Part shown: positions 1-64,000 of the stretch, piece by piece
Numbering within the stretch: the first letter of the stretch is position 1
Layout: the number at the start of each line of letters is the position of its first letter
From: Bacteroidia bacterium
Lineage (GTDB): Bacteria; Bacteroidota; Bacteroidia; UKL13-3
Assembly: GCA_025454875.1 (NCBI GenBank)
Contig: JALONP010000015.1
Location: 1-64,000 of the forward strand
DNA length: 64,000 bases
Direction: 5' to 3'
The notes under the pieces: generated by a model
The model's input: the letters and a program-made list of their open reading frames with translations, nothing else
The model's database searches: none
What the model was told of the DNA's origin: nothing
Made by a program: the position numbers and the translations under genes

Positions 1-64
1 GCAGTGTTCATACAACAAAACTATTGGTGGAGTAGCGTAATTAGTAGCATAGGAACGAGCATAC

Positions 65-99
65 AAAAAGCGGCAGGTATAAACTCTTGCCGCTTTTTT
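65..99 (+). terminator. Intrinsic terminator of a gene upstream of the window
   Basis: A 10-bp perfect stem (AAAAGCGGCA at 66-75 with TGCCGCTTTT at 88-97) is followed by a T run. It probably ends transcription of a plus-strand gene whose body lies before base 1. Two frames close in the first 40 bases (stops at 33-35 and 38-40), but too little is left to identify that gene. Confidence 0.75.
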
Positions 100-149
100 G
101 TTTATACATTATTCAAAGTGCTTTTAATCAAGCAATTGTTTAACTAAAT

Positions 150-157
150 TAAATTTG
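150..157 (+). promoter_or_regulatory. Putative -7 element (TAAATTTG)
   Basis: TAAATTTG matches the Bacteroidota -7 consensus TAnnTTTG and lies 73 nt before the large surface-protein gene. No well-spaced -33 TTG is present (the nearest, at 136-138, is too close), so this call is weak. Confidence 0.3.
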
Positions 158-230
158 GATTAATGAACAATTCGGTTGTACATTCGGATACTCATAAATT
201 CCGATAAATTAATTAAGATATTCACACGCT

Positions 231-3200
231 ATGAAAAGAATATATACTTTAGTCTACACCATTGTATTGGTATCTTTATCCAATGTTTTATTAGGGCAAA
301 CCACCTATTACGCCCAAACCACCACCAACTTGCATTTAGCTGCAAATTGGAATACTGCTGTAGACGGTTCAGGAACCGCTGCACCGAATTTCACTAATGC
401 TGCAGATATTTTTGAAATCGATGATGAAGTTGGAACAGTTACGATTGGAGCAGCATGGGCTGTATCTGGAACGGTTCAGGTTGGGAACGGAACCAATGCA
501 GTAACCTTATTTACAAATGGGTTCACCATTAGTGGAACATACAACGTTGCAAATACTGCTGTTTTGGAAGTGAACACGAACTCAACTTTTACTTTGGGAA
601 CTTGCGCTACTGGATCAACAGTTAGTTACAATGGGGATTTGACACAAAGTGTTAGGGGAGGTACATACCATCATTTAATTTTAACCAACGCAACAGCAGC
701 AAGAACAAAGACAGCAAGCGCTGCAATTACGGTGAATGGCGACTTAACAATTAACACAAACAATACACTCGCAATGGCAACATTCCAGTTGGTGGATGTT
801 GTGGGAACGATATCAGGAACTGGAGCCATTACAACAACAAACACAGGTACAAATCCATTGCCTAATGCAAAAGTGTGGACCCAAACAGTTACTTATAGCG
901 CAGCTACTTCTGGAGTTGCAAGTGGAACATATGAGAACCTCATTATTGCAACAGCAGGGAATAAAACAGCACAAGGTGCAATTACCGTGAATACTTCGTT
1001 GAATGTATCTGCAACACTGGTTATGTCAACATTTGTGTTGGATGGAGCATTTACACCAATAAGTGCTGGAACAATCACAACTAATGCAACGAGTGCAACA
1101 CCAATACCAAGTGGACTCACATGGCCGCAAACAGTGCAGTTTAACGGAACTGCGGCACAAACAGTTCCAAGTGGAACGTATCAAAATCTGCAAATTAATG
1201 GAGGTTCGAGTGTTGTTAAAACAGCGTCAGGAAATATTGCTGTGCAAGGAACACTTACCATAGCTGCAACTACCTTTTTTGATATGGCAACCAACGATAT
1301 TACAAGTGTTGGAACCTATGCCAATAGCGGCACGTTACGCACACAAAGCACAAGTGCAACGCCACTTCCTTCTAATGAAACAATTGGGGGAACAGTTGTT
1401 TATAATAGCAGTTCTGCGCAAACTATTGTTCATGGAACCTATGCAGTTTTGACTATTTCGGGAGGCGATCGGACAATTTCCAATTTAGGTACACTTACAA
1501 TCTCAGGAAATTTCACCACGGGGAGCGGTGCAATCACAGCAACAGGAACAACCATTGTACTAACAGGAACAGGCAACCCACAAACCATTACATTGGATGG
1601 ACAATCTAATTTGGTTTTGGAGAATCTAACCATTGCAAGTTCGAGTGCAAATAGCAAAACATTCAATTCAACCACTGCTTGTTCTTTAACAGTAAATGGA
1701 ATCTTGGAAATTCAAGCAAATCGTTTACTTACTTTAGGGGCAAATGTTCAATTGTTTTTAGGCTTGGGATCTTCGTTTGCTGGAACTGGAACATTATCTA
1801 CAGCAAACACTGCTAATCCTCCTATCCCCAATGCAACAACTTGGCCGTTTATTGTTAACTTCAGTTCTACAGGAACACAAACAGTTTCCAATGGAACATA
1901 TGGCGTACTCGTTGTTTCAGGAGCAGGAACTTCTACGGCCAATGGTAGCCTTACGGTTAATGATTCTTTAAACGTAGCAACTGGCACGTTAGCAATGTCA
2001 ACTTTTGATTTGACGGGTGCTATTGCTGGTTTCGGTGGTACGGGAATTGGAGGAACTGGAACAATCACAACAAATAGCACCAGTTTAAACCCAATACCGG
2101 CCAATAGAACTTGGACTCAAACAGTACAATACAATGGAACTGCTGCACAAAATGTGGTAGCAGGAACCTATCAAAATTTGCAAATTAACGGAGGCAGTAG
2201 CGTAGTTAAAACTGCTACTGGAACCATCAGTGTGGGTTCAACATTAACTATTGCAGCAACTACCTTTTTCGATTTGGCAACTCAACAGTTGGCTGCGGTT
2301 ACTACCGTTACAAACGCTGGTACAATGCGCACACAAAATACCTCTTTAACGCCCATTCCAAGCGGAAGAACAATAGCTGGTACAATGGAGTACAACGGCT
2401 CAGGAACACAAACAGTAATGCCTGGAACCTATACCAATTTGAACCTCAATGGAGGCACACGTGATTTATCTGGAGCCGCAGATATCAACATTTCAGGAAC
2501 ACTAACCGCAGGTGCGGGCACAACCATTAATGGAGGTACTTCAAATGTAAGGTTGAATGGTGGAACACAGACCATAGTTCTTGGAGCTTCGGGTGCATTT
2601 AACAATTTTAGGTGCATTGGAACAGGAAACAAAACGGTTACTGCGTCAACTGGAACATTAAATGTAAATGGGGAATTGGAAGTTTTGGCAAGCAGAACCC
2701 TGACAATGAACAATAATGCCATTGGTGGAACTCCAACCTCTATTATTGGAACTGGAATTATTGCAACTACTTGCTTAACGGCACCACTACCAGCGGGCTT
2801 AACCTGGACACAAACAGTTCAATACAATGCCACTGTGGCGCAAGAGGTTTCTGGCGGTACGTATGCATCTTTAACGATTGGCGCCACAGGACTTAAAACA
2901 GCGATAGGCAATATCACTGTAAATACAACTTTAACATTCACCGGGCCATTAGACATGTCTTCATTTACACTATCCGGTGGGTTCACTAGCGCAAGTGGCG
3001 GAAACCTAACAAGTGCAGGATCTTTGCCAAGTGGCAAGACATGGACTTCTGCAACAGTATCATATAATGGTGCTGGTTCGCAAACAGTTGTTTTGGGTAC
3101 CTATTCAAATTTAACTATCACAGGTGGTTCACGCACACTTGAAGGTGGAGGAGATATCAATATAACGGGAACATTCACAGCAGGTGCTTCTGCTACAATT

Positions 3201-6200
3201 GTGGGAGGAACTTCAAACGTGAGATTGACTGGCGGTACGCAAACGATCAACTTGGGAGCAAGTGGAGCGTTTAATAATTTTAGGTGTTTAGGAACAGGTA
3301 ATAAAACAGTAACTGCATCTACTGGTGCACTTAATGTGAATGGAGAACTGGAAGTATTAGCGAGTAGAACTCTTGTAATGAATAACAATGCGATCGGAGG
3401 TACGCTTACAAGTAATATAGGTACGGGTATTATCACAACTACATGTGTAACTTCACCGTATCCTGCCGGCATAACTTGGGCACCAAGCATCCAATTGTTA
3501 GCTACCGTTGCTCAAGAAGCACCAGGGGGCACATTTGAGAATTTAACCATTGGTGCTACTGGAACAAAAACAGCAACAGGAAATATTACAGTGAACACGT
3601 CTTTGGTATTAACCGGACCGCTTGTTATGTCAACATTTAGTTTGAGTGGGGCATTTACCCAAACAGGAGTTGCAACTTTAACAACCGCTGGTACAATTCC
3701 TAATGGCAAAACATGGACCGCGGCTACTGTACTGTTTAACTCAGCAGCGTTGCAAACAGTTGCTAATGGTACCTACGTTGCCTTAAATGTGAATGGCGGT
3801 GACCGCACCTATGATAATACATCGCCTATTGTAGTAACTGGAGCCTTTACCGCATCTACAGCTGCGGTAACACATACAACAACTGGAACAACATTTACAT
3901 TTAGTGGTGGAGCACAAACGCTTACTTTTGGAACTGCAACCTTTAACTTCAACAATGTAAACTTCACCGGAACTTCTGTAACCAAAACAATAGCGGGTGG
4001 TTCGTTTGGTGTAAATGGTGATTTAAACATTGCTTCAGGCATTACACTGAACATGGTAACATTTAACCTAAACTCAGTTGGAACTGCTAGCGGAACAGGT
4101 AATTTAAGGACACAAAGCATATCTACAACAGCCCTGCCAGCAAGTATAACATGGCCATACCGTGTATTTTATGATGCGAATGGTAACCAAAACATTGCTG
4201 TAGGTACTTATGGAGATTTATTTTGCACTGGTACTTCAGGCACGAGAACCAAAACAATTTTTGGAACAGGTTCTGTCATTGTACAGGATACGTTATCAAT
4301 TAATTCATTTGCTGTATTGATTATTGCTACGCATACTTTAGAAATTCAAGGTATAATTGATGCGTCAGCAACTGGAACCATTACTGGTGGAACAACCAGT
4401 AATATCACTTTCAATACATCGTCTGCTAATGTTGGTTTAAGAATGACCCAAACAAGTGCAACTACAAGAACAATTAATAACTTAGAGTTTGACCGAACTG
4501 GAGCAGTGCTAACAATGGTGAATGCGCTTGATATTAACAGTGGTCTAACCCTTACAAATGGTCAACTCGCAATAGGGTCAAATACCTTAACCATTGCAAC
4601 AGGAAATGTTAATTTAACGGCTGCTAACAACTTGATTGCAAATGGAAGTTCAAATATCGTTTTGAGTGGTATTGGTGCATGGTCTTCAAACTTAATTTTA
4701 GACATGACCAATCCAGGAACGAGCAATGCATTGAATAATTTTACTCAAGGAAGAAATACAACAGTAACCTTGAATCAAAATACCATTATTAATGGAACGC
4801 TTACCTTTTCTAATTCTGGTAAATTGGCAATAGGAGCGAATACCTTAACATTAAATGGTGGGGTAACAAACACTACAGCACAAGGAATTGTGGGCGGAGC
4901 ATCAAGTGATTTGGTTTGTGCGGGTACTACCAATCGCACATTGAGTTTTGATCAAACAACTCCTGGAACCACTAACTCATTACGTGATTACACCAACAAC
5001 ACAACTGGAGGTGGAATTGTTACCCTTGGCAACCAATTACGCATAAGGAGAACATTATTCCCAACCAATGGTCAGCTAGCTTCAGCGGGTAATTTGGTGA
5101 TGGTTTCAAATGCAAACGACTCTTCTAGAGTTGATATTGCGGGTGCGGGCGCTACCATTACTGGCAATGTTACAGTTGAGCGGTGGATTTCTTCTATTAG
5201 CAGAAACTGGCGCTTTTTAACACCAGCGGTTACGTCAACCACAGTTGATGATTGGCAAAATGAAATTTACATTACTGGCCCAGGTGGCAGTGCGAACGGA
5301 TTTGATTCATCAGCAAATAATGTTGGTACATTGTTTTTTTACAACGAAACGTTAACTGGGTCTTCGAATGTTGGATGGACAAGTGTGGCTGATACAACCA
5401 CAGTTTTATCTGGTGGAACAGGTTACCGTGTATTTATTAGAGGAGATCGCAGTGATATAAATAGGTTGTTCGGATTAAACGTTACACAAAATGAAGTGGT
5501 GCTCACATCAGTTGGAACACTAATGCTTGGCGATGTCAATTTACCAGTATCATTTACCAATACTGGATCTCCAGCAAACGATGGATGGAGCTTAGTAGGA
5601 AATCCATATGTTTCTGCAATAGATTGGAATGATTTTTACGACAACTGCGCTGGATGTTATACCAATATTGATCCGACTGCTTATGTGTTTAGTCCTGTAA
5701 CAAATGGATACGTAAGTTACAATGCAAATATTAATGCAGGTACGCTTGCAAATGGGGTGATTCCTCCAGGTGCTGCCATTTATTTAAAAGCAAATGGTGT
5801 TGGTGCTTCATTAACAATGAAAGAGGCACATAAAGTTTCTTCTACACATAACCGCATGTTTAAATCAGATGGGCCTGATGAGTTAAACTTGGGTCTATCA
5901 ATGTCGGGTTCTTCAAATGCCGATGTGTTTATTTTAAAACATTCACCTAATGCTACCAGTGCGCATGATAATTATGATATCAGAAAGTTAAATGGTGCAA
6001 TCAATTTATCAAGTTATGGAACAGATAACGTTTACCATGCGTTGGATGCACGTCCAGAATTAACTTCAAATGATACCATCCAACTTTATGTAAGTGGTGG
6101 AAATGGAAATTATGCTATTCAAGTGAATACACTACCATTTAATAATAATACCTATTATTTGGTTGATCGTAAATTGGGCTCATCTGCATTGCTTAGTTTA

Positions 6201-6842
6201 GGTCAAGTTCATTCGTTTGCTATCTCTACTTCTGACAGCACTTCTTGGGGCAAACGTTTTTACATAGTAGCAACTAACCCTGGAGCTCTGCCTGTTAAAC
6301 TTGTACAATTTACGGGTGTTGCAACAGAGGGTGGTAGTGAGGTTAAATGGGCTACATCACAAGAGGTGAACAACAAACAGTTTGAATTGCAACGCAGTTT
6401 CGATAATAAACAGTTTACTACAATTGGAACTGTAGCTGGAAACAATGGAAATACATTGCAAAACTACAAGTGGCTCGATGTTACTGCGAGTCGTAAAGCA
6501 GCTAATTACTACCGATTAAAACAAGTAGATTTTAGTGGAGCATATACTTATTCTTCTGTTATAATGGTAGTGTTCACCAATGGTGGCGAAGCTCAGTTTG
6601 TAGAAAACGCATGGCCTAATGCAGTTACTACTACCTACAATATAGCGTTGAGTCCATCAGCGTATTCAATTGAGGTGATTGACTTAAATGGCAAGGAATG
6701 GATCAGCACCACATTTAACAATGAAACAGATAAGGCAATATTTACATTAGATGCCTCTGCATTACCATCAGGCATTTATGTGGTAAAACTAACGGATACC
6801 ATCGGAAACAATTCAAGCACATTGAAGATGGTAAAACAATAA
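231..6842 (+). CDS. Giant repetitive secreted protein with T9SS type A sorting domain
   Basis: The 2203-residue protein starts with a signal peptide (about residues 1-22, ending LLGQ). The mature part is extremely rich in Thr, Asn, Gly, Ser and Ala. At least 12 copies of a module with the core Q-x-V-x-x-GTY-x-NL-x-I-x-GG run from about nt 620 to 4215. The pattern suggests a beta-solenoid or stacked beta-sheet surface filament. Residues about 1660-2020 form a non-repetitive region, followed by the LPVKL-type beta-sandwich common in Bacteroidota T9SS cargo (from about 2022). A C-terminal sorting domain lies in the last 75 residues (SGIYVVKL, ending KMVKQ). T9SS export and cell-surface anchoring follow from family knowledge. 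The specific role (adhesion, gliding or matrix) is unknown. The gene is monocistronic, with a strong terminator behind it. The many minus-strand open frames opposite it are artefacts of the repeats. Confidence 0.85.
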   Translation: MKRIYTLVYTIVLVSLSNVLLGQTTYYAQTTTNLHLAANWNTAVDGSGTAAPNFTNAADIFEIDDEVGTVTIGAAWAVSGTVQVGNGTNAVTLFTNGFTISGTYNVANTAVLEVNTNSTFTLGTCATGSTVSYNGDLTQSVRGGTYHHLILTNATAARTKTASAAITVNGDLTINTNNTLAMATFQLVDVVGTISGTGAITTTNTGTNPLPNAKVWTQTVTYSAATSGVASGTYENLIIATAGNKTAQGAITVNTSLNVSATLVMSTFVLDGAFTPISAGTITTNATSATPIPSGLTWPQTVQFNGTAAQTVPSGTYQNLQINGGSSVVKTASGNIAVQGTLTIAATTFFDMATNDITSVGTYANSGTLRTQSTSATPLPSNETIGGTVVYNSSSAQTIVHGTYAVLTISGGDRTISNLGTLTISGNFTTGSGAITATGTTIVLTGTGNPQTITLDGQSNLVLENLTIASSSANSKTFNSTTACSLTVNGILEIQANRLLTLGANVQLFLGLGSSFAGTGTLSTANTANPPIPNATTWPFIVNFSSTGTQTVSNGTYGVLVVSGAGTSTANGSLTVNDSLNVATGTLAMSTFDLTGAIAGFGGTGIGGTGTITTNSTSLNPIPANRTWTQTVQYNGTAAQNVVAGTYQNLQINGGSSVVKTATGTISVGSTLTIAATTFFDLATQQLAAVTTVTNAGTMRTQNTSLTPIPSGRTIAGTMEYNGSGTQTVMPGTYTNLNLNGGTRDLSGAADINISGTLTAGAGTTINGGTSNVRLNGGTQTIVLGASGAFNNFRCIGTGNKTVTASTGTLNVNGELEVLASRTLTMNNNAIGGTPTSIIGTGIIATTCLTAPLPAGLTWTQTVQYNATVAQEVSGGTYASLTIGATGLKTAIGNITVNTTLTFTGPLDMSSFTLSGGFTSASGGNLTSAGSLPSGKTWTSATVSYNGAGSQTVVLGTYSNLTITGGSRTLEGGGDINITGTFTAGASATIVGGTSNVRLTGGTQTINLGASGAFNNFRCLGTGNKTVTASTGALNVNGELEVLASRTLVMNNNAIGGTLTSNIGTGIITTTCVTSPYPAGITWAPSIQLLATVAQEAPGGTFENLTIGATGTKTATGNITVNTSLVLTGPLVMSTFSLSGAFTQTGVATLTTAGTIPNGKTWTAATVLFNSAALQTVANGTYVALNVNGGDRTYDNTSPIVVTGAFTASTAAVTHTTTGTTFTFSGGAQTLTFGTATFNFNNVNFTGTSVTKTIAGGSFGVNGDLNIASGITLNMVTFNLNSVGTASGTGNLRTQSISTTALPASITWPYRVFYDANGNQNIAVGTYGDLFCTGTSGTRTKTIFGTGSVIVQDTLSINSFAVLIIATHTLEIQGIIDASATGTITGGTTSNITFNTSSANVGLRMTQTSATTRTINNLEFDRTGAVLTMVNALDINSGLTLTNGQLAIGSNTLTIATGNVNLTAANNLIANGSSNIVLSGIGAWSSNLILDMTNPGTSNALNNFTQGRNTTVTLNQNTIINGTLTFSNSGKLAIGANTLTLNGGVTNTTAQGIVGGASSDLVCAGTTNRTLSFDQTTPGTTNSLRDYTNNTTGGGIVTLGNQLRIRRTLFPTNGQLASAGNLVMVSNANDSSRVDIAGAGATITGNVTVERWISSISRNWRFLTPAVTSTTVDDWQNEIYITGPGGSANGFDSSANNVGTLFFYNETLTGSSNVGWTSVADTTTVLSGGTGYRVFIRGDRSDINRLFGLNVTQNEVVLTSVGTLMLGDVNLPVSFTNTGSPANDGWSLVGNPYVSAIDWNDFYDNCAGCYTNIDPTAYVFSPVTNGYVSYNANINAGTLANGVIPPGAAIYLKANGVGASLTMKEAHKVSSTHNRMFKSDGPDELNLGLSMSGSSNADVFILKHSPNATSAHDNYDIRKLNGAINLSSYGTDNVYHALDARPELTSNDTIQLYVSGGNGNYAIQVNTLPFNNNTYYLVDRKLGSSALLSLGQVHSFAISTSDSTSWGKRFYIVATNPGALPVKLVQFTGVATEGGSEVKWATSQEVNNKQFELQRSFDNKQFTTIGTVAGNNGNTLQNYKWLDVTASRKAANYYRLKQVDFSGAYTYSSVIMVVFTNGGEAQFVENAWPNAVTTTYNIALSPSAYSIEVIDLNGKEWISTTFNNETDKAIFTLDASALPSGIYVVKLTDTIGNNSSTLKMVKQ
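2424..3095 (+). repeat. 224-residue supermodule, copy 1
   Basis: This is the first copy of a tandem 672-bp in-frame superrepeat inside the giant surface protein (residues 732-955). It contains the blocks GGTSNVRL, GASGAFNNFRC, GTGNKTVTASTG and NVNGELEVLASRTL. Copy 2 follows immediately. The proteins are close to identical over the central 70-80 residues, while the DNA differs at many third codon positions. Confidence 0.85.
3096..3767 (+). repeat. 224-residue supermodule, copy 2
   Basis: This is the second copy of the 672-bp superrepeat, in exact register with copy 1 (GTY at residues 732 and 956, and again at residue 1180 where a diverged third unit starts). Conserved blocks match copy 1: GGTSNVRL, GASGAFNNFRC, GTGNKTVTASTG, NVNGELEVLASRTL and MNNNAIGGT. 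Confidence 0.85.
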
Positions 6843-6860
6843 GTTTGATTAAACATTTAA

Positions 6861-6899
6861 AGAAGTCCGAGTTGTAAATGCAGCTCGGACTTCTTTTTT
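6861..6899 (+). terminator. Intrinsic terminator after the giant surface-protein gene
   Basis: An 11-bp perfect stem (AGAAGTCCGAG 6861-6871 with CTCGGACTTCT 6884-6894) is followed by a T run. The symmetrical A/T flanks are weaker on the other side, but it may also serve the convergent minus-strand gene. Confidence 0.85.
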
Positions 6900-6969
6900 G
6901 TTTTTATACAAGGTATTTCTTCAAAACACTTAATAAAAAACGATAATGCTGTATTAAAATGGTGGTGCA

Positions 6970-7713
6970 TTAAGATTTTACTGCAGCTACCAACGATGCA
7001 ATTAGGCTCGAATCTTTTTCAATCGCATTGCCAACTACTACAATATCTGCACCTGCAACACAAGCTGCTTTTACTTCTTCGGGTGTGCGCATTCCGCCAC
7101 CTACAAAAAGTGGGATATGAATATTGTTTTTTACTTCTTTAATCAATGCGGTTGGAATTGGATTCTTTGCACCGCTACCAGCATCCATATAAATGATTTT
7201 AAGGCCCAGCATTTCGCCAGCCATGGCCGTACATGCTGCTATGCTATTTTTATCAGCAGGAATGGGCGTAGTATTGCTCATGTAACTTACAGAAGTAATA
7301 TTGCCACCGTCAATTAACATGTAACCTGTGGGCATTATTTCAATACCTGATTTTTTTAGCGTTGGTGCTGCCAATACATGTTTGCCTATAAGCATATCGG
7401 CATTGCGACCCGAAATAAGGGATAGCAACAAAATAGCATCTGCATTCGCATCTATTTGCATAATGTTTCCGGGGAACAAAACCACAGGAATGCTTGTATG
7501 TGATTTGATAACGCGTATCGATTCTTCGAAAAAACCATTGGTGATGAGGCTTCCTCCAACCAAAATTAAATCAACCCCGGCCAAAGTGCATAATTGACAA
7601 GTGTGAATGAGTTGTTCGGTGCCTTCAAGGCTATCCGGGTCTATTAACACAGCCAGTTGCTTGCGCCCGTGGCCAATGTTTTCAAGTATGTTGTTTAATA
7701 CCAATTGTTTCAC
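6970..7713 (-). CDS. Geranylgeranylglyceryl phosphate synthase family protein (group II)
   Basis: This is a 247-residue TIM-barrel prenyltransferase of the GGGPS/PcrB family. Recognisable segments are LIDPDS near the N terminus (metal and substrate site), LILVGGSLI, VVLFPGN, the motif around MDAGSG, and the phosphate-binding end FVGGGMRTPEE followed by ADIVVVGNAI. Family knowledge: these enzymes join a polyprenyl diphosphate to sn-glycerol-1-phosphate, and Bacteroidota carry the group II form. The true lipid product here cannot be read from sequence. The start is GTG at 7713; I see no in-frame ATG close upstream. It is divergent from nrdJ, with a 273-bp intergenic region between them. Confidence 0.85.
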   Translation of the reverse strand: MKQLVLNNILENIGHGRKQLAVLIDPDSLEGTEQLIHTCQLCTLAGVDLILVGGSLITNGFFEESIRVIKSHTSIPVVLFPGNIMQIDANADAILLLSLISGRNADMLIGKHVLAAPTLKKSGIEIMPTGYMLIDGGNITSVSYMSNTTPIPADKNSIAACTAMAGEMLGLKIIYMDAGSGAKNPIPTALIKEVKNNIHIPLFVGGGMRTPEEVKAACVAGADIVVVGNAIEKDSSLIASLVAAVKS

Positions 7714-7799
7714 GCAAAAAATGTATTATAAAAAGGACAAGTAGCTGATACTGAATTAACTTTTTGTACGCTGTAATCCTAGGCAAATAAAAGACTTTT

Positions 7800-7881
7800 T
7801 GTGAATAAATCATGTTATACACACATTAAGTCCCAACAAAAACAGAGGGAAATAATGTGGATGAAACTTGAGTGTGGAAAA
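7800..7881. promoter_or_regulatory. Cluster of DnaA-box-like 9-mers upstream of nrdJ
   Basis: Four 9-mers fit or nearly fit TT(A/T)TNCACA within 82 bp. They are TGTGAATAA at 7800-7808 (complement TTATTCACA), TTATACACA at 7815-7823, TGTGGATGA at 7856-7864 (one mismatch) and TGTGGAAAA at 7873-7881 (complement TTTTCCACA). The cluster ends 5 bp before the predicted -33 element of nrdJ. DnaA control of ribonucleotide reductase promoters is established in Escherichia coli (nrdAB); here it is inferred. A replication origin is the alternative reading. Confidence 0.5.
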
Positions 7882-7886
7882 TGCGG

Positions 7887-7918
7887 TTTGATAGAACGAT
7901 TTTGAAGAAGCACTTTTG
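7887..7918 (+). promoter_or_regulatory. Predicted nrdJ promoter
   Basis: TTTG at 7887-7890, a 20-nt spacer, and CACTTTTG at 7911-7918 (one mismatch from TAnnTTTG). This predicts a transcript start near 7922 and a leader of roughly 65 nt that begins with the hairpin at 7929-7952. Confidence 0.5.
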
Positions 7919-7928
7919 ACTAAAAACC

Positions 7929-7952
7929 CCCTAAGTTTTTTTAACCTTAGGG
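7929..7952 (+). other. Hairpin in the predicted nrdJ 5' leader
   Basis: A perfect 7-bp inverted repeat, CCCTAAG (7929-7935) and CTTAGGG (7946-7952), encloses a T-rich 10-nt loop. It lies just after the predicted transcript start and 34 nt before the start codon. It is not a cobalamin riboswitch: the region is far too short and lacks the B12-box pattern. Confidence 0.45.
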
Positions 7953-7986
7953 TAACATTAACAAAACAACTAATTAAGCCTATACC

Positions 7987-10900
7987 ATGAGCAGCCGCAA
8001 CACCAAAAAAACAGCACAACGAGGCCTTCGCTTCGAGCGCTTCTTTACCAAAGAAGGCGTATCTCCATTTGATATGTATGAATATGATTTTCGTACATCC
8101 GTAATTAAAAATCCAAATGGCGAAAAAGTATTTGAATTAAACAATGTAGAAGTTCCAAAATTTTGGAGTCAGGTAGCTACAGATGTTTTGGCTCAAAAAT
8201 ATTTTCGCAAGGCAGGAGTTCCACAAGCAGATGGAACCACTGGTAGCGAAAACTCAATTAAGCAAGTAGCACACCGCATGGCTCACTGCTGGATGAGTTG
8301 GGGCGAACGTTACAACTATTTTGCGTCAACAACCGATGCTCAGGTTTTTTATGACGAAATGGTGTACATGATTATTGGACAGCATGCTGCTCCAAATTCA
8401 CCACAATGGTTTAATACAGGCTTGCATAGCTCATACGGTATTACAGGTAAGCCACAAGGGCATTACTTTGTAAATCCTGAAACTGGTAATTTGGAAAAAT
8501 CGACCTCAGCTTATGAGCGTCCACAACCACATGCATGTTTTATTCTTTCAGTAGATGATGATTTGGTAAATGAAGGCGGTATCATGGATCTTTGGGTTCG
8601 CGAAGCACGTATTTTCAAATATGGTTCAGGTGTTGGAACCAATTTCTCGCGTATTCGTGGTGCTAACGAAAAACTTTCAGGAGGAGGTTCTTCATCAGGC
8701 TTAATGAGTTTCCTTAAAATTGGTGATCGTGCTGCCGGAGCCATTAAATCAGGTGGTACCACAAGGCGTGCTGCCAAAATGGTTTGCTTGGATTTGGATC
8801 ACCCTGAAATTGTAGAGTTCATCAATTGGAAAAAAGACGAAGAGAAAAAAGTAGCTGCACTGATTGCTGCAGGTTATGCCAGCGATTATGAAGGTGAAGC
8901 TTATGCTACTGTTTCGGGCCAAAACTCAAACAACTCGGTTCGCATTCCGCATGAATTTTTTACTGCACTTGAAGAAGGAAAAGATTGGGAACTAAAAGCA
9001 CGTACCAACGGAAGGGTGATGAAAACCATTCCTGCTAACGAGCTTTGGGAGATGATTGGTGATGCTGCTTGGGCATGTGCTGATCCAGGTGTACAATACG
9101 ATTCGACCATTAACGAGTGGCATACGTGCCCAGAAGGTGGCCGTATCAATGCATCAAACCCATGTTCAGAATACATGTTCTTAGATAATACAGCATGTAA
9201 CCTTGCTTCACTAAACTTGATGCGCTTTTTTAATGCCGAAACCTGTGAATATGATGTAAAAGGAATTGAACATGCTTCACGTTTATGGACAGTAGTGCTT
9301 GAAATATCTGTGTTGATGGCTCAGTTCCCATCACAAGAAGTGGCACAACTTTCATATGAGTACCGCACACTTGGTTTGGGTTATGCTAATATGGGAACAG
9401 CCTTAATGGTTGCGGGTATTCCTTACGATTCGCCTAAAGCATTTGCTATTTGCGGAGCAATTACCGCAATTTTAACAGGTACTGCTTACAAAACATCAGC
9501 TGAAATGGCTGAGGTATTAGGAGCTTTCCCTAAATACGAAGAAAACAAAGAGCATATGTTGCGTGTGATGCGTAACCACCGTTATGCAGCATACAATGCT
9601 ACTGATGCATACGAAGGATTATCAATTCGCCCTGCAGGTATTGATCCTAAATATTGCCCTGATTATTTATTAAAAGCTGCTTGTACTTCGTGGGATGATG
9701 CAGTTCAATTGGGTGAAAAATTTGGATACCGCAATGCACAAACTACAGTAATTGCACCAACAGGAACCATTGGTTTGGTAATGGATTGTGACACCACTGG
9801 TATTGAGCCAGATTTTGCCTTGGTTAAGTTCAAAAAATTATCGGGTGGCGGTTACTTTAAAATCATTAACCAATCAGTACCCGTTGCATTGAAAAACCTT
9901 GGTTACAGTGAAACAGAAATTGATGCAATTATCAAATATGCTACTGGACATGCTACCTTAAATGGTGCACCATTTATCAATCCTGAGTCACTTAAATTCC
10001 GTGGCTTTACCGATGAAGAAGTTGCCAAAGCAGAAAAGGCTGTTGCTGGTAGTTTTGAAATTGGTTTTGCATTTAATGCATGGACATTAGGCGAAGATTG
10101 TATGGCTCGCCTCGGCTTTAAACCTGAGGAGTACAACGACTACAACTTTAACTTGTTGCGTAAATTAGGTTTCACCAAAAAAGAAATTGAAGCTGCCAAC
10201 GATTACGTTTGTGGTACAATGACAGTTGAAGGTGCGCCATTGTTAAAAGATGAGCATTTGCCTGTATTTGATTGTGCCAATAAATGCGGAAACAAAGGAG
10301 AGCGTTACATTGCAGCAACAGGTCATATTCGGATGATGGCGGCTGCGCAGCCTTTCTTAAGTGGTGCGATTTCTAAAACAATCAATTTGCCTAACGAAGC
10401 AACTGTTGAGGAAATTAAAGATTGTTATTTCCTTAGCTGGAAACTTGGCTTAAAAGCCAATGCATTGTACCGTGATGGTTGCAAATTATCACAACCGTTA
10501 AGCAACAAATCGGATGTGAAAGATGAAGAAGACATGAACGAAGTTGTAGAGTCGGTATTAGGCGATGCAGCAAGCAAGCCAGTTGGCGAACTTACACCAG
10601 AGCAAGTATTAGATGCAGCAACGGCTATCTTAAACAAATCAAGCGATACTGATTTCAAACGCAAATTGGCACGCATTGTTGAGCGCAAGCAATTGCCAGG
10701 CAAACGCCAAGGATTTACCCAAAAAGCAACTGTAGGTGGCCAAACAATCTTTGTTCGCACTGGTGAATATGAAGACGGAACATTGGGTGAAATTTTTGTG
10801 GATCTACACAAAGAAGGAGCCACATTGCGCTCGCTCATGAACTGCTTCTCTATTGCAGTATCATTGGGCTTGCAGTACGGTGTGCCATTAGAAGAGTATG

Positions 10901-11367
10901 TAGATAAATTTACATTTACTCGTTTTGAGCCTGCAGGCATGGTAACAGGCCATGATAATATTAAGAACGCAACCTCAATTATTGATTACATGTTCCGCAT
11001 GTTAGGCTTTGAATACTTAGGTCGCGAAGATTTTATTCAAGTACCTGCAACTGAAACACAACGCCAACATTTGGCCATTAACCGCCCGCAAGGTATCATT
11101 ACGCCAAAGGCAGTAAATGCACCTGAGGTAAATCCAATATTAAACGAGAGCACAACTGCTCCTGCACCTATTGGGTTTTTAAAACCACAAGCGGTGGTTG
11201 AAACGGTTGTTACACCTGTGGCCGAAGCAGCACCAATGGATCAGACCCAAGCGTATTTAAAAAGCTTTGGCGATAGTCCAGCTTGCCCAAGTTGTGGTAG
11301 CTTAACCATTCGCAGCGGTGCTTGTTACAAATGCATGAACTGCGGAACGCAAACGGGATGTAGTTAA
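7987..11367 (+). CDS. nrdJ: Adenosylcobalamin-dependent ribonucleotide reductase, class II
   Basis: This 1126-residue enzyme reduces ribonucleotides to deoxyribonucleotides with a B12-generated thiyl radical. The active-site finger loop reads N391-P-C393-S-E395, with C393 the predicted thiyl radical site. The redox pair is C184 (HACFIL) and C404 ([10 protein letters not shown]). The phosphate-binding motif PTGTIG is at 592-597 or within one residue of that, followed by the GIEPDFAL segment. The last 30 residues carry CxxC pairs (CPSCGS, CYKCMNC), as in the long NrdJ family, where they recycle the active-site disulfide. A Pro/Ala-rich linker (about 1050-1100) tethers them. Length is typical of the long class II form. 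The DnaA-like boxes upstream suggest coupling to replication, which is inference. A terminator follows. Confidence 0.95.
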
Positions 11368-11423
11368 TCCGTGGTACTTCGAATAGCCGCAAGCGTACCG
11401 GAAAAATAAAATGTAACCATACC

Positions 11424-11456
11424 AATCCCTCACCATTTAATTGGTGGGGGATTTTT
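11424..11456 (+). terminator. Intrinsic terminator after nrdJ
   Basis: A 12-bp stem with one G-U pair (11424-11435 with 11442-11453) and a 6-nt loop runs into TTTTTGTTT. It lies 57 bp past the nrdJ stop codon, between the two convergent genes. Confidence 0.8.
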
Positions 11457-11495
11457 GTTTGTGGATGAACGGTTCGAAAGGTTGTTGAAACACAA

Positions 11496-12269
11496 TCAAT
11501 CAAACTGTATCCCTAAACCTGCTTGCAATTGCAATAAGTGGTATTGTTGGGTATAATCATCAACCGAAAAGGAGATATCACGGATCATTTCGGTCCATAC
11601 AATGTTTTTGTATTTTAGGCTTGTGTAGAGGTATTGAACACCAAACAACAATACACATTTTCGAAAAGGTGAGTTTGAAAATTTAGGATCAAATGGGCTG
11701 TATTTAAGCAGAATATTTCCGGCAAAACCCCAGTTATATTCATTCACACGGTCTTGTCTTATATGGTAAGGTGTTTGTTGGCTACCAATTGTGTAATACC
11801 AATCAAATTGTGGCAATGCCCCTCTAACCATCCCTGCCGAAGCGCCAATATCAATGGTAGTGCGGTACGTTTTAAGGGGTAAATACAAACCTACCAACAA
11901 TCCATTTAACGACCAGTCTTTGCTTTCAAAACGAATATTATCAAGGTTGCTGTTGGCTGCAGTTAAATCGCCAATGTAGTTGGCATTGTCAAATGGATTT
12001 TGCAAATGGGTGTATTGCAATGAAACACCAACCAATGGTGCTACTTCGTATGAAAATCCGATTCCAAATTGGGAACCAGTTCGCGCATAACCCGATTCGA
12101 GTTTGTATGATTTATCGGCAAAATCCAATTGCGGAAATGCTGCTCCACCAATTGCGTAAAAAGTACCTGGCATCAATAAGGCATTTTCAATAATAAATTT
12201 GCGTTGTGCATTTACGTTTTGTGTAAGTACCAAACAACAAATCAATATTAACCAATGCCTGCTGCACAT
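11496..12269 (-). CDS. Predicted outer-membrane beta-barrel protein
   Basis: A 257-residue exported protein with a signal peptide (about 1-21, ending VNAQ). It has alternating polar and aromatic strands throughout, such as GIGFSYEVAPLVGVSLQYTH, LNGLLVGLYLPL and LLFGVQYLYTSLKY. It ends LQAGLGIQFD, which resembles an outer-membrane beta-signal. I cannot assign a specific family or function. Its ATG shares the A of the upstream acyl-CoA ligase stop codon (TAATG), so the two are probably translationally coupled and co-transcribed. Confidence 0.6.
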   Translation of the reverse strand: MCSRHWLILICCLVLTQNVNAQRKFIIENALLMPGTFYAIGGAAFPQLDFADKSYKLESGYARTGSQFGIGFSYEVAPLVGVSLQYTHLQNPFDNANYIGDLTAANSNLDNIRFESKDWSLNGLLVGLYLPLKTYRTTIDIGASAGMVRGALPQFDWYYTIGSQQTPYHIRQDRVNEYNWGFAGNILLKYSPFDPKFSNSPFRKCVLLFGVQYLYTSLKYKNIVWTEMIRDISFSVDDYTQQYHLLQLQAGLGIQFD

Positions 12270-14146
12270 TACTCTACAATTTTAACATACATGGCTTGTA
12301 TTGCTTGAGCGTATTTTTGCTCAACAATTTTTCGTTTAATTTTTTGCGTTGGTGTTAACTCTCCAGCCTCAAGGGTAAATAGTTTTCGCTTAACAATAAA
12401 CTCTTTTACGCGTTCAAATTTGCCAAGTTCTTTTTCCATCTCTTTCATATCGGCTTCAATCCAACTTTTTACAGCAGCATCTTCAATCCAATCATTTGTT
12501 TCATTAATGTAATCTTCGCCAAAACCAAACTGTTCTTTCAGTTCTTCTCTTGAAGGAACAATAATCGCAGTTAAGTATTCTTGCTTATCGCCAATCAAAA
12601 ATATTTGTTCAATTTTTGGTGATTTTAAATAGGCATTTTCTATTGGAGTTGGATACACATTTTTACCAAAAGAGTTTACAATGATGTTTTTAATCCTATC
12701 GGTAATTTTTAAGTAACCCTTGTAAAATTTACCAACATCACCTGTATGTAACCAACCGTCTGCATCAATGGCTTCAGCAGTTTGTTCAGGTAAATTGTAA
12801 TAACCTTTCATTACGTTCGGTCCTTTTACTAATATCTCGCCTTCTACTGATTCGAAGTTTTCGTCAAATGAATCATAGGTTTGAATGGTGTAAATTTCTT
12901 TTGTATCCGGATTTTGAATGGCTACAGAACAACCTTTACCTACACGTCCTACTGACCCAAATATTTGTCGGTGATGCTCATTCACACTTACCAATGGAGA
13001 TGTTTCGGTAAGACCGTATCCTTCGCAAACCAATACTCCAATATTGCCAAAAAACTCGCCAACATGTTGAGGTAATGCGCCACCACCCGAAATCATAATA
13101 CCCATATTGCCGCCAAGCTTTTCTTTAATTTTACTGTATACCAATTTCTCGGCAAGCATTAATTGCAGTGCAAGTAAAGGTCCATTTGATTTGCCTTGTT
13201 CCCTATTATGCCTGCGTTTTTCGCCTACATTAATTGCCCATTCAAATATTTTTAAGCTGAATCCACCTTTTTGTGTAATGTTTTTGCGAACACGTTCTTC
13301 AATACGTTCCAATAAGCGAGGTACCGTTAAAATTGCTGTCGGTTTAACCTCCATAATATTGCTGCTAAGGGCTTCGAGGCTTTGGGCAAACGCAATTTCA
13401 CTCCCAACATATGTACTTAAATAGTAAGTAGCAGTACGTTCATACACATGGCATAAAGGCAAAAACGATAAAAAGCGGTAATCTTTGTTTACCACAGGCA
13501 TCATGTCTATTGCCATAATTACATTGCTCATAAAGTTGCCATGCGTAAGCATTGCACCTTTGGGTTTACCGGTGGTTCCAGAAGTATACAACAAACACGA
13601 TAAATCCTCCCAAGTTACACTTTGAAGCTGTTCTTCTATTCTAGGTTTTAGTTCTGGATATAGGGTTTTGCCTTGGGCAATTAATTCTAAATACGAAATA
13701 GCATCATCTGATTTTTTTTCTTCAAAAGCAGTAATCACGTATTTTAAGTGAGGGCAATTGCCTTTTACTTTATTTACCCGTTTAAGTAAAAAGGGAGTAC
13801 CAACGAGGATAACAGAAGCTTGCGAATCGTTTAAGATGTACTCAATCTCGCTTTCGCTCAATGTTGGGTAAATGGATACATTCACAATGCCCAACTGCAT
13901 GAGTCCTTGATCAAAGGCAATATACTCAGGGCAGTTTTCAATAATGAGTGCGGCTTTATCACCTTTTTGGTAGCCTTTGCTCAGCAAGAAAGCTGAAATA
14001 GCATTGGCTTGATCCAATACTTCGGCATAGGTAATGGGCTTATAGGTGTCTTTTACTTTTTCAAGTAAAAAGGTGCTTTGTGGGGTTTTAATTTGGTTGG
14101 CTGCATTGCGCAAAAAGTAATGTAATGATGGAAACTGTTGTTGCAT
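12269..14146 (-). CDS. Long-chain acyl-CoA synthetase (AMP-forming)
   Basis: A 625-residue adenylate-forming enzyme that activates a fatty acid to acyl-AMP and then acyl-CoA. The P-loop-like motif YTSGTTGKPKG starts near residue 187. The AMP-binding motif GYGLTE, the GWLHTGDVG motif and the C-terminal lysine region (GELTPTQKIKRK) are all present in the normal order. Length fits the FadD/FAA family of Bacteroidota. It is cytoplasmic or inner-membrane peripheral. A 124-bp gap separates it from peptide deformylase upstream, and it overlaps the downstream barrel gene by one base. The exact chain-length preference is not visible. Confidence 0.92.
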   Translation of the reverse strand: MQQQFPSLHYFLRNAANQIKTPQSTFLLEKVKDTYKPITYAEVLDQANAISAFLLSKGYQKGDKAALIIENCPEYIAFDQGLMQLGIVNVSIYPTLSESEIEYILNDSQASVILVGTPFLLKRVNKVKGNCPHLKYVITAFEEKKSDDAISYLELIAQGKTLYPELKPRIEEQLQSVTWEDLSCLLYTSGTTGKPKGAMLTHGNFMSNVIMAIDMMPVVNKDYRFLSFLPLCHVYERTATYYLSTYVGSEIAFAQSLEALSSNIMEVKPTAILTVPRLLERIEERVRKNITQKGGFSLKIFEWAINVGEKRRHNREQGKSNGPLLALQLMLAEKLVYSKIKEKLGGNMGIMISGGGALPQHVGEFFGNIGVLVCEGYGLTETSPLVSVNEHHRQIFGSVGRVGKGCSVAIQNPDTKEIYTIQTYDSFDENFESVEGEILVKGPNVMKGYYNLPEQTAEAIDADGWLHTGDVGKFYKGYLKITDRIKNIIVNSFGKNVYPTPIENAYLKSPKIEQIFLIGDKQEYLTAIIVPSREELKEQFGFGEDYINETNDWIEDAAVKSWIEADMKEMEKELGKFERVKEFIVKRKLFTLEAGELTPTQKIKRKIVEQKYAQAIQAMYVKIVE

Positions 14147-14198
14147 ATATTTATTAAATTAAAACCAATGGGCATCCTCATTATTTACCCTTTGGGCT

Positions 14199-14223
14199 TG
14201 AAAATGAGAAAATTTCATTTTCA
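14199..14223. other. A/T-rich inverted repeat between def and the acyl-CoA ligase gene
   Basis: TGAAAATGA (14199-14207) and TCATTTTCA (14215-14223) form a 9-bp inverted repeat with a 7-nt loop. It has too little GC and no adjacent T run on the minus strand to be a strong terminator. It could be an operator or a weak attenuator. Confidence 0.25.
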
Positions 14224-14270
14224 AACAGATTACATAAATACAAAAAAAATAGAAAGTTGTTTGTAGGATT

Positions 14271-14825
14271 TTACCTTGTTGAAGGAAATCGCATTTTATA
14301 ATCTACCTCAACCCCTCCTTTAGAGATTGTTATCAATTTGTTTTTCAGCAGTCTTTTACGCAGTTCTGAGAGGTGATCTACGAATAAAACGCCCTTGATA
14401 TGGTCATACTCATGCTGAATAACCCGGGCAGGCATTCCATGAAATTCTTCTTCATGTTCCACAAAATGTTCGTCCCAATAACGAATGGCAATATCAGAAT
14501 AGCGCTTCACATTATCACGTATGTGTGGTATCGAGAGGCATCCTTCTTCATATTCCCATTTTTCGCCAAATTCTTCAATAATTTCGGCATTGATAAATAC
14601 CTTTTTAAACTCTGGATAATCTGCGTCTTGCATCGGACCAGCATCAACTACAAATAAGTTAAGTGATTTGCCAATTTGTGGAGCAGCCAAACCCACACCA
14701 TTTGATTCGTACATTGTTTCCCACATACTGTCAATCAGCATTTCCAAGCCGTCATAATCTTTGGTTAAGGGAACCGCTTTTTTTCTCAGCACCGGATCAC
14801 CGTATGCTACTATTGGTAATATCAT
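14271..14825 (-). CDS. def: Peptide deformylase
   Basis: A 184-residue metalloenzyme that removes the N-formyl group from nascent proteins. All three signature motifs are present: GVGLAAPQIG (motif 1, about residue 43), EGCLS with metal-ligand C96 (motif 2), and H138-E-Y-D-H142 with the two metal His and catalytic Glu139 (motif 3). Length is normal. It lies downstream of ruvX, with a 123-bp gap holding its own predicted promoter. Confidence 0.97.
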   Translation of the reverse strand: MILPIVAYGDPVLRKKAVPLTKDYDGLEMLIDSMWETMYESNGVGLAAPQIGKSLNLFVVDAGPMQDADYPEFKKVFINAEIIEEFGEKWEYEEGCLSIPHIRDNVKRYSDIAIRYWDEHFVEHEEEFHGMPARVIQHEYDHIKGVLFVDHLSELRKRLLKNKLITISKGGVEVDYKMRFPSTR

Positions 14826-14885
14826 TTGATTCTATTTTTACTTATGAAAAAGAATATGGTTGCTCCCGATAACTATCAGGATACG

Positions 14886-14893
14886 CAAATCTA
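14886..14893 (-). promoter_or_regulatory. Predicted def -7 element
   Basis: On the minus strand the sequence reads TAGATTTG, a perfect match to TAnnTTTG, 60 nt before the def start codon. The -33 region about 20 nt upstream has only a weak TTTAG-like match. Confidence 0.45.
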
Positions 14894-14948
14894 CGCCAGC
14901 ATTCTTAATTCCTAAATGACTTAAATCCATTACATTTTCTTCTTTGTT

Positions 14949-15365
14949 TTAACCACCTTTCATTTGAAGGTATGTTTGCAAAATAAGAACAGCACTCACT
15001 TGGTCGATGTTTTCTTTTTTAGCCCTATCCTTCTTTTTTAATCCCATTTCGAGCAAGCTCCGGGTTGCGATGGCCGATGTAAAACGTTCATCAACTTGGG
15101 AAACAGGTATAGATGGGAATGTTTTTTGGAGCAAGGAAATAAATTTTGCAACATGCACTGCCGATTGCGAATTGGTTCCATCCAATTTGAGGGGTTTGCC
15201 AATTACAAAATCACTTACAGGTTCGCGCTCTATATAACTTTTGAGGTAAGCAATTGCATCTTTGGTTGGCACTGTTCCCAATGCACTTGCAATTAGCTGC
15301 ATGGCATCTGTGGTGGCAAGTCCCACCCTTTTGGTTCCGAAATCAATGGCTACAATCCGCGGCAT
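14949..15365 (-). CDS. ruvX: Holliday junction resolvase-like protein RuvX/YqgF
   Basis: A 138-residue RNase H-fold protein. The N-terminal strand IVAIDFGTKRVGLATTD carries the first catalytic Asp. FVIGKPL and the VDERFTS segment follow, with a C-terminal Asp near residue 125 (IDQVSAVLILQ). Family members act in 16S pre-rRNA 5'-end processing and were first proposed as Holliday junction resolvases. Its start lies 5 bp after the thiL stop, so it is read from the thiL transcript. Confidence 0.93.
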   Translation of the reverse strand: MPRIVAIDFGTKRVGLATTDAMQLIASALGTVPTKDAIAYLKSYIEREPVSDFVIGKPLKLDGTNSQSAVHVAKFISLLQKTFPSIPVSQVDERFTSAIATRSLLEMGLKKKDRAKKENIDQVSAVLILQTYLQMKGG

Positions 15366-15370
15366 AGAGA

Positions 15371-16405
15371 TTAAAAGGCTTTCCAGCCTTGTGCTTTTAA
15401 AGCGTGTTTATTTCCGCTTTTTGATATCATGTGCAAGCCTTCTTTTGCATCGGTTACGTGTCCAATGATGGTAATATCAGGATTGTTTTTTAGTTTTTCG
15501 TAATCGGCTTGTTTAATGGTAAATAGCAATTCATAATCTTCGCCACCGCTCAAAGCCGTAAGGGTTGGATCAAGTTCCATTTCACGTGCAGTATTGTAGG
15601 TCATTGGGTCAATGGGTATCTTTTCTTCAAACAAAGTAATACCAACATTTGATTGTGATGCCAGATGGAAAAGTTCTGAAGCCAAACCATCGCTAATATC
15701 AATCATGGAAGTAGGTTTAACGTCCAATTGTTTCAAAAGCTCAACGATATCTTTTCGTGCTTCGGGTTTTAATTGCCTTTCCAAAATATAATCATAACCG
15801 TCTAAATCAGGTTGAACTTCTGGGTTTGAGGCAAACACTCTTTTTTCACGTTCAAGCAACTGGAAACCGGTATACGCGCCACCTAAATCGCCACTCACGC
15901 AAACCAAATCAAATTCTTTCGCACCATTCCGGTATACCAAATCTGTTTCTTTTGCTTCGCCAATAGCAGTAACACTAATTACCAATCCTTGTTTTGAAGC
16001 AGTGGTATCACCGCCAACCAAATCTACTTGGTATTTTTCGCATGCAGCCAACATGCCAGCATACAATTCTTCAATGGCTTCGAGCGAAAATTTACTTGAA
16101 ATACCTAATGATACTGTTACCTGTTTCGGAATAGCATTCATGGCGTACACATCACTTAGGTTAACAACAATGGCTTTGTAGCCAAGGTGTTTTAGCGGGA
16201 AAAACGATAAATCAAAATGAATACCTTCTAGGAGAAGGTCGGTTGTGATTACCGAGCAGTTATCACCATGTTTAACTACTGCCGCATCATCGCCTACACC
16301 TTTAAGAGTATTAGAATGGTGTAGCTGAATATTTTTGGTTAAATGAGTGATTAAGCCAAATTCTCCAAGGGATTCAAGTGAAGTTCGTGTATTGTTTTCG
16401 AGCAT
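15371..16405 (-). CDS. thiL: Thiamine-monophosphate kinase
   Basis: A 344-residue enzyme of the PurM/SelD fold that phosphorylates thiamine monophosphate to thiamine diphosphate with ATP. Motifs seen: KGVGDDAAVV near residue 36-45 (metal binding), the LLEGIHFD segment, VGGDTTASKQG, MIDISDGLASELFHL (second metal site) and LSGGEDYELLF near the C terminus. Length is typical. It leads the thiL-ruvX pair, with the DUF4293-type membrane gene 43 bp upstream on the same strand. No other thiamine genes are in the window. Confidence 0.95.
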   Translation of the reverse strand: MLENNTRTSLESLGEFGLITHLTKNIQLHHSNTLKGVGDDAAVVKHGDNCSVITTDLLLEGIHFDLSFFPLKHLGYKAIVVNLSDVYAMNAIPKQVTVSLGISSKFSLEAIEELYAGMLAACEKYQVDLVGGDTTASKQGLVISVTAIGEAKETDLVYRNGAKEFDLVCVSGDLGGAYTGFQLLEREKRVFASNPEVQPDLDGYDYILERQLKPEARKDIVELLKQLDVKPTSMIDISDGLASELFHLASQSNVGITLFEEKIPIDPMTYNTAREMELDPTLTALSGGEDYELLFTIKQADYEKLKNNPDITIIGHVTDAKEGLHMISKSGNKHALKAQGWKAF

Positions 16406-16448
16406 AATGTGTAACGAAAATTGACTTTATTCTTTGTTTCAGATGCAA

Positions 16449-16931
16449 TTACCTAAGTCTGTCTGCGCTTTTTACAAGCTCTTCATCTTTGCGAATGAGC
16501 AGCAACCCACGCAAATTGAGGTATAACATAAAAAACATAAGGGCTAATCCAAATGTAGATTGCATGCTGAGGGTGTTAAATGCAAAATTGGGAATAGCAG
16601 TGAAAGCTTTTACAAATAACATGGCCACAAGTGCACCAATAAAAGCAAAGTTAAGCTTCACATGTGTCATTTGTCTTTTTCTATTTTTATACCCAAGAAT
16701 GATATTGATGGTCCACCCAATGACCAAAGCTACCAGGGCGATGAGTTCATATTGTATGGTTTGACTCACCAGGATGCCGTTTTCGAAATACCTTAAGTAA
16801 ATTAGGTTAAGGGTATAATCTTTAACTAAGCCCTCGGTCATTTGATGGGCATTGATAAGAGAGCCACCACAAGCCATAGCACAAATAAAAATAATGGCGA
16901 TAAAATAAATGGTTTGAATCCGTTGTATCAT
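16449..16931 (-). CDS. DUF4293-type integral membrane protein
   Basis: A 160-residue protein with four hydrophobic segments (about residues 6-25, 62-82, 96-113 and 127-146). The N terminus MIQRIQTIYF and the Arg/Lys-rich loop after segment 2 fit the Bacteroidota-specific DUF4293 family. Its function is not known. It probably shares a transcript with thiL downstream and is divergent from the thiolase gene. Confidence 0.7.
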   Translation of the reverse strand: MIQRIQTIYFIAIIFICAMACGGSLINAHQMTEGLVKDYTLNLIYLRYFENGILVSQTIQYELIALVALVIGWTINIILGYKNRKRQMTHVKLNFAFIGALVAMLFVKAFTAIPNFAFNTLSMQSTFGLALMFFMLYLNLRGLLLIRKDEELVKSADRLR

Positions 16932-16990
16932 GTTTTAGATAAAAATAATCATGCGAACATACCTCAAAATTCTGATTAACCGAAAAATCA

Positions 16991-16998
16991 TACATTTG
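16991..16998 (+). promoter_or_regulatory. Predicted -7 element of the thiolase-truA-ABC operon
   Basis: TACATTTG, a perfect TAnnTTTG match followed by CCC, lies 27 nt before the thiolase ATG. The -33 region is weak. Confidence 0.5.
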
Positions 16999-17025
16999 CC
17001 CGAGTAAGTTTAGATAAATACTTAG

Positions 17026-18228
17026 ATGACAAAAGAAGTATACGTTATTGATGCAGTCCGCACACCTATTGGTAAATATGCTGGTAGTTTAAGCAGCATA
17101 AGGCCAGATGATTTAGCAGCGCTTGTATTAAAAGCGTTGGTTGCGCGTAACCCTCAGGTGGATATTACCCAAATTGAAGACATCATTTTTGGTGCAGCAA
17201 ACCAAGCTGGAGAAGACAACCGCAACGTTGCACGAATGGCCGCTTTGTTAGCAGGATTGCCAATTACCGTTGGGGGTAACACGGTAAATAGGCTTTGTGC
17301 ATCGGGGCTTCAAGCAATTGCGGATGCAAGTAGAAGCATTGCAGTTGGAGATGGAGATATTTATATTGCTGGAGGAGTTGAGAGCATGACCCGTGCTCCG
17401 TTTGTGATGGCCAAGGCAGAAACAGCTTTTGGTAGAACTCCTGAAATTTATGATACAACAATAGGGTGGCGTTTTACCAATCCGGCATTAGCTGCTTTGT
17501 ACCACCCTTACGCAATGGGCGAAACAGCGGAGAATGTTGCCGAGCGTTGGTCTATCTCACGCGAAGAGCAAGATGCATTTGCAGTTGCCTCGCAACAAAA
17601 ATACGCCAATGCGCATGCGGCTAACCAATTCAGCCAAGAAATTATTCCCGTATCCATTCCACAAAAAAAAGGTGATGCCGTAATCTTCTCAAAAGATGAA
17701 CATCCACGGTTGAGTAGTATAGATGATTTGGCCAAGCTCAAACCAGCGTTTAAAAAGAATGGAACAGTAACGGCTGGCAATGCAAGTGGGATAAATGACG
17801 GGGCTGCGGCCCTTTTACTGGCAAATGAACAAACAGTTGTAAAGAACAATTTAAAACCGCTGGCAAGAGTTGTAAGCAGGGGAGTTGCAGGTGTAGATCC
17901 GGCAATTATGGGAATAGGTCCTGTACCCGCTACCCAAAAAGCGCTTGAACGAGCAGGATTATCAATTAATGACATTGGGTTGTTTGAGTTAAATGAGGCA
18001 TTTGCCTCTCAAAGCATCGCTTGTATTCGCGATTTAAACATCAATCCAGATATTGTAAATGTAAATGGTGGTGCCATTGCTTTGGGTCATCCGTTGGGTG
18101 CAAGTGGTGCTCGAATTTCCACTACCCTCATACATGAAATGCACAAGCGAAACATTCGTTATGGAGTAGCAACAATGTGTATTGGCGTAGGACAAGGAGT
18201 GGCTATTGTATACGAAAAAGTGTCGTAA
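17026..18228 (+). CDS. Acetyl-CoA acyltransferase, closest in pattern to 3-oxoadipyl-CoA thiolase
   Basis: A 400-residue thiolase. The nucleophile is C91 (NRLCASG), the catalytic His is H355 (ALGHPLGASG) and the second Cys is C385 (MCIGVGQG). The N-terminal half, with GAANQAGEDNRNVARMA, GGVESMTRAPFVM and DTTIGWRF, closely follows PcaF/PaaJ-type 3-oxoadipyl-CoA thiolases rather than the generic acetoacetyl-CoA type. No other phenylacetate or protocatechuate genes are nearby, so a general beta-oxidation or acetoacetyl-CoA role remains possible. It is the first gene of a tightly packed run: its stop codon TAA overlaps the truA ATG. Confidence 0.88.
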   Translation: MTKEVYVIDAVRTPIGKYAGSLSSIRPDDLAALVLKALVARNPQVDITQIEDIIFGAANQAGEDNRNVARMAALLAGLPITVGGNTVNRLCASGLQAIADASRSIAVGDGDIYIAGGVESMTRAPFVMAKAETAFGRTPEIYDTTIGWRFTNPALAALYHPYAMGETAENVAERWSISREEQDAFAVASQQKYANAHAANQFSQEIIPVSIPQKKGDAVIFSKDEHPRLSSIDDLAKLKPAFKKNGTVTAGNASGINDGAAALLLANEQTVVKNNLKPLARVVSRGVAGVDPAIMGIGPVPATQKALERAGLSINDIGLFELNEAFASQSIACIRDLNINPDIVNVNGGAIALGHPLGASGARISTTLIHEMHKRNIRYGVATMCIGVGQGVAIVYEKVS

Positions 18229-18968
18229 TGCGCTACGTTATTCGTTTGGCATATAAAGGCACCAATTACCACGGTTGGCAAAAGCAATACAATGCTTTAA
18301 GTGTACAATCAGTTTTAGAAGAAAAGTTAAGCTTGTTAATTGGCGCCAATACCGAAACTGTTGGTTGTGGCAGAACCGATACGGGAGTTCATGCAAAAGA
18401 TTTTGTTGCGCATTTTGATGCACCAAACCTCATCAATGATGCTCAAATGGTTTTTAAATTAAACAATGTATTGCCTAATGATATCGTTATTTACCAAATA
18501 GTAAAAGTGCCCGATGATTTTAACGCCCGATTTGATGCCGTTAAACGAACCTATGAGTATTGGGTGACCACTTTACCTAATCCGTTTTTAACCGATCAAG
18601 CGTGGTACCAATATGGGCCACTAAACATAGCAGCTATGAATGAAGCGGCTGCATATTTATTGGGACGTAAAAGTTTCGAAAGTTTCAGCAAGGTACATAC
18701 GCAAGTAAATCATTTTGAATGCGAGGTTTTTGATGCAAAGTGGGAATACAAAGAAGAGTTGTTGATTTTTACCATTACGGCCAATCGATTTTTACGCAAC
18801 ATGGTTCGAGCCATTGTTGGTACATTAATGGATGTAGGCAGAAATAAACTGATGCCAGATGCAATTCCTCAAATATTAAGTAAACAAAATCGTTCAGTAG
18901 CAGGTCAATCAGCGCCTGCTCATGGTTTGTATCTAACCCAAATCGACTATCCAAGATTGCATTCATGA
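18228..18968 (+). CDS. truA: tRNA pseudouridine(38-40) synthase
   Basis: A 246-residue enzyme that isomerises uridines 38-40 in the tRNA anticodon arm. The catalytic Asp is D51 in GCGRTDTGVHA. Other family blocks seen are YKGTNYHGWQ at the N terminus, FNARFDA, RTYEYW, and FLRNMVRAIVGTL near the C terminus. I chose the ATG at 18228 because it begins the conserved RLAYKGT block and overlaps the thiolase stop (TAATG). An upstream start at 18177 would only add non-conserved residues inside the thiolase gene. Confidence 0.95.
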   Translation: MRYVIRLAYKGTNYHGWQKQYNALSVQSVLEEKLSLLIGANTETVGCGRTDTGVHAKDFVAHFDAPNLINDAQMVFKLNNVLPNDIVIYQIVKVPDDFNARFDAVKRTYEYWVTTLPNPFLTDQAWYQYGPLNIAAMNEAAAYLLGRKSFESFSKVHTQVNHFECEVFDAKWEYKEELLIFTITANRFLRNMVRAIVGTLMDVGRNKLMPDAIPQILSKQNRSVAGQSAPAHGLYLTQIDYPRLHS

Positions 18969-20734
18969 GTTCCTCAACACCATCAGCTAATTCAGGAAAA
19001 GCGTTTAACAAAGCGCTCTTGTTCCGAATTTATGCGCTGGCATTGCCTTATAAGGGTAAACTTGTTATTGCCATCGTGCTTACCTTATCAATGGCTTTTT
19101 TGGGTCCGCTTAGGCCTTACCTCATTCAATATACACTCGATAATGAAGTGATGAAAGGTGACATGGAAGGTTTGGTGCGGATGATTGTACTCATTTTTCT
19201 ATTGTTATTGCTTCAATCTTTATTTCAAGTATGGAGTACCATTTTAACCAATTTTTTAGGCCAACGTGTTATTCGTGATTTGCGTAACAAGGTGTATCGG
19301 TATTTGACTTCCCTCAAATTGCCCTTTTATGATAAAACACCTGTGGGCACATTGGTTACGCGAACGGTAAGTGATATTGAAACCATAGCTGATGTTTTTA
19401 GTGAAGGCCTCGTGAACATCATGGGTGACTTGTTACAAATCGTTTTCATATTGGGCTTTATGTTTTACAGCGATTGGAAACTGACACTTGTGAGCTTATC
19501 GGTATTACCTATTTTAATCTATGCAGGCTACCTGTTTAAAGAGGCTGTTCGAAAATCATTTACCGAAGTGCGTAATGAAGTGGCTCGGCTGAACACGTTT
19601 GTGCAAGAGCATATTCAAGGAATGCAAATTGTTCAGTTATTTAATAAGCAACAAGTAGAGTACGGTAAATTTGAAACAATTAATGCAAGTCATCGCAATG
19701 CCAATATTAAATCAGTTTTCTACTATTCGGTATTTTTTCCAGTAGTTGAAGTTGTTGCAGCTGTTTCTACGGCACTGATTGTTTGGTATGGAGCCAGAGG
19801 CGTTTTAGCCGACACAACGACCGTGGGCATGCTTGTTTCTTTTATCATGTTTATTAATTTGTTTTTTAGGCCAATTAGGCAATTAGCCGATCGGTTTAAT
19901 ACACTTCAAATGGGCATGGTGGCTTCCGAGCGTATTTTTAAGTTAATTGATGATTCAACCCAATTGGAAACAAGCGGCACTTATGCGCCAGAGGCTATTA
20001 AAGGAACTGTTGTGTTCGAAAACTGTTGGTTTGCGTATAACGATAATCAATGGGTATTGAAAGATATTTCAGTAACCGTAGAGAAGGGAAACAGTCTTGC
20101 CATTATTGGCGCTACAGGCTCCGGGAAATCATCAATGATACAGTTATTAGGCAGGTTGTATGATTGGCAGAAAGGCAATATTTTAATTGATGGAATACCG
20201 ATAAGGGATTATGAAATTCATGCGTTGCGCAGACATATTGCTGTGGTATTGCAAGATGTTTTTTTGTTTAGTGGATCGGTAATGGATAATATCAAGTTGT
20301 ATCACACTAACGTTACCGATGAGCAAGTAATTGCAGTTTCAAAACAACTAGGCGCACATGCATTTATTGAAAAACTCCCCAATGGATATAATCAACAGGT
20401 ATTGGAACGTGGGGCAAGTTTATCTGTTGGCCAGCGTCAACTTATTTCTTTTGTGCGGGCAATGGTTACCAATCCTGCAATTTTAATATTAGATGAAGCA
20501 ACTTCATCAGTTGACAATGAAACGGAAAAGGTGGTGCAACAAGCAATCCAAACCATGATGCAGAACCGCACCTCTATTGTTATTGCGCATCGCTTAAGCA
20601 CCATTGAACATGCCACAGAAATAGTGGTCATGCAGCAAGGTTCCATTATAGAAAGAGGAACACATCAACGATTGCTTGAAGTGGATGGCGTATACAAAAA
20701 ATTACACCAAGTCCAATTTGCCAAGAGCCAATAA
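18965..20734 (+). CDS. ABC exporter, fused permease and ATPase
   Basis: A 589-residue half-transporter that should dimerise in the inner membrane. The first 320 residues hold about six membrane helices of the ABC type 1 exporter fold. The ATPase domain has Walker A GATGSGKSS, signature LSVGQRQ (usual form LSGGQ), Walker B ILILDEATS and the H-loop AHRLST. This is the MsbA/MdlB type. The substrate (lipid, drug or peptide) cannot be told. Its ATG overlaps the truA stop as ATGA. Overlap coupling to two unrelated housekeeping genes suggests operon economy rather than shared function. Confidence 0.9.
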   Translation: MSSSTPSANSGKAFNKALLFRIYALALPYKGKLVIAIVLTLSMAFLGPLRPYLIQYTLDNEVMKGDMEGLVRMIVLIFLLLLLQSLFQVWSTILTNFLGQRVIRDLRNKVYRYLTSLKLPFYDKTPVGTLVTRTVSDIETIADVFSEGLVNIMGDLLQIVFILGFMFYSDWKLTLVSLSVLPILIYAGYLFKEAVRKSFTEVRNEVARLNTFVQEHIQGMQIVQLFNKQQVEYGKFETINASHRNANIKSVFYYSVFFPVVEVVAAVSTALIVWYGARGVLADTTTVGMLVSFIMFINLFFRPIRQLADRFNTLQMGMVASERIFKLIDDSTQLETSGTYAPEAIKGTVVFENCWFAYNDNQWVLKDISVTVEKGNSLAIIGATGSGKSSMIQLLGRLYDWQKGNILIDGIPIRDYEIHALRRHIAVVLQDVFLFSGSVMDNIKLYHTNVTDEQVIAVSKQLGAHAFIEKLPNGYNQQVLERGASLSVGQRQLISFVRAMVTNPAILILDEATSSVDNETEKVVQQAIQTMMQNRTSIVIAHRLSTIEHATEIVVMQQGSIIERGTHQRLLEVDGVYKKLHQVQFAKSQ

Positions 20735-20785
20735 TTGGCGAATCCAGTTAAATTTAGTAGCTTGGTACACTATCAATTTACTCAA

Positions 20786-22087
20786 ATGCGATTTCGATTT
20801 ATATACTTAGCAGCAATTACTTTTTGTTTATGGTTTAGGGCCAATGGTCAACACAAAGTATTGGTGGATAGTTTGCAATCGAAGTTAAAAATTGAGAAAG
20901 TAGATACGGCATTAGTGGATATTTACAATGCACTAGCTTGGGAGTACAAAAATGCTGATTTCAAACAAACCGATAGCTTAGCATCACTTGCCATCAAACT
21001 TGCCGAAAACATACAGTATGTAAAGGGTATTGGCAATGGCTTTATCAACAGGGCCATTGTTCTTCGCAACCAAGGTAAATATCAAGAATCAATTGAGTTG
21101 GCTCGTTGGGCATTGGTCCAATTTGTAAAAATTGGTTACCAAAAAGGATATGCATCTGTTTACAATTTTATTGCAAGCGTATACTCGTTGCAAAGCGAAT
21201 ATGGTAAAGCCCAATATTATTATTTTCAGTCGTTGCTTATAGCTGAACAGCAGCGTGATGATGTTGGAGTAGCTCGAACCCTGAACAATATTGGAGTTGT
21301 ATTATATGAACAAGGCGTATATGATAAAGCCCTTACCTATTTTAGCAAAGCATATATTGCGCTTAATAAAGTAAACGACCAGAATGGAATGGCCGATTGC
21401 TTAAATAATATTGGGTCCATTTACCAAGAGCAAAAAGCATTTGAATTAGCTATCGAAAACTACCAACGTTCGGTTGATATGAATGCGAAGATTGGCGATT
21501 CACGCGATGTTTCATCAGGCTTGCACAATATAGGCATCGTTTTGTTTGATCAGAAAAAATATGCTGAGGCGCTTAATTATTTTCACAGGTCGTTGTTAAT
21601 TGACGAAAAGTTAGGTGATATTAATGCAGTTATTATTAGTTATGCCAGTATTGCTGATTGTTATTTACAAATGAAAATGTTTCATGCAGCAAGCAAGTAT
21701 GCCAATGAAGCGTTGGAAATGGCAAAACTATTTAATCAACGGAAAGAAATTATGAGTAGCTACCTCTTGTTGTCCGAAATTGAAGCTGCTAATGGCAATT
21801 TTAAAAAGGCACTAACTTATCATCAAACCTACAAGTTATACAGCGATTCGATTTTTAATATTGAAAATACCTCAAAACTCAATTTACTCGAACAACAGTA
21901 CCTACGCGAAAAGCAAGAAAAAGAGCAAATAATGGCAACTACTGAATGGGAACTGAGTGTTTTCAAAACACAAGAAAAGGAACGTGAAGTAACAAAGTAT
22001 ATTTTTATCATTGGGCTTGTACTCATCATTTTTGTGATTCTGATTTATGTGGCATTTTTTCTAGTACGTAAGTCAAATGCATCTTGA
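20786..22087 (+). CDS. Tetratricopeptide repeat protein with C-terminal membrane anchor
   Basis: A 433-residue protein with a signal peptide-like N terminus (MRFRFIYLAAITF, ending ANGQ). About seven TPR units span residues 40-360; repeated cores are LNNIGVVLYEQGVYDKALTYF, LNNIGSIYQEQKAFELAIENY and LHNIGIVLFDQKKYAEALNYF. A coiled-coil stretch (about 370-400) and one membrane helix (about 405-428) follow, then the protein stops. In Bacteroidota this TPR-coil-TM layout usually continues into a histidine kinase or a LuxR-type HTH domain, and none is present here. I chose the ATG at 20786 over a TTG at 20735 because it gives a clean signal peptide. Confidence 0.8.
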   Translation: MRFRFIYLAAITFCLWFRANGQHKVLVDSLQSKLKIEKVDTALVDIYNALAWEYKNADFKQTDSLASLAIKLAENIQYVKGIGNGFINRAIVLRNQGKYQESIELARWALVQFVKIGYQKGYASVYNFIASVYSLQSEYGKAQYYYFQSLLIAEQQRDDVGVARTLNNIGVVLYEQGVYDKALTYFSKAYIALNKVNDQNGMADCLNNIGSIYQEQKAFELAIENYQRSVDMNAKIGDSRDVSSGLHNIGIVLFDQKKYAEALNYFHRSLLIDEKLGDINAVIISYASIADCYLQMKMFHAASKYANEALEMAKLFNQRKEIMSSYLLLSEIEAANGNFKKALTYHQTYKLYSDSIFNIENTSKLNLLEQQYLREKQEKEQIMATTEWELSVFKTQEKEREVTKYIFIIGLVLIIFVILIYVAFFLVRKSNAS

Positions 22088-22169
22088 TTTTCAGGCGAAT
22101 AATAAGCAATGGTAATTTACCTAAAAATGCGCATATTTGCCCCGCTTAAAAGCAATAAATCGCACAATA

Positions 22170-23054
22170 ATGGCAGTATTAGTTGACAAAAATTCAAAAG
22201 TAATTGTTCAAGGATTTACAGGTAGTGAAGGAACATTTCACGCACAGCAAATGATTGAATATGGAACCAACGTGGTTGGTGGAGTAACACCTGGAAAAGG
22301 CGGACAACAACATTTAGATCGCCCAGTTTTTAACACTGTAAAAGAAGCAGTAGAAAAGGCAGGAGCCAATACCTCTATCATCTTTGTTCCACCTCCGTTT
22401 GCAGCTGACGCGATTATGGAGGCAGCAGATGCTGGTATTAAAGTAATTGTGTGTATTACCGAAGGTATTCCAGTAAAAGACATGATTGCTGCTAAAGAAT
22501 ACATTAAAGGCAAAGACCTTACTTTAATTGGACCAAACTGTCCAGGTGTAATCACCCCAGGCCAAGCTAAGGTTGGTATCATGCCAGGCTTTGTATTTAA
22601 GCAAGGAAAAATAGGTATTGTTTCTAAGTCGGGTACGCTTACGTATGAAGCAGCTGATCAAATTGTAAAAGCTGGAATGGGTATTAGCACTGCGATTGGA
22701 ATTGGTGGCGACCCAATTATTGGCACACCTACCAAGTATGCTGTTGAGATGTTAATGAATGATCCTGAAACAGAAGCAATCGTAATGATTGGTGAAATTG
22801 GTGGAAGTTATGAAGCAGATGCTGCACGTTGGATTAAAGAAACCGGAAACAAAAAGCCTGTGGTTGGATTTATTGCTGGACAAACAGCCCCTCCAGGTCG
22901 CAGAATGGGCCATGCTGGAGCCATTGTTGGTGGGCATGATGATACTGCTGCTGCAAAAATGAAAATTATGAGTGAATGTGGGGTGCACGTTGTAGAATCG
23001 CCTGCTGAAATTGGTGCTAAAATGTTAGAAGTGCTTAGTGCAAAAGCAAAATAA
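22170..23054 (+). CDS. sucD: Succinyl-CoA synthetase alpha subunit
   Basis: A 294-residue citric acid cycle enzyme subunit that binds CoA and carries the phosphohistidine. The N terminus [21 protein letters not shown] is the CoA-binding Rossmann start. [23 protein letters not shown] and the phosphohistidine motif GHAGAIVGG (about residue 250) are all present. The ATG at 22170 is chosen because family members begin with this segment; upstream in-frame codons are non-coding. The beta subunit sucC is not adjacent, which is common in Bacteroidota. CATATTTG at 22132-22139 may be its -7 element. Confidence 0.96.
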
Positions 23055-23075
23055 AGCCAACAGATAATATTGAAT

Positions 23076-23109
23076 AAAAGCCCGGTTGTTTCGCTGCAAT
23101 CGGGCTTTT
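23076..23109. terminator. Bidirectional terminator between sucD and the convergent secreted-protein gene
   Basis: Stem AAAAGCCCG (23076-23084) with CGGGCTTTT (23101-23109), extended inward to 13 bp with one G-U pair. A- and T-rich flanks on both sides suit convergent genes. Confidence 0.85.
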
Positions 23110-23111
23110 GT

Positions 23112-23654
23112 TTAAGGTGTTGTTAAGGTAAAAGGTTGTCTTACAATTCGCAGCATTACCTTATCTTGAATCATAGGGTAGGTTTGGTCAAGTTTATAAT
23201 CAGCTAATGTAAATGGTAAGGCAAAGCTCAATAATGCATTTTGATTAGCCTGCTCTTGGTTGCTTTGTTTAAACAATGAGAACTGTCCCTGTACTCCATG
23301 GTATTGTTGGTTTAACTTAAGCATACCTGCAAATGGGTATTGCTGCTCCAGCCTAGCTTCTTTTAAAATGGCAATTGGATCTACACCTAGATAACCTTTG
23401 AGGATTAACTTATCGCTATTTTGCTTAAAAAGGGATTGTACGGTCGAGTCAGTGGTTTTAAAACTACTGATTTTAACTTTGATTGTTAATTCACCTGTTA
23501 AGCTGTTTACCTCCATCAATCCCTCGCGTGATTCGGCTGTAACTACAACTGAGTCGGTACGAACCATTTCAAGCACCAACCTGCAATTTCTAAAAACTTG
23601 GGCATTAGATATGGCGTAAAGGAGCACAAAGCAAAAGGTGAATAAGGACTTCAT
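23112..23654 (-). CDS. Hypothetical secreted protein
   Basis: A 180-residue protein with a signal peptide (about 1-18, ending SNAQ). The mature part contains a TGELTIKVKISSF stretch, a KGYLGVDPI segment and a late LSFALPFTLADYKL segment. The layout of short beta-strands is reminiscent of YceI-like lipocalin-fold proteins, but I cannot confirm this. It overlaps the upstream PLP enzyme stop by one base (TAATG) and so is probably co-translated with it. Confidence 0.6.
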   Translation of the reverse strand: MKSLFTFCFVLLYAISNAQVFRNCRLVLEMVRTDSVVVTAESREGLMEVNSLTGELTIKVKISSFKTTDSTVQSLFKQNSDKLILKGYLGVDPIAILKEARLEQQYPFAGMLKLNQQYHGVQGQFSLFKQSNQEQANQNALLSFALPFTLADYKLDQTYPMIQDKVMLRIVRQPFTLTTP

Positions 23655-24811
23655 TAGCCAAGAACTGATTTTAGGTCATTCATTAAATCTTCAATATCTT
23701 CAACACCTATGCTCAGTCTGAGCAAATTATCAACTACGCCTGCTGCCTCTCGTTCAACTTTTGGGATGCTGGCGTGAGTCATGGTTGCTGGATGGTTAAT
23801 TAAACTTTCAACACCACCTAAACTTTCGGCAAGAGTGAACACTTTAAAAGAAGAAGCAAAGGCAAAGGTGTCTTCTAAACTCGCGTTTTTTAGCACAATG
23901 GAAATCATGCCACCAAAATCACGCATCTGCTTTTTTGCAATTTCATGGTTGGGATGATCATTAAAACCAGGCCAATAAACTTTTTCAATCTTTGGATGTG
24001 ACTTTAAATAATGAGCAATAGTGCGGCCATTTTCACAGTGTGCTTTCATTCGTAAATGCAACGTTTTAAGTCCACGCAATACCAGAAATGAGTCCATAGG
24101 ACCTGGAGTAGCACCACATGAATTATGGATAAATGCTAGTTGATCGTAGAGTTCATCATTGCTGGTAAGCAATGCTCCCATCACCACATCGCTGTGTCCA
24201 CCCAAATATTTGGTTACACTGTGCATTACAATATCAGCTCCTAATGTTAATGGATTTTGCAAATAAGGAGAAGCAAAAGTGTTATCAACACAATAAATCA
24301 AGTTGTGTTTTTTTGCAATCACACCACATGCTTCAATATCGATGATTTGCATTGTTGGATTGGTTGGGGTTTCTATCCAAAGCAACTTGGTGTTTTTGTT
24401 GCAGTGTTTTGTTATCTCAGCAGGATTGCTTAAATCAATGAAATGAAACTTGATGCCATAGTTTGCAAATACCTTGGTAAACATTCGGTATGTACCACCA
24501 TATAAATCATTGCCAGTAATCACTTCATCTCCCGGGCGTAATAATTTTACTACCGCATCCGTAGCGCCCATCCCGCTGCTAAATGCCAAACCATGCTTTG
24601 CACCTTCCAATGCAGCAAGGCATTTTTCGAGGGCGCTTCTGGTTGGATTTTTGCCTCTTGCATAAGCATATCCTTTGTGTTTTCCGGGGCTTTCCTGCGC
24701 ATAAGTAGAAGTTTGGTAAATAGGAGTCATTACCGCACCGGTAGTTGGGTCAGGTTCTTGACCTGCGTGAATGGCGCGGGTTCCAAAGCCTAGATTGCTG
24801 GTATCTTTCAT
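23654..24811 (-). CDS. Cystathionine gamma-synthase / gamma-lyase family PLP enzyme
   Basis: A 385-residue trans-sulfuration enzyme of the Cys/Met metabolism PLP family. K201 (SVTKYLGGHSD) is the predicted Schiff-base lysine. Other family blocks: YAYARGKNPTR, FSSGMGATDAV, ETPTNPTMQIIDIEA, CVDNTFASPYLQNPL and the C-terminal SLGGVESLINHPATMTHAS. Sequence alone does not separate synthase (metB, methionine synthesis) from lyase (cysteine production). A TACATTTG promoter element lies upstream, and the downstream secreted-protein gene is coupled by overlap. Confidence 0.93.
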   Translation of the reverse strand: MKDTSNLGFGTRAIHAGQEPDPTTGAVMTPIYQTSTYAQESPGKHKGYAYARGKNPTRSALEKCLAALEGAKHGLAFSSGMGATDAVVKLLRPGDEVITGNDLYGGTYRMFTKVFANYGIKFHFIDLSNPAEITKHCNKNTKLLWIETPTNPTMQIIDIEACGVIAKKHNLIYCVDNTFASPYLQNPLTLGADIVMHSVTKYLGGHSDVVMGALLTSNDELYDQLAFIHNSCGATPGPMDSFLVLRGLKTLHLRMKAHCENGRTIAHYLKSHPKIEKVYWPGFNDHPNHEIAKKQMRDFGGMISIVLKNASLEDTFAFASSFKVFTLAESLGGVESLINHPATMTHASIPKVEREAAGVVDNLLRLSIGVEDIEDLMNDLKSVLG

Positions 24812-24837
24812 ATACGTGCTAATAATCTGTGTTTGCG

Positions 24838-24845
24838 CAAATGTA
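24838..24845 (-). promoter_or_regulatory. Predicted -7 element of the PLP-enzyme gene
   Basis: The minus strand reads TACATTTG, a perfect TAnnTTTG match, 26 nt before the start codon. A TTTG at 24864-24861 on the same strand is spaced 15 nt upstream, slightly short of the usual range. Confidence 0.45.
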
Positions 24846-24891
24846 ACTCAAATCAAAGGACAAATAAGGCAGTAAATTGATAATAATTGCA

Positions 24892-24922
24892 TTTGGCTAT
24901 TTCAAAAATACCCTTACTTTTA
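24892..24922 (+). promoter_or_regulatory. Predicted promoter of the TerB-like gene
   Basis: TTTG at 24892-24895, a 19-nt spacer, and TACTTTTA at 24915-24922 (one mismatch from TAnnTTTG). It lies 21 nt before the start codon and is divergent from the PLP-enzyme promoter. Confidence 0.45.
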
Positions 24923-24943
24923 ACATCGAAAAAAATATAGGTT

Positions 24944-25309
24944 ATGCCCACACAATTTATCAAAAAAATGAACAAGGCCGAAGCAGGTTACCATATTCTT
25001 GCATTGTTATCGTTAGCTGATGGAACATTGCATGCTGCCGAAGCGAATGTGATTATAGCGTTTTTAGATGATCATTTTCACGAGTCTTTTGATTTAATAA
25101 AAGAACAAGCGTTTATCAAAGCATTGCCTCCCGAAGAGCACGAACAACATTTGCGTGAAACAGCTGAACACTTTTACTCGGTAAGTAATGAGGATGAGAG
25201 GCACACGATAACCCGTTTTGCAATGGAAGTGGTAATGGCAGATGAAAATATGGCAAACCACGAAAACAAGCTCATCAATATTTTATACGATTGTTGGGCA
25301 ATTGAGTAA
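24944..25309 (+). CDS. TerB-like small acidic helical protein
   Basis: A 121-residue all-helical, acidic protein. The pattern LALLSLADGTLHAAEANVIIAFL in the first half and AMEVVMADENMANHENKLINIL in the second half is the duplicated helix-acidic-loop arrangement of TerB (tellurite-resistance B) family proteins, whose acidic loops may bind metal. The exact function is unknown. No other ter genes are nearby, so a tellurite-specific role is not supported. It is probably monocistronic, with its own promoter. Confidence 0.65.
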   Translation: MPTQFIKKMNKAEAGYHILALLSLADGTLHAAEANVIIAFLDDHFHESFDLIKEQAFIKALPPEEHEQHLRETAEHFYSVSNEDERHTITRFAMEVVMADENMANHENKLINILYDCWAIE

Positions 25310-25357
25310 GGATAAAATTAGCGGATAAATGAATAAATGATAAAATAAAAGGTGTTC

Positions 25358-25365
25358 TACTTTTG
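25358..25365 (+). promoter_or_regulatory. Possible -7 element upstream of prmA
   Basis: TACTTTTG matches TAnnTTTG perfectly but lies 100 nt before the prmA ATG and has no clear -33 partner. The 156-bp gap around it shows no other structure. Confidence 0.3.
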
Positions 25366-25465
25366 TATTTAAATTTGTTTTGATTCTCCGTTCGCTCATT
25401 AAAAAATATGGTTATTTAATTTTCCTATTTTACCACCTCACCTAATAGTTTACTCATCTTAACAC

Positions 25466-26293
25466 ATGGAAGCATATTTTGAATTCAGCATACGGTGTAA
25501 CTCTGATATCCGCGATCAATTGATAGCTGAGCTTGCTGAAGAAGCTTATGAAGGATTTGTAGAGACAGATGCTGGTTTTTCTGCTTACGTGTTAGCTCCT
25601 ACATTTAATCGGGCTGTGTTTGAGCAATTGTTACTTAAATACGGAATTGATCCTAATAGTGTTGCTCAAAGCCATATTGAACAACAAAATTGGAATGCAC
25701 AATGGGAAGCAGCATACGAGCCAATTGTTATTGGTGAAGAAGTGATAGTCAAAGCTCCATTTCATTTAATCGGGAAAGAATATCCGTATGAATTGCTAAT
25801 TCAACCTAAAAATACCTTTGGCACAGGTCATCACGAAACAACACAACTAATGCTACAGTTAATGCTTCAGCAAAATCTACAAGATAAAAGTGTGTTTGAT
25901 TACGGAACAGGAACAGGTGTGCTAGCCATTATGGCGAGCAAAATGGAAGCAAAAAGTATATTCTGCATTGATATTGACGATTGGAGCGCAGATAATATTT
26001 TGGAGAATACCGCCTTAAACCAAGTAAACAATATCCATTTTCAACAAGGAGATTTAAACTCGGTACAACCCCAATTGTTTGATGTTATTCTTGCCAATAT
26101 CAATAAGAATATTCTTTTATACAGCTTCGACCAATTGTCGGCACTCCTTACTGCTGGAGGGTCGCTGCTTATAAGCGGATTTTACGAATCAGATTTAGCA
26201 GACCTTAAAACCGCTGCTTTTAACTTGGGTTTTCATTTTAAACACCATTTGGTATTAAATGATTGGTGTGCAGCCCAGTTTGTTAAAAGCTGA
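25466..26293 (+). CDS. prmA: Ribosomal protein L11 methyltransferase
   Basis: A 275-residue SAM-dependent enzyme that methylates ribosomal protein L11. The PrmA-specific block FGTGHHETTQLML precedes the SAM-binding motif I (FDYGTGTGVLAI). The acidic motif CIDIDDWSADN and motif IV ILANINKNILL follow. The N-terminal 100 residues form the L11-recognition region (WNAQWEAAYEPI is typical). Length is close to the usual 280-300. Cytoplasmic. Confidence 0.94.
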   Translation: MEAYFEFSIRCNSDIRDQLIAELAEEAYEGFVETDAGFSAYVLAPTFNRAVFEQLLLKYGIDPNSVAQSHIEQQNWNAQWEAAYEPIVIGEEVIVKAPFHLIGKEYPYELLIQPKNTFGTGHHETTQLMLQLMLQQNLQDKSVFDYGTGTGVLAIMASKMEAKSIFCIDIDDWSADNILENTALNQVNNIHFQQGDLNSVQPQLFDVILANINKNILLYSFDQLSALLTAGGSLLISGFYESDLADLKTAAFNLGFHFKHHLVLNDWCAAQFVKS

Positions 26294-26295
26294 TT

Positions 26296-26325
26296 TTTGC
26301 AAAATCGAAATAATACCCACATTTG
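26296..26325 (+). promoter_or_regulatory. Predicted kbl promoter
   Basis: TTTG at 26296-26299, an 18-nt spacer, and CACATTTG at 26318-26325 (one mismatch from TAnnTTTG). It lies 27 nt before the kbl ATG. Confidence 0.45.
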
Positions 26326-26352
26326 CATCTACCTAATTTAATTGTTTAAACC

Positions 26353-27546
26353 ATGTACGGCAACATTCAGAACCATCTCCAAAATGAACTTTCAGGGATT
26401 CAAGCAGCAGGCTTATTTAAAAGCGAACGCATTATAGTTTCAGAGCAAGGCGCTGAAATCATATTAAATACTGGGGAAAAGGTACTTAACTTTTGTGCGA
26501 ATAATTACTTAGGATTATCATCGCATCCTAGGGTCAAAAGTGCTGCAATCGCTGCAATCGAGTCGCATGGTTTTGGTATGAGTTCCGTACGTTTTATCTG
26601 TGGGACACAAGATATACATAAGAAACTTGAACAAACCATCGCATCTTTTTATGGCACTGAGGACACGATATTGTATGCAGCAGCATTTGACGCGAACGGA
26701 GGTGTATTTGAGCCATTATTTCAAGAGGCAGATGCAATTATTAGTGATGAACTTAACCATGCATCCATTATTGATGGTGTTCGGTTGTGCAAGGCCCAAC
26801 GTTACAGATACAAAAACAATGATATGGCAGATCTTGAAGCCCAGCTCACTGCGGCAAACGCTAAAGGCGCCCGTTTTAAAATTATTGTAACAGATGGTGT
26901 ATTTAGCATGGATGGCTATGTAGCGCAATTGGATAAAATTTGTGATTTGGCTGATAAGTACGATGCCCTTGTGATGACAGATGAGTGCCATAGTGCTGGT
27001 TTTATCGGAAAAACAGGTAGAGGTGTTCCTGAATTATGTGGAGTAATGGATAGGGTAGATATCATCACTGGAACCCTAGGCAAGGCACTTGGAGGCGCAA
27101 TGGGTGGATATACAACTGGGAAGAAGGAAATTATTGAGTTGCTTCGTCAACGTTCGCGTCCTTACTTGTTTAGTAACTCGCTTGCTCCGTCAATTGTGGG
27201 AGCAAGTATTGAGGTTTTTAATTTATTAAACGAAAGTACTGCCCTAAGAGATAAACTTGAAACAAACGTGAGCCAGTTTAAAGCGGGTATGCAAAAGGCT
27301 GGTTTTGACTTAAGAGGAGGTGCATCGGCAATTGTGCCGGTAATGTTGTATGATGCTAAACTGGCGCAAGATTTTGCCCAACGATTATTAGCTGAAGGAA
27401 TATACGTAATTGGATTTTTTTATCCGGTTGTTCCCAAAGAGCTTGCGCGAATTCGTGTTCAACTTTCAGCAGCACACGAGGCAGATCAAATTGAAAGGGC
27501 AATTGCCGCATTTATTAAAGTGGGCAAAGAGTTAAAAGTGGTTTGA
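26353..27546 (+). CDS. kbl: Glycine C-acetyltransferase (2-amino-3-ketobutyrate CoA ligase)
   Basis: A 397-residue alpha-oxoamine synthase family PLP enzyme. It splits 2-amino-3-ketobutyrate with CoA to glycine and acetyl-CoA in threonine breakdown. K244 ([10 protein letters not shown]) is the PLP lysine. [45 protein letters not shown] and [12 protein letters not shown] are typical blocks. The partner threonine dehydrogenase (tdh) is not in the window. Paralogs in the family (BioF, serine palmitoyltransferase) are less likely, because the N terminus and the RFICGTQ block follow Kbl. Confidence 0.92.
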
Positions 27547-27558
27547 TAATCAGGGTTG

Positions 27559-27647
27559 TTAACAATTGCGTAATACGCAAATAACATTGTATTAACTCAA
27601 CATTAATATTGGCGTAACCATTCACAAACAATCCGAAGATACTTTTG
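27559..27647 (+). promoter_or_regulatory. Promoter of the TonB receptor gene with seven 11-bp-phased direct repeats (PhoB/PhoP-box-like)
   Basis: Seven head-to-tail 11-mers start at 27559, 27570, 27581, 27592, 27603, 27614 and 27625: TTAACAATTGC, GTAATACGCAA, ATAACATTGTA, TTAACTCAACA, TTAATATTGGC, GTAACCATTCA, CAAACAATCCG. The common core is (T/G)TAAC. After the last repeat come 4 nt and then a perfect -7 element, TACTTTTG (27640-27647). The repeats cover the -33 position, which has no TTTG. OmpR/PhoB-family activators bind such 11-bp direct repeats, and TTAACA-type cores are known for Bacillus PhoP and cyanobacterial Pho boxes. Phosphate control is an inference. Confidence 0.65.
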
Positions 27648-27666
27648 CCGAACAAATTTTAGACAA

Positions 27667-30549
27667 ATGAAATTAGTTCGACTTAAGATTGTTATCTGCT
27701 TTGTTTTGAGCGTATTCGCTTTGGCAACATATGCTCAAGAGAAAGGTAAAATTGCTGGTAAAGTAATTGATAAAAAGACAGGTGAAGAGTTGATTGGTGT
27801 TTCTGTACAAATTGAAGGAACCAGTATCGGAACAGCGACCGATTTTGAAGGAAAGTTTATGATTAATAATTTAACTCCAGGTACCTATAACTTGGTTTTA
27901 AGTTATATTTCTTACAAGAAAAAGGTTATAACTGGTGTAGAGGTAAAGGTAAAAGAAACAACACTCATTAATACTTCAATGGAAGAAGCTACCAAAGAAT
28001 TAAATGAAGTTGTTATACGTGGAGAAGTAAAAAAGGAAAGCGCAAATGCAGTTCTAATTCAACAAAAAAATGCTGTTGCAGTTTCGAGTGGAGTGTCTGC
28101 CGATTTAATTCGTAAAACTCCAGATAGAACAACTGCTGATGTTATTAAGCGTGTGAGTGGAGCCTCTATTCAAGATAATAAGTTTGCAATTGTTCGTGGA
28201 TTAGGCGATCGCTACAACATGGGTTTTCTGAATGGTGCACCCCTGCCAAGTTCTGAAAGTGATAGAAAAGCATTTTCTTTAGATATCATTCCAGCGGCTG
28301 TTCTTGATAACATGGTTATTACCAAAACAGCGACCCCGGATATGCCTGGTGACTTCGCTGGAGGCTTTATTCAAATTAATACAAAGGATATACCTGACGA
28401 AGATCAAACCACTGTTCAGTTTTCTCTTGGAACCCATTCGCTTACAACCTTTAAACAAACACAGAACTTTGGAATAGGCTCACGCGATTTTTTGGGTTAT
28501 GATGATGGGAAAAGAGGAATTCCGGCTTCTTTGCCAGGAACTGACCAAATGAAGTCTGAAGGAGTTGCAGGAGAAAATGATAAGCTTGCGCAATACATGA
28601 GGGCCTCTAATAATAATTTTACTCCAAACATTGTTGAAAGTACAAGGCCGAATATTAGTTTTCAAGCATCTACTTCGAAAAGATGGAAAACGGAGAATAA
28701 TGAATTTGGATTGTTAACCGCTCTTACTTACAATAACAATATCCGTTATTTACCTTTTACAATTACCAACCTACAAGGAATTAATACATCTACTGAGGCG
28801 AACCTGGAAAAGTTTGATGGGCAAACTCTGAACTATAATACCTACAAGAACACTGTTATGGTCGGTGGATTGGCAAATTTTAGCTTCAAATTAGGCAAAT
28901 ACAATAAGTTCTATTTCAAAAACCTGATAACACAATTGGGTGAAGACCAATCGACATTAAGGACAGGAAGAAGAATTGTAGGAGTAAATGATGCGATTGA
29001 GAATCAAATAGAGTCACAATACAACCATTATATTTCACAATACCAACAAAGCAGAATGCTAAGCTCTCAAATTGGAGGGGAGCATTTATTACCTGGATCA
29101 AAAGTGAAAATTGGTTATGTGTTTGGTTACAACAATATCGAACGCGAAATGCCAGATTTCAGAAGGTTATTTTACCAAGCAGATCGCAATTTGTCTCCAG
29201 AAATGGGTAATTCACAAGCGCAAATCTTAGATAATGCGAGTGGATTTTCAGTTGCGAATAGTGGCAGGTTTACATCGAAGTTAGCTGAACAAAGCTATAG
29301 TGCTAATTACAATGTTACTGTACCTATTAAATTGTTTAAGAAAACGGATATCAAAGTCGGGGGAATGCACTTTATGAGAAATAGAAGTTTTAATGCTCGT
29401 AACTTTTTATACTCATTTAATAGCGGGAATCCGAATTGGTTCGATGGTAAAAAAGAGATTCCAGTTCAAGGCATATTCAACGACAGCAATGTAAACGAAG
29501 GTGGATTTTTTCAGAAAGATGCCACACAGCCATTTGACGCTTATACAGCAAGTTCAGCTTTGCATGCAGGGTATATCATGTTAGATCAAAAGGTAATTTC
29601 ACGATTACGTCTGATTTACGGAGTAAGATTGGAAAGCTTTAATCAGAAGTTAAATTCTTTAGATAACAGTGGAGCACCAGTTGTTGTTAACACAACAGTT
29701 TTAGATGTGCTTCCTTCAGCTAATATTGTTTATGAACTCACTGAAAAACAAAACTTACGATTAGGGTATGCCAAAACTGTTTCACGTCCTGAGTTTAGGG
29801 AGTTTGCTCCACTTGCATTTTTTGAGGTAAATTATAACGGAATTATCACAGGAAACCAGAACTTAACTAGGGCTAAGATTGATAATTATGATTTAAAGTG
29901 GGAGTTTTATCCTACAGCAAACCAAACGATTTCGGTAAATCCATTTTACAAGCGTTTTGTAAATCCTGTTGAAATGACTGTTAATCCTCAACAAGATAAT
30001 TTCGGATTCAGTTATGCGAATGCAAACTCGGCTCAGAATTATGGTGTGGAGCTTGAAGCAAGATTAGCGTTAACTTATTTTGACAAATTGCTTCAAACGA
30101 ATTTCATGAAAAATATTACAGTATTTACAAACTATGCACTCATTCGTTCTAACGTTAATATTGATGCCTTGGCGGGTGGTGCAGTTACCAGCAGACCACT
30201 TCAAGGACAATCACCGTATGTGTTTAATGCCGGCATTAATTATAACAATCCTAAACTATTTGATTTGAGCATAAACGTAAATCGGATTGGAAGAAGAATT
30301 GCCTTTGTGGGTACACAGGATGCATTTATTATTTGGGAGAATCCTAGAACAGTTCTTGATGCGAGCATTTCTAAAACCTTTTTCAAGAAATTGGTTGCTA
30401 AAATTACTTTAGGAGATATTCTTGCTCAACCACTTATTTATTATCAAGATTTAAATAAGAATGGCAAGTATGAAGAGGGTAAAGATATTGCTACATTCAA
30501 CTATAGATTTGGATATACAACGGCATTGTCTGTTTCATATAATTTCTAA
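27667..30549 (+). CDS. TonB-dependent outer-membrane receptor with carboxypeptidase-like N-terminal domain
   Basis: A 960-residue receptor. Signal peptide about 1-23 (ending TYAQ). A CarboxypepD_reg-like domain at about 28-110 (GKIAGKVIDKKTGEELIGVSVQIEGT). A plug domain at about 125-250 (ISADLIRKTP-like segment, AIVRGLGDRYNMGFLNGAPLPS, FAGGFIQINTKD). Then a 22-strand-type barrel ending TALSVSYNF with the terminal Phe. The RGLGDRYN.. plug pattern differs from SusC, and no SusD gene follows. Instead a T9SS-exported protein follows in the next transcription unit. The substrate is unknown. The gene has a strongly patterned promoter with 11-bp direct repeats and its own terminator. Transport across the outer membrane powered by TonB/ExbBD is established for the family. 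Confidence 0.92.
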   Translation: MKLVRLKIVICFVLSVFALATYAQEKGKIAGKVIDKKTGEELIGVSVQIEGTSIGTATDFEGKFMINNLTPGTYNLVLSYISYKKKVITGVEVKVKETTLINTSMEEATKELNEVVIRGEVKKESANAVLIQQKNAVAVSSGVSADLIRKTPDRTTADVIKRVSGASIQDNKFAIVRGLGDRYNMGFLNGAPLPSSESDRKAFSLDIIPAAVLDNMVITKTATPDMPGDFAGGFIQINTKDIPDEDQTTVQFSLGTHSLTTFKQTQNFGIGSRDFLGYDDGKRGIPASLPGTDQMKSEGVAGENDKLAQYMRASNNNFTPNIVESTRPNISFQASTSKRWKTENNEFGLLTALTYNNNIRYLPFTITNLQGINTSTEANLEKFDGQTLNYNTYKNTVMVGGLANFSFKLGKYNKFYFKNLITQLGEDQSTLRTGRRIVGVNDAIENQIESQYNHYISQYQQSRMLSSQIGGEHLLPGSKVKIGYVFGYNNIEREMPDFRRLFYQADRNLSPEMGNSQAQILDNASGFSVANSGRFTSKLAEQSYSANYNVTVPIKLFKKTDIKVGGMHFMRNRSFNARNFLYSFNSGNPNWFDGKKEIPVQGIFNDSNVNEGGFFQKDATQPFDAYTASSALHAGYIMLDQKVISRLRLIYGVRLESFNQKLNSLDNSGAPVVVNTTVLDVLPSANIVYELTEKQNLRLGYAKTVSRPEFREFAPLAFFEVNYNGIITGNQNLTRAKIDNYDLKWEFYPTANQTISVNPFYKRFVNPVEMTVNPQQDNFGFSYANANSAQNYGVELEARLALTYFDKLLQTNFMKNITVFTNYALIRSNVNIDALAGGAVTSRPLQGQSPYVFNAGINYNNPKLFDLSINVNRIGRRIAFVGTQDAFIIWENPRTVLDASISKTFFKKLVAKITLGDILAQPLIYYQDLNKNGKYEEGKDIATFNYRFGYTTALSVSYNF

Positions 30550-30568
30550 GAGAACTATTGTTGTATTT

Positions 30569-30602
30569 AAAGGGCATGGACCAAAGGTTTATGCCCTTTT
30601 AT
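30569..30602 (+). terminator. Intrinsic terminator after the TonB receptor gene
   Basis: A 9-bp perfect stem (AAAGGGCAT 30569-30577 with ATGCCCTTT 30591-30599) is followed by T. It lies 20 bp after the receptor stop, so the next gene needs its own promoter, which is present at 30613-30690. Confidence 0.8.
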
Positions 30603-30612
30603 ATTTTCTTAC

Positions 30613-30690
30613 TTAACCATTGCTTAACGTGATGTTAAAGTAACCACAACATTGGCTTAACAATATGGTGAGGCGTTCTGTCTAATCTTG
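30613..30690 (+). promoter_or_regulatory. Promoter of the 1299-residue T9SS protein gene with six 11-bp-phased direct repeats
   Basis: The 11-mers start at 30613, 30624, 30635, 30646, 30657 and 30668: TTAACCATTGC, TTAACGTGATG, TTAAAGTAACC, ACAACATTGGC, TTAACAATATG, GTGAGGCGTTC. Four nt later comes TAATCTTG (30683-30690, one mismatch from TAnnTTTG). Period, core, shared tails (ATTGC, ATTGGC) and distance to the -7 element all match the array at 27559. The last unit is degenerate. The same PhoB/OmpR-type activator is inferred for both. Confidence 0.65.
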
Positions 30691-30711
30691 ACCAACGAAA
30701 TTTCTATAAAA

Positions 30712-33700
30712 ATGAAAATAAAAGTTACAACGTTTCTCGCTGCAATCGGACTTACTTTAAGTTCATATGCACAATTTTTTGATTCAGTGCCTTACAGAGG
30801 CGCATTTGCAATAGCCGGAACTACAAAAGCTGCAACAACAGGTTACAATCCAGATCCAACAAATACAGGTGCCAACTGGGCCACTGGTTGGACAAACTGG
30901 TCGCCAAATACTGCCGCTTACCCTGGCGATGCAGGATGGTCTCCTACTGCGCAATTTCCCGCACCAAGTGCAAATAAAGTTGTTGTTTCGGGAAACATTT
31001 CATCGAATACAACTTGGACAAAAAACAATTGGTATGAACTTACTGGAACAGTTCACGTAACCAATGGCGCAACATTAACCATAGAACCAGGAACAGTTAT
31101 TCGTGGTAACATCACCAATATTGGTGTATTGATTATTGCCAAAGGTGGTAAGTTAAATGCAATAGGTACAAAGGAGCAACCAATCGTTTTTACCTCGAAT
31201 AAAGCCCAAGGTTCAAGATTGCGTGGAGATTGGGGAGGTTTATTATTGATTGGTAATGCGCAAACTAATACACCAGGTGGAGTTAGGCAATATGAAGCTT
31301 TGCCAAACGATCCTTTAGCTAATTATGGTGGTGGAGCTAATCCAAATAACGCTGATAACTCAGGTACCTTGCGGTATATTCGAATTGAATACGCTGGATT
31401 TAACTTTTTGCCTGATCAAGAAATTAATGGTCTTACTTTCGCAGGTGTTGGAAGTGGAACAAGGGCAGATTATATTCAAGTAAGTTTTGCCAATGACGAC
31501 TCATACGAGTGGTTTGGAGGAACTTCAAATCATAAGTACTTAATAGCTTACGCTGGAACTGATGATGATTTTGATATGGATGAAGGTTATGCAGGTAAAT
31601 TACAATACTTATTAGGCGTTCGTAATCCTGCTATTTTCGAAACCTCTCCTTCAGGAACATCAAATGGTTTAGAGCATGATAATAATACAGGTTTGGGAAC
31701 AGCATCTCAAATCAACCCTGCAACGCCAACGCCAACACCTACAACTTCACCGATTATTTCAAACATGACCCTAGTGGGACCAATTAAAGCTGGAGCCAAT
31801 AGAACAAGTTTATCAACTACTGCAAATGCACGTTTTGGTAGAGGTTTAGAGTTAAGAACAAATGTTTCTACTTCAATATTCAATTCAATTGTTTGGGGCT
31901 ATTCTACATTGTTCCAATTTGGAAATCCTACTGGTACATTCCCTGCCACAACGCAAACTCGAGCAGTTGAAGATCAAATAAGCATGAGAAACAATGTGTT
32001 TATTTCTACTGCAACTGGTAATGATATTCGATTTAATAGTCAAAATGGTCCTTCATCATATTTAGCATCAAATAATGCCACCTTTAATTTAAATACAGCT
32101 TGGATGAGAGATTGGTTAATTAATGCTTCCCCAATCGGGTTTACTGGTCCAACTGGAACCGACACAGCAAGAACAACTTTAACAGCAGGTGTTGAAATGG
32201 TTAACCCAGTTTATAGTGGAACAACGAATGGCTCATTAGCTCAGCTTGATTTTTCAGCTGTAGATTTTACCTTGGCAGCTTCAAGTCCATTTAATGGAAC
32301 ATCATCTTTCCGTCATCCTAAAATAGCTACGATACCAACGCCAAGTATCTCGGTTGATCCATCGTCATTACCAGTATTTAATAAAGTGGTAGACGCTCCA
32401 TCAGAAATCAGAACCATATTTATTTCAGCAGCTAACTTAGCTGGTAATATCACTATTAACGCTCCTGCAAATTTTCTGGTTTCTTTTAACAGAAATACTG
32501 GATATGCATCATCAATCAATAAAAATGGACCTAGTGCAAGCGACACTGTTTTCATTCAGTACACCAGAAATACTACTGGTGGTGCATCAGGTTTTGTTTC
32601 AATTTCTTCAACCGTACCTACTGATTTTACAACAATCAATATAGCAGTATTGGGTAACACGATTGCCCCTGCTGCTCCTTTTGTAGGAGTTAGTGCCGCA
32701 GCATTAACATTTAATTCGGCATTAACAGTACCTTCAACAGAACGTACCCTTACAGTTTATGGTAAATACTTAACAGCAAACGCGGTAGTTATTGCTCCTT
32801 CGGGTTATGAAGTAACCACAACGAGTGGAAGCGGTTATGCTTCAACAGTATCTTTAACTACTACAGATGGCAATATTAATGCTTCCGTTTTTGTTCGATA
32901 CACACCTACGGTTGCGGGTAATACAGTAAACAATTTAAAGATTGCTGTTGCAGGCTTAGATACTGTTTCTGTTACACTCAATGGATCTACTCCAGTTTCA
33001 ATGTTAACTTCTTCGGTAACGTCTTACCCTCAGTGGCAAATTGTAACTGGTGATTCTTCGTTGGCGTATCCAATCACAGTTTCAGGAGTTAATTTAACAG
33101 ATTCAGTTCGCATAACAGCCCCAAATGCTAACTTCCAGTTAAGCGTGGATTCTGCATTCACAACACCTTCTTCTGTATTGTTTTTAAACACAAGCGAATC
33201 GGCAACTTTAGCTGCAACGAAAGTTTTCGTTCGTTTTAAGGGGGCAACTTCAACAGGTAATGTTAGTATTGCATCTGCTGGAGCTGCTACTGTGAACGTT
33301 GCTGTTTCAGGTTCTGCTTTATCTGCCACTGCAAGAAGAATTCTGGTGAACAGTCCGACAAATTCATTTAGTTTCAGTGCAACTTTAGGTACACCTAGTG
33401 CATCACAAACTTTCACAGTCCAAGGTTTCAGACTAACTGATACAATTGGATTAGCGTTTTCAGTTGCCGGCTTCGAACTTTCGACAAACAATACAACTTG
33501 GTCTTCCACATTGCGTCTAGATACGATTGCAGGTGGAAGCGTTCCATCAACTCAAATCTGGGTGCGTTACAATCCTGCCGTTGCTGGTGCATCAGGAGCA
33601 CAACAACTTATTGTGAATAGCCCAGGTGCAACAAATGTTACGTTTACTGTTAATGGTCTATCATCTCCAGGTTTAGTTGTTACGCCAGCTGTTTTGCCAA

Positions 33701-34611
33701 CATTTGCCACTGTTGTTGGAACTCCTTCAATCAGTATACCAGTGAATGTTTCAGGTTCGCGTTTAATCTCAGATGTGATTGTTACTGCTTCTTCTGATTT
33801 CCAAGTATCATTAGATTCACTCACTGATTTTGCATCATCAGTTACTGCAACAAAAACTGGCTCAATATTGCCAATAACTAAGGTGTTTGTTCGCTACAAT
33901 CCAGCAATAGCTGGTAGCTCACCTGTTAACAGTGTACTAACAGTTAGCACGCAATCAACACCAAACACATTGATTACTTTAAATGGCTTTTCAGTGCAAC
34001 GCCCAACACCAGTGATCAATTTGGGTGTTGCTTCATTACCTGAATTTGAGACTAATATTGCTCAACCAACAGCTCCACAGTCATTTATTATCAATGCAGT
34101 AAACCTGACAGACTCTTTAAGTATTACTGTTGGCGGTGATTTTGAATTATCTCCTGATTCGATTAATTACAAAAAGGATTGGAAGGTACCTGCCGTAAAT
34201 GGCAGTATTTCAAATTTGAGAATATTCTGCCGCTTAAATAGAACAGATGCGGGAATAACTAAGGACACCATTCTGGTTTCTTCAACGGGAGCTATCACAG
34301 GTAAAATTGCAGTTTCTGGTAAAAGTACAGTTGGTATTGTAGAGCACGATAATATCACTTCATTTGTAATGTATCCAAATCCAGCAAAAACTGAGTTAAT
34401 AATTGATTTTGTTGCAGAACAATCAGCTATCACTGTTATCAATGTATATGACTTGGCTGGTAAATTGGTTAAGAATATTGCTAATGATAAATTTGCTGCG
34501 GGGCATAATGCGGTTTTTGCTAACATTGCAGACTTGCAAGATGGTTTCTATCTTGTAAGTGTTCAATCACTTCAAGGTTCTAAAACAGTGCGTTTGTTAA
34601 TCTCAAAATAA
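30712..34611 (+). CDS. Large secreted protein with six Ig-like repeats and T9SS sorting domain
   Basis: A 1299-residue protein. Signal peptide about 1-21 (ending SSYAQ). Residues about 60-500 form a conserved beta-rich domain with LTIEPGTVIRG, GDWGGLLLIGNA, GTLRYIRIEYAG, EINGLTFAGVGSGT, DDSYEWFGGT and DDDFDMDEGYAGKLQ. This resembles a parallel beta-helix and is seen widely in secreted Bacteroidota proteins. Six tandem units of about 105-115 residues follow (about 543-1205), each with SLPxF-, VSGxxLTDxxxIxA- and VFVRY-type strands. A T9SS type A sorting domain closes the protein (MYPNPAKTELII, ending RLLISK). The start is ATG at 30712; an upstream TTG at 30688 lies inside the -7 element and is rejected. 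The promoter matches that of the TonB receptor. Molecular function unknown. Confidence 0.82.
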   Translation: MKIKVTTFLAAIGLTLSSYAQFFDSVPYRGAFAIAGTTKAATTGYNPDPTNTGANWATGWTNWSPNTAAYPGDAGWSPTAQFPAPSANKVVVSGNISSNTTWTKNNWYELTGTVHVTNGATLTIEPGTVIRGNITNIGVLIIAKGGKLNAIGTKEQPIVFTSNKAQGSRLRGDWGGLLLIGNAQTNTPGGVRQYEALPNDPLANYGGGANPNNADNSGTLRYIRIEYAGFNFLPDQEINGLTFAGVGSGTRADYIQVSFANDDSYEWFGGTSNHKYLIAYAGTDDDFDMDEGYAGKLQYLLGVRNPAIFETSPSGTSNGLEHDNNTGLGTASQINPATPTPTPTTSPIISNMTLVGPIKAGANRTSLSTTANARFGRGLELRTNVSTSIFNSIVWGYSTLFQFGNPTGTFPATTQTRAVEDQISMRNNVFISTATGNDIRFNSQNGPSSYLASNNATFNLNTAWMRDWLINASPIGFTGPTGTDTARTTLTAGVEMVNPVYSGTTNGSLAQLDFSAVDFTLAASSPFNGTSSFRHPKIATIPTPSISVDPSSLPVFNKVVDAPSEIRTIFISAANLAGNITINAPANFLVSFNRNTGYASSINKNGPSASDTVFIQYTRNTTGGASGFVSISSTVPTDFTTINIAVLGNTIAPAAPFVGVSAAALTFNSALTVPSTERTLTVYGKYLTANAVVIAPSGYEVTTTSGSGYASTVSLTTTDGNINASVFVRYTPTVAGNTVNNLKIAVAGLDTVSVTLNGSTPVSMLTSSVTSYPQWQIVTGDSSLAYPITVSGVNLTDSVRITAPNANFQLSVDSAFTTPSSVLFLNTSESATLAATKVFVRFKGATSTGNVSIASAGAATVNVAVSGSALSATARRILVNSPTNSFSFSATLGTPSASQTFTVQGFRLTDTIGLAFSVAGFELSTNNTTWSSTLRLDTIAGGSVPSTQIWVRYNPAVAGASGAQQLIVNSPGATNVTFTVNGLSSPGLVVTPAVLPTFATVVGTPSISIPVNVSGSRLISDVIVTASSDFQVSLDSLTDFASSVTATKTGSILPITKVFVRYNPAIAGSSPVNSVLTVSTQSTPNTLITLNGFSVQRPTPVINLGVASLPEFETNIAQPTAPQSFIINAVNLTDSLSITVGGDFELSPDSINYKKDWKVPAVNGSISNLRIFCRLNRTDAGITKDTILVSSTGAITGKIAVSGKSTVGIVEHDNITSFVMYPNPAKTELIIDFVAEQSAITVINVYDLAGKLVKNIANDKFAAGHNAVFANIADLQDGFYLVSVQSLQGSKTVRLLISK

Positions 34612-34628
34612 TCACCACATCAAATAGG

Positions 34629-34664
34629 AAAAACCCTGCAGTTATTAAACTGCAGGGTTTTTTT
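34629..34664. terminator. Bidirectional terminator between convergent genes
   Basis: A 13-bp perfect stem (34631-34643 AAACCCTGCAGTT with 34648-34660) and a 4-nt loop, with A and T runs on both sides. It serves the T9SS protein gene and the convergent FAD oxidoreductase gene. Confidence 0.85.
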
Positions 34665-34680
34665 ATGAGATAAAATGGAA

Positions 34681-36111
34681 CTATTGGTGTTGCAAACCGG
34701 TTGCAGTAATGGCCGACTTCTCTTGGTAATTGTCATAGTCGGTGTTTATCTCCCACAAGTTGTGCTTGGTATTTTTAATAATATTTTCGGCTGCTAATAG
34801 GCCCATCAAAATACTGTGATCTTGGTTGTTGTATTTAAAGGAACCATAACGGCCAATTACACTTAGTCTACCAATGCCATTTAAATATTCTTTTATCGGT
34901 TTTAAATGTTCTTTATATCCTTTTTTATACACGGGGTAGCATCTATGTATGCGATGAACATATCCATTTAAAATGGCGTTTGATTGATTAAGGCCTGTTT
35001 GGTTTAACTCATATTTAGCCAACTCAATAATTGATTCGTCTTCTTGCGACCAAAGCAAGTCTTGATCATAACACCAATATTCGAGAGCCAATACAGTGGT
35101 TCCATCATTTTTTACAATACTCGGAACCCAATTACCAAAGTTGGTTATTCGTCCCATTTTTAACTGTTCAGAATGCACATACAACCAATTATCAGGGAAT
35201 AAATTTTCGCCTTGAACACGCAGGTAAACAATAATTGTATTTCTAAAGGTGAGTTGATTGCATTGGGCAACTACATCAGTTGGTACATTGTTTAATTGCT
35301 TAACCATCACTGATAATGGCATCGTTGATACTACATGTGAATAAGCAATTGTTTCACCTTGTTGATTAACTACACCAATGGCTTGGCCATTTTGTATTGC
35401 AATTTTTTGAATAGGGGTATTTACAAATACCTTGCCTCCATTTGCAGCAATAAAAGCACTCATTCGCTCGTACACCATGCCTGTTCCACCAAGTGGGTAT
35501 GCAAATTGATCTACCAATGTTTTGTGGTTAACAGTAAAACCGAGTGCTTTTTTAATAGCTTCTCCAAGCGTAAATTTTTTAATACGTTGAGCAGCAAAGT
35601 CAGCATCTAAATCCGTACAAGCTATTCCCCATAACTTTTCGCTATAGGTTTTAAAAAAGATAGCAAACAGTTGGTATCCAAATCGGCTAACTACCCAATT
35701 TTGAAAAGAACCGTCTTGTTGAGTTGGCTTTACCTTTTCGAATACATAACTAAAAAAGCATGAAGCTGATGTGAATATTCCTAATTTGCTTAGTGCATCA
35801 GCAATTTTAATCGGGTATTGGTAAAAGTGCTTTTTGTAATAGATGCGTGTAAGCCTATCTACCATTAAGTAATCTTTACCAACAACCTCTAACCATAACT
35901 CATTTACCCTCGTATCATCACTAAAAAAACGATGAGGTCCTAAATCTAAAGTATTCCCCCACAATTTTAATGATTTACACAATCCGCCAATTTGATGCGA
36001 AGCCTCATATACATGCACTTTTTTTCCAGCTTTTGTAAGTTGATATGCAGCTGTAAGTCCGGCTGGTCCCGCACCAATAATGGCAATTGTTTCGTGGGTT
36101 TGAGTCTCCAT
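34681..36111 (-). CDS. FAD/NAD(P)-binding amine-oxidase-type oxidoreductase
   Basis: A 476-residue flavoprotein. The N terminus has the dinucleotide-binding motif IAIIGAGPAGLTAAYQL and the following acidic strand VYEAS. GGLCKSLKLWGNTLDLGPHRFF fits the protoporphyrinogen-oxidase/UDP-galactopyranose-mutase-like superfamily. The C-terminal FAD segment IGRYGSFKYNNQDHSILMGLLAA is intact. Members of this branch often sit in surface polysaccharide loci, but no such genes are beside it here, so the substrate is unknown. I chose ATG at 36111 over a TTG three codons upstream. The upstream TonB-type gene ends 30 bp before it on the same strand. Confidence 0.8.
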   Translation of the reverse strand: METQTHETIAIIGAGPAGLTAAYQLTKAGKKVHVYEASHQIGGLCKSLKLWGNTLDLGPHRFFSDDTRVNELWLEVVGKDYLMVDRLTRIYYKKHFYQYPIKIADALSKLGIFTSASCFFSYVFEKVKPTQQDGSFQNWVVSRFGYQLFAIFFKTYSEKLWGIACTDLDADFAAQRIKKFTLGEAIKKALGFTVNHKTLVDQFAYPLGGTGMVYERMSAFIAANGGKVFVNTPIQKIAIQNGQAIGVVNQQGETIAYSHVVSTMPLSVMVKQLNNVPTDVVAQCNQLTFRNTIIVYLRVQGENLFPDNWLYVHSEQLKMGRITNFGNWVPSIVKNDGTTVLALEYWCYDQDLLWSQEDESIIELAKYELNQTGLNQSNAILNGYVHRIHRCYPVYKKGYKEHLKPIKEYLNGIGRLSVIGRYGSFKYNNQDHSILMGLLAAENIIKNTKHNLWEINTDYDNYQEKSAITATGLQHQ

Positions 36112-36141
36112 GCAATACAAGAATACACTTTTTTTAGTAGC

Positions 36142-38640
36142 CTAAAAATCCATATCCATGCCGCCACCTTGGTTTTCTTTACCGGGCCTGCGTTTTTTAA
36201 ACAAAGAAGTATCCCACTCTCCAAATCGGTATGTAAATCCAATTCTGAAGAATCGAACATCTCTTCTTCTTGATAAATTTTGGGTGAACAAGTCAGTGGA
36301 AAATTCAGAACCAAACCTACGTGTATTGAAGATATCGTTGATGGTAAAATTAAATGACCATTTTTTACCTACATCTTTATTCAATGAGAAATCAACCGAA
36401 TATACAGGTATGGTTTTCCCTTGCGGGATAATTCGCGGAGCTTCATATGAGCCATTGAGTTGGGTAGTAAATGCATATGGCAATTTATAACTTGCTATGG
36501 CTTTGGCATTCCAACTCCAACCTTTATTTTCGAGGGTTTGCCCAGTACTGCCAGTGGCATTAATATTAACATGAAAAACATTCCCGTTTAGGGTAAGGTC
36601 TAGTTTTCGCTTGAGCAGAGTAAATTTTAAGGTATTTTCCCAACCATACGCAATATTTGCCTCACCATTGATAAATGAAGTGATGAGTACGTTGCTATCA
36701 GTTTGCGAGCGGTATACATATTGGGTAATTGGGTCTTGCTGGTAACGTAAATATGCTGATGTGAGCCAACTTCCCCAGTTCCAAATTCCATTGTAATTTA
36801 TTTCTCCAAGGTTAATAAACTCAGGCGCCAATGTAGGGTTGCCAATTTGGTAATTTAGTTTGTCACTAAACATGATGTAAGGCATTATTTGCATCCGGTC
36901 TGGCCTATTTATTTTACGAGAGAAATTAAGTTGAACTTCGTTTTTTTCATTAAAACGTTTAGAGAAATAAACGCTCGGGAAAAGTGCTTTTAACAGATTT
37001 GAAGTTCCATCAGGATACAAATAAGCAAACTCCTGATTTTTATTCACCACTTCTCCAGTAAACCGTGTTTGCTCATACCTAAGCCCAGCTTGGTATCCAA
37101 TTCCCCAAATATAACTGCTGTAGTTTATATACAATGCATTTACAAAATCAGTAATGCGAAAGTCTGTTGTTAAGAAAGTATCTGGTAAATACGCTCCTGC
37201 GGGGTAATTGTAATTTGTTACATCTAAACCTGTTCTACTTTTGCGGTAATTGCTTTTTACTCCCCATTCAAATTTTGCCGAGTCATCAATTGGATTCACA
37301 TAATCATATTGAAAATTGATCATTTCATTTCGGCCAAATCCGATGTTTTGTTGCAACTCTGGATTGTTGGGCAGTTGAAGTCCATTTAGGTAATTGGTGG
37401 TGGTAAATATTGCATTGCTCTCTGATTTACCTAAGTTGTAACTGATATCAGCAGTCCACTCTTTTCCAGCTTTGGGATAAGTTCGTTTCCACATCAATTG
37501 TGTGGTGTAATTTCTAAACTGGTTTTTCTGATCATTAAGTCTTGTTCCGTTGCTGAGCTCAGTATTGTTTCCATCATATTGCGAAAAAGTTTGTTCGTCA
37601 TATTGGTTCCAATTACCTCGCATGATATTTTGTGAAAGCGTAAGTGTGTTGCGGTTGTTTAAGTAATAATCAAAACCGGCTCTTCCCATTTGCATTAGGT
37701 TGCTCGCTAAGTTCTCATTTTGTTGGTCGTACCTTCCAGTGGGTATCTCATTGTTTAAACTTGTTCTATTGGTAAATCCTTTGGCGGGATTTTCTCGAGC
37801 ATTTAAATTATAAGATATAAAAAAGTTGAAGGGCTTTTCTTTTATGTTTAGGTTTCCGTTAATGCCATAACGATTATTGGTTCCGATATTAACTCCGAGC
37901 ATACCATTGTATCCAGGTTTAGTATTGGTTTTCATTACAACATTTACAATACCACCAGTGGCACTTGCATCAAACTTTGCTGATGGATTTGTGATAACCT
38001 CAATTCGTTCAATTTGTTCAGCAGGCAATTGTTCAAGTGTGAGTGTTGTTGGCCTACCATCAATAAAAATAGTGGGCGAATTATTTCGTAATGAAACATT
38101 GCCATCTGCATCAACTGTTAGGCCTGGAATATTTTTCATTACATCAACAGCGGTTCCCCCTCGTGACGAAATATCTTTGTCTACATTGTAAGTTCTTCGG
38201 TCAATGCTCATCACAACGGGAGCTTTTTCGCCTTCAATTACTACATCTTTTAACTGTTTGGCATCTGGCTCAATGCTAATATCACCTAAGTCTTGCTCCA
38301 ATAATTGTGGTGTAATTGTTACGGGTACCGTTGCGTTTTTATAGCCAATAAATTGGATTCGAAGCCGAAATTTGCCCATTGGGAGTTTTTCCAAACTAAA
38401 ATCACCGTTTCCTTGCGCCAATACGCCAGATATGACACTGTCTTTTTGCATCGCCAAAAGAGTAACAGAAGCGTAATCAACGGGTTTTTTTGTTCGTGTA
38501 TCGATAACTTTTCCGTATACCCTACCAATATTAGGCAATTTACTTCCCGACATAGTGCGTACACCTGCAGGTGGCTGTGCCTTAAGATTGGCAAACAACA
38601 ATAAAAACAGGAGGATTAGGTAGTATTTCTTTGAAAACAT
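36142..38640 (-). CDS. TonB-dependent receptor-like outer-membrane barrel protein
   Basis: An 832-residue protein. Signal peptide about 1-22 (ending NLKAQ). A carboxypeptidase-regulatory-like domain at about 40-125 (GRVYGKVIDTRTKKPVDYASVTLL). A plug-like domain at about 135-250 (MKNIPGLTVDADGNVSLRNN, IFIDGRP, QIERIEVITNPSAKFDASATGGIVNVV). The rest is a long barrel of the OMP_b-brl_3 type. The C terminus has an unusual short tail rich in Gly, Arg and Lys, ending MDMDF. The ATG at 38640 is preferred over an upstream codon at 38673 because it starts the signal peptide directly. The ligand is unknown. No 11-bp repeats are seen at its promoter. Confidence 0.85.
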   Translation of the reverse strand: MFSKKYYLILLFLLLFANLKAQPPAGVRTMSGSKLPNIGRVYGKVIDTRTKKPVDYASVTLLAMQKDSVISGVLAQGNGDFSLEKLPMGKFRLRIQFIGYKNATVPVTITPQLLEQDLGDISIEPDAKQLKDVVIEGEKAPVVMSIDRRTYNVDKDISSRGGTAVDVMKNIPGLTVDADGNVSLRNNSPTIFIDGRPTTLTLEQLPAEQIERIEVITNPSAKFDASATGGIVNVVMKTNTKPGYNGMLGVNIGTNNRYGINGNLNIKEKPFNFFISYNLNARENPAKGFTNRTSLNNEIPTGRYDQQNENLASNLMQMGRAGFDYYLNNRNTLTLSQNIMRGNWNQYDEQTFSQYDGNNTELSNGTRLNDQKNQFRNYTTQLMWKRTYPKAGKEWTADISYNLGKSESNAIFTTTNYLNGLQLPNNPELQQNIGFGRNEMINFQYDYVNPIDDSAKFEWGVKSNYRKSRTGLDVTNYNYPAGAYLPDTFLTTDFRITDFVNALYINYSSYIWGIGYQAGLRYEQTRFTGEVVNKNQEFAYLYPDGTSNLLKALFPSVYFSKRFNEKNEVQLNFSRKINRPDRMQIMPYIMFSDKLNYQIGNPTLAPEFINLGEINYNGIWNWGSWLTSAYLRYQQDPITQYVYRSQTDSNVLITSFINGEANIAYGWENTLKFTLLKRKLDLTLNGNVFHVNINATGSTGQTLENKGWSWNAKAIASYKLPYAFTTQLNGSYEAPRIIPQGKTIPVYSVDFSLNKDVGKKWSFNFTINDIFNTRRFGSEFSTDLFTQNLSRRRDVRFFRIGFTYRFGEWDTSLFKKRRPGKENQGGGMDMDF

Positions 38641-38730
38641 TATCACTTTATCAAGCCGACAATAATAATACATATTTCTGCACCCTAAATAAAGAATAGA
38701 TAAATGAGTTGAATTAGTAGGTAAACCGTG

Positions 38731-39861
38731 TTAAAACCAAACTGTAATATTGGTAATCAGCAAACTGCTGTTGTTGCTTGAATATAAGTTTCTGTCAATA
38801 TACATCTTGCGGTTACTAAAAAAATGTTTGCCTTCTACTCTAAACAAAGCATTATTAGTTACTTTTACATTAAGGCAAGCCCCAGCACTCCAAGAGTTAA
38901 ACCCAGTAGCGTTTGTTATAGGCTTAATCACGATACCTTTTGTATCTTCAAAATACTCGATTCTTGCAGCAAGGCTCGAATTAGGAGTAATATTATACTG
39001 TCCAATAATGTTTGCTTGCCACCATGTTGCATGATTTTCTTTTTGCAGGATTGTATCGCGCCTTTGCTGAATGCCAGCGTAGGCACAAGCTGTAAATTTC
39101 CATTTTGTGCTTGGGTTGTAAATGGCGTACACATCACTAAAATAGCGCATTCCATAGTTGGGTTCTTTTGCCGAAAACTCATCGCCCACATAGGTATCCC
39201 AGTTAATTAATAAATTATTCGAAACTTTCCACTCCAATTGGGTGGCAACACTTAATGGATTATTTACATCTGTAATTTGTTGCCAGCCGTTAATTATATA
39301 AAAATAACCATTAAGCTTCTGCGAAAAAGGATACGTGAGTCTGATACCCGATAAATAATAGGGAACGTATTCGGGTGCAAATGAACGTGTGTACATCAAA
39401 TGGTCTTTTGAAATCGCAGTTTCATTGGTAAATGGAGATCCCATAACGCCTGCATCAATCCAAATATCTTTATGAGCAAACAGTTTAAGTCCTACATTTG
39501 CTTCAATGATATTTTTGAGTGTACCGTTTTCAGCTGCATAATTGGAGTTTACATAAGTACCAACCCCCGGAATAAAGCGCGCACGCACCTTGCTGTTTTG
39601 GTATTTTAGGTCTATATATGCTAGATTAATATTCATTTCATTATGTCTAGGTGATGAAACAGCATAAGGCCTATCTGATGTGGCAGGTTGATTAAAATCA
39701 AATCCGTAATAGGTGTCTATGTAACCTCTTACATTCACTTTACCTAACTCGGCTGTATCGGCACGGTCTGTCATGCCAGTATTTTCAACCTGACAGAAAG
39801 CGTTGGTTCTTAGTACGACTAAGGATATAATAAGTAGATATTTCACATTCCAAGTATACAC
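38731..39861 (-). CDS. Outer-membrane porin-like protein (putative beta-barrel porin-2 type)
   Basis: A 376-residue barrel protein with a signal peptide (ending NAFCQ). Typical features are VRGYIDTYYGFDFNQPA, the loop with MNINLAYIDLKYQNSKVRARFIPGVG, and a C-terminal strand ending TNITVWF. This resembles the OmpL/bbp2 group of porins. Both candidate starts are GTG (39861 or 39846); the latter gives the more compact signal peptide, and no ATG is available. It is read as a single gene. Its substrate is unknown. Confidence 0.7.
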   Translation of the reverse strand: MYTWNVKYLLIISLVVLRTNAFCQVENTGMTDRADTAELGKVNVRGYIDTYYGFDFNQPATSDRPYAVSSPRHNEMNINLAYIDLKYQNSKVRARFIPGVGTYVNSNYAAENGTLKNIIEANVGLKLFAHKDIWIDAGVMGSPFTNETAISKDHLMYTRSFAPEYVPYYLSGIRLTYPFSQKLNGYFYIINGWQQITDVNNPLSVATQLEWKVSNNLLINWDTYVGDEFSAKEPNYGMRYFSDVYAIYNPSTKWKFTACAYAGIQQRRDTILQKENHATWWQANIIGQYNITPNSSLAARIEYFEDTKGIVIKPITNATGFNSWSAGACLNVKVTNNALFRVEGKHFFSNRKMYIDRNLYSSNNSSLLITNITVWF

Positions 39862-39904
39862 AATGCCAATAAAATCCTGTGAAGCAAAAATTTTACAGAA
39901 ATGA

Positions 39905-39935
39905 TTGGTGATTTGCCTTTAAAGCCATATACTTG
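39905..39935 (+). promoter_or_regulatory. Predicted rpsO promoter
   Basis: TTG at 39905-39907, a 20-nt spacer, and TATACTTG at 39928-39935 (one mismatch from TAnnTTTG), 32 nt before the rpsO ATG. Confidence 0.5.
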
Positions 39936-39967
39936 CGCCTCATTTTAAAACAATTAAAAACTAAATC

Positions 39968-40243
39968 ATGTATTTGACCACAGAAAGAAAACAAGAAGTT
40001 TTCGAAAAGTACGGTAAAGCCAAGTCGAAAACCGACACAGGCTCAGCTGAGAGTCAGATCGCTTTGTTCACACATCGCATCAACCACATCACTGAGCATT
40101 TAAAAGGAAACAAAAAAGATTTCTCTGCTGAATTAAGCTTGGTGAAATTGGTAGGAAAAAGAAGGGCTTTGTTGGATTATTTAATCCGTGAAGATATCTT
40201 CCGTTACCGTGCGATTATCAAAGAACTTGACATCCGTAAGTAA
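39968..40243 (+). CDS. rpsO: Ribosomal protein S15
   Basis: A 91-residue small-subunit protein that binds 16S rRNA. Family blocks seen: DTGSAESQIALFTHRINHITEHL and the C-terminal LVGKRRALLDYLIREDIFRYRAIIKEL. Length matches the usual 88-90. It precedes pnp, the classic bacterial rpsO-pnp arrangement, with a 183-bp gap containing two hairpins. Confidence 0.98.
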   Translation: MYLTTERKQEVFEKYGKAKSKTDTGSAESQIALFTHRINHITEHLKGNKKDFSAELSLVKLVGKRRALLDYLIREDIFRYRAIIKELDIRK

Positions 40244-40324
40244 CGTGAGGGAATTTAAAATGTCGAATTGCGGATTACGAATGTTCGGAATTTTTCATTT
40301 TTATTTCAACTAACAAACTACAAC

Positions 40325-40354
40325 AAGCAGGGCAATTGTCCTGCTTTTGTTTTT
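40325..40354 (+). terminator. Probable (possibly partial) terminator after rpsO
   Basis: AAGCAGG (40325-40331) pairs with CCTGCTT (40340-40346) around a CAATTG palindrome and runs into TTTTGTTTTT. It would separate rpsO from pnp or act as a leaky attenuator or processing site. Confidence 0.55.
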
Positions 40355-40371
40355 ACCGTGCAAACCAAAAA

Positions 40372-40406
40372 GCCGCGTTGGGGAGCACGTTCAGAAGTTT
40401 TGCGGC
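40372..40406 (+). other. Hairpin in the pnp leader
   Basis: GCCGC (40372-40376) pairs with GCGGC (40402-40406) around a 25-nt loop, ending 20 nt before the pnp ATG. Position and form resemble the RNase III-processed leader hairpin used for PNPase autoregulation in enterobacteria. The analogy is an inference. Confidence 0.35.
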
Positions 40407-40426
40407 AAGAGGAAAAATAATAGAAA

Positions 40427-42598
40427 ATGAAAGCAACAACAAAAACCTTTACCTTAGGTGATGGAAGAGAAGTATCTATCGAAACAGGTAAATTAGCAAA
40501 ACAAGCCGATGGTTCGGTAGTGGTAAAAATGGGTGACACCATGATTTTAGCTACTGCTGTATCGGCACAAGAGGCCAAAGAAGATGTAGATTTTATGCCA
40601 CTTACAGTTGATTACCAAGAAAAGTTTGCAGCTGTAGGCCGAATCCCTGGAAGTTTCCACAAACGTGAAGCAAAATTATCAGATTATGAAGTATTGGTAA
40701 GCCGCTTGGTAGATAGGGCTATTCGTCCACTATTCCCTGAAGATTACCATGCCGATACACAAGTAATGTTGCAGTTGATCTCAGCAGATAAAAACATGTT
40801 ACCTGATTGCCTTGTAGGTTTAGCAGCGTCTGCAGCCTTGATGGTAAGTGATATTCCATTTAACGGTCCGATTTCAGAAGTTCGGGTGGCTCGAATTAAT
40901 GGCGAGTTTAAAATAAACCCAACCATAAGCGAATTGGCAACGGCAGATATTGATTTAATTGTAGCTGGAACAGAAAAGGACCTAAACATGGTCGAAGGTG
41001 AAATGGGAGAGATTAGTGAAGAAGACATGGTGAAGGCCTTACGTGTAGCGCATGAAGCAATTATTGCACAATGCAAAGCGCAATGGGAATTGTGTGAAAT
41101 GCTTGGTGGGCGCAAACCTGCTCGTGTATACAACCATGAGCGCCACGATGAAGAATTGGAAAAATCGATTCGTGCATTTGCGTACGATAAAGTGTATGCA
41201 GTTGCAAAATCAAAATTGCCTAAACATGAACGCAGTGCTGCATTTAAAGCCATTCGCGAAGAGTATAAGGCATCGCTTCCTGAGGGTACGGAGTTAGATA
41301 AATTTTTATCTAATAAATACTTTCATCATGTAGAATACGATGCGGTGCGTGCCATGATTTTAAACGAAAAAACACGTTTAGATGGACGTGAATTGGATCA
41401 AGTTCGTCCAATTTGGAGTGAGGTTGGTTATTTACCAGGTGCGCACGGAAGTGCAGTATTTACCCGTGGTGAAACACAGTCGTTAACTACAGTTACTTTA
41501 GGAACAAAGTTAGACGAGCAGTTATTGGATGCCCCAATGATGGCAGGTTATTCAAAGTTTTTATTGCATTATAATTTCCCTTCATTTAGTACTGGTGAAG
41601 TAAAGCCAAATCGTGGCCCGGGTAGACGTGAAATTGGACATGGTAACTTAGCGCTTCGTGGATTAAAACGCGTATTGCCAGGTTTGGAAGAAAGTCCGTA
41701 CACGATTCGTATTGTATCTGATATCTTGGAATCAAATGGGTCTTCTTCAATGGCAACAGTTTGTGCAGGTTCATTGGCATTAATGGATGCAGGGATTAAA
41801 GTAAAAGATGCGGTAAGTGGTATTGCAATGGGCTTGATAACAGATGAAAAAACTGGAAAGTACGCAGTATTATCAGATATTTTGGGAGATGAAGATCATT
41901 TAGGAGACATGGATTTTAAGGTGGTTGGCACAAGTAAAGGAATTGTAGCTTGCCAAATGGATATTAAAATTAATGGATTGCGTTGGGAGATGGTAGAAGA
42001 GGCATTAATGCAAGCTAAAAAAGGAAGATTGCATATTATGGGTGAGATGAATAAAACCATTTCGAAACCGGCCGATGATTACAAACCTCATGCTCCGCGT
42101 ATTGAAACATTAATAATTGAGAAAGACTTTATTGGCGCTGTAATAGGACCTGGAGGAAAGGTAATTCAAGGTATTCAGAAAGATACCGGTGCTACTATTT
42201 CTATCACTGAGGTTGGCAATAATGGTATTGTAGAAATTGCTGCGACCAATGGCGAATCGCTTCAAAATGCGATGCGTATTGTTAAAGGTATTGTTGCAGT
42301 TCCAACAGTAGGTGAAGAGTATGTTGGTAAAGTAAAAACAATCGTAGATTTTGGCGCTTTTGTAGAGTTTATGCCTGGCAAAGATGGATTATTGCATATT
42401 TCAGAAATTAGCTGGAATCGCTTGCCATCAATGGAAGGAGTATTGCAGGTAGGTGAAGAAGTGAAAGTAAAATTAATCGAGATTGATAAAAAAACAGGCA
42501 AAGCAAAACTTTCTCGGAAAGCGTTATTGCCTCGACCACCAAAACCAGAACAAACTAAGAAGGAAGAAGGTTCGGCACCAGCTGCTGAAGCAAATTAA
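40427..42598 (+). CDS. pnp: Polyribonucleotide nucleotidyltransferase (PNPase)
   Basis: A 723-residue 3'-to-5' phosphorolytic exoribonuclease. Two RNase PH-like domains span about 1-140 and 310-545 ([32 protein letters not shown]-like [15 protein letters not shown]). The catalytic region [25 protein letters not shown] is intact. A KH domain follows (about 560-620, [11 protein letters not shown]), then an S1 domain (about 627-700, [30 protein letters not shown]). Length and domain order are standard. A terminator follows directly. Confidence 0.98.
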
Positions 42599-42603
42599 TT
42601 GGT

Positions 42604-42632
42604 AAATGCCCCCAGTGATGGGGGCATTTTAG
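42604..42632 (+). terminator. Intrinsic terminator after pnp
   Basis: A 10-bp stem (AAATGCCCCC 42604-42613 with GGGGGCATTT 42620-42629) and a 6-nt loop, with a short T run. Confidence 0.75.
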
Positions 42633-42648
42633 TAAATAAGTTGATAGT

Positions 42649-43218
42649 ATGAATGTAGTTATGCTCGATAATTTCGATTCGTTCACATTCATGTTGGCTG
42701 ACTATATAGAGCAATGCGAAGCTCGATGCACAGTAATTCGAAACAATCACCCATCTTTAATAGACAAATTATTAAAGGCAGATGCGGTGGTCATTTCTCC
42801 AGGTCCAGGTAGACCTGAAGAGGCTAATCAATTAATGGAGGCTTTAACGGCCATTGCTCCAATTAAACCTATATTGGGAGTTTGTCTAGGTCATCAAGCT
42901 ATTGGTTGTTTGTTTGGAGCCTCACTTGTTCACGCAAAGGTGCCTAAACATGGAAAAATTGAAACAATCAAACAAATGGATCCTCAAGGCATGTATCAGC
43001 AAATCCCCTCATCATTCAGTGTTACAAGGTATCATTCATTGGTACTTTCAGACTGCCCGTCATGCCTAGAGGTTACTGCGTATTCAACTCTTGGAGAGAT
43101 TATGTCAGTTAAGCATCAGCATTTACCAATATGGGGTGTACAATACCATCCGGAGTCGTGCACTACTGAGTATGGAATTCAACTGGTTAAAAATTTTTTG
43201 CAGCTCGCACAGCAATAA
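42649..43218 (+). CDS. Anthranilate / aminodeoxychorismate synthase glutamine amidotransferase subunit
   Basis: A 189-residue class I glutamine amidotransferase. The triad is C79 (GVCLGHQAIG), H167 and E169 (YHPES). The N terminus MLDNFDSFT and the SPGPGRPEE oxyanion region are typical of TrpG/PabA. It would supply ammonia for anthranilate or 4-amino-4-deoxychorismate. The synthase partner (trpE/pabB) is not in the window, so the pathway is undecided. A stand-alone copy away from trp genes more often serves folate synthesis (pabA), which is inference. Confidence 0.88.
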   Translation: MNVVMLDNFDSFTFMLADYIEQCEARCTVIRNNHPSLIDKLLKADAVVISPGPGRPEEANQLMEALTAIAPIKPILGVCLGHQAIGCLFGASLVHAKVPKHGKIETIKQMDPQGMYQQIPSSFSVTRYHSLVLSDCPSCLEVTAYSTLGEIMSVKHQHLPIWGVQYHPESCTTEYGIQLVKNFLQLAQQ

Positions 43219-43259
43219 ATAAGTATTCATTTATATTTGATATTGTTTAGATAGGCCTA

Positions 43260-44018
43260 ATGGAGTTACAAATTCGTAAAGAAAAAAAGTTCAATTATAT
43301 TGAAGAAGGAGAGGGTGAAGTGCTATTGTTATTGCATGGATTATTTGGAGCATTAAGCAATTGGAAAGATGTGCTAGATCATTTCTCAAAGCAATACAAG
43401 GTTGTTATTCCATTAATGCCTATTTTCGAAATGAATATTTTGCAATTGAGTGTAGACGGGCTTGCCTCTTTCATCCATGATTTTATTGAATACAAACAAT
43501 ATCAAAAGGTGAATTTGATTGGGAACTCCTTAGGAGGACATGTGGCGTTAGTATACATAAAGAAACATCCGCAAAAGGTAAATAGTTTAATCCTCACAGG
43601 AAGTTCCGGCCTCTATGAAAACGCCATGGGAGGAAGTTATCCCAAGAAAGGAGACAAGGCATTTATTCGTGAAAAAGTGGCACTTACTTTTTATGATCCG
43701 AAAACCGCAACTGATGAGTTGGTTGAAGAGGTATACCAAACGGTAAATGACAAAGGAAAGGTGCTGCGAATACTGATGATGGCTAAATCGGCTATTAGGC
43801 ACAATATGCGTAAGGATATACCAGGATTTAGTCAGCCAACTTGTTTAATTTGGGGTAAAAATGATACCATCACACCACCAGAAGTTGGTGAAGAATTCAA
43901 ACAATTGCTCCCTAATGCGGAACTGCATTTATTAGATGAATGCGGCCATGCACCAATGATGGAACAACCCAAATTGTTTAATGAAATTGCAAGTTCTTTT
44001 TTAACCAAACACGTTTAA
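43260..44018 (+). CDS. Alpha/beta-fold hydrolase
   Basis: A 252-residue serine hydrolase. The oxyanion block is LLLHGLFGALSNW, the nucleophile elbow GNSLGG has S90, the acid is in WGKNDTITP and the catalytic His is in DECGHAPMMEQP near the C terminus. All three triad members are present. The substrate cannot be inferred. It begins a tight run with the CBS-domain gene (2-bp gap) and nadK (6-bp gap). Confidence 0.85.
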   Translation: MELQIRKEKKFNYIEEGEGEVLLLLHGLFGALSNWKDVLDHFSKQYKVVIPLMPIFEMNILQLSVDGLASFIHDFIEYKQYQKVNLIGNSLGGHVALVYIKKHPQKVNSLILTGSSGLYENAMGGSYPKKGDKAFIREKVALTFYDPKTATDELVEEVYQTVNDKGKVLRILMMAKSAIRHNMRKDIPGFSQPTCLIWGKNDTITPPEVGEEFKQLLPNAELHLLDECGHAPMMEQPKLFNEIASSFLTKHV

Positions 44019-44020
44019 TC

Positions 44021-44674
44021 ATGTTTGCAAACCAACTCTTATCTAACGAAGTTTTCCCGCTTAAGCCAACAGATTCTGTTGAAACAGCGTTGATGTTAAT
44101 GAATGATTGGAAGCTGCTTGATTTACCAGTTGTCGAGGCAGGTTTATTGGTTGGTGCGATTTCAGCAAAAGATATTGAAGATATAGGGCCAAGAACCAAA
44201 ATTAAAGAATTTACCAAAGAAGTGAATATTGGCTTGATTCAACCAGAAATGCACTTGTTTGAAGTAATGAAACGATTGGGAGAAACAGGCTTAGGGTGTT
44301 TAATGGTGGTTAGCCAAAACCAATTTTTAGGGGTAATTACCCCAAAGGAAATTGCGAAGGGTTATCAGCAATCGGCATTACAACAGCCTGGAGGAACAGT
44401 TGTGCTTAGAATGAAGCCGCAAGATTACGCATTGAGTGAAGTTGCAAGAATCATGGAGTATAACGATGTAAAAATTTTGCATGTATTTATCACACAAGAT
44501 GCATCCAATATCGGAAAAATTCTAATCTCATTAAAGTTGAATAAATCCATTTTAACAACTGTTTTTCAAACCTTAAACAGATACAATTATGATGTAGTGG
44601 GTATTTATGATAATACAGAAGTTGAGTCGGATACAAAAGAGTTGGATTGGTTTTTAAAGTACTTAAACACATAA
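44021..44674 (+). CDS. CBS-domain protein with ACT-like C terminus
   Basis: A 217-residue cytoplasmic protein. A CBS pair spans about 1-125 (LKPTDSVETALMLMNDWKLLDLPVVE and MHLFEVMKRLGETGLGCLMVV...GVITPKEI). The last 85 residues look like an ACT-type regulatory fold (GGTVVLRMKPQDYALSEVARIMEYNDVKILHVFI). This CBS-ACT layout recalls AcuB-like proteins. CBS pairs bind adenosine nucleotides. Its place directly before nadK, conserved in Bacteroidota, hints at nucleotide sensing. Confidence 0.8.
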   Translation: MFANQLLSNEVFPLKPTDSVETALMLMNDWKLLDLPVVEAGLLVGAISAKDIEDIGPRTKIKEFTKEVNIGLIQPEMHLFEVMKRLGETGLGCLMVVSQNQFLGVITPKEIAKGYQQSALQQPGGTVVLRMKPQDYALSEVARIMEYNDVKILHVFITQDASNIGKILISLKLNKSILTTVFQTLNRYNYDVVGIYDNTEVESDTKELDWFLKYLNT

Positions 44675-44680
44675 CCATAA

Positions 44681-45562
44681 ATGAAAGTAGGAATTTACGG
44701 TAGGGTGTTTAAAAAGGAAAATGCTGCAATGGTGCAGCAGCTTTTTGATTATTTGCACCAATCAGATGTAGCCTTTGTAACGGAGGAGGTTTTTCTAGCT
44801 CAATGTGTTGCATCTGGTATTAAACCTCGTCTAACCTATACCTTTAATTCTGCGGATGACTTAGAGGGAGTCGACTTTTTAATTGTTTTGGGTGGTGATG
44901 GGACCATCTTAGATACGTTGATTTACATTTATAAAAAACCAATACCCGTATTGGGAATTAACACTGGCAGGCTAGGTTTTTTGGCAGGTGAATTGAGGAA
45001 TGAAATCACAAAAGCAATTGATCATCTCATCAAGGGACATTTCAAAATAGAATACCGTTCTGTAATTCAGCTTGAATCGAGTGACTCTAAATTGTTCAAT
45101 GGTGTTCGTTTTGCACTTAACGATTTTGTGATTCATAAAAAGGACAGTTCGTCTATGATCACGATTCATACCTATGTGAATGGTGAATACTTAAATTCCT
45201 ATTGGTCTGATGGTTTGATTATTTCAACGCCAACTGGTTCCACAGGCTACTCATTAAGTTGTGGTGGCCCTATTTTATATCCAACCTCAAACAGTGTTGT
45301 GATAACACCAATTGCCCCACATAATTTAAATGTAAGGCCAATGGTCATTTCAGACGAACACATTATTTCCTTCGAGATTGAAGGCCGAAGCACGGGTTTT
45401 TTAGTTGCACTTGATTCTCGGTCCGAGAGCATTTCGGCCGCAGTTCAATTAGCAGTAAAAAGAGCCTCATTTAACTTCCCACTTATCCGCTTTAATGAGG
45501 AGAATTATTTGGATACATTGCGCAAAAAATTGATGTGGGGACAAGATAACCGCAATATATAA
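44681..45562 (+). CDS. nadK: NAD kinase
   Basis: A 293-residue enzyme that phosphorylates NAD to NADP. The signature LGGDGTILDTL has D73 of GGDG. NTGRLGFLAG, the segment NDFVIHK and the glycine-rich STPTGSTGYSLSCGGP substrate loop are all present. Length is standard. It forms an operon with the CBS and hydrolase genes and precedes the PorG-uppS-bamA block, as in many Bacteroidota. Confidence 0.96.
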   Translation: MKVGIYGRVFKKENAAMVQQLFDYLHQSDVAFVTEEVFLAQCVASGIKPRLTYTFNSADDLEGVDFLIVLGGDGTILDTLIYIYKKPIPVLGINTGRLGFLAGELRNEITKAIDHLIKGHFKIEYRSVIQLESSDSKLFNGVRFALNDFVIHKKDSSSMITIHTYVNGEYLNSYWSDGLIISTPTGSTGYSLSCGGPILYPTSNSVVITPIAPHNLNVRPMVISDEHIISFEIEGRSTGFLVALDSRSESISAAVQLAVKRASFNFPLIRFNEENYLDTLRKKLMWGQDNRNI

Positions 45563-45590
45563 AGTATCCACTGCCGTTTAAAATCTTAAT

Positions 45591-45621
45591 TTTGGATAAG
45601 TGTAGGAAAAACATAGTTTTG
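45591..45621 (+). promoter_or_regulatory. Predicted promoter of the PorG-uppS-bamA-ompH operon
   Basis: TTTG at 45591-45594, a 19-nt spacer, and TAGTTTTG at 45614-45621, perfect matches to both Bacteroidota sigma-factor elements. It lies 17 nt before the first barrel gene. Confidence 0.65.
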
Positions 45622-45638
45622 CTTATTCTAAAAAAATT

Positions 45639-46505
45639 ATGAAGTTTTCTGCTCTTTCAAAACAATTCTTATTATTGACTTGCACGGCATTAACTGCTAA
45701 TGTCTGGGGTCAAAAAACAGAGATTGGTTTTGTTGCTGGTCCTTCCTATTATTATGGAGACGTTGTTAATTCTTTTCAGCCTGAAGAATTATCGCGACCA
45801 GGTGTTTCTGTTTTTTTAAGGTACCATCTTGATCCCCGTCTTGCATTGAGAGGCAATTTCGGATTTGCGATGATAGGCGGATCCGATAGTTATTCTGGAA
45901 ATACCCCTTGGCAAAAGTCAAGAAACATGTCGTTTGAAGGTTTCGTTGCAGAGGTTTCGGGTATAGCAGAATTCAATTTGATACCTGATAAAAATAAAGG
46001 CAGAAGGGTTAAAACGCCATTCATCCCTTACGTATTTGCAGGTCTTGGTTTCATTTACTTCGAATCATATAGAGACAATCCGGTTACGGGTGATAAAAAT
46101 GTCTTTTTAAGACCATTGCAGCTCGATGGAACAAGTTACGCGCCAATTGCGGTAAGTGTTCCACTTGGAATAGGTGCACGTTATTATTTAACAAGAAATT
46201 GGACCATTGGAGTAGAAATTGGACCACGTTGGACATCTACTTCTCAACTAGATAATATTGATGGAAATTCAGTTTATCCGGCAATTACAGATTTGCCTAA
46301 TCAAACTGCACGTGAAATGTATGACCCTGGTTTGCCAGACCCAATTACAGGAATTAAGGCAGGTAGGGTAGGCCGCGAAAGAGGAAAGATTGAATACATT
46401 AATGATATTTATTTCATTGGTGGTATTACTGTTTCATACCGCATTTGGCCAAGAGGGGTTAGGAGTTATGGAGGTAAAGCTATTCGCTGTCCAAGATTTT
46501 ACTAG
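45639..46505 (+). CDS. PorG-like outer-membrane barrel protein, copy 1
   Basis: A 288-residue exported protein. Signal peptide about 1-24 (ending NVWGQ). TEIGFVAGPSYYYGDV opens the barrel, and SRNMSFEGFVAEVSGIAEFNL, FIPYVFAGLGFIYF and the IYFIGGITVSYRIWP strand are family blocks. It ends IRCPRFY. This type (DUF6089/PorG) is an outer-membrane component linked to the T9SS core complex, and its position before uppS-bamA is typical. The exact role of this copy is unproven, as two paralogs follow in tandem. Confidence 0.78.
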   Translation: MKFSALSKQFLLLTCTALTANVWGQKTEIGFVAGPSYYYGDVVNSFQPEELSRPGVSVFLRYHLDPRLALRGNFGFAMIGGSDSYSGNTPWQKSRNMSFEGFVAEVSGIAEFNLIPDKNKGRRVKTPFIPYVFAGLGFIYFESYRDNPVTGDKNVFLRPLQLDGTSYAPIAVSVPLGIGARYYLTRNWTIGVEIGPRWTSTSQLDNIDGNSVYPAITDLPNQTAREMYDPGLPDPITGIKAGRVGRERGKIEYINDIYFIGGITVSYRIWPRGVRSYGGKAIRCPRFY

Positions 46506-46547
46506 AACCAGTTGTATTTGTTCACAACAGTCACTACATTCGCTTTT

Positions 46548-47423
46548 ATGCGTTGTAAGCAATTAGGCAAAGTTAGCGCTGTATTCACAGCTATTTTAGT
46601 CGGTTTTTTCATTGTCAATCCATTCAATGGTAGTTCACAAAACATCGAATTCGGATTGTTTCTGGGAGCATCCAACTATTACGGAGATTTAAGTAACAAT
46701 TCAATTGTGCCCTCGCAAACACATTTTTCAGGCTCTTTTATTGGAAGGTATAATGTGAGCGAGCGATTTGCTGTAAAGGGTTTTGTTGGTTATGGTCGGA
46801 TCTCTGGATCGGATGAAAATTCAACGGACGCGGTGATGAAAAGTCGCAACCTAAGTTTTTTTTCAGATATCATAGAGGCTTCAGCTCATTTAGAATACAA
46901 CCTCGTTAAAAACAGTACAGCATATAGTGCAAATACCAAAAAGGTAATTCCGTATCTTTTTGTTGGTGTTGGATTGTTTAACTTCAATCCCAAAGCCGAG
47001 TATGGAGGTCAAGTTTATGAATTGCAACCATTGGGAACAGAAGGGCAAGGCTCAACAGTATACAATGATCGAACTAAGTATGCATTGACCCAATTATGCA
47101 TACCATTTGGTATTGGTCTTCGTAAAAAACTCGGTAACAACTTTAGCTTCGGAATTGAATTAGGAGCACGTTACACCCGAACCAATTATTTAGATGATAT
47201 TGGAGGTACTTACGCGGCTAAATCAGTAATCAAAAGCACACATGGCGATATTGCAGAAGCTTTATCAGATAGAAGTGGTGAGATTAACCCAGATGGTGCA
47301 ATATTCGCGGAAGGTCAACCCCGTTCAATGAAGGCAATTGACCTTTATGATATGTATTTTATGGGAGGTATTACGTTTACTTATATTTTCCCAAATGCTG
47401 GTATGAGATGCCCAAGATTTTAA
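46548..47423 (+). CDS. PorG-like outer-membrane barrel protein, copy 2
   Basis: A 291-residue paralog of the preceding barrel. Signal peptide about 1-31. Shared blocks: NIEFGLFLGASNYYGDLS, GRYNVSERFAVKGFVGYGRISGSDEN, SRNLSFFSDIIEASAHLEYNL, VIPYLFVGVGLFNFNP and DMYFMGGITFTYIFP. It ends MRCPRF. I chose ATG at 46548; a TTG at 46512 would lengthen the protein without a better signal peptide. Its last 16 bases overlap the next gene. Confidence 0.75.
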   Translation: MRCKQLGKVSAVFTAILVGFFIVNPFNGSSQNIEFGLFLGASNYYGDLSNNSIVPSQTHFSGSFIGRYNVSERFAVKGFVGYGRISGSDENSTDAVMKSRNLSFFSDIIEASAHLEYNLVKNSTAYSANTKKVIPYLFVGVGLFNFNPKAEYGGQVYELQPLGTEGQGSTVYNDRTKYALTQLCIPFGIGLRKKLGNNFSFGIELGARYTRTNYLDDIGGTYAAKSVIKSTHGDIAEALSDRSGEINPDGAIFAEGQPRSMKAIDLYDMYFMGGITFTYIFPNAGMRCPRF

Positions 47424-48202
47424 TTATTGTTTTATTCTTTTGTAATTGCCTGAATGTAAATGCGCAACGCATTGAGTTGGGGTTAACTGGCGGTTGCATG
47501 AACTATGTAGGAGATTTAGCTCCGAACATGGTGATGAGTGAAACCCATTTAGCTTATGGAGTTTTTGGTAGATACAATATTTCCAGTTCTTTTGCTCTCA
47601 CAATTAGCAGAAACAAAGGCACTATTTCTGGATCTGACCAAAATGTTAAAGAAAATCAATTTCGAAACCTAAGTTTTAAGACGAGTATCGATGAGTATAT
47701 GGGGGTTATTGAGTTTAACTACCTCAAGTACGCTTTGGGTATTTTAGATAAAAAATATACCTCATATGTATTTTTGGGAGCCGGATTATTAAGATATAAT
47801 CCCCAAACCTATTTTGAAGGAGCTTGGGTTGACTTAAGACCCATCCAAACCGAAAATGTTGCCTACAGTGATTTCACCGTTATTGTGCCATTTGGTATCG
47901 GTTTCAAATGGCGATTCGCACAATCTTATGCATTGGAAGCGAATATTGGTTTTCGAAAGGTGTTTAGTGATTATTTAGATGATGTGAGTTCTGTTTACCC
48001 TGATCCCACTTCTACCGCACAAAAAAAAGGAGCAAAAGGAGCGATGATTACTGACCGAACTGCTGAACTTAATGGAAATGTGCCTCAGTATAAGGTGGGA
48101 GATAAACGTGGGAATGCGGATTTTAACGACTGGTACGTATCGGCAGGTATAAGTTTTTCGTACCGCATATTTGCTAAGCAAAAGTGTCCTAGATTTTTTT
48201 AA
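47408..48202 (+). CDS. PorG-like outer-membrane barrel protein, copy 3
   Basis: A 264-residue third paralog. Signal peptide about 1-19 (ending VNAQ). Shared blocks: RIELGLTGGCMNYVGDLAPN, GRYNISSSFALTISRNKGTISGSDQN, FRNLSFKTSIDEYMGVIEFNYL, YVFLGAGLLRYNP and DWYVSAGISFSYRIF. It ends KCPRFF. Its start codon lies within the end of copy 2 (16-nt overlap, different frame), implying co-translation. Of the three, which is the true PorG orthologue cannot be decided here. Confidence 0.75.
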   Translation: MPKILIIVLFFCNCLNVNAQRIELGLTGGCMNYVGDLAPNMVMSETHLAYGVFGRYNISSSFALTISRNKGTISGSDQNVKENQFRNLSFKTSIDEYMGVIEFNYLKYALGILDKKYTSYVFLGAGLLRYNPQTYFEGAWVDLRPIQTENVAYSDFTVIVPFGIGFKWRFAQSYALEANIGFRKVFSDYLDDVSSVYPDPTSTAQKKGAKGAMITDRTAELNGNVPQYKVGDKRGNADFNDWYVSAGISFSYRIFAKQKCPRFF

Positions 48203-48226
48203 ATTCGCAGGCTTACCAAATACGAA

Positions 48227-48973
48227 ATGAGCCTGAAGGATAAGATTAACCTGCAAAAACTCCCCAAACACATTGCCATTATCATGGATGGAAACGGTCG
48301 TTGGGCGAAGGGTAAGGGTAAATTCCGAATATTTGGTCATCAAAATGGAGTCAAGGCTGTAAAGGAGTCTGCCGAAGCATGCGCAGAGTTAGGGGTATCC
48401 TATTTAACCTTATATGCTTTTTCTACTGAGAATTGGAGCCGGCCAAAAGATGAAATTAATGCCTTAATGGAATTATTAGTTTCTACTATTCGGAAGGAGA
48501 CAAGCACACTTCAAAAAAACAATATCCGATTAAAAGCAATTGGCGATTTAATGGATTTGCCTCCTAAATGCCAACGTGAACTACAGGAGGCTATAGAAGA
48601 AACAAAAAACAATACACGATTAACGTTAATTTTGGCGTTAAGCTACAGCGCTAAGTGGGATATGGTAAATGCAATTAAACAAATTGCAGAAAAAGCGGCC
48701 AATCACCAACTACACCCTCAAGAAATAAATGATATGCTCATTGACCAGCACCTTTCAACAAAAGACTACCCCCATCCTGAGTTGATGATTAGAACCAGTG
48801 GAGAGCAACGTATTAGCAACTTTCTTTTGTGGGAACTTGCGTACAGTGAGTTGTATTTTACTCCAGTATTATGGCCTGATTTTACTAGGGAGCATTTATA
48901 TGAGGCAATTTTTGATTATCAACAACGCGAAAGACGGTTTGGAAAAACCAGCGAACAAGTTCTTAAACCCTAA
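48227..48973 (+). CDS. uppS: Isoprenyl transferase (undecaprenyl diphosphate synthase)
   Basis: A 248-residue cis-prenyltransferase that makes the C55 lipid carrier for cell-wall synthesis. The catalytic Asp is D21 in IIMDGNGRWAKG. GHQNGVKAVKE, YLTLYAFSTENWSRP, and DLMIRTSGEQRISNFLLWELAYSELYF (read here as ELMIRTSGEQR) are present. Length is normal. Its TAA overlaps the bamA ATG (TAATG). Confidence 0.96.
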   Translation: MSLKDKINLQKLPKHIAIIMDGNGRWAKGKGKFRIFGHQNGVKAVKESAEACAELGVSYLTLYAFSTENWSRPKDEINALMELLVSTIRKETSTLQKNNIRLKAIGDLMDLPPKCQRELQEAIEETKNNTRLTLILALSYSAKWDMVNAIKQIAEKAANHQLHPQEINDMLIDQHLSTKDYPHPELMIRTSGEQRISNFLLWELAYSELYFTPVLWPDFTREHLYEAIFDYQQRERRFGKTSEQVLKP

Positions 48974-51510
48974 TGAATAAGCTCAAATCTATCCTAGTTT
49001 TTTTCGCGTGTTTAATATCCTTGATTTTAAACGCACAGGCGCCCGAGGATACAACTAAACTAGTACCACAGTTTGTTGATTATGGAAATCCGCGCACCTA
49101 TGAGTTGGTAAATATTGTTATAACAGGAACCAATTATTATGATAAAAGTGTTCTTCAGGTATTGTCTGGATTGAGTATCGGACAAAAAATCAGGGTGCCA
49201 TCTGAAGATATTTCAAAAGCAATTACAAATTTATACAAGCAAAAGCTTTTTGAGGATGTGAGTTTACGCATTATGGATATCCAAGACGATAAGCTAACCC
49301 TTGAGATTTACCTCAAAGAAAAACCACGACTTTCAACATTTGTGATTAAGGGTTTAAGTAAGTCGAAAGCCAATACCTTGCGTGAAGAAATTAGTTTAAA
49401 GTCAGGTCAGATTATCACCGATAATTTGGTAGCGAGCACAGTGAATGAAATCAAGTCTTTTTACCGTGAGAAAGGCTTTTTAAATGCCACGGCTCAAATC
49501 ACTCAAGAACCTGACGATCCCAAGAAGAATACCGCAAAACTGCGCATTTTGGTTGATAGAGGACCAAAAATTAAAATACATGACATATTAATAGAAGGCA
49601 ATACAGCACTTACCGACCAAAAGATTAGAAAACTACTTAAGGATACAAAGCCCAAGCGAAAGCTCTTTGCCAAGTCAAGATTTGATGATGCAAAGTTTCA
49701 AGATGATAAACAACGCATAATTGAAAAATACCTCTCATTGGGTTACCGTGATATTGAAATCGTTTCGGATAGTGTATTTAAAAACGATGAAAAGACGTTA
49801 AACATATTAATTCGCTTGAAGGAAGGTCAGAAATACTATTTTAGAGATATTAAGATAACGGGTAATACAAAGTATTCTACTGAAGATTTAATGTCGATAT
49901 TGAAGATTAAAAATGGAGATGTATACGACCAAGAATTGCTTGACACTCGTCTGCGTTCAAATCCTTCTGGGTTGGATATTAGTACACTGTACATGGATGA
50001 TGGATATTTGTTTTTTAATGTAAATCCAGTAGAGGTATTAGTCGAAAATGACTCGATTGATTTAGAAATTCGCATTACAGAAGGTGAACAAGCACGAATA
50101 AATAAGGTAACAATTACCGGAAACACCAAAACAAGTGACCATGTTGTGTTAAGAGAATTAAGAACAAAACCAGGCCAATTGTTTAGTAAAACTGATGTTA
50201 CACGTTCACTCAGGGAACTTGCCCAATTGGGATACTTCAATCCGGAGGCATTAAATGTAAATCCTATGCCTAACCCTGCAAGCGGAACGGTAGATATTGA
50301 ATACATTGTTGAAGAAAAGCCAAATGATCAAATAGAACTCTCTGCAGGTTGGGGAGTGAACTCCATTGTTGGAACACTTGGATTAACACTTAATAATTTT
50401 TCTACCAGAAGAATGTTTGAAAAGAAAAACTGGAGCCCCGTTCCAAGTGGAGATGGACAACGCCTTTCTTTAAGAGCTCAAACAAACGGTACATTCTTTC
50501 AATCATACAGCGCATCTTTTACGGAGCCTTGGCTGGGTGGTCGCAAACCCAATGCATTTAGTGTATCAGTTTTTCATTCGATACAAAGCAATGGTTTTAA
50601 CTCGCTTGATGTGCGTAGGGCAGGATTATACACAACAGGTGTAACAGTTGGTTTGGGTAGAAGGTTAAAGTGGCCAGATGATTATTTCACAATTCAATAC
50701 CAAGTATTGTACCAACGTTATTACAATGATGTTGCTGTCACAGGACAATCCCTTTTTCAAGGTATTCCTGTAGGGATTACGCACAGTATTAGTGGACGCA
50801 TTATTTTGTCGCGTAATTCAACAGATCAACCTATTTACCCTAGAATGGGTTCGAATATCTCTCTTTCTATCCAAGGCTCACCTCCTTATTCACTCATAAC
50901 AGGTAAGGATTATTCAAGTACAGATATCGAACTGGGTTCTCGGCTCCTTGAGTTTTATAAATGGAAGTTTGATGCATCATGGTTCACTAAGTTAATCGGA
51001 ACAACTAGGCCATTGGTATTAATGATGCGCACAAATTTTGGATTTATTGGCCGGTATAATAACCAAGTGAGTTATACACCATTTGAGCGTTTTTGGGTCG
51101 GTGGTGCTGGATTAATTGGCTTTGCTTTAGATGGCCGCGAGTTAATTTCATTAAGAGGTTACGCAGATAACTCATTAACACCTATTGCTCAAGATCCAGC
51201 AACAGGAGCTTTTGGCAGACAAGGAGGGTTAATTTACAATCGATTTACAACAGAACTACGTTTTCCAATTTCGTTAAATCCATCTGCAACTGTATTCCCC
51301 CTTATTTTTGCTGAAGCAGGAAATGCTTGGTCAAGTTACAAGGATTTTAATCCATTTAAAGTTTACCGCTCATTTGGAGGAGGCGTAAGGATATTCTTAC
51401 CAATGTTTGGTATGATTGGACTTGATTATGGATGGGGAATAGATGAAGTTCCTTTTCAAAATGGAGCTAATGGTGGCAACTTTCACTTTTTGTTAGGACA
51501 ACAATTTTAA
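48973..51510 (+). CDS. bamA: Outer-membrane protein assembly factor BamA
   Basis: An 845-residue Omp85-family protein. Signal peptide about 1-22. About five POTRA domains cover residues 35-450 (ITGTNYYDKSVLQVLSGL, FVIKGLSKSKANTLREE, ILIEGNTALTDQKIRKLL, IKITGNTKYSTEDLMSIL, VTITGNTKTSDHVVLREL). The C-terminal 16-strand barrel includes the conserved (V/I)RG-like loop (here LRGYADNSL) and GLDYGWGID. It ends LLGQQF with terminal Phe. It inserts beta-barrel proteins into the outer membrane. It is followed at once by two ompH/skp chaperone genes. Confidence 0.96.
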   Translation: MNKLKSILVFFACLISLILNAQAPEDTTKLVPQFVDYGNPRTYELVNIVITGTNYYDKSVLQVLSGLSIGQKIRVPSEDISKAITNLYKQKLFEDVSLRIMDIQDDKLTLEIYLKEKPRLSTFVIKGLSKSKANTLREEISLKSGQIITDNLVASTVNEIKSFYREKGFLNATAQITQEPDDPKKNTAKLRILVDRGPKIKIHDILIEGNTALTDQKIRKLLKDTKPKRKLFAKSRFDDAKFQDDKQRIIEKYLSLGYRDIEIVSDSVFKNDEKTLNILIRLKEGQKYYFRDIKITGNTKYSTEDLMSILKIKNGDVYDQELLDTRLRSNPSGLDISTLYMDDGYLFFNVNPVEVLVENDSIDLEIRITEGEQARINKVTITGNTKTSDHVVLRELRTKPGQLFSKTDVTRSLRELAQLGYFNPEALNVNPMPNPASGTVDIEYIVEEKPNDQIELSAGWGVNSIVGTLGLTLNNFSTRRMFEKKNWSPVPSGDGQRLSLRAQTNGTFFQSYSASFTEPWLGGRKPNAFSVSVFHSIQSNGFNSLDVRRAGLYTTGVTVGLGRRLKWPDDYFTIQYQVLYQRYYNDVAVTGQSLFQGIPVGITHSISGRIILSRNSTDQPIYPRMGSNISLSIQGSPPYSLITGKDYSSTDIELGSRLLEFYKWKFDASWFTKLIGTTRPLVLMMRTNFGFIGRYNNQVSYTPFERFWVGGAGLIGFALDGRELISLRGYADNSLTPIAQDPATGAFGRQGGLIYNRFTTELRFPISLNPSATVFPLIFAEAGNAWSSYKDFNPFKVYRSFGGGVRIFLPMFGMIGLDYGWGIDEVPFQNGANGGNFHFLLGQQF

Positions 51511-51514
51511 CAGT

Positions 51515-52108
51515 ATGAATAAATGGATAATCGGATTATTCGCAGTTGTTTTATTTTTTAGCGAACATGCATGTGCCCAGAGGTTTGCTTATGTAGATAC
51601 AGAGTATATTCTGGATTTAATGCCCGAATACAGAAGTGCACAGAAACAACTGGATCAAATAGCCGAAGACTGGCAAAAGGAGATTGAAAAAAAGCAGCTT
51701 GATATTGATAAGATGTACCGAGATTATCAAGCGGAGCAGATTCTGCTAACAGAAGAACTTAAGAAAAAGCGCGAGCAAGAAATTCAAGAAAAGGAAAAAG
51801 AATTACGCGAGTACCGAAATCAAAAGTTTGGTTATGAAGGCGACTTATTCAAGAAAAGACAAGAACTGATTAAGCCAATACAAGATAAAGTTTTTGATGC
51901 GGTGCAAAAAATTGCAAAACAAAATGCATTAGACTTTATATTTGCCAAATCTGGTGAACTGATTATGCTGTATTCAAACGCTAAGTACGACAAAAGTGAC
52001 GAGGTACTAAGCGAACTAGGTGTTGCAGTAAATAAAGGTGACAAGCCTGGAGACAAAGGAGCGAAAGACACTAAAAACCAAGGGGGGGCAAAGAAAGATT
52101 CAAGATAA
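51515..52108 (+). CDS. OmpH/Skp-family periplasmic chaperone, copy 1
   Basis: A 197-residue exported protein. Signal peptide about 1-21 (ending ACAQ). RFAYVDTEYILDLMPEYRSAQKQLDQIAEDWQ opens the family fold. A long charged coiled coil (about 45-115) forms the Skp tentacle, and the C-terminal body ends with a low-complexity Lys/Gly/Asp tail (from about 172) not seen in copy 2. Family members hold unfolded outer-membrane proteins in the periplasm for BamA. It starts 4 bp after bamA. Confidence 0.9.
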   Translation: MNKWIIGLFAVVLFFSEHACAQRFAYVDTEYILDLMPEYRSAQKQLDQIAEDWQKEIEKKQLDIDKMYRDYQAEQILLTEELKKKREQEIQEKEKELREYRNQKFGYEGDLFKKRQELIKPIQDKVFDAVQKIAKQNALDFIFAKSGELIMLYSNAKYDKSDEVLSELGVAVNKGDKPGDKGAKDTKNQGGAKKDSR

Positions 52109-52149
52109 TTGGCACTATTTTTATAATACTTAAATAAATAACAATACAA

Positions 52150-52665
52150 ATGAAACACATCGTAAAAATTATGTTGGGAGCCGCAATGATTATGTGCGTG
52201 GGACTTGGTTCGGCAAAGGCTCAGAAGTTTGCATATATCGATTTCCAAGAATTGATGCAATTGATGCCTGAATACAAAAAGGCCAATACTGATATGGAGG
52301 CTTTTGGTAAAACATTACAAGACCAGTTGAGGTTGATGAACGAAGAACTTGAAAAAAAGTATGCTGCTTATCAAAAAGATGAACCTAAAATGGCAGACGC
52401 CATTAAAGATTTAAAGCAAAAGGAGTTACGTGATATGCAAACCCGTATGCAAGAGTTTCAGGAAACTGCTCAAGAAAATGTTCGTAAAAAGGAGTCGGAA
52501 TTGCTTAAGCCAATCATTGAAAAAGCAAAAGCAACGATTGCCACAGTTGCAAAAGAAGGTGGTTATGCCTATGTATTTGATAGCAGTCCAGGATCACCTT
52601 TATTATACAAACCAGAAGGTGATAATATTCTTGGAGCTGTAAAAAAGAAACTGGGAATTCTCTAA
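52150..52665 (+). CDS. OmpH/Skp-family periplasmic chaperone, copy 2
   Basis: A 171-residue paralog of the preceding gene. Signal peptide about 1-24 (ending SAKAQ). KFAYIDFQELMQLMPEYKKANTDMEAF, a coiled coil at about 45-115 and the closing GGYAYVFDSSPGSPLLYKPEGDNIL are typical of the family. The tandem pair behind bamA is standard in Bacteroidota. A strong terminator follows. Confidence 0.92.
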   Translation: MKHIVKIMLGAAMIMCVGLGSAKAQKFAYIDFQELMQLMPEYKKANTDMEAFGKTLQDQLRLMNEELEKKYAAYQKDEPKMADAIKDLKQKELRDMQTRMQEFQETAQENVRKKESELLKPIIEKAKATIATVAKEGGYAYVFDSSPGSPLLYKPEGDNILGAVKKKLGIL

Positions 52666-52678
52666 AACTGATTTCTAC

Positions 52679-52716
52679 AAAAAAGCCCTAATTGAACTTT
52701 CAATTAGGGCTTTTTT
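52679..52716. terminator. Strong terminator after the bamA-ompH operon
   Basis: A 16-bp perfect stem (52679-52694 with 52701-52716), a 6-nt loop, and A and T runs on both sides. It can serve both convergent transcription units. Confidence 0.9.
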
Positions 52717-52764
52717 GTTTATAAATAACTCTGTGAACCTTGGTTCATTCAAATACACAGCAAA

Positions 52765-54816
52765 CTAATAATTTAATAAAAACGCAATCGCGCTAGCGAC
52801 TTTGTCAGCATTTGGGAGCATCTCAGCTTCAAGTATCATGTTTAATGGCACTGCAGGTACGTTTTTGGCTCCAATTGTTTGTACTGGAGCATCTAAATAA
52901 GTAAAACATGTTTGTGAAATTCGACCAGCCAAACTCTCAGCAAACGAATTTAATAAGGCTTCCTCTGTAACAATTAAACATTTTCCATGTCGTTTCACTG
53001 CTTCTTGAATATATGTTTCGTCAAGTGGTTGAAGGGTTCGTAAATCTACGACCTCGACTTGTCCACTGAATTGTTTTGCAGCAGTTGTGCTCCAATAAAC
53101 TCCCATTCCCCAGGTAATAATGCAACAACTTTCGCCATTAGCGATAGCATCTTGGCTAGCAGCCAATACGGTATTTGCCTTACCTAACGGCAATACATAA
53201 TCCTCATCGGGTTCGATGCAACGCGCGGCCTCTGTACCTGGATTTTTACTCCAATACAGTCCCTTGTGTTCTAACATAATCACCGGATTTCCGTCATAGT
53301 ATGCAGCTTTCATCAAGCCTTTCATATCTGCGGCATTGCTCGGATAAGCAATTTTAATTCCTTTGAGTGTAAGCAAGGTCGACTCGATGCTTCCGCTATG
53401 GTAAGGTCCTCCACCACCATAAGCACCAATTGGAATGCGAATGATGCAACTCACGGGGTATTTACCCATGGTTAAGTAACTTGATTTGGTAATTTCACAA
53501 ACAAGTTGATTAACTCCTGTCCATACATAATCTGCAAATTGAATTTCAACAATTGGTTTAACACCAACAGCACTCATTCCTACGGTTGATCCTACAATGT
53601 AGGCCTCTTGAATAGGGGTATTAAAAACACGATCGTTTCCATACTTAGCCGCTAAAGTTGCTGCTTCACGAAACACACCTCCCAACCTTGCTCCAACATC
53701 TTGACCGTAGAATAAACACTCTGGATGTTTAGCCATCAACTCGTCAACCGCGTGTAAAGCGGCATCGACCATTACACTAGGTTCTTTTCCTTCAGGAGTT
53801 CGAATTCCTTTTTCTATTGTTGCCCCACTTGGTGCAAATACGTGGTTCTCTAAGGTCGAAGGATCTGGGTCAGGACTTTCTACTGCTTGTTTAAATTGTT
53901 GTTCAACTTTGTAAACAGCATCTTTTTCAATTTCATTGAGTTCTTTTTTATCAATACCTATTGCCTTTAAAACTTTTTTGAGTTTAGGTAATGGATCATT
54001 TTTTCCGTGTTGTTCTAAATCTTCTTCAGTACGATACCATTCTTTTCTCACACCTGAAGTATGATGACCGAGTAAAGGAACTTTTGCGTGCACTAAAATA
54101 GGTTTGCGCTGATTGCGCACATAAGCCATCGCTTCAGCTATTCCCTTATAACTCTCAACAAAATCACTTCCATCAAGTCGCATACGCTTCAGCCCTTTAA
54201 AGCCAGCAGCATATTCATAAGCGTCCATAGCACGCATTTCATCACCACTTGCACTAATTCCCCAATCATTGTCTTGCACGAGGTAGATAATTGGAAGTTC
54301 TTTTAATACTGCCATTTGAAATGCTTCTGACACTTCTCCCTCGGTAATGGAACCATCGCCAAACGAGCAAACAACAACAGGGTATTCGCCTTTTTGATTT
54401 AGGCCTTGGCTTTCTTTGTATTTTACTGCGTGGGCCATACCTGTAGTAGGTATTGCTTGCATCCCCGTTGCGCTGCTTTGGTGAGGTATTTTTGCAAACC
54501 CTTCGCGTTTTAAACTTGGATGTGCGTAATAGGTTCTGCCTCCCGAAAAAGGGTCTTCTCCTTTTCCAAGAAGTTGTAGCATCAGTTCATACGGGCTAAT
54601 GCCCATTCCTAGCAAAATTGATTCGTCACGGTAATAGGGCGAGCAAAAATCAGAAGCTTGGAGTTGCATTCCAACTGCAAGCTGAATGGCCTCGTGCCCA
54701 CGGGACGTAGAATGAACATATTTGCAAATCGGACGGTTCGCATCGTATACTTCAGCCATTGCACGTGCTTCACACATGTGCATGTATGCTTCCAACAATA
54801 TTTCTTTTTTTACCAT
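52765..54816 (-). CDS. Fused alpha/beta E1 component of a branched-chain 2-oxoacid dehydrogenase
   Basis: A 683-residue thiamine-diphosphate enzyme joining both E1 subunits. The alpha part (about 1-330) has EAIQLAVGMQL, PYYRDESILLGMG and the TPP motif GDGSITEGEVSEAFQMA ending at QDNDWG. The beta part (about 345-683) has VMVDAALHAVDELM, GQDVGARLGGVFREA, TPIQEAYIVGSTVGMSA, EIQFADYVWTGVNQLV and the closing CLIVTEEALLNSFAESLAGRI. Pattern and length fit the Bacteroidota fused BkdA-type protein. E2 and E3 genes are not beside it, so substrate range (branched-chain or pyruvate) is inferred only. Confidence 0.9.
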   Translation of the reverse strand: MVKKEILLEAYMHMCEARAMAEVYDANRPICKYVHSTSRGHEAIQLAVGMQLQASDFCSPYYRDESILLGMGISPYELMLQLLGKGEDPFSGGRTYYAHPSLKREGFAKIPHQSSATGMQAIPTTGMAHAVKYKESQGLNQKGEYPVVVCSFGDGSITEGEVSEAFQMAVLKELPIIYLVQDNDWGISASGDEMRAMDAYEYAAGFKGLKRMRLDGSDFVESYKGIAEAMAYVRNQRKPILVHAKVPLLGHHTSGVRKEWYRTEEDLEQHGKNDPLPKLKKVLKAIGIDKKELNEIEKDAVYKVEQQFKQAVESPDPDPSTLENHVFAPSGATIEKGIRTPEGKEPSVMVDAALHAVDELMAKHPECLFYGQDVGARLGGVFREAATLAAKYGNDRVFNTPIQEAYIVGSTVGMSAVGVKPIVEIQFADYVWTGVNQLVCEITKSSYLTMGKYPVSCIIRIPIGAYGGGGPYHSGSIESTLLTLKGIKIAYPSNAADMKGLMKAAYYDGNPVIMLEHKGLYWSKNPGTEAARCIEPDEDYVLPLGKANTVLAASQDAIANGESCCIITWGMGVYWSTTAAKQFSGQVEVVDLRTLQPLDETYIQEAVKRHGKCLIVTEEALLNSFAESLAGRISQTCFTYLDAPVQTIGAKNVPAVPLNMILEAEMLPNADKVASAIAFLLNY

Positions 54817-54872
54817 GATGTTATAGCAGCAAGTTTACATAAATGACCTAACAAATCCATAATGTAAATACA

Positions 54873-54903
54873 TTGCGATTTTTCGCTGAAGAGGCTTAAT
54901 TTG
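54873..54903 (+). promoter_or_regulatory. Predicted promoter abutting the universal stress protein start codon
   Basis: TTG at 54873-54875, a 20-nt spacer, and TTAATTTG at 54896-54903 (one mismatch from TAnnTTTG), then CACC and ATG at 54908. The -7 element is only 4 nt from the start codon, so the transcript should be leaderless or nearly so. Confidence 0.5.
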
Positions 54904-54907
54904 CACC

Positions 54908-55798
54908 ATGATGAGTGAAGTTCAATCGAATCCATATCCGTTTTCAATAGTAGCTGTTGCAGTTGCTTTTTCACCTCGAATAGAAGCAATATTGGCAGAG
55001 AGTAAACGTTTACAACAACTCTTTCAATCGCGTATGATTTTTATTCATGTAGGGGATAAGAATATTCAACAAGAAGAATACCTAAAACACTTGTTGCACC
55101 GCTTTGGCCTTGATGGAGAATCAAATCAGTTATTGTGGGAGCCAGAAGGAGACCCAGTAGACCGAATCCTAGAAAAATGCAAGGAATTAAATGTAGACTT
55201 ATTGGTAGCAGGCGCCTTGGAAAAGGAAAGTTTAGTTAAATACTTTTTAGGATCAGTAGCACGCAACTTTGCACGAAAGGCAAAATGCTCATTGTTAATG
55301 TTACGCGAACCTGGACTTCAATCAAAACCAGTTAAAACTATTGTAGTGGAGGGTAGTGATCATCCCAAAACGGTTAAAACAATTGAAACGGCAGTATACA
55401 TTGCAAAAGCAACTCAAGCCAATCAAATTACCATTGTACAGGAAAGCGATGTTAGTAAAATGGCACTCATTAGAAGTGATGAATTAAGCGATGGCGAAGT
55501 TGAAGAACATAAAGAAAAAATATTCGAGGCCGAAGACAAACGTATTGAAGATATTTTGCAATGCACAGATTGTGGAGCGTTGAAAATAAATATCGAACGG
55601 TTAGATGGTAAACCTGGTTATGTGATTTCACAGTTTGCAAGAGAGACCAAAGCTGACGTGCTATTGTTAAATTCACCGGATACTAAGTTGAACTTAATTG
55701 ATAGGGTTTTTCCTCATGATATTGAATTTGCGTTAGCAGACCTGCCGTGTGATTTGCTGATTGTACATCCTAAGGAGTCAAATTCAAGCGAAGACTAA
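54908..55798 (+). CDS. Universal stress protein with two UspA domains
   Basis: A 296-residue cytoplasmic protein. The first UspA domain (about 8-145) has VAVAVAFSPRIEAIL, LNVDLLVAGALEKESL and the nucleotide-loop-like GSVARNFARKAKCSLLML. The second (about 150-292) has KTIVVEGSDHPKTVKTI, KADVLLLNSPD and DIEFALADLPCDLLIV. The second domain's loop lacks the clear G-x9-G-S/T pattern. It lies 12 bp before a cation/proton antiporter gene on the same strand, a pairing that suggests UspA control of the transporter. Confidence 0.85.
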   Translation: MMSEVQSNPYPFSIVAVAVAFSPRIEAILAESKRLQQLFQSRMIFIHVGDKNIQQEEYLKHLLHRFGLDGESNQLLWEPEGDPVDRILEKCKELNVDLLVAGALEKESLVKYFLGSVARNFARKAKCSLLMLREPGLQSKPVKTIVVEGSDHPKTVKTIETAVYIAKATQANQITIVQESDVSKMALIRSDELSDGEVEEHKEKIFEAEDKRIEDILQCTDCGALKINIERLDGKPGYVISQFARETKADVLLLNSPDTKLNLIDRVFPHDIEFALADLPCDLLIVHPKESNSSED

Positions 55799-55810
55799 CC
55801 TTTTTCCAAA

Positions 55811-57085
55811 ATGAATCACCAACAACTAATCGACTTATTTCTGTGTCTTGGCATAATGCTTTTGACAGGAAGATTGCTTGGCGAGTTCTTTAGGAAGTTG
55901 CGCATGCCTCTTGTAGTTGGTGAACTTTTGGCTGGCATTATGCTTGGTCCAACAGTGCTAGGCCAATATTATCCTGATGTAACCGAAACCATATTTACAA
56001 CTAAAGGAACAATTGGATTGGTTTTGAGTGGAATTACTTCTATTTCAGTTGTAATGTTATTGTTTGCGGCAGGAATGGAGGTAGAACTTTCAATCATTAG
56101 GCAGCAAGGTAAAACTGCTTTAAAAGCAAGTTTTGTAGGTTTGGTTATTCCATTGATTTTAGGTTTTGCAGCCGGACACGAGTTTTACCGTTTTTTTGGT
56201 GAAAACAATGCAGATAATGTTTTGGTGTTTAGTTTATTTATGGGTACTGCAATGGCGATTTCTGCATTGCCCATTATTGCGCGTACACTCATGGATCTAA
56301 ATTTGTTTAAAACTAAGGTTGGTATGATTATCATAGCTGCTGCAATGCTTGATGATTTAATTGGTTGGATTCTTTTTTCGGTAGTGCTTGGCATGATGAA
56401 CAATACGCAAAGTTGGGGCTTTTTGTATACGCTTGCATTCACTATATTATTTGCACTCGTAATTTTAACACTTGGACGTTTTGTGATTAATAAATTTTTA
56501 CCATGGGCTAAACGCAAATTGTCTTGGCCTGGTGGGATTTTAGCCATTTCATTGGGATTTGCATTTTTGGGTGCTGCTTTTACAGAGCGAATTGGAATTC
56601 ATGCCATTTTTGGGGCTTTTATTGTAGGAATTGCTTTCGGTGATTCGGTTCACCTAAATGAAAAAACACGAGACATAATCAACCAATTTATTACCAATAT
56701 TTTCGCACCCCTTTTTTTTGTAAGCATCGGATTCAAAATCAACTTTGTTGAGAATTTTAACTTAGCGATTACCTTATGGGTATTGTTGCTCGCTATTACA
56801 TCTAAGCTTATCGGTGCAGGCTTGGGAGCACTATGGGGTGGGCTCTCTTGGCGCGAATCTTTAGCTGTTGGATTTGGTATGAACGCCCGAGGAGCAATGG
56901 AAATCGTATTAGGATTATTGGCTCTTGATGCAGGGGTTATTTCTGAGCAATTGTTTGTAGCAATTGTGGTAATGGCTGTGCTTACTTCGGTTATGGCAGG
57001 CCCTATGCTGCAGTATTTATTAACTGGAGCACTTAAAGTAAAAGTAAATTTAAAGGAGCTGAATCCGCTTAATGTGAATGATTAA
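55811..57085 (+). CDS. Cation/proton antiporter, CPA2 (KefB-like membrane domain) family
   Basis: A 424-residue inner-membrane protein with about 12-13 helices. Family blocks: LGEFFRKLRMPLVVGELLAGIMLGPTVLG near the N terminus, MAISALPIIARTLMDLNLFKTKVGMIII, AAMLDDLIGWILFSV (the Asp-Asp pair likely takes part in ion exchange), FGAFIVGIAFGDS, and GMNARGAMEIVLGLLALDAGVIS. It lacks a C-terminal TrkA-N domain. The ion (K+ or Na+) is not visible. Its last four bases overlap the convergent T9SS gene. Confidence 0.9.
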   Translation: MNHQQLIDLFLCLGIMLLTGRLLGEFFRKLRMPLVVGELLAGIMLGPTVLGQYYPDVTETIFTTKGTIGLVLSGITSISVVMLLFAAGMEVELSIIRQQGKTALKASFVGLVIPLILGFAAGHEFYRFFGENNADNVLVFSLFMGTAMAISALPIIARTLMDLNLFKTKVGMIIIAAAMLDDLIGWILFSVVLGMMNNTQSWGFLYTLAFTILFALVILTLGRFVINKFLPWAKRKLSWPGGILAISLGFAFLGAAFTERIGIHAIFGAFIVGIAFGDSVHLNEKTRDIINQFITNIFAPLFFVSIGFKINFVENFNLAITLWVLLLAITSKLIGAGLGALWGGLSWRESLAVGFGMNARGAMEIVLGLLALDAGVISEQLFVAIVVMAVLTSVMAGPMLQYLLTGALKVKVNLKELNPLNVND

Positions 57086-57891
57086 AACTTAACCCATTTG
57101 CTTGTTTCTGTGCGGTGGTTGGCAAATGTAACTTCAATTAGATAGGTACCATTTGGCCAGTTTACAACTTCGATTGGATAATTAATGTTGGTTGTTTCAA
57201 AAGTCAGTTTGTTAAGTATGTTTACGATTTTTATTTTTTGAATTGGAATATCAGTTGATTCAACTCTGATGGTTTCAGATGCTGGATTGGGATATACGTT
57301 GAATCGGTTTTGAATAGAAAGACTAGGCAACGATGTAAAGCCTTCTTTAAACAATTTTAGTTGCGATAGGTAAGTTACATCACTTCCTTTATGACCATCG
57401 TGATTCGAATTAAAGGCGCCATAAAAAACAACCTCATTTACATCAGGCGCAACCCAATCAAATGACCAACTTTTTTCGTCTTTCCCATCAACTCCTGCTG
57501 ATCGATACGTAACGTATTTTTCATTACCAACTGTTTTGGTCTGTGTTGTATCAGTAATAATGATGGTGCCTAGTAAATTACCTGAGATGTCTTGTGGTGA
57601 AACCGAAAAGCCGAATCGGTTGTGACCCTGTGCAGTATTGGTTGCAGTAATTGTGTAACGTTCTCCAGGAACAAATCCTGTTGCAGGCACAGTAGATGTA
57701 ATCCAATTGGAAACAGTAATGGCCACTCCTCCATGACATACCACACAGGTTTTTAAACTATCACCTGGTGAACCAGTAAATCCAGGTTCAGTACCATCCC
57801 GTTTGCCAAAATCAGTACTAAATGATTGAAATAAAATCAAACAGATGGTAGACAAAAATAGAAGTTGTATAAGTTTTTGCATGCGAATCAT
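57082..57891 (-). CDS. Secreted choice-of-anchor-V-like protein with a CxxCH motif and T9SS sorting domain
   Basis: A 269-residue exported protein. Signal peptide about 1-23. A single CVVCH motif (about residues 48-52) can bind c-type haem. The next 120 residues (VPGERYTITATNTAQGHNRFGFSVSPQD, VTYRSAGVDGKDEKSWSFDWVAP, EVVFYGAFNSNHDGHKGSD) resemble the choice-of-anchor V/Reelin-like fold. The last 75 residues form a T9SS type A sorting domain (FNVYPNPASETIRV, ending KWVKF). A haem-binding, electron-accepting or sensing role at the surface is possible but unproven. ATG at 57891 (alternative 57882) is preferred to a TTG at 57897. Confidence 0.78.
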   Translation of the reverse strand: MIRMQKLIQLLFLSTICLILFQSFSTDFGKRDGTEPGFTGSPGDSLKTCVVCHGGVAITVSNWITSTVPATGFVPGERYTITATNTAQGHNRFGFSVSPQDISGNLLGTIIITDTTQTKTVGNEKYVTYRSAGVDGKDEKSWSFDWVAPDVNEVVFYGAFNSNHDGHKGSDVTYLSQLKLFKEGFTSLPSLSIQNRFNVYPNPASETIRVESTDIPIQKIKIVNILNKLTFETTNINYPIEVVNWPNGTYLIEVTFANHRTETSKWVKF

Positions 57892-57927
57892 TTTCAATCA
57901 AATATACAAAATTAGGCACAAATGATC

Positions 57928-57961
57928 TTGTTTTTTACTAAACATAATGCAAGTTAATTTG
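57928..57961 (+). promoter_or_regulatory. Predicted photolyase promoter
   Basis: TTG at 57928-57930, a 23-nt spacer, and TTAATTTG at 57954-57961 (one mismatch from TAnnTTTG). Only 10 nt separate it from the ATG at 57972, and a GTG in the same frame lies at 57966. Confidence 0.4.
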
Positions 57962-57971
57962 TATAGTGATA

Positions 57972-59300
57972 ATGGGTTTAGAAATTGCTGTTTTTTGGCA
58001 TCGCAGAGATTTGCGTTTCGATGATAACGCTGGTCTTTACCAGGCACAACAAAGTGGTTTGAAAGTGATGCCAATCTTTATCTTCGATACAACCATCTTG
58101 ACTAAGTTAACAAACAAAGCTGATCAACGGGTTCTTTTTATTCACGAGCAATTGCAAGAATTGAAAGCGAAGTATGCTTCAATGGGCAGTGATATATTGG
58201 TGCTGCATGGTAATCCTATAGAAGTATTTGAAAAGTTACTTACCCAGTACAATATCAAGGCTGTTTATACAAATACGGATTATGAACCATATGCAATCAG
58301 CCGCGACCTTCAAGTAGCACAATTACTGAGTAAATTCCAAATCAATTGGCAGATGATTAAAGACCAATGCATCTTTGAAAAGAGTGAGATTGTAAAAGAT
58401 GATGGATTACCTTACACAGTGTTCACACCTTACTCCCGCAAATGGAAGGCAGCCTTAACAGAAAGTTCATTTAACGCCTTTCCCAATAACCAACTACCAG
58501 ACACTCTTTTTAAAGTAAATACTCCGTTTTCGATGCCTAAACTCGAAGAATTAGGATTTTCTAAAACAGAGACAAATTTTCCATCGAAGGAAGTGAAGCA
58601 ACAACTCATTGCACAATACCACCTCAATCGAGATTATCCCGCAATCCGAGGTACATCTCGTTTAGGAATTCACTTTAGATTTGGTACCATTAGCATCCGC
58701 GAAAAAGCAAGGAAGGCAAAAGCGTTAAATGATACCTTTTTAAATGAGTTGATTTGGCGAGACTTTTACATGATGATTTTGTATCATTTTCCAAAGGTGG
58801 CTACCCAAGCGTTTAGGCCTGAATACGACTACATTCAATGGCGAAATAATGAGGAAGATTTTAAGGCATGGTGTGACGGGCGCACAGGTTATCCAATTGT
58901 AGATGCAGGAATGCGGGAGTTAAATGCAACCGGGTACATGCATAACCGTGTTCGAATGATTACGGCATCGTTTTTAACAAAACACCTCCTAATTGATTGG
59001 CGATGGGGAGAAGCATATTTCGCTGAAAAACTTCTGGATTTTGACCTAAGTGCAAACAACGGAGGCTGGCAATGGGCTGCAGGTTGTGGAACAGATGCGG
59101 CACCTTATTTTCGAATCTTCAACCCAACATTGCAAGCACAACGTTTTGATAAGGAGGGTAAGTACATTAAGCAATGGATTCCAGAATTGCTTACGCCAAA
59201 GTATCCTAAACCAATAGTTGAGCACACACTCGCGCGTAAGCGTTGTGTAGAAGTGTATAAGGCTGGGCTTTCAATGGCACCGCCAAAAAAGAGTGGATAG
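57972..59300 (+). CDS. Cryptochrome/photolyase family protein, probable deoxyribodipyrimidine photolyase
   Basis: A 442-residue flavoprotein that repairs UV pyrimidine dimers with blue light. The N-terminal alpha/beta antenna domain starts IAVFWHRRDLRFDDNAGL. The FAD domain has LIWRDFYMMILYHFP, WCDGRTGYPIVDAGMREL, GYMHNRVRMITASFL, HLLIDWRWGEAYFAEKLLD and the hallmark DAAPYFRIFNP. The WQWAAGCG segment differs slightly from the common WQW-x-ASTG form. Its C terminus is short. The ATG at 57972 is used; GTG at 57966 would add two residues. It is convergent with the protease gene, 9 bp apart, without room for a terminator. Confidence 0.92.
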   Translation: MGLEIAVFWHRRDLRFDDNAGLYQAQQSGLKVMPIFIFDTTILTKLTNKADQRVLFIHEQLQELKAKYASMGSDILVLHGNPIEVFEKLLTQYNIKAVYTNTDYEPYAISRDLQVAQLLSKFQINWQMIKDQCIFEKSEIVKDDGLPYTVFTPYSRKWKAALTESSFNAFPNNQLPDTLFKVNTPFSMPKLEELGFSKTETNFPSKEVKQQLIAQYHLNRDYPAIRGTSRLGIHFRFGTISIREKARKAKALNDTFLNELIWRDFYMMILYHFPKVATQAFRPEYDYIQWRNNEEDFKAWCDGRTGYPIVDAGMRELNATGYMHNRVRMITASFLTKHLLIDWRWGEAYFAEKLLDFDLSANNGGWQWAAGCGTDAAPYFRIFNPTLQAQRFDKEGKYIKQWIPELLTPKYPKPIVEHTLARKRCVEVYKAGLSMAPPKKSG

Positions 59301-59309
59301 GCAAGAATA

Positions 59310-62300
59310 TTACTTCTTAATTAAACGAATCTGTTTTCCAGCTTCTTTCGTTTGAACTTGAACAATATACATACCTGGCTTTAAATTAGCTAAGTCTAGG
59401 TATACGCTTTCACCCGCGCCTACTTTCGGTAAGTCGTTCGACCATATAGACTGCCCTAATAAATTAATTACTTCGATGGAAACAGGATCTGCGCTTGGGC
59501 TAGCAAAAATGATGTTTGAAGAAACAGCCGTTGGGTTCGGATATACTTGTATTCCTTCAATAAATGAAGTAGGAGCAATGCCAACTGGTGGGCTAATGGA
59601 AACATTCAATATTTTGGAATCGCCCTTGCAACCACTACTCGCTGTTTCTTGAACGGTTAAACGACCAGATGCCGTGTTGTTCCATCTTATTGTAGCGGTT
59701 GCGGTGTTGTTACCTGCAACAATACTGCCGCCTATGATGGTCCATGCATAACTTGAACCTGTAGTTGCGTTAACGCTGTAAACTTCATTTGCATTCGCAT
59801 TGACACTGTCTTTTCCGGTAATTTCAGAGGTTGTTGGCTTTATCCTTAATCCTAATGTTAATGGGTTGGCAAAAGAACTCCAGCAACCATTTCCATTCAC
59901 CCTTACAGTATATACTCCGCTATCTTGAACACTCAATGTTTTGTTATTTGCTCCATTTACTAATACGCCATTTTTGTACCATTGGTTTCCTGCATTAGCG
60001 CTTGATGTTAGTGTCGCAGTTCCTCCAGGGCAGAAGCTTGTACCTGCTAAATTTGATGAAATGGTTGGAGTGGCGGGTTTGGCAGCGGCAATAATAGGAA
60101 ATACGTTGGAAGAGCGGTTACAGGTAGTTCCAACTCTCCATACTTGGTAGTTGCCACTTGCTTTACAGTATAACACATTTGCGTTTTGCCCAGCAATTAT
60201 TTGTCCGTTGAGTGTCCAGAAAAAAGAAGATGCCAACGAGTCGGTTCTCAATTCAATAGAATCACCATCACACAATGTATTTCCATTTGCTGAGCGAATA
60301 TTTGGGATTTCTGGAGCTGGCAATACGGTTAAATATGAAGGTTTAATTAAACTATCTGATCCACCAGAATTGGTGGCTCTTAACTTAATCAAATATGTTC
60401 CAGGTTTGGATAATGAGGTAGTAAAATGTTGGGCGTTGGAGGTTAAAGTATCTGCTCCTTGAATGGTCCATGTCCATGCTGTAGGCGCATTTAAGGAAGA
60501 GTCGGTGAGGGTAAAAAATGATCCCGCACAAACGGTAGTTGGATTGGTACCAAATTGCACGAGAGGTTTGATGGCGGTGCCAGTTAATGAAACATTATCA
60601 ATAAACAGGTTATTGCCATAACCATTATACGATTCAAACTTTACCCGAATATTTGGCAAATTGGAGTAAGCACTTAAGTCAATTGTTTTGCAATTGGAAA
60701 TACACCATTGAGAAGCAGTGGTCGGAACAAAATTGTTTCCAGATTGAGGCACCGTTGCTAGTTGGCTTTCGCCATAGGCAGCCAAACGAACCCAGCTAGC
60801 CCCACAATTGTTCGATACGAATACAATTAAAGAATCCTGGACAGGGTTATTGGTGTAATTGCAATAGGCATGCTTAAAAGTGAGGCTTACGTTTAACCAA
60901 CCTGTTAAGTTAAGTGGTGGAGAAATCAATCCATCTCTCCGTCCTACGGTACTGTAATCATACAATGCAATCATCGCTGCTGTTGATCCTGGTAATGTAC
61001 CGCCAACACTGCCTAAGCGCCATGTAGTATCATTATTGGTGTTATCTACTCCCCAGCCACTTAATGTGCTTGAAGCATTTGCCTCAAACGTTTCAAGAAA
61101 TGGCAAGCGCGAACCACCAACTTCGATATAATTTGGTAAATATGTTGAGTCGGATCCAAGCGCATTTGTTACACGTAAGGCAACAGGGAAACGTCCTTGT
61201 GAGGGATATGAAACAGTAACTTGAGCCGCTGTTGAGGTAGATGGTGTTCCACCTGGGAAATACCACATCCTTGAAGTTGGATTTCCGCTCGAATTATCGG
61301 TGAAAGTAACGCTGTTACTTGTGCAAATACTATTAGCATTAGCCAATACCACCACGCTTGGTTTGGCTTCGATTCCGCTGATGATTAAAGAAAATGCTTG
61401 GCTTGAAGGCGATAATGTTCCTTTATGGGTTACCAATATGGTATAGCTTCCAGCGGTTGGTGTAGCTAAGAAAATTTGCTCAACATTATCCCTTATATTA
61501 TCTCCAGTGGTTGCATTTGCAGTTGGTGTTGCTGGGTTCAATATGTATGGTGAGAAAACAACATTGTCGCTGTTTCTGCGCAAACGAACATCCAAATCAT
61601 TCCGGAGCATTAAGTCAGTTGGATCCAATTGAGGTGCCGTTGGATTGCCTGCCGGGTCTGTCCAGCTAATTGTAATCTTTAAAGGGGTTGCTCCATCACT
61701 ACTGATGTTTTGAGTATATGTTGAACTGTTTGTTAATGTTCTTTCCAAAATCATGTTGCGAGCCGAATCTGAGATTAAAGAAACCGCTTGCGAAGTATTC
61801 ATTAATCCCCAGCCATAGATGTAATCTGGACCAATACGTCCAGCATCATCAGCTGTATGAATAACTAATCCTTTGGTTGTAGCAGCTCTCATGTACCTCG
61901 CTTTTAAATTGAAGTGATGTTGTTGCACGAGCAAGATTGATCCTGACGCTGATGGTGAGGCCATGGACGTACCACTTAATGTGGCGTAATCTGTATTACC
62001 CGGAGTGAATGCAGAATATAAATCTACCCCAGCTGCCACGATATCGGGCTTTACCCTGCCATCATCAGTAGGGCCCCATCCACTAAATGAACTCATTACA
62101 ACACTGTTAATGCCATTCCATCCATCGTTCGTATTTGAGTTCCCAATCTTATTAACCGCACCTATAGTTAACACATTTTTTGCAACACCGGCACTTGAAA
62201 TACAATCGTATTGGCCATCAGCACCAGGTTTGGTTCCACTTCCAAGCTGCCATTGTCCAAACTGATCTCTTGTATACCAGGCGTTACCTTGCGCATTATC

Positions 62301-63098
62301 TCCACGGTCATTACCTGCAGATTTACAAATAAGGTAAAATGGATTGTTAACGGCTATCTGATCCCAGCTTTGCGCTTGGTCATCATAAAAACCAAATTTA
62401 TAATCCTCCGCGGTACTAATCGATATATCTCCCCACCATTCCCAAATTTGCTGGTTTTCGTTGTATCTCCAACCGCTAATTAAACCGTATGAATGATTTG
62501 AAACCAACATACCGCCTGCTGCTGCATTAGCCATTTCTGATTCATCATTGTTCCAATCATAGGCTCTTAAATTTGCTTGATATGCCATTCCTTTGGCGTT
62601 AGCAACAACTCCACTAGCTACCATTGTCCCTGCAACATGGGTAGCATGATCGCTTAAATCAGTTGCTCCATCAACTTGTACAACCCTGCCGCCAAATTCT
62701 TGATGCGAAGCGAGCACTGCGCCACCATCCCATTCTCCTAACCTATTGCCCATCCCGCTTCCAGTAAGGCTTGTGCCAGATGTTCCTCCTGGCCATACTT
62801 TGTGCGTTGACAAGGACCTTGCAGCGCCAATATTATCTGTTGTGTAAAAGAGCATGTGCCCATTAGGAGCAAAACCTGCAAACTCACTTATAATGCCAGT
62901 ATGTTTCCCTACTTCTCTTAGTTTGATGTTGAGCGAAGAAGCCATTTTTTCTGCTTTAGCTCGCTGCTCATGAAACGTTGGTTTTGCAACAGTAACGTTG
63001 GTCACTACCGTGTCTTTTTGCGGTATTAAAGGCTGCTGAGCTTTGAGTTGGGTTACCAAAAAACTGCAAAAAAGAAGGGGTATATATTTTTTCATCAT
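59310..63098 (-). CDS. Subtilisin-like (S8) secreted protease with T9SS sorting domain
   Basis: A 1262-residue exported protease. Signal peptide about 1-21 (ending QLKAQ). The S8 domain (about 75-450) has triad D124 (GEWDGGAV), H154 (DHATHVAGT) and S378 (LSGTSMASPSASG). Its Asp motif WDGGAV..SHQEF is of the variant kind found in large Bacteroidota S8 proteases. Next come a jelly-roll/P-domain-like segment (about 455-575), a PKD-like domain (about 580-660), a MAM-like lectin fold (about 670-830), a second PKD-like domain, several Ig-like units and a T9SS type A sorting domain (VYPNPTAVSSNIIF, ending RLIKK). The ATG at 63098 is preferred to a TTG at 63110. The upstream secreted-protein gene is 8 bp away, so they form an operon. 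Confidence 0.9.
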   Translation of the reverse strand: MMKKYIPLLFCSFLVTQLKAQQPLIPQKDTVVTNVTVAKPTFHEQRAKAEKMASSLNIKLREVGKHTGIISEFAGFAPNGHMLFYTTDNIGAARSLSTHKVWPGGTSGTSLTGSGMGNRLGEWDGGAVLASHQEFGGRVVQVDGATDLSDHATHVAGTMVASGVVANAKGMAYQANLRAYDWNNDESEMANAAAGGMLVSNHSYGLISGWRYNENQQIWEWWGDISISTAEDYKFGFYDDQAQSWDQIAVNNPFYLICKSAGNDRGDNAQGNAWYTRDQFGQWQLGSGTKPGADGQYDCISSAGVAKNVLTIGAVNKIGNSNTNDGWNGINSVVMSSFSGWGPTDDGRVKPDIVAAGVDLYSAFTPGNTDYATLSGTSMASPSASGSILLVQQHHFNLKARYMRAATTKGLVIHTADDAGRIGPDYIYGWGLMNTSQAVSLISDSARNMILERTLTNSSTYTQNISSDGATPLKITISWTDPAGNPTAPQLDPTDLMLRNDLDVRLRRNSDNVVFSPYILNPATPTANATTGDNIRDNVEQIFLATPTAGSYTILVTHKGTLSPSSQAFSLIISGIEAKPSVVVLANANSICTSNSVTFTDNSSGNPTSRMWYFPGGTPSTSTAAQVTVSYPSQGRFPVALRVTNALGSDSTYLPNYIEVGGSRLPFLETFEANASSTLSGWGVDNTNNDTTWRLGSVGGTLPGSTAAMIALYDYSTVGRRDGLISPPLNLTGWLNVSLTFKHAYCNYTNNPVQDSLIVFVSNNCGASWVRLAAYGESQLATVPQSGNNFVPTTASQWCISNCKTIDLSAYSNLPNIRVKFESYNGYGNNLFIDNVSLTGTAIKPLVQFGTNPTTVCAGSFFTLTDSSLNAPTAWTWTIQGADTLTSNAQHFTTSLSKPGTYLIKLRATNSGGSDSLIKPSYLTVLPAPEIPNIRSANGNTLCDGDSIELRTDSLASSFFWTLNGQIIAGQNANVLYCKASGNYQVWRVGTTCNRSSNVFPIIAAAKPATPTISSNLAGTSFCPGGTATLTSSANAGNQWYKNGVLVNGANNKTLSVQDSGVYTVRVNGNGCWSSFANPLTLGLRIKPTTSEITGKDSVNANANEVYSVNATTGSSYAWTIIGGSIVAGNNTATATIRWNNTASGRLTVQETASSGCKGDSKILNVSISPPVGIAPTSFIEGIQVYPNPTAVSSNIIFASPSADPVSIEVINLLGQSIWSNDLPKVGAGESVYLDLANLKPGMYIVQVQTKEAGKQIRLIKK

Positions 63099-63106
63099 AT
63101 TTAGTT

Positions 63107-63580
63107 TCAATGTGTGGTTATTTGTTGCGCTTTGGGTAAAATACCTCGCAGAGTTGCTCTTACGGTTATTCTTTCGTTATCTCTCCAAACATAACCATTA
63201 ACATAGACCGTTATTCGTTTACCTGGTTGCATTGTGTCGCAAGAGATTTGTATTGTTGATGAGTCGTTCACTCGGTTAATATAAGTTTGATTTCCCCTAA
63301 TTAAAACAAGTTGAGGTGACTTGGAAAGTGGTAATAGGGTATCCTTAACAAGGTACGTATTAATTTGACTGACTTGTAAGAGGACTTTTTCATTTGATTC
63401 CATAGCAATATTAAGCACGCCATTTACAATCGTCCATTTGGGTTGGGAGGCAATGGTAAATAAGATTCGTTTTCCACTACTGGTACGCAAAGATACCTTA
63501 CTAGGCGCGGCAGCTTGTCTTTGGGCATAGCTTAGGTTAACAATGCATGTAATAATTAATAGGGTAATAAACCTCCTCAT
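63107..63580 (-). CDS. Hypothetical small secreted protein, operon partner of the S8 protease
   Basis: A 157-residue protein with a signal peptide (about 1-19, ending LSYAQ). The mature part has beta-strand-rich pieces such as RILFTIASQPKWTIVNGVLNI, SPQLVLIRGNQTYINRV and KRITVYVNGYVWRDNERITVRATL. No family is recognised. It is placed 8 bp before the S8 protease gene, so a linked role (inhibitor, chaperone or substrate) is conceivable but unsupported. A -7 element lies only 5 nt from its ATG. Confidence 0.6.
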   Translation of the reverse strand: MRRFITLLIITCIVNLSYAQRQAAAPSKVSLRTSSGKRILFTIASQPKWTIVNGVLNIAMESNEKVLLQVSQINTYLVKDTLLPLSKSPQLVLIRGNQTYINRVNDSSTIQISCDTMQPGKRITVYVNGYVWRDNERITVRATLRGILPKAQQITTH

Positions 63581-63585
63581 ACAAT

Positions 63586-63593
63586 CAAAAGTA
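63586..63593 (-). promoter_or_regulatory. Predicted -7 element abutting the start codon of the small secreted protein gene
   Basis: The minus strand reads TACTTTTG, a perfect TAnnTTTG match, with 5 nt to the ATG at 63580. A TTG at 63620-63618 is spaced 24 nt upstream, slightly long. A near-leaderless transcript is predicted. Confidence 0.4.
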
Positions 63594-63646
63594 ATAAATG
63601 TTCGTGAATTTAGCTTTCAATAATTTTTAATAACGAGGGCATGATG

Positions 63647-63654
63647 TTAATTTG
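63647..63654 (+). promoter_or_regulatory. Possible pssA -7 element
   Basis: TTAATTTG (one mismatch from TAnnTTTG) lies 21 nt before the GTG start of the last gene. The same 8-mer occurs at the stress-protein and photolyase promoters. There is no clear -33 partner. Confidence 0.3.
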
Positions 63655-63675
63655 CGTCTTTAATTTATAAAACAC

Positions 63676-64000
63676 GTGCTCAAACACATCCCCAACGCGC
63701 TTACTTCTTTTAATCTGGTATGTGGCTGTATGTCTATACTTTCATCTTTATCTGGCAATGCAGAGTTCGCTGCAGCTTGGATAGGTGCAGCGGCTATACT
63801 TGATTTTTTAGATGGCTTCATAGCAAGGGCGTTAAAGGCTTACAGTGAAATTGGGAAGCAGCTCGACTCACTTGCAGACGTTGTGAGCTTTGGGGTAGCA
63901 CCAGGCTTTATTTTTTACCAGTTAGGTGCGGCATCTGCACAATCATATTGGATAACGGTGATTGCTTTTTTTATCCCTGTTTTTTCGGCAATTAGATTGG
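63676..64000 (+). CDS. pssA: CDP-diacylglycerol--serine O-phosphatidyltransferase (partial, runs off the window)
   Basis: The first 108 codons of a CDP-alcohol phosphatidyltransferase, open to the window edge. The family signature D-G-x2-A-R-x8-G-x3-D-x3-D is complete: DGFIARALKAYSEIGKQLDSLAD is present at about residues 44-66. Hydrophobic helices lie on both sides. The pattern ADVVSFGVAPGF after it is characteristic of phosphatidylserine synthase (PssA) rather than phosphatidylglycerophosphate synthase. It catalyses the first step to phosphatidylethanolamine. The start is taken as GTG at 63676 (VLKHIPNALTSFNL), since family members begin with this segment. The 3' part is missing only because of the window end. 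Confidence 0.88.
   Translation, partial: MLKHIPNALTSFNLVCGCMSILSSLSGNAEFAAAWIGAAAILDFLDGFIARALKAYSEIGKQLDSLADVVSFGVAPGFIFYQLGAASAQSYWITVIAFFIPVFSAIRL

Follow-up and report, generated by a model that had tools for sequence, protein, structure and literature searches.

What controls the expression of a TonB-dependent receptor gene and of the neighboring gene for a very large secreted protein in this Bacteroidia genome, and do the two products act together? The first-pass annotation of the window, the 64,000-nucleotide stretch of DNA considered here, had described two arrays of 11-bp direct repeats in front of these genes and had read them as binding sites of a PhoB-type phosphate-starvation regulator that co-induces a pair of phosphorus uptake proteins. 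Below we evaluate the promoters, their conservation, the genes that share them, and the likely roles of the two proteins.

Phased repeats upstream of the receptor and surface-protein genes

Both arrays are real and lie at the positions claimed for them (Table 1). The units of array 1 follow the consensus [TG]TAACATTnnn, and, across both arrays, 10 of 13 units deviate from [TG]TAAC at no more than one of its 5 positions. The other three (the last unit of each array and the fourth unit of array 2) match at only 3 of 5, so the original count of seven and six units is slightly generous. We scored arrays as five consecutive [TG]TAAC cores spaced by 11 bp, with a maximum of 25. Array 1 and array 2 alike reach 22/25, a score attained by none of 2,000 dinucleotide shuffles. 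At periods of 7 to 16 bp other than 11, the array score is at most 17, and nowhere else in the 64-kb window, on either strand, does a site score 20 or more.

Table 1 Features of the window discussed in the text
Feature	Position	Strand	Remarks
Array 1, seven 11-bp units	27559..27635	+	predicted PhoB binding array; kept in orthologs
Array 1 unit starts	27559, 27570, 27581, 27592, 27603, 27614, 27625	+	cores in order: TTAAC, GTAAT, ATAAC, TTAAC, TTAAT, GTAAC, CAAAC
-7 element of receptor gene, TACTTTTG	27640..27647	+	4 nt past last unit of array 1
TonB-dependent receptor, 960 aa	27667..30549	+	CarboxypepD_reg-like domain, Plug, beta-barrel
Terminator-like hairpin, AAGGGCAT...ATGCCCTTTTAT	~30569..30602	+	between receptor and beta-helix genes; read directly
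Array 2, six 11-bp units	30613..30678	+	predicted PhoB binding array
Array 2 unit starts	30613, 30624, 30635, 30646, 30657, 30668	+	cores in order: TTAAC, TTAAC, TTAAA, ACAAC, TTAAC, GTGAG
-7 element of beta-helix gene, TAATCTTG	30683..30690	+	4 nt past last unit of array 2
Secreted protein, 1299 aa	30712..34611	+	beta-helix domain, repeated region, T9SS type A tail
Secreted protein, 2203 aa	231..6842		T9SS sorting tail, no further Pfam domain

The two promoters also share their geometry. In each, a strong unit (at 27614 and 30657, respectively) begins 26 nt ahead of the -7 element. It also holds for both promoters, as the annotation had stated, that the array ends 4 nt before that element and that TTTG is absent from the -33 place; a terminator-like hairpin does separate the two genes. 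Such an arrangement, with 11-bp direct repeats upstream of the core promoter in place of the -35/-33 element, is that of a Pho box. In Escherichia coli, the 11-bp direct repeats bound by PhoB lie upstream of the core promoter element and take the place of the -35 region. The arrays described here are alike in period and placement but differ in their core ([TG]TAAC rather than TGTCA), in having up to seven units, and in standing 4 nt from a Bacteroidota -7 element.

AT-rich tracts can bend DNA when their phasing approximates the helical repeat. In these two promoters, which lack a -33 element, the TAAC tracts could be intrinsically curved DNA or UP-like elements whose effect is a higher basal strength, with no dedicated activator involved. 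What is conserved, however, is a specific TAAC core with a strict 11-bp period, and the arrays are enriched at a phosphate-related set of genes, as detailed below; we therefore regard curvature or a UP-like effect as a most improbable explanation.

Conservation of the gene pair and its promoters

The receptor gene adjoins the beta-helix gene in most of 40 relatives, and a receptor of the same family is present inside 72 of 80 beta-helix loci from other genomes, which are mostly Bacteroidota, with two titled Ignavibacteriaceae or Melioribacter. At receptor orthologs down to approximately 40% protein identity, the array persists with its 11-bp period and with the 4 nt that separate it from the -7 element. 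Among 29 orthologous receptor promoters, exact [TG]TAAC units are spaced by 11, 22, 33, 44 and 55 bp in 20, 10, 14, 14 and 6 pairs, respectively, and other spacings are few except for an interleaved second phase. Four-unit arrays scoring at least 17 occur in 20 of 63 receptor upstream regions, whereas 1% of segments drawn at random from these loci have one.

The spacing to the core promoter is equally regular. We collected 63 array promoters without use of the -7 element, and 29 of them contain an exact TAnnTTTG 33 to 95 bp downstream; in all 29 of these scorable promoters its phase is 4 modulo 11, as in the two promoters of the window, although the counts are not of independent samples because the promoters are drawn from related genes. 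Both the repeat phase and the -7 spacing are thus conserved in orthologous promoters, one of the checks that the annotation had called for.

The interleaved second phase, in which units are shifted by 5 or 6 bp relative to the first, is seen in the receptor promoters of L039, L040, L041, L058 and L061 (e.g., TTAACTTAACaTTAAC).

Genes that share the array and a candidate regulator

As an unbiased query we used an exact pattern consisting of two units and the -7 element; genes played no part in it, and the reversed pattern served as a control. In 58 genomes of the family, it gave 24 matches versus 4 for the control. Nine of these matches precede Pit transporter genes, five the receptor family and two the beta-helix family; the remaining ones precede mostly large secreted proteins and one histidine kinase. 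The sole zero-mismatch site of this genome lies before a Pit phosphate transporter gene (PF01384), and Pit was assigned in the other eight matches by sequence comparison with this Pfam-confirmed copy. Across 119 genomes of the class, the exact pattern gave 24 matches versus 2 for the reversed control, and the new matches precede phoB in three genera, DUF47/PhoU_div genes twice and PstS once. The array is also found upstream of several best-scoring PstS genes of relatives; the majority of matches in the PstS-family search are PstS-like genes without it. As in a Pho regulon, then, the same element stands before phosphate-uptake genes (Pit and PstS) and phoB orthologs, and the association of genome-wide matches with phosphate genes, another proposed check, is nonrandom.

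A three-mismatch scan of the genome was too loose (132 matches versus 208 in the reversed control), so only its zero-mismatch match was used, and the count from a three-unit, one-mismatch scan was not above that of its reversed control (6 versus 15). When relatives' Pit genes were put to a strict two-unit test, 4 of 30 passed, and a second Pit gene is present in many of the genomes. Because most Pit genes failed this test, the link to Pit rests on the unbiased scans and these four genes.

Some array neighborhoods were recorded separately. A Porin_O_P-family gene near the array-driven Pit gene has a three-unit array (TTAACATTTGCTTAACATTTTGCTAAC) a short distance upstream, at L261 1501-1527 (G000 C10:68129-68155, where G000 is the present genome), which is oriented away from the porin gene. 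On contig C38 of a second genome, G008 (L070, L085, L162), the genes for two more secreted proteins that lack Pfam domains have arrays in front of them and lie near a receptor paralog and a double beta-helix gene; this is possibly a larger phosphate-responsive cluster. Genes at L070 and L284 were considered as phytase-like and porin genes and dropped, as Pfam gave no confirmation.

Which regulator would read these arrays? The genome encodes six OmpR/PhoB-family regulators, among which L001, on contig C10, is the only one with PhoB as its top NCBIfam model, at a score (227 bits) below the curated PhoB cutoff of 296. A PhoR-like kinase gene accompanies it, so that a PhoB/PhoR pair is encoded in the genome. 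L001 is 62 to 64% identical to the products of the three array-bearing phoB genes, compared with 26 to 35% for the other five regulators. Judged by these identities, L001 is the ortholog of the autoregulated regulators and the only clear PhoB homolog of the genome. Twenty of the 80 beta-helix loci contain an ortholog of L001 (55 to 64% identical), which in many cases is divergent from the receptor gene with array units in between, and in L201, a Flavobacterium metagenome-assembled genome, a phoB ortholog adjoins the receptor/beta-helix pair. In this genome, no array was found at L001 or at the best PstS-like gene. PhoU (PF01895) is absent from the almost complete assembly, despite the PhoB/PhoR pair and the Pit transporter, and the sensing input is thus unlike that of E. 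coli.

The arrays could instead serve another OmpR-family regulator, responsive to redox state, the envelope or metals, with the phosphate genes forming part of a broader regulon. Direct-repeat binding is common to OmpR-family regulators, and some array matches precede secreted proteins or enzymes without an evident phosphate role. The Riemerella PhoP motif, moreover, is similar to the one known for ArcA of E. coli (PMC9603813). However, the matches concentrate on Pit, PstS, DUF47 and phoB, the autoregulated regulator is orthologous to L001 and to none of the other five, and L001 orthologs adjoin the receptor/beta-helix pair. We consider a regulator of this different kind improbable.

The phosphate-starvation reading is supported because the array is conserved, is shared by phosphate genes and phoB, and occurs where L001 orthologs lie beside the pair. 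The annotation's central proposal therefore gains from scans that made no use of gene identity and nevertheless returned phosphate genes and phoB, and from a regulator that can be identified. PhoB-type phosphate regulation of the two array promoters is, from the sequence evidence, highly likely. Since the same array precedes both genes, as well as relatives' phosphate transporters and phosphate-starvation regulator, phosphate shortage very probably turns on the receptor and beta-helix genes jointly. We infer that when phosphate is scarce a PhoR-type kinase would phosphorylate L001, which would bind the 11-bp [TG]TAAC units head to tail, the units substituting for the absent -33 element. Bound PhoB would then position RNA polymerase at the -7 element (TAnnTTTG), which follows after 4 nt, and so co-induce the receptor and the T9SS-anchored beta-helix protein. 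Working together at the cell surface, these two would probably capture a phosphorus-containing substrate and move it across the outer membrane, and Pit, expressed from the same type of promoter, would carry phosphate into the cytoplasm.

A T9SS-anchored partner and its precedents

The nearest NCBIfam model of the receptor is TIGR01782 (TonB-Xanth-Caul), below its cutoff. The 1299-residue protein comprises an N-terminal right-handed beta-helix (residues ~65-440), repeats, and a sorting tail (residues 1220-1297) that identifies it as T9SS type A cargo (PF18962, 46.3 bits versus a cutoff of 27; TIGR04183, 36.9 bits versus 23). The beta-helix is our reading of a high-confidence all-beta structure prediction for residues ~65-330. 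A fold comparison of this domain gave weak matches to solved beta-helix proteins (e.g., pectate lyases and tailspikes), none at an E value of 0.001 or better, and a sequence search of the PDB with the full protein gave no matches. An acidic motif, NDDxxEWFGG...DDDxDxD, is invariant in an alignment of 30 relatives. The T9SS tail is the sole domain match of the protein; SusD-like domains (PF07980/PF14322) are absent, and so the pair lacks the SusD-like partner lipoprotein of a SusCD-like (PusCD) system.

Among the homologs, L153, L162, L163 and L166 carry the beta-helix domain in two tandem copies. The homologs L180 to L259 comprise both T9SS-tailed proteins and apparent lipoproteins of ~450 to 480 aa, as sorted by a regular-expression test only; this split suggests that the surface anchor may have been exchanged repeatedly.

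The annotation knew of no description of the pair as a defined system, but precedents exist. In Flavobacterium johnsoniae, a TonB transporter and the polygalacturonase-like lipoproteins FI/FII are among the most phosphate-responsive genes, and FII of PUSIV lies inside the phoBR cluster (PMC8115612). Our pair resembles PUSIII/PUSIV, by description, in that a TonB receptor gene stands beside a gene for a beta-helix-type surface protein, the F. johnsoniae genes being strongly induced by phosphate depletion (PMC8115612), and the location of PUSIV has its parallel in the phoB orthologs at homologous loci noted above, including L201. It differs in that FI/FII are described as lipoproteins, whereas the partner here has 1299 residues and carries a T9SS sorting tail, a separate array promoter precedes each of the two genes, and phoB/phoR are on another contig. 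In Caulobacter crescentus, ElpS (CC0170) is made on phosphate starvation and is encoded beside the TonB receptor CC0171, and co-occurring homologs have been reported in other genomes (PMC2996285). Here too the likeness, one of description, is a phosphate-starvation-induced surface protein beside a TonB receptor, whereas ElpS is a lipoprotein released in a T2SS-dependent manner and CC0171 is reported to be constitutive (PMC2996285). The receptor/beta-helix pair thus belongs to a kind already described, in a form anchored through T9SS.

These precedents also bear on what the proteins do. Overproduction of ElpS raised extracellular phosphatase activity, and ElpS itself is no phosphatase (PMC2996285). 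With Pho regulation of the promoters unchanged, the beta-helix protein might likewise stimulate or present a secreted phosphatase while the receptor imports something else, and the fold of the domain weakly resembles polysaccharide-active proteins. We think this division of roles rather unlikely, given how regularly the two genes are neighbors among relatives and occur within the same loci, which favors a joint function. Capture and import by the receptor and beta-helix protein together is the role toward which we lean. Thus, from the original proposal of a phosphorus-substrate co-uptake pair, phosphate regulation is well supported, while sequence does not allow the substrate to be named.

As for the promoters, DAP-seq of Riemerella anatipestifer PhoP gave sites with a conserved TTTAACA core, reported as one ArcA-like motif, so that the motif of a Bacteroidota PhoP is already published; it belongs to a PhoP/PhoB-type regulator and includes TTAAC, but the accessible part of the description contains no multiunit array fixed to a -7 element (PMC9603813). 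Bacteroides fragilis PhoB binds the pst promoter, with no motif given in the accessible part of that report (PMC3547664). In the open-access literature (Pho box, Bacteroidetes/Flavobacteria), we found no description of a rigid multiunit array promoter grammar, nor of the very large T9SS-anchored form of the pair.

Expression studies have measured the phosphate regulons of Bacteroidota, but we found no published promoter rule by which they can be recognized in sequence. The array with its fixed -7 spacing offers such a rule, one that is testable and assigns a regulator, and it links a widespread, uncharacterized family of surface proteins to phosphorus acquisition across the phylum. More tentatively, [TG]TAAC arrays 4 nt from the -7 element may be a general Bacteroidota Pho-promoter grammar, and the pair a phylum-wide outer-membrane gateway for phosphorus that would replace PhoU-coupled Pst in genomes like this one.
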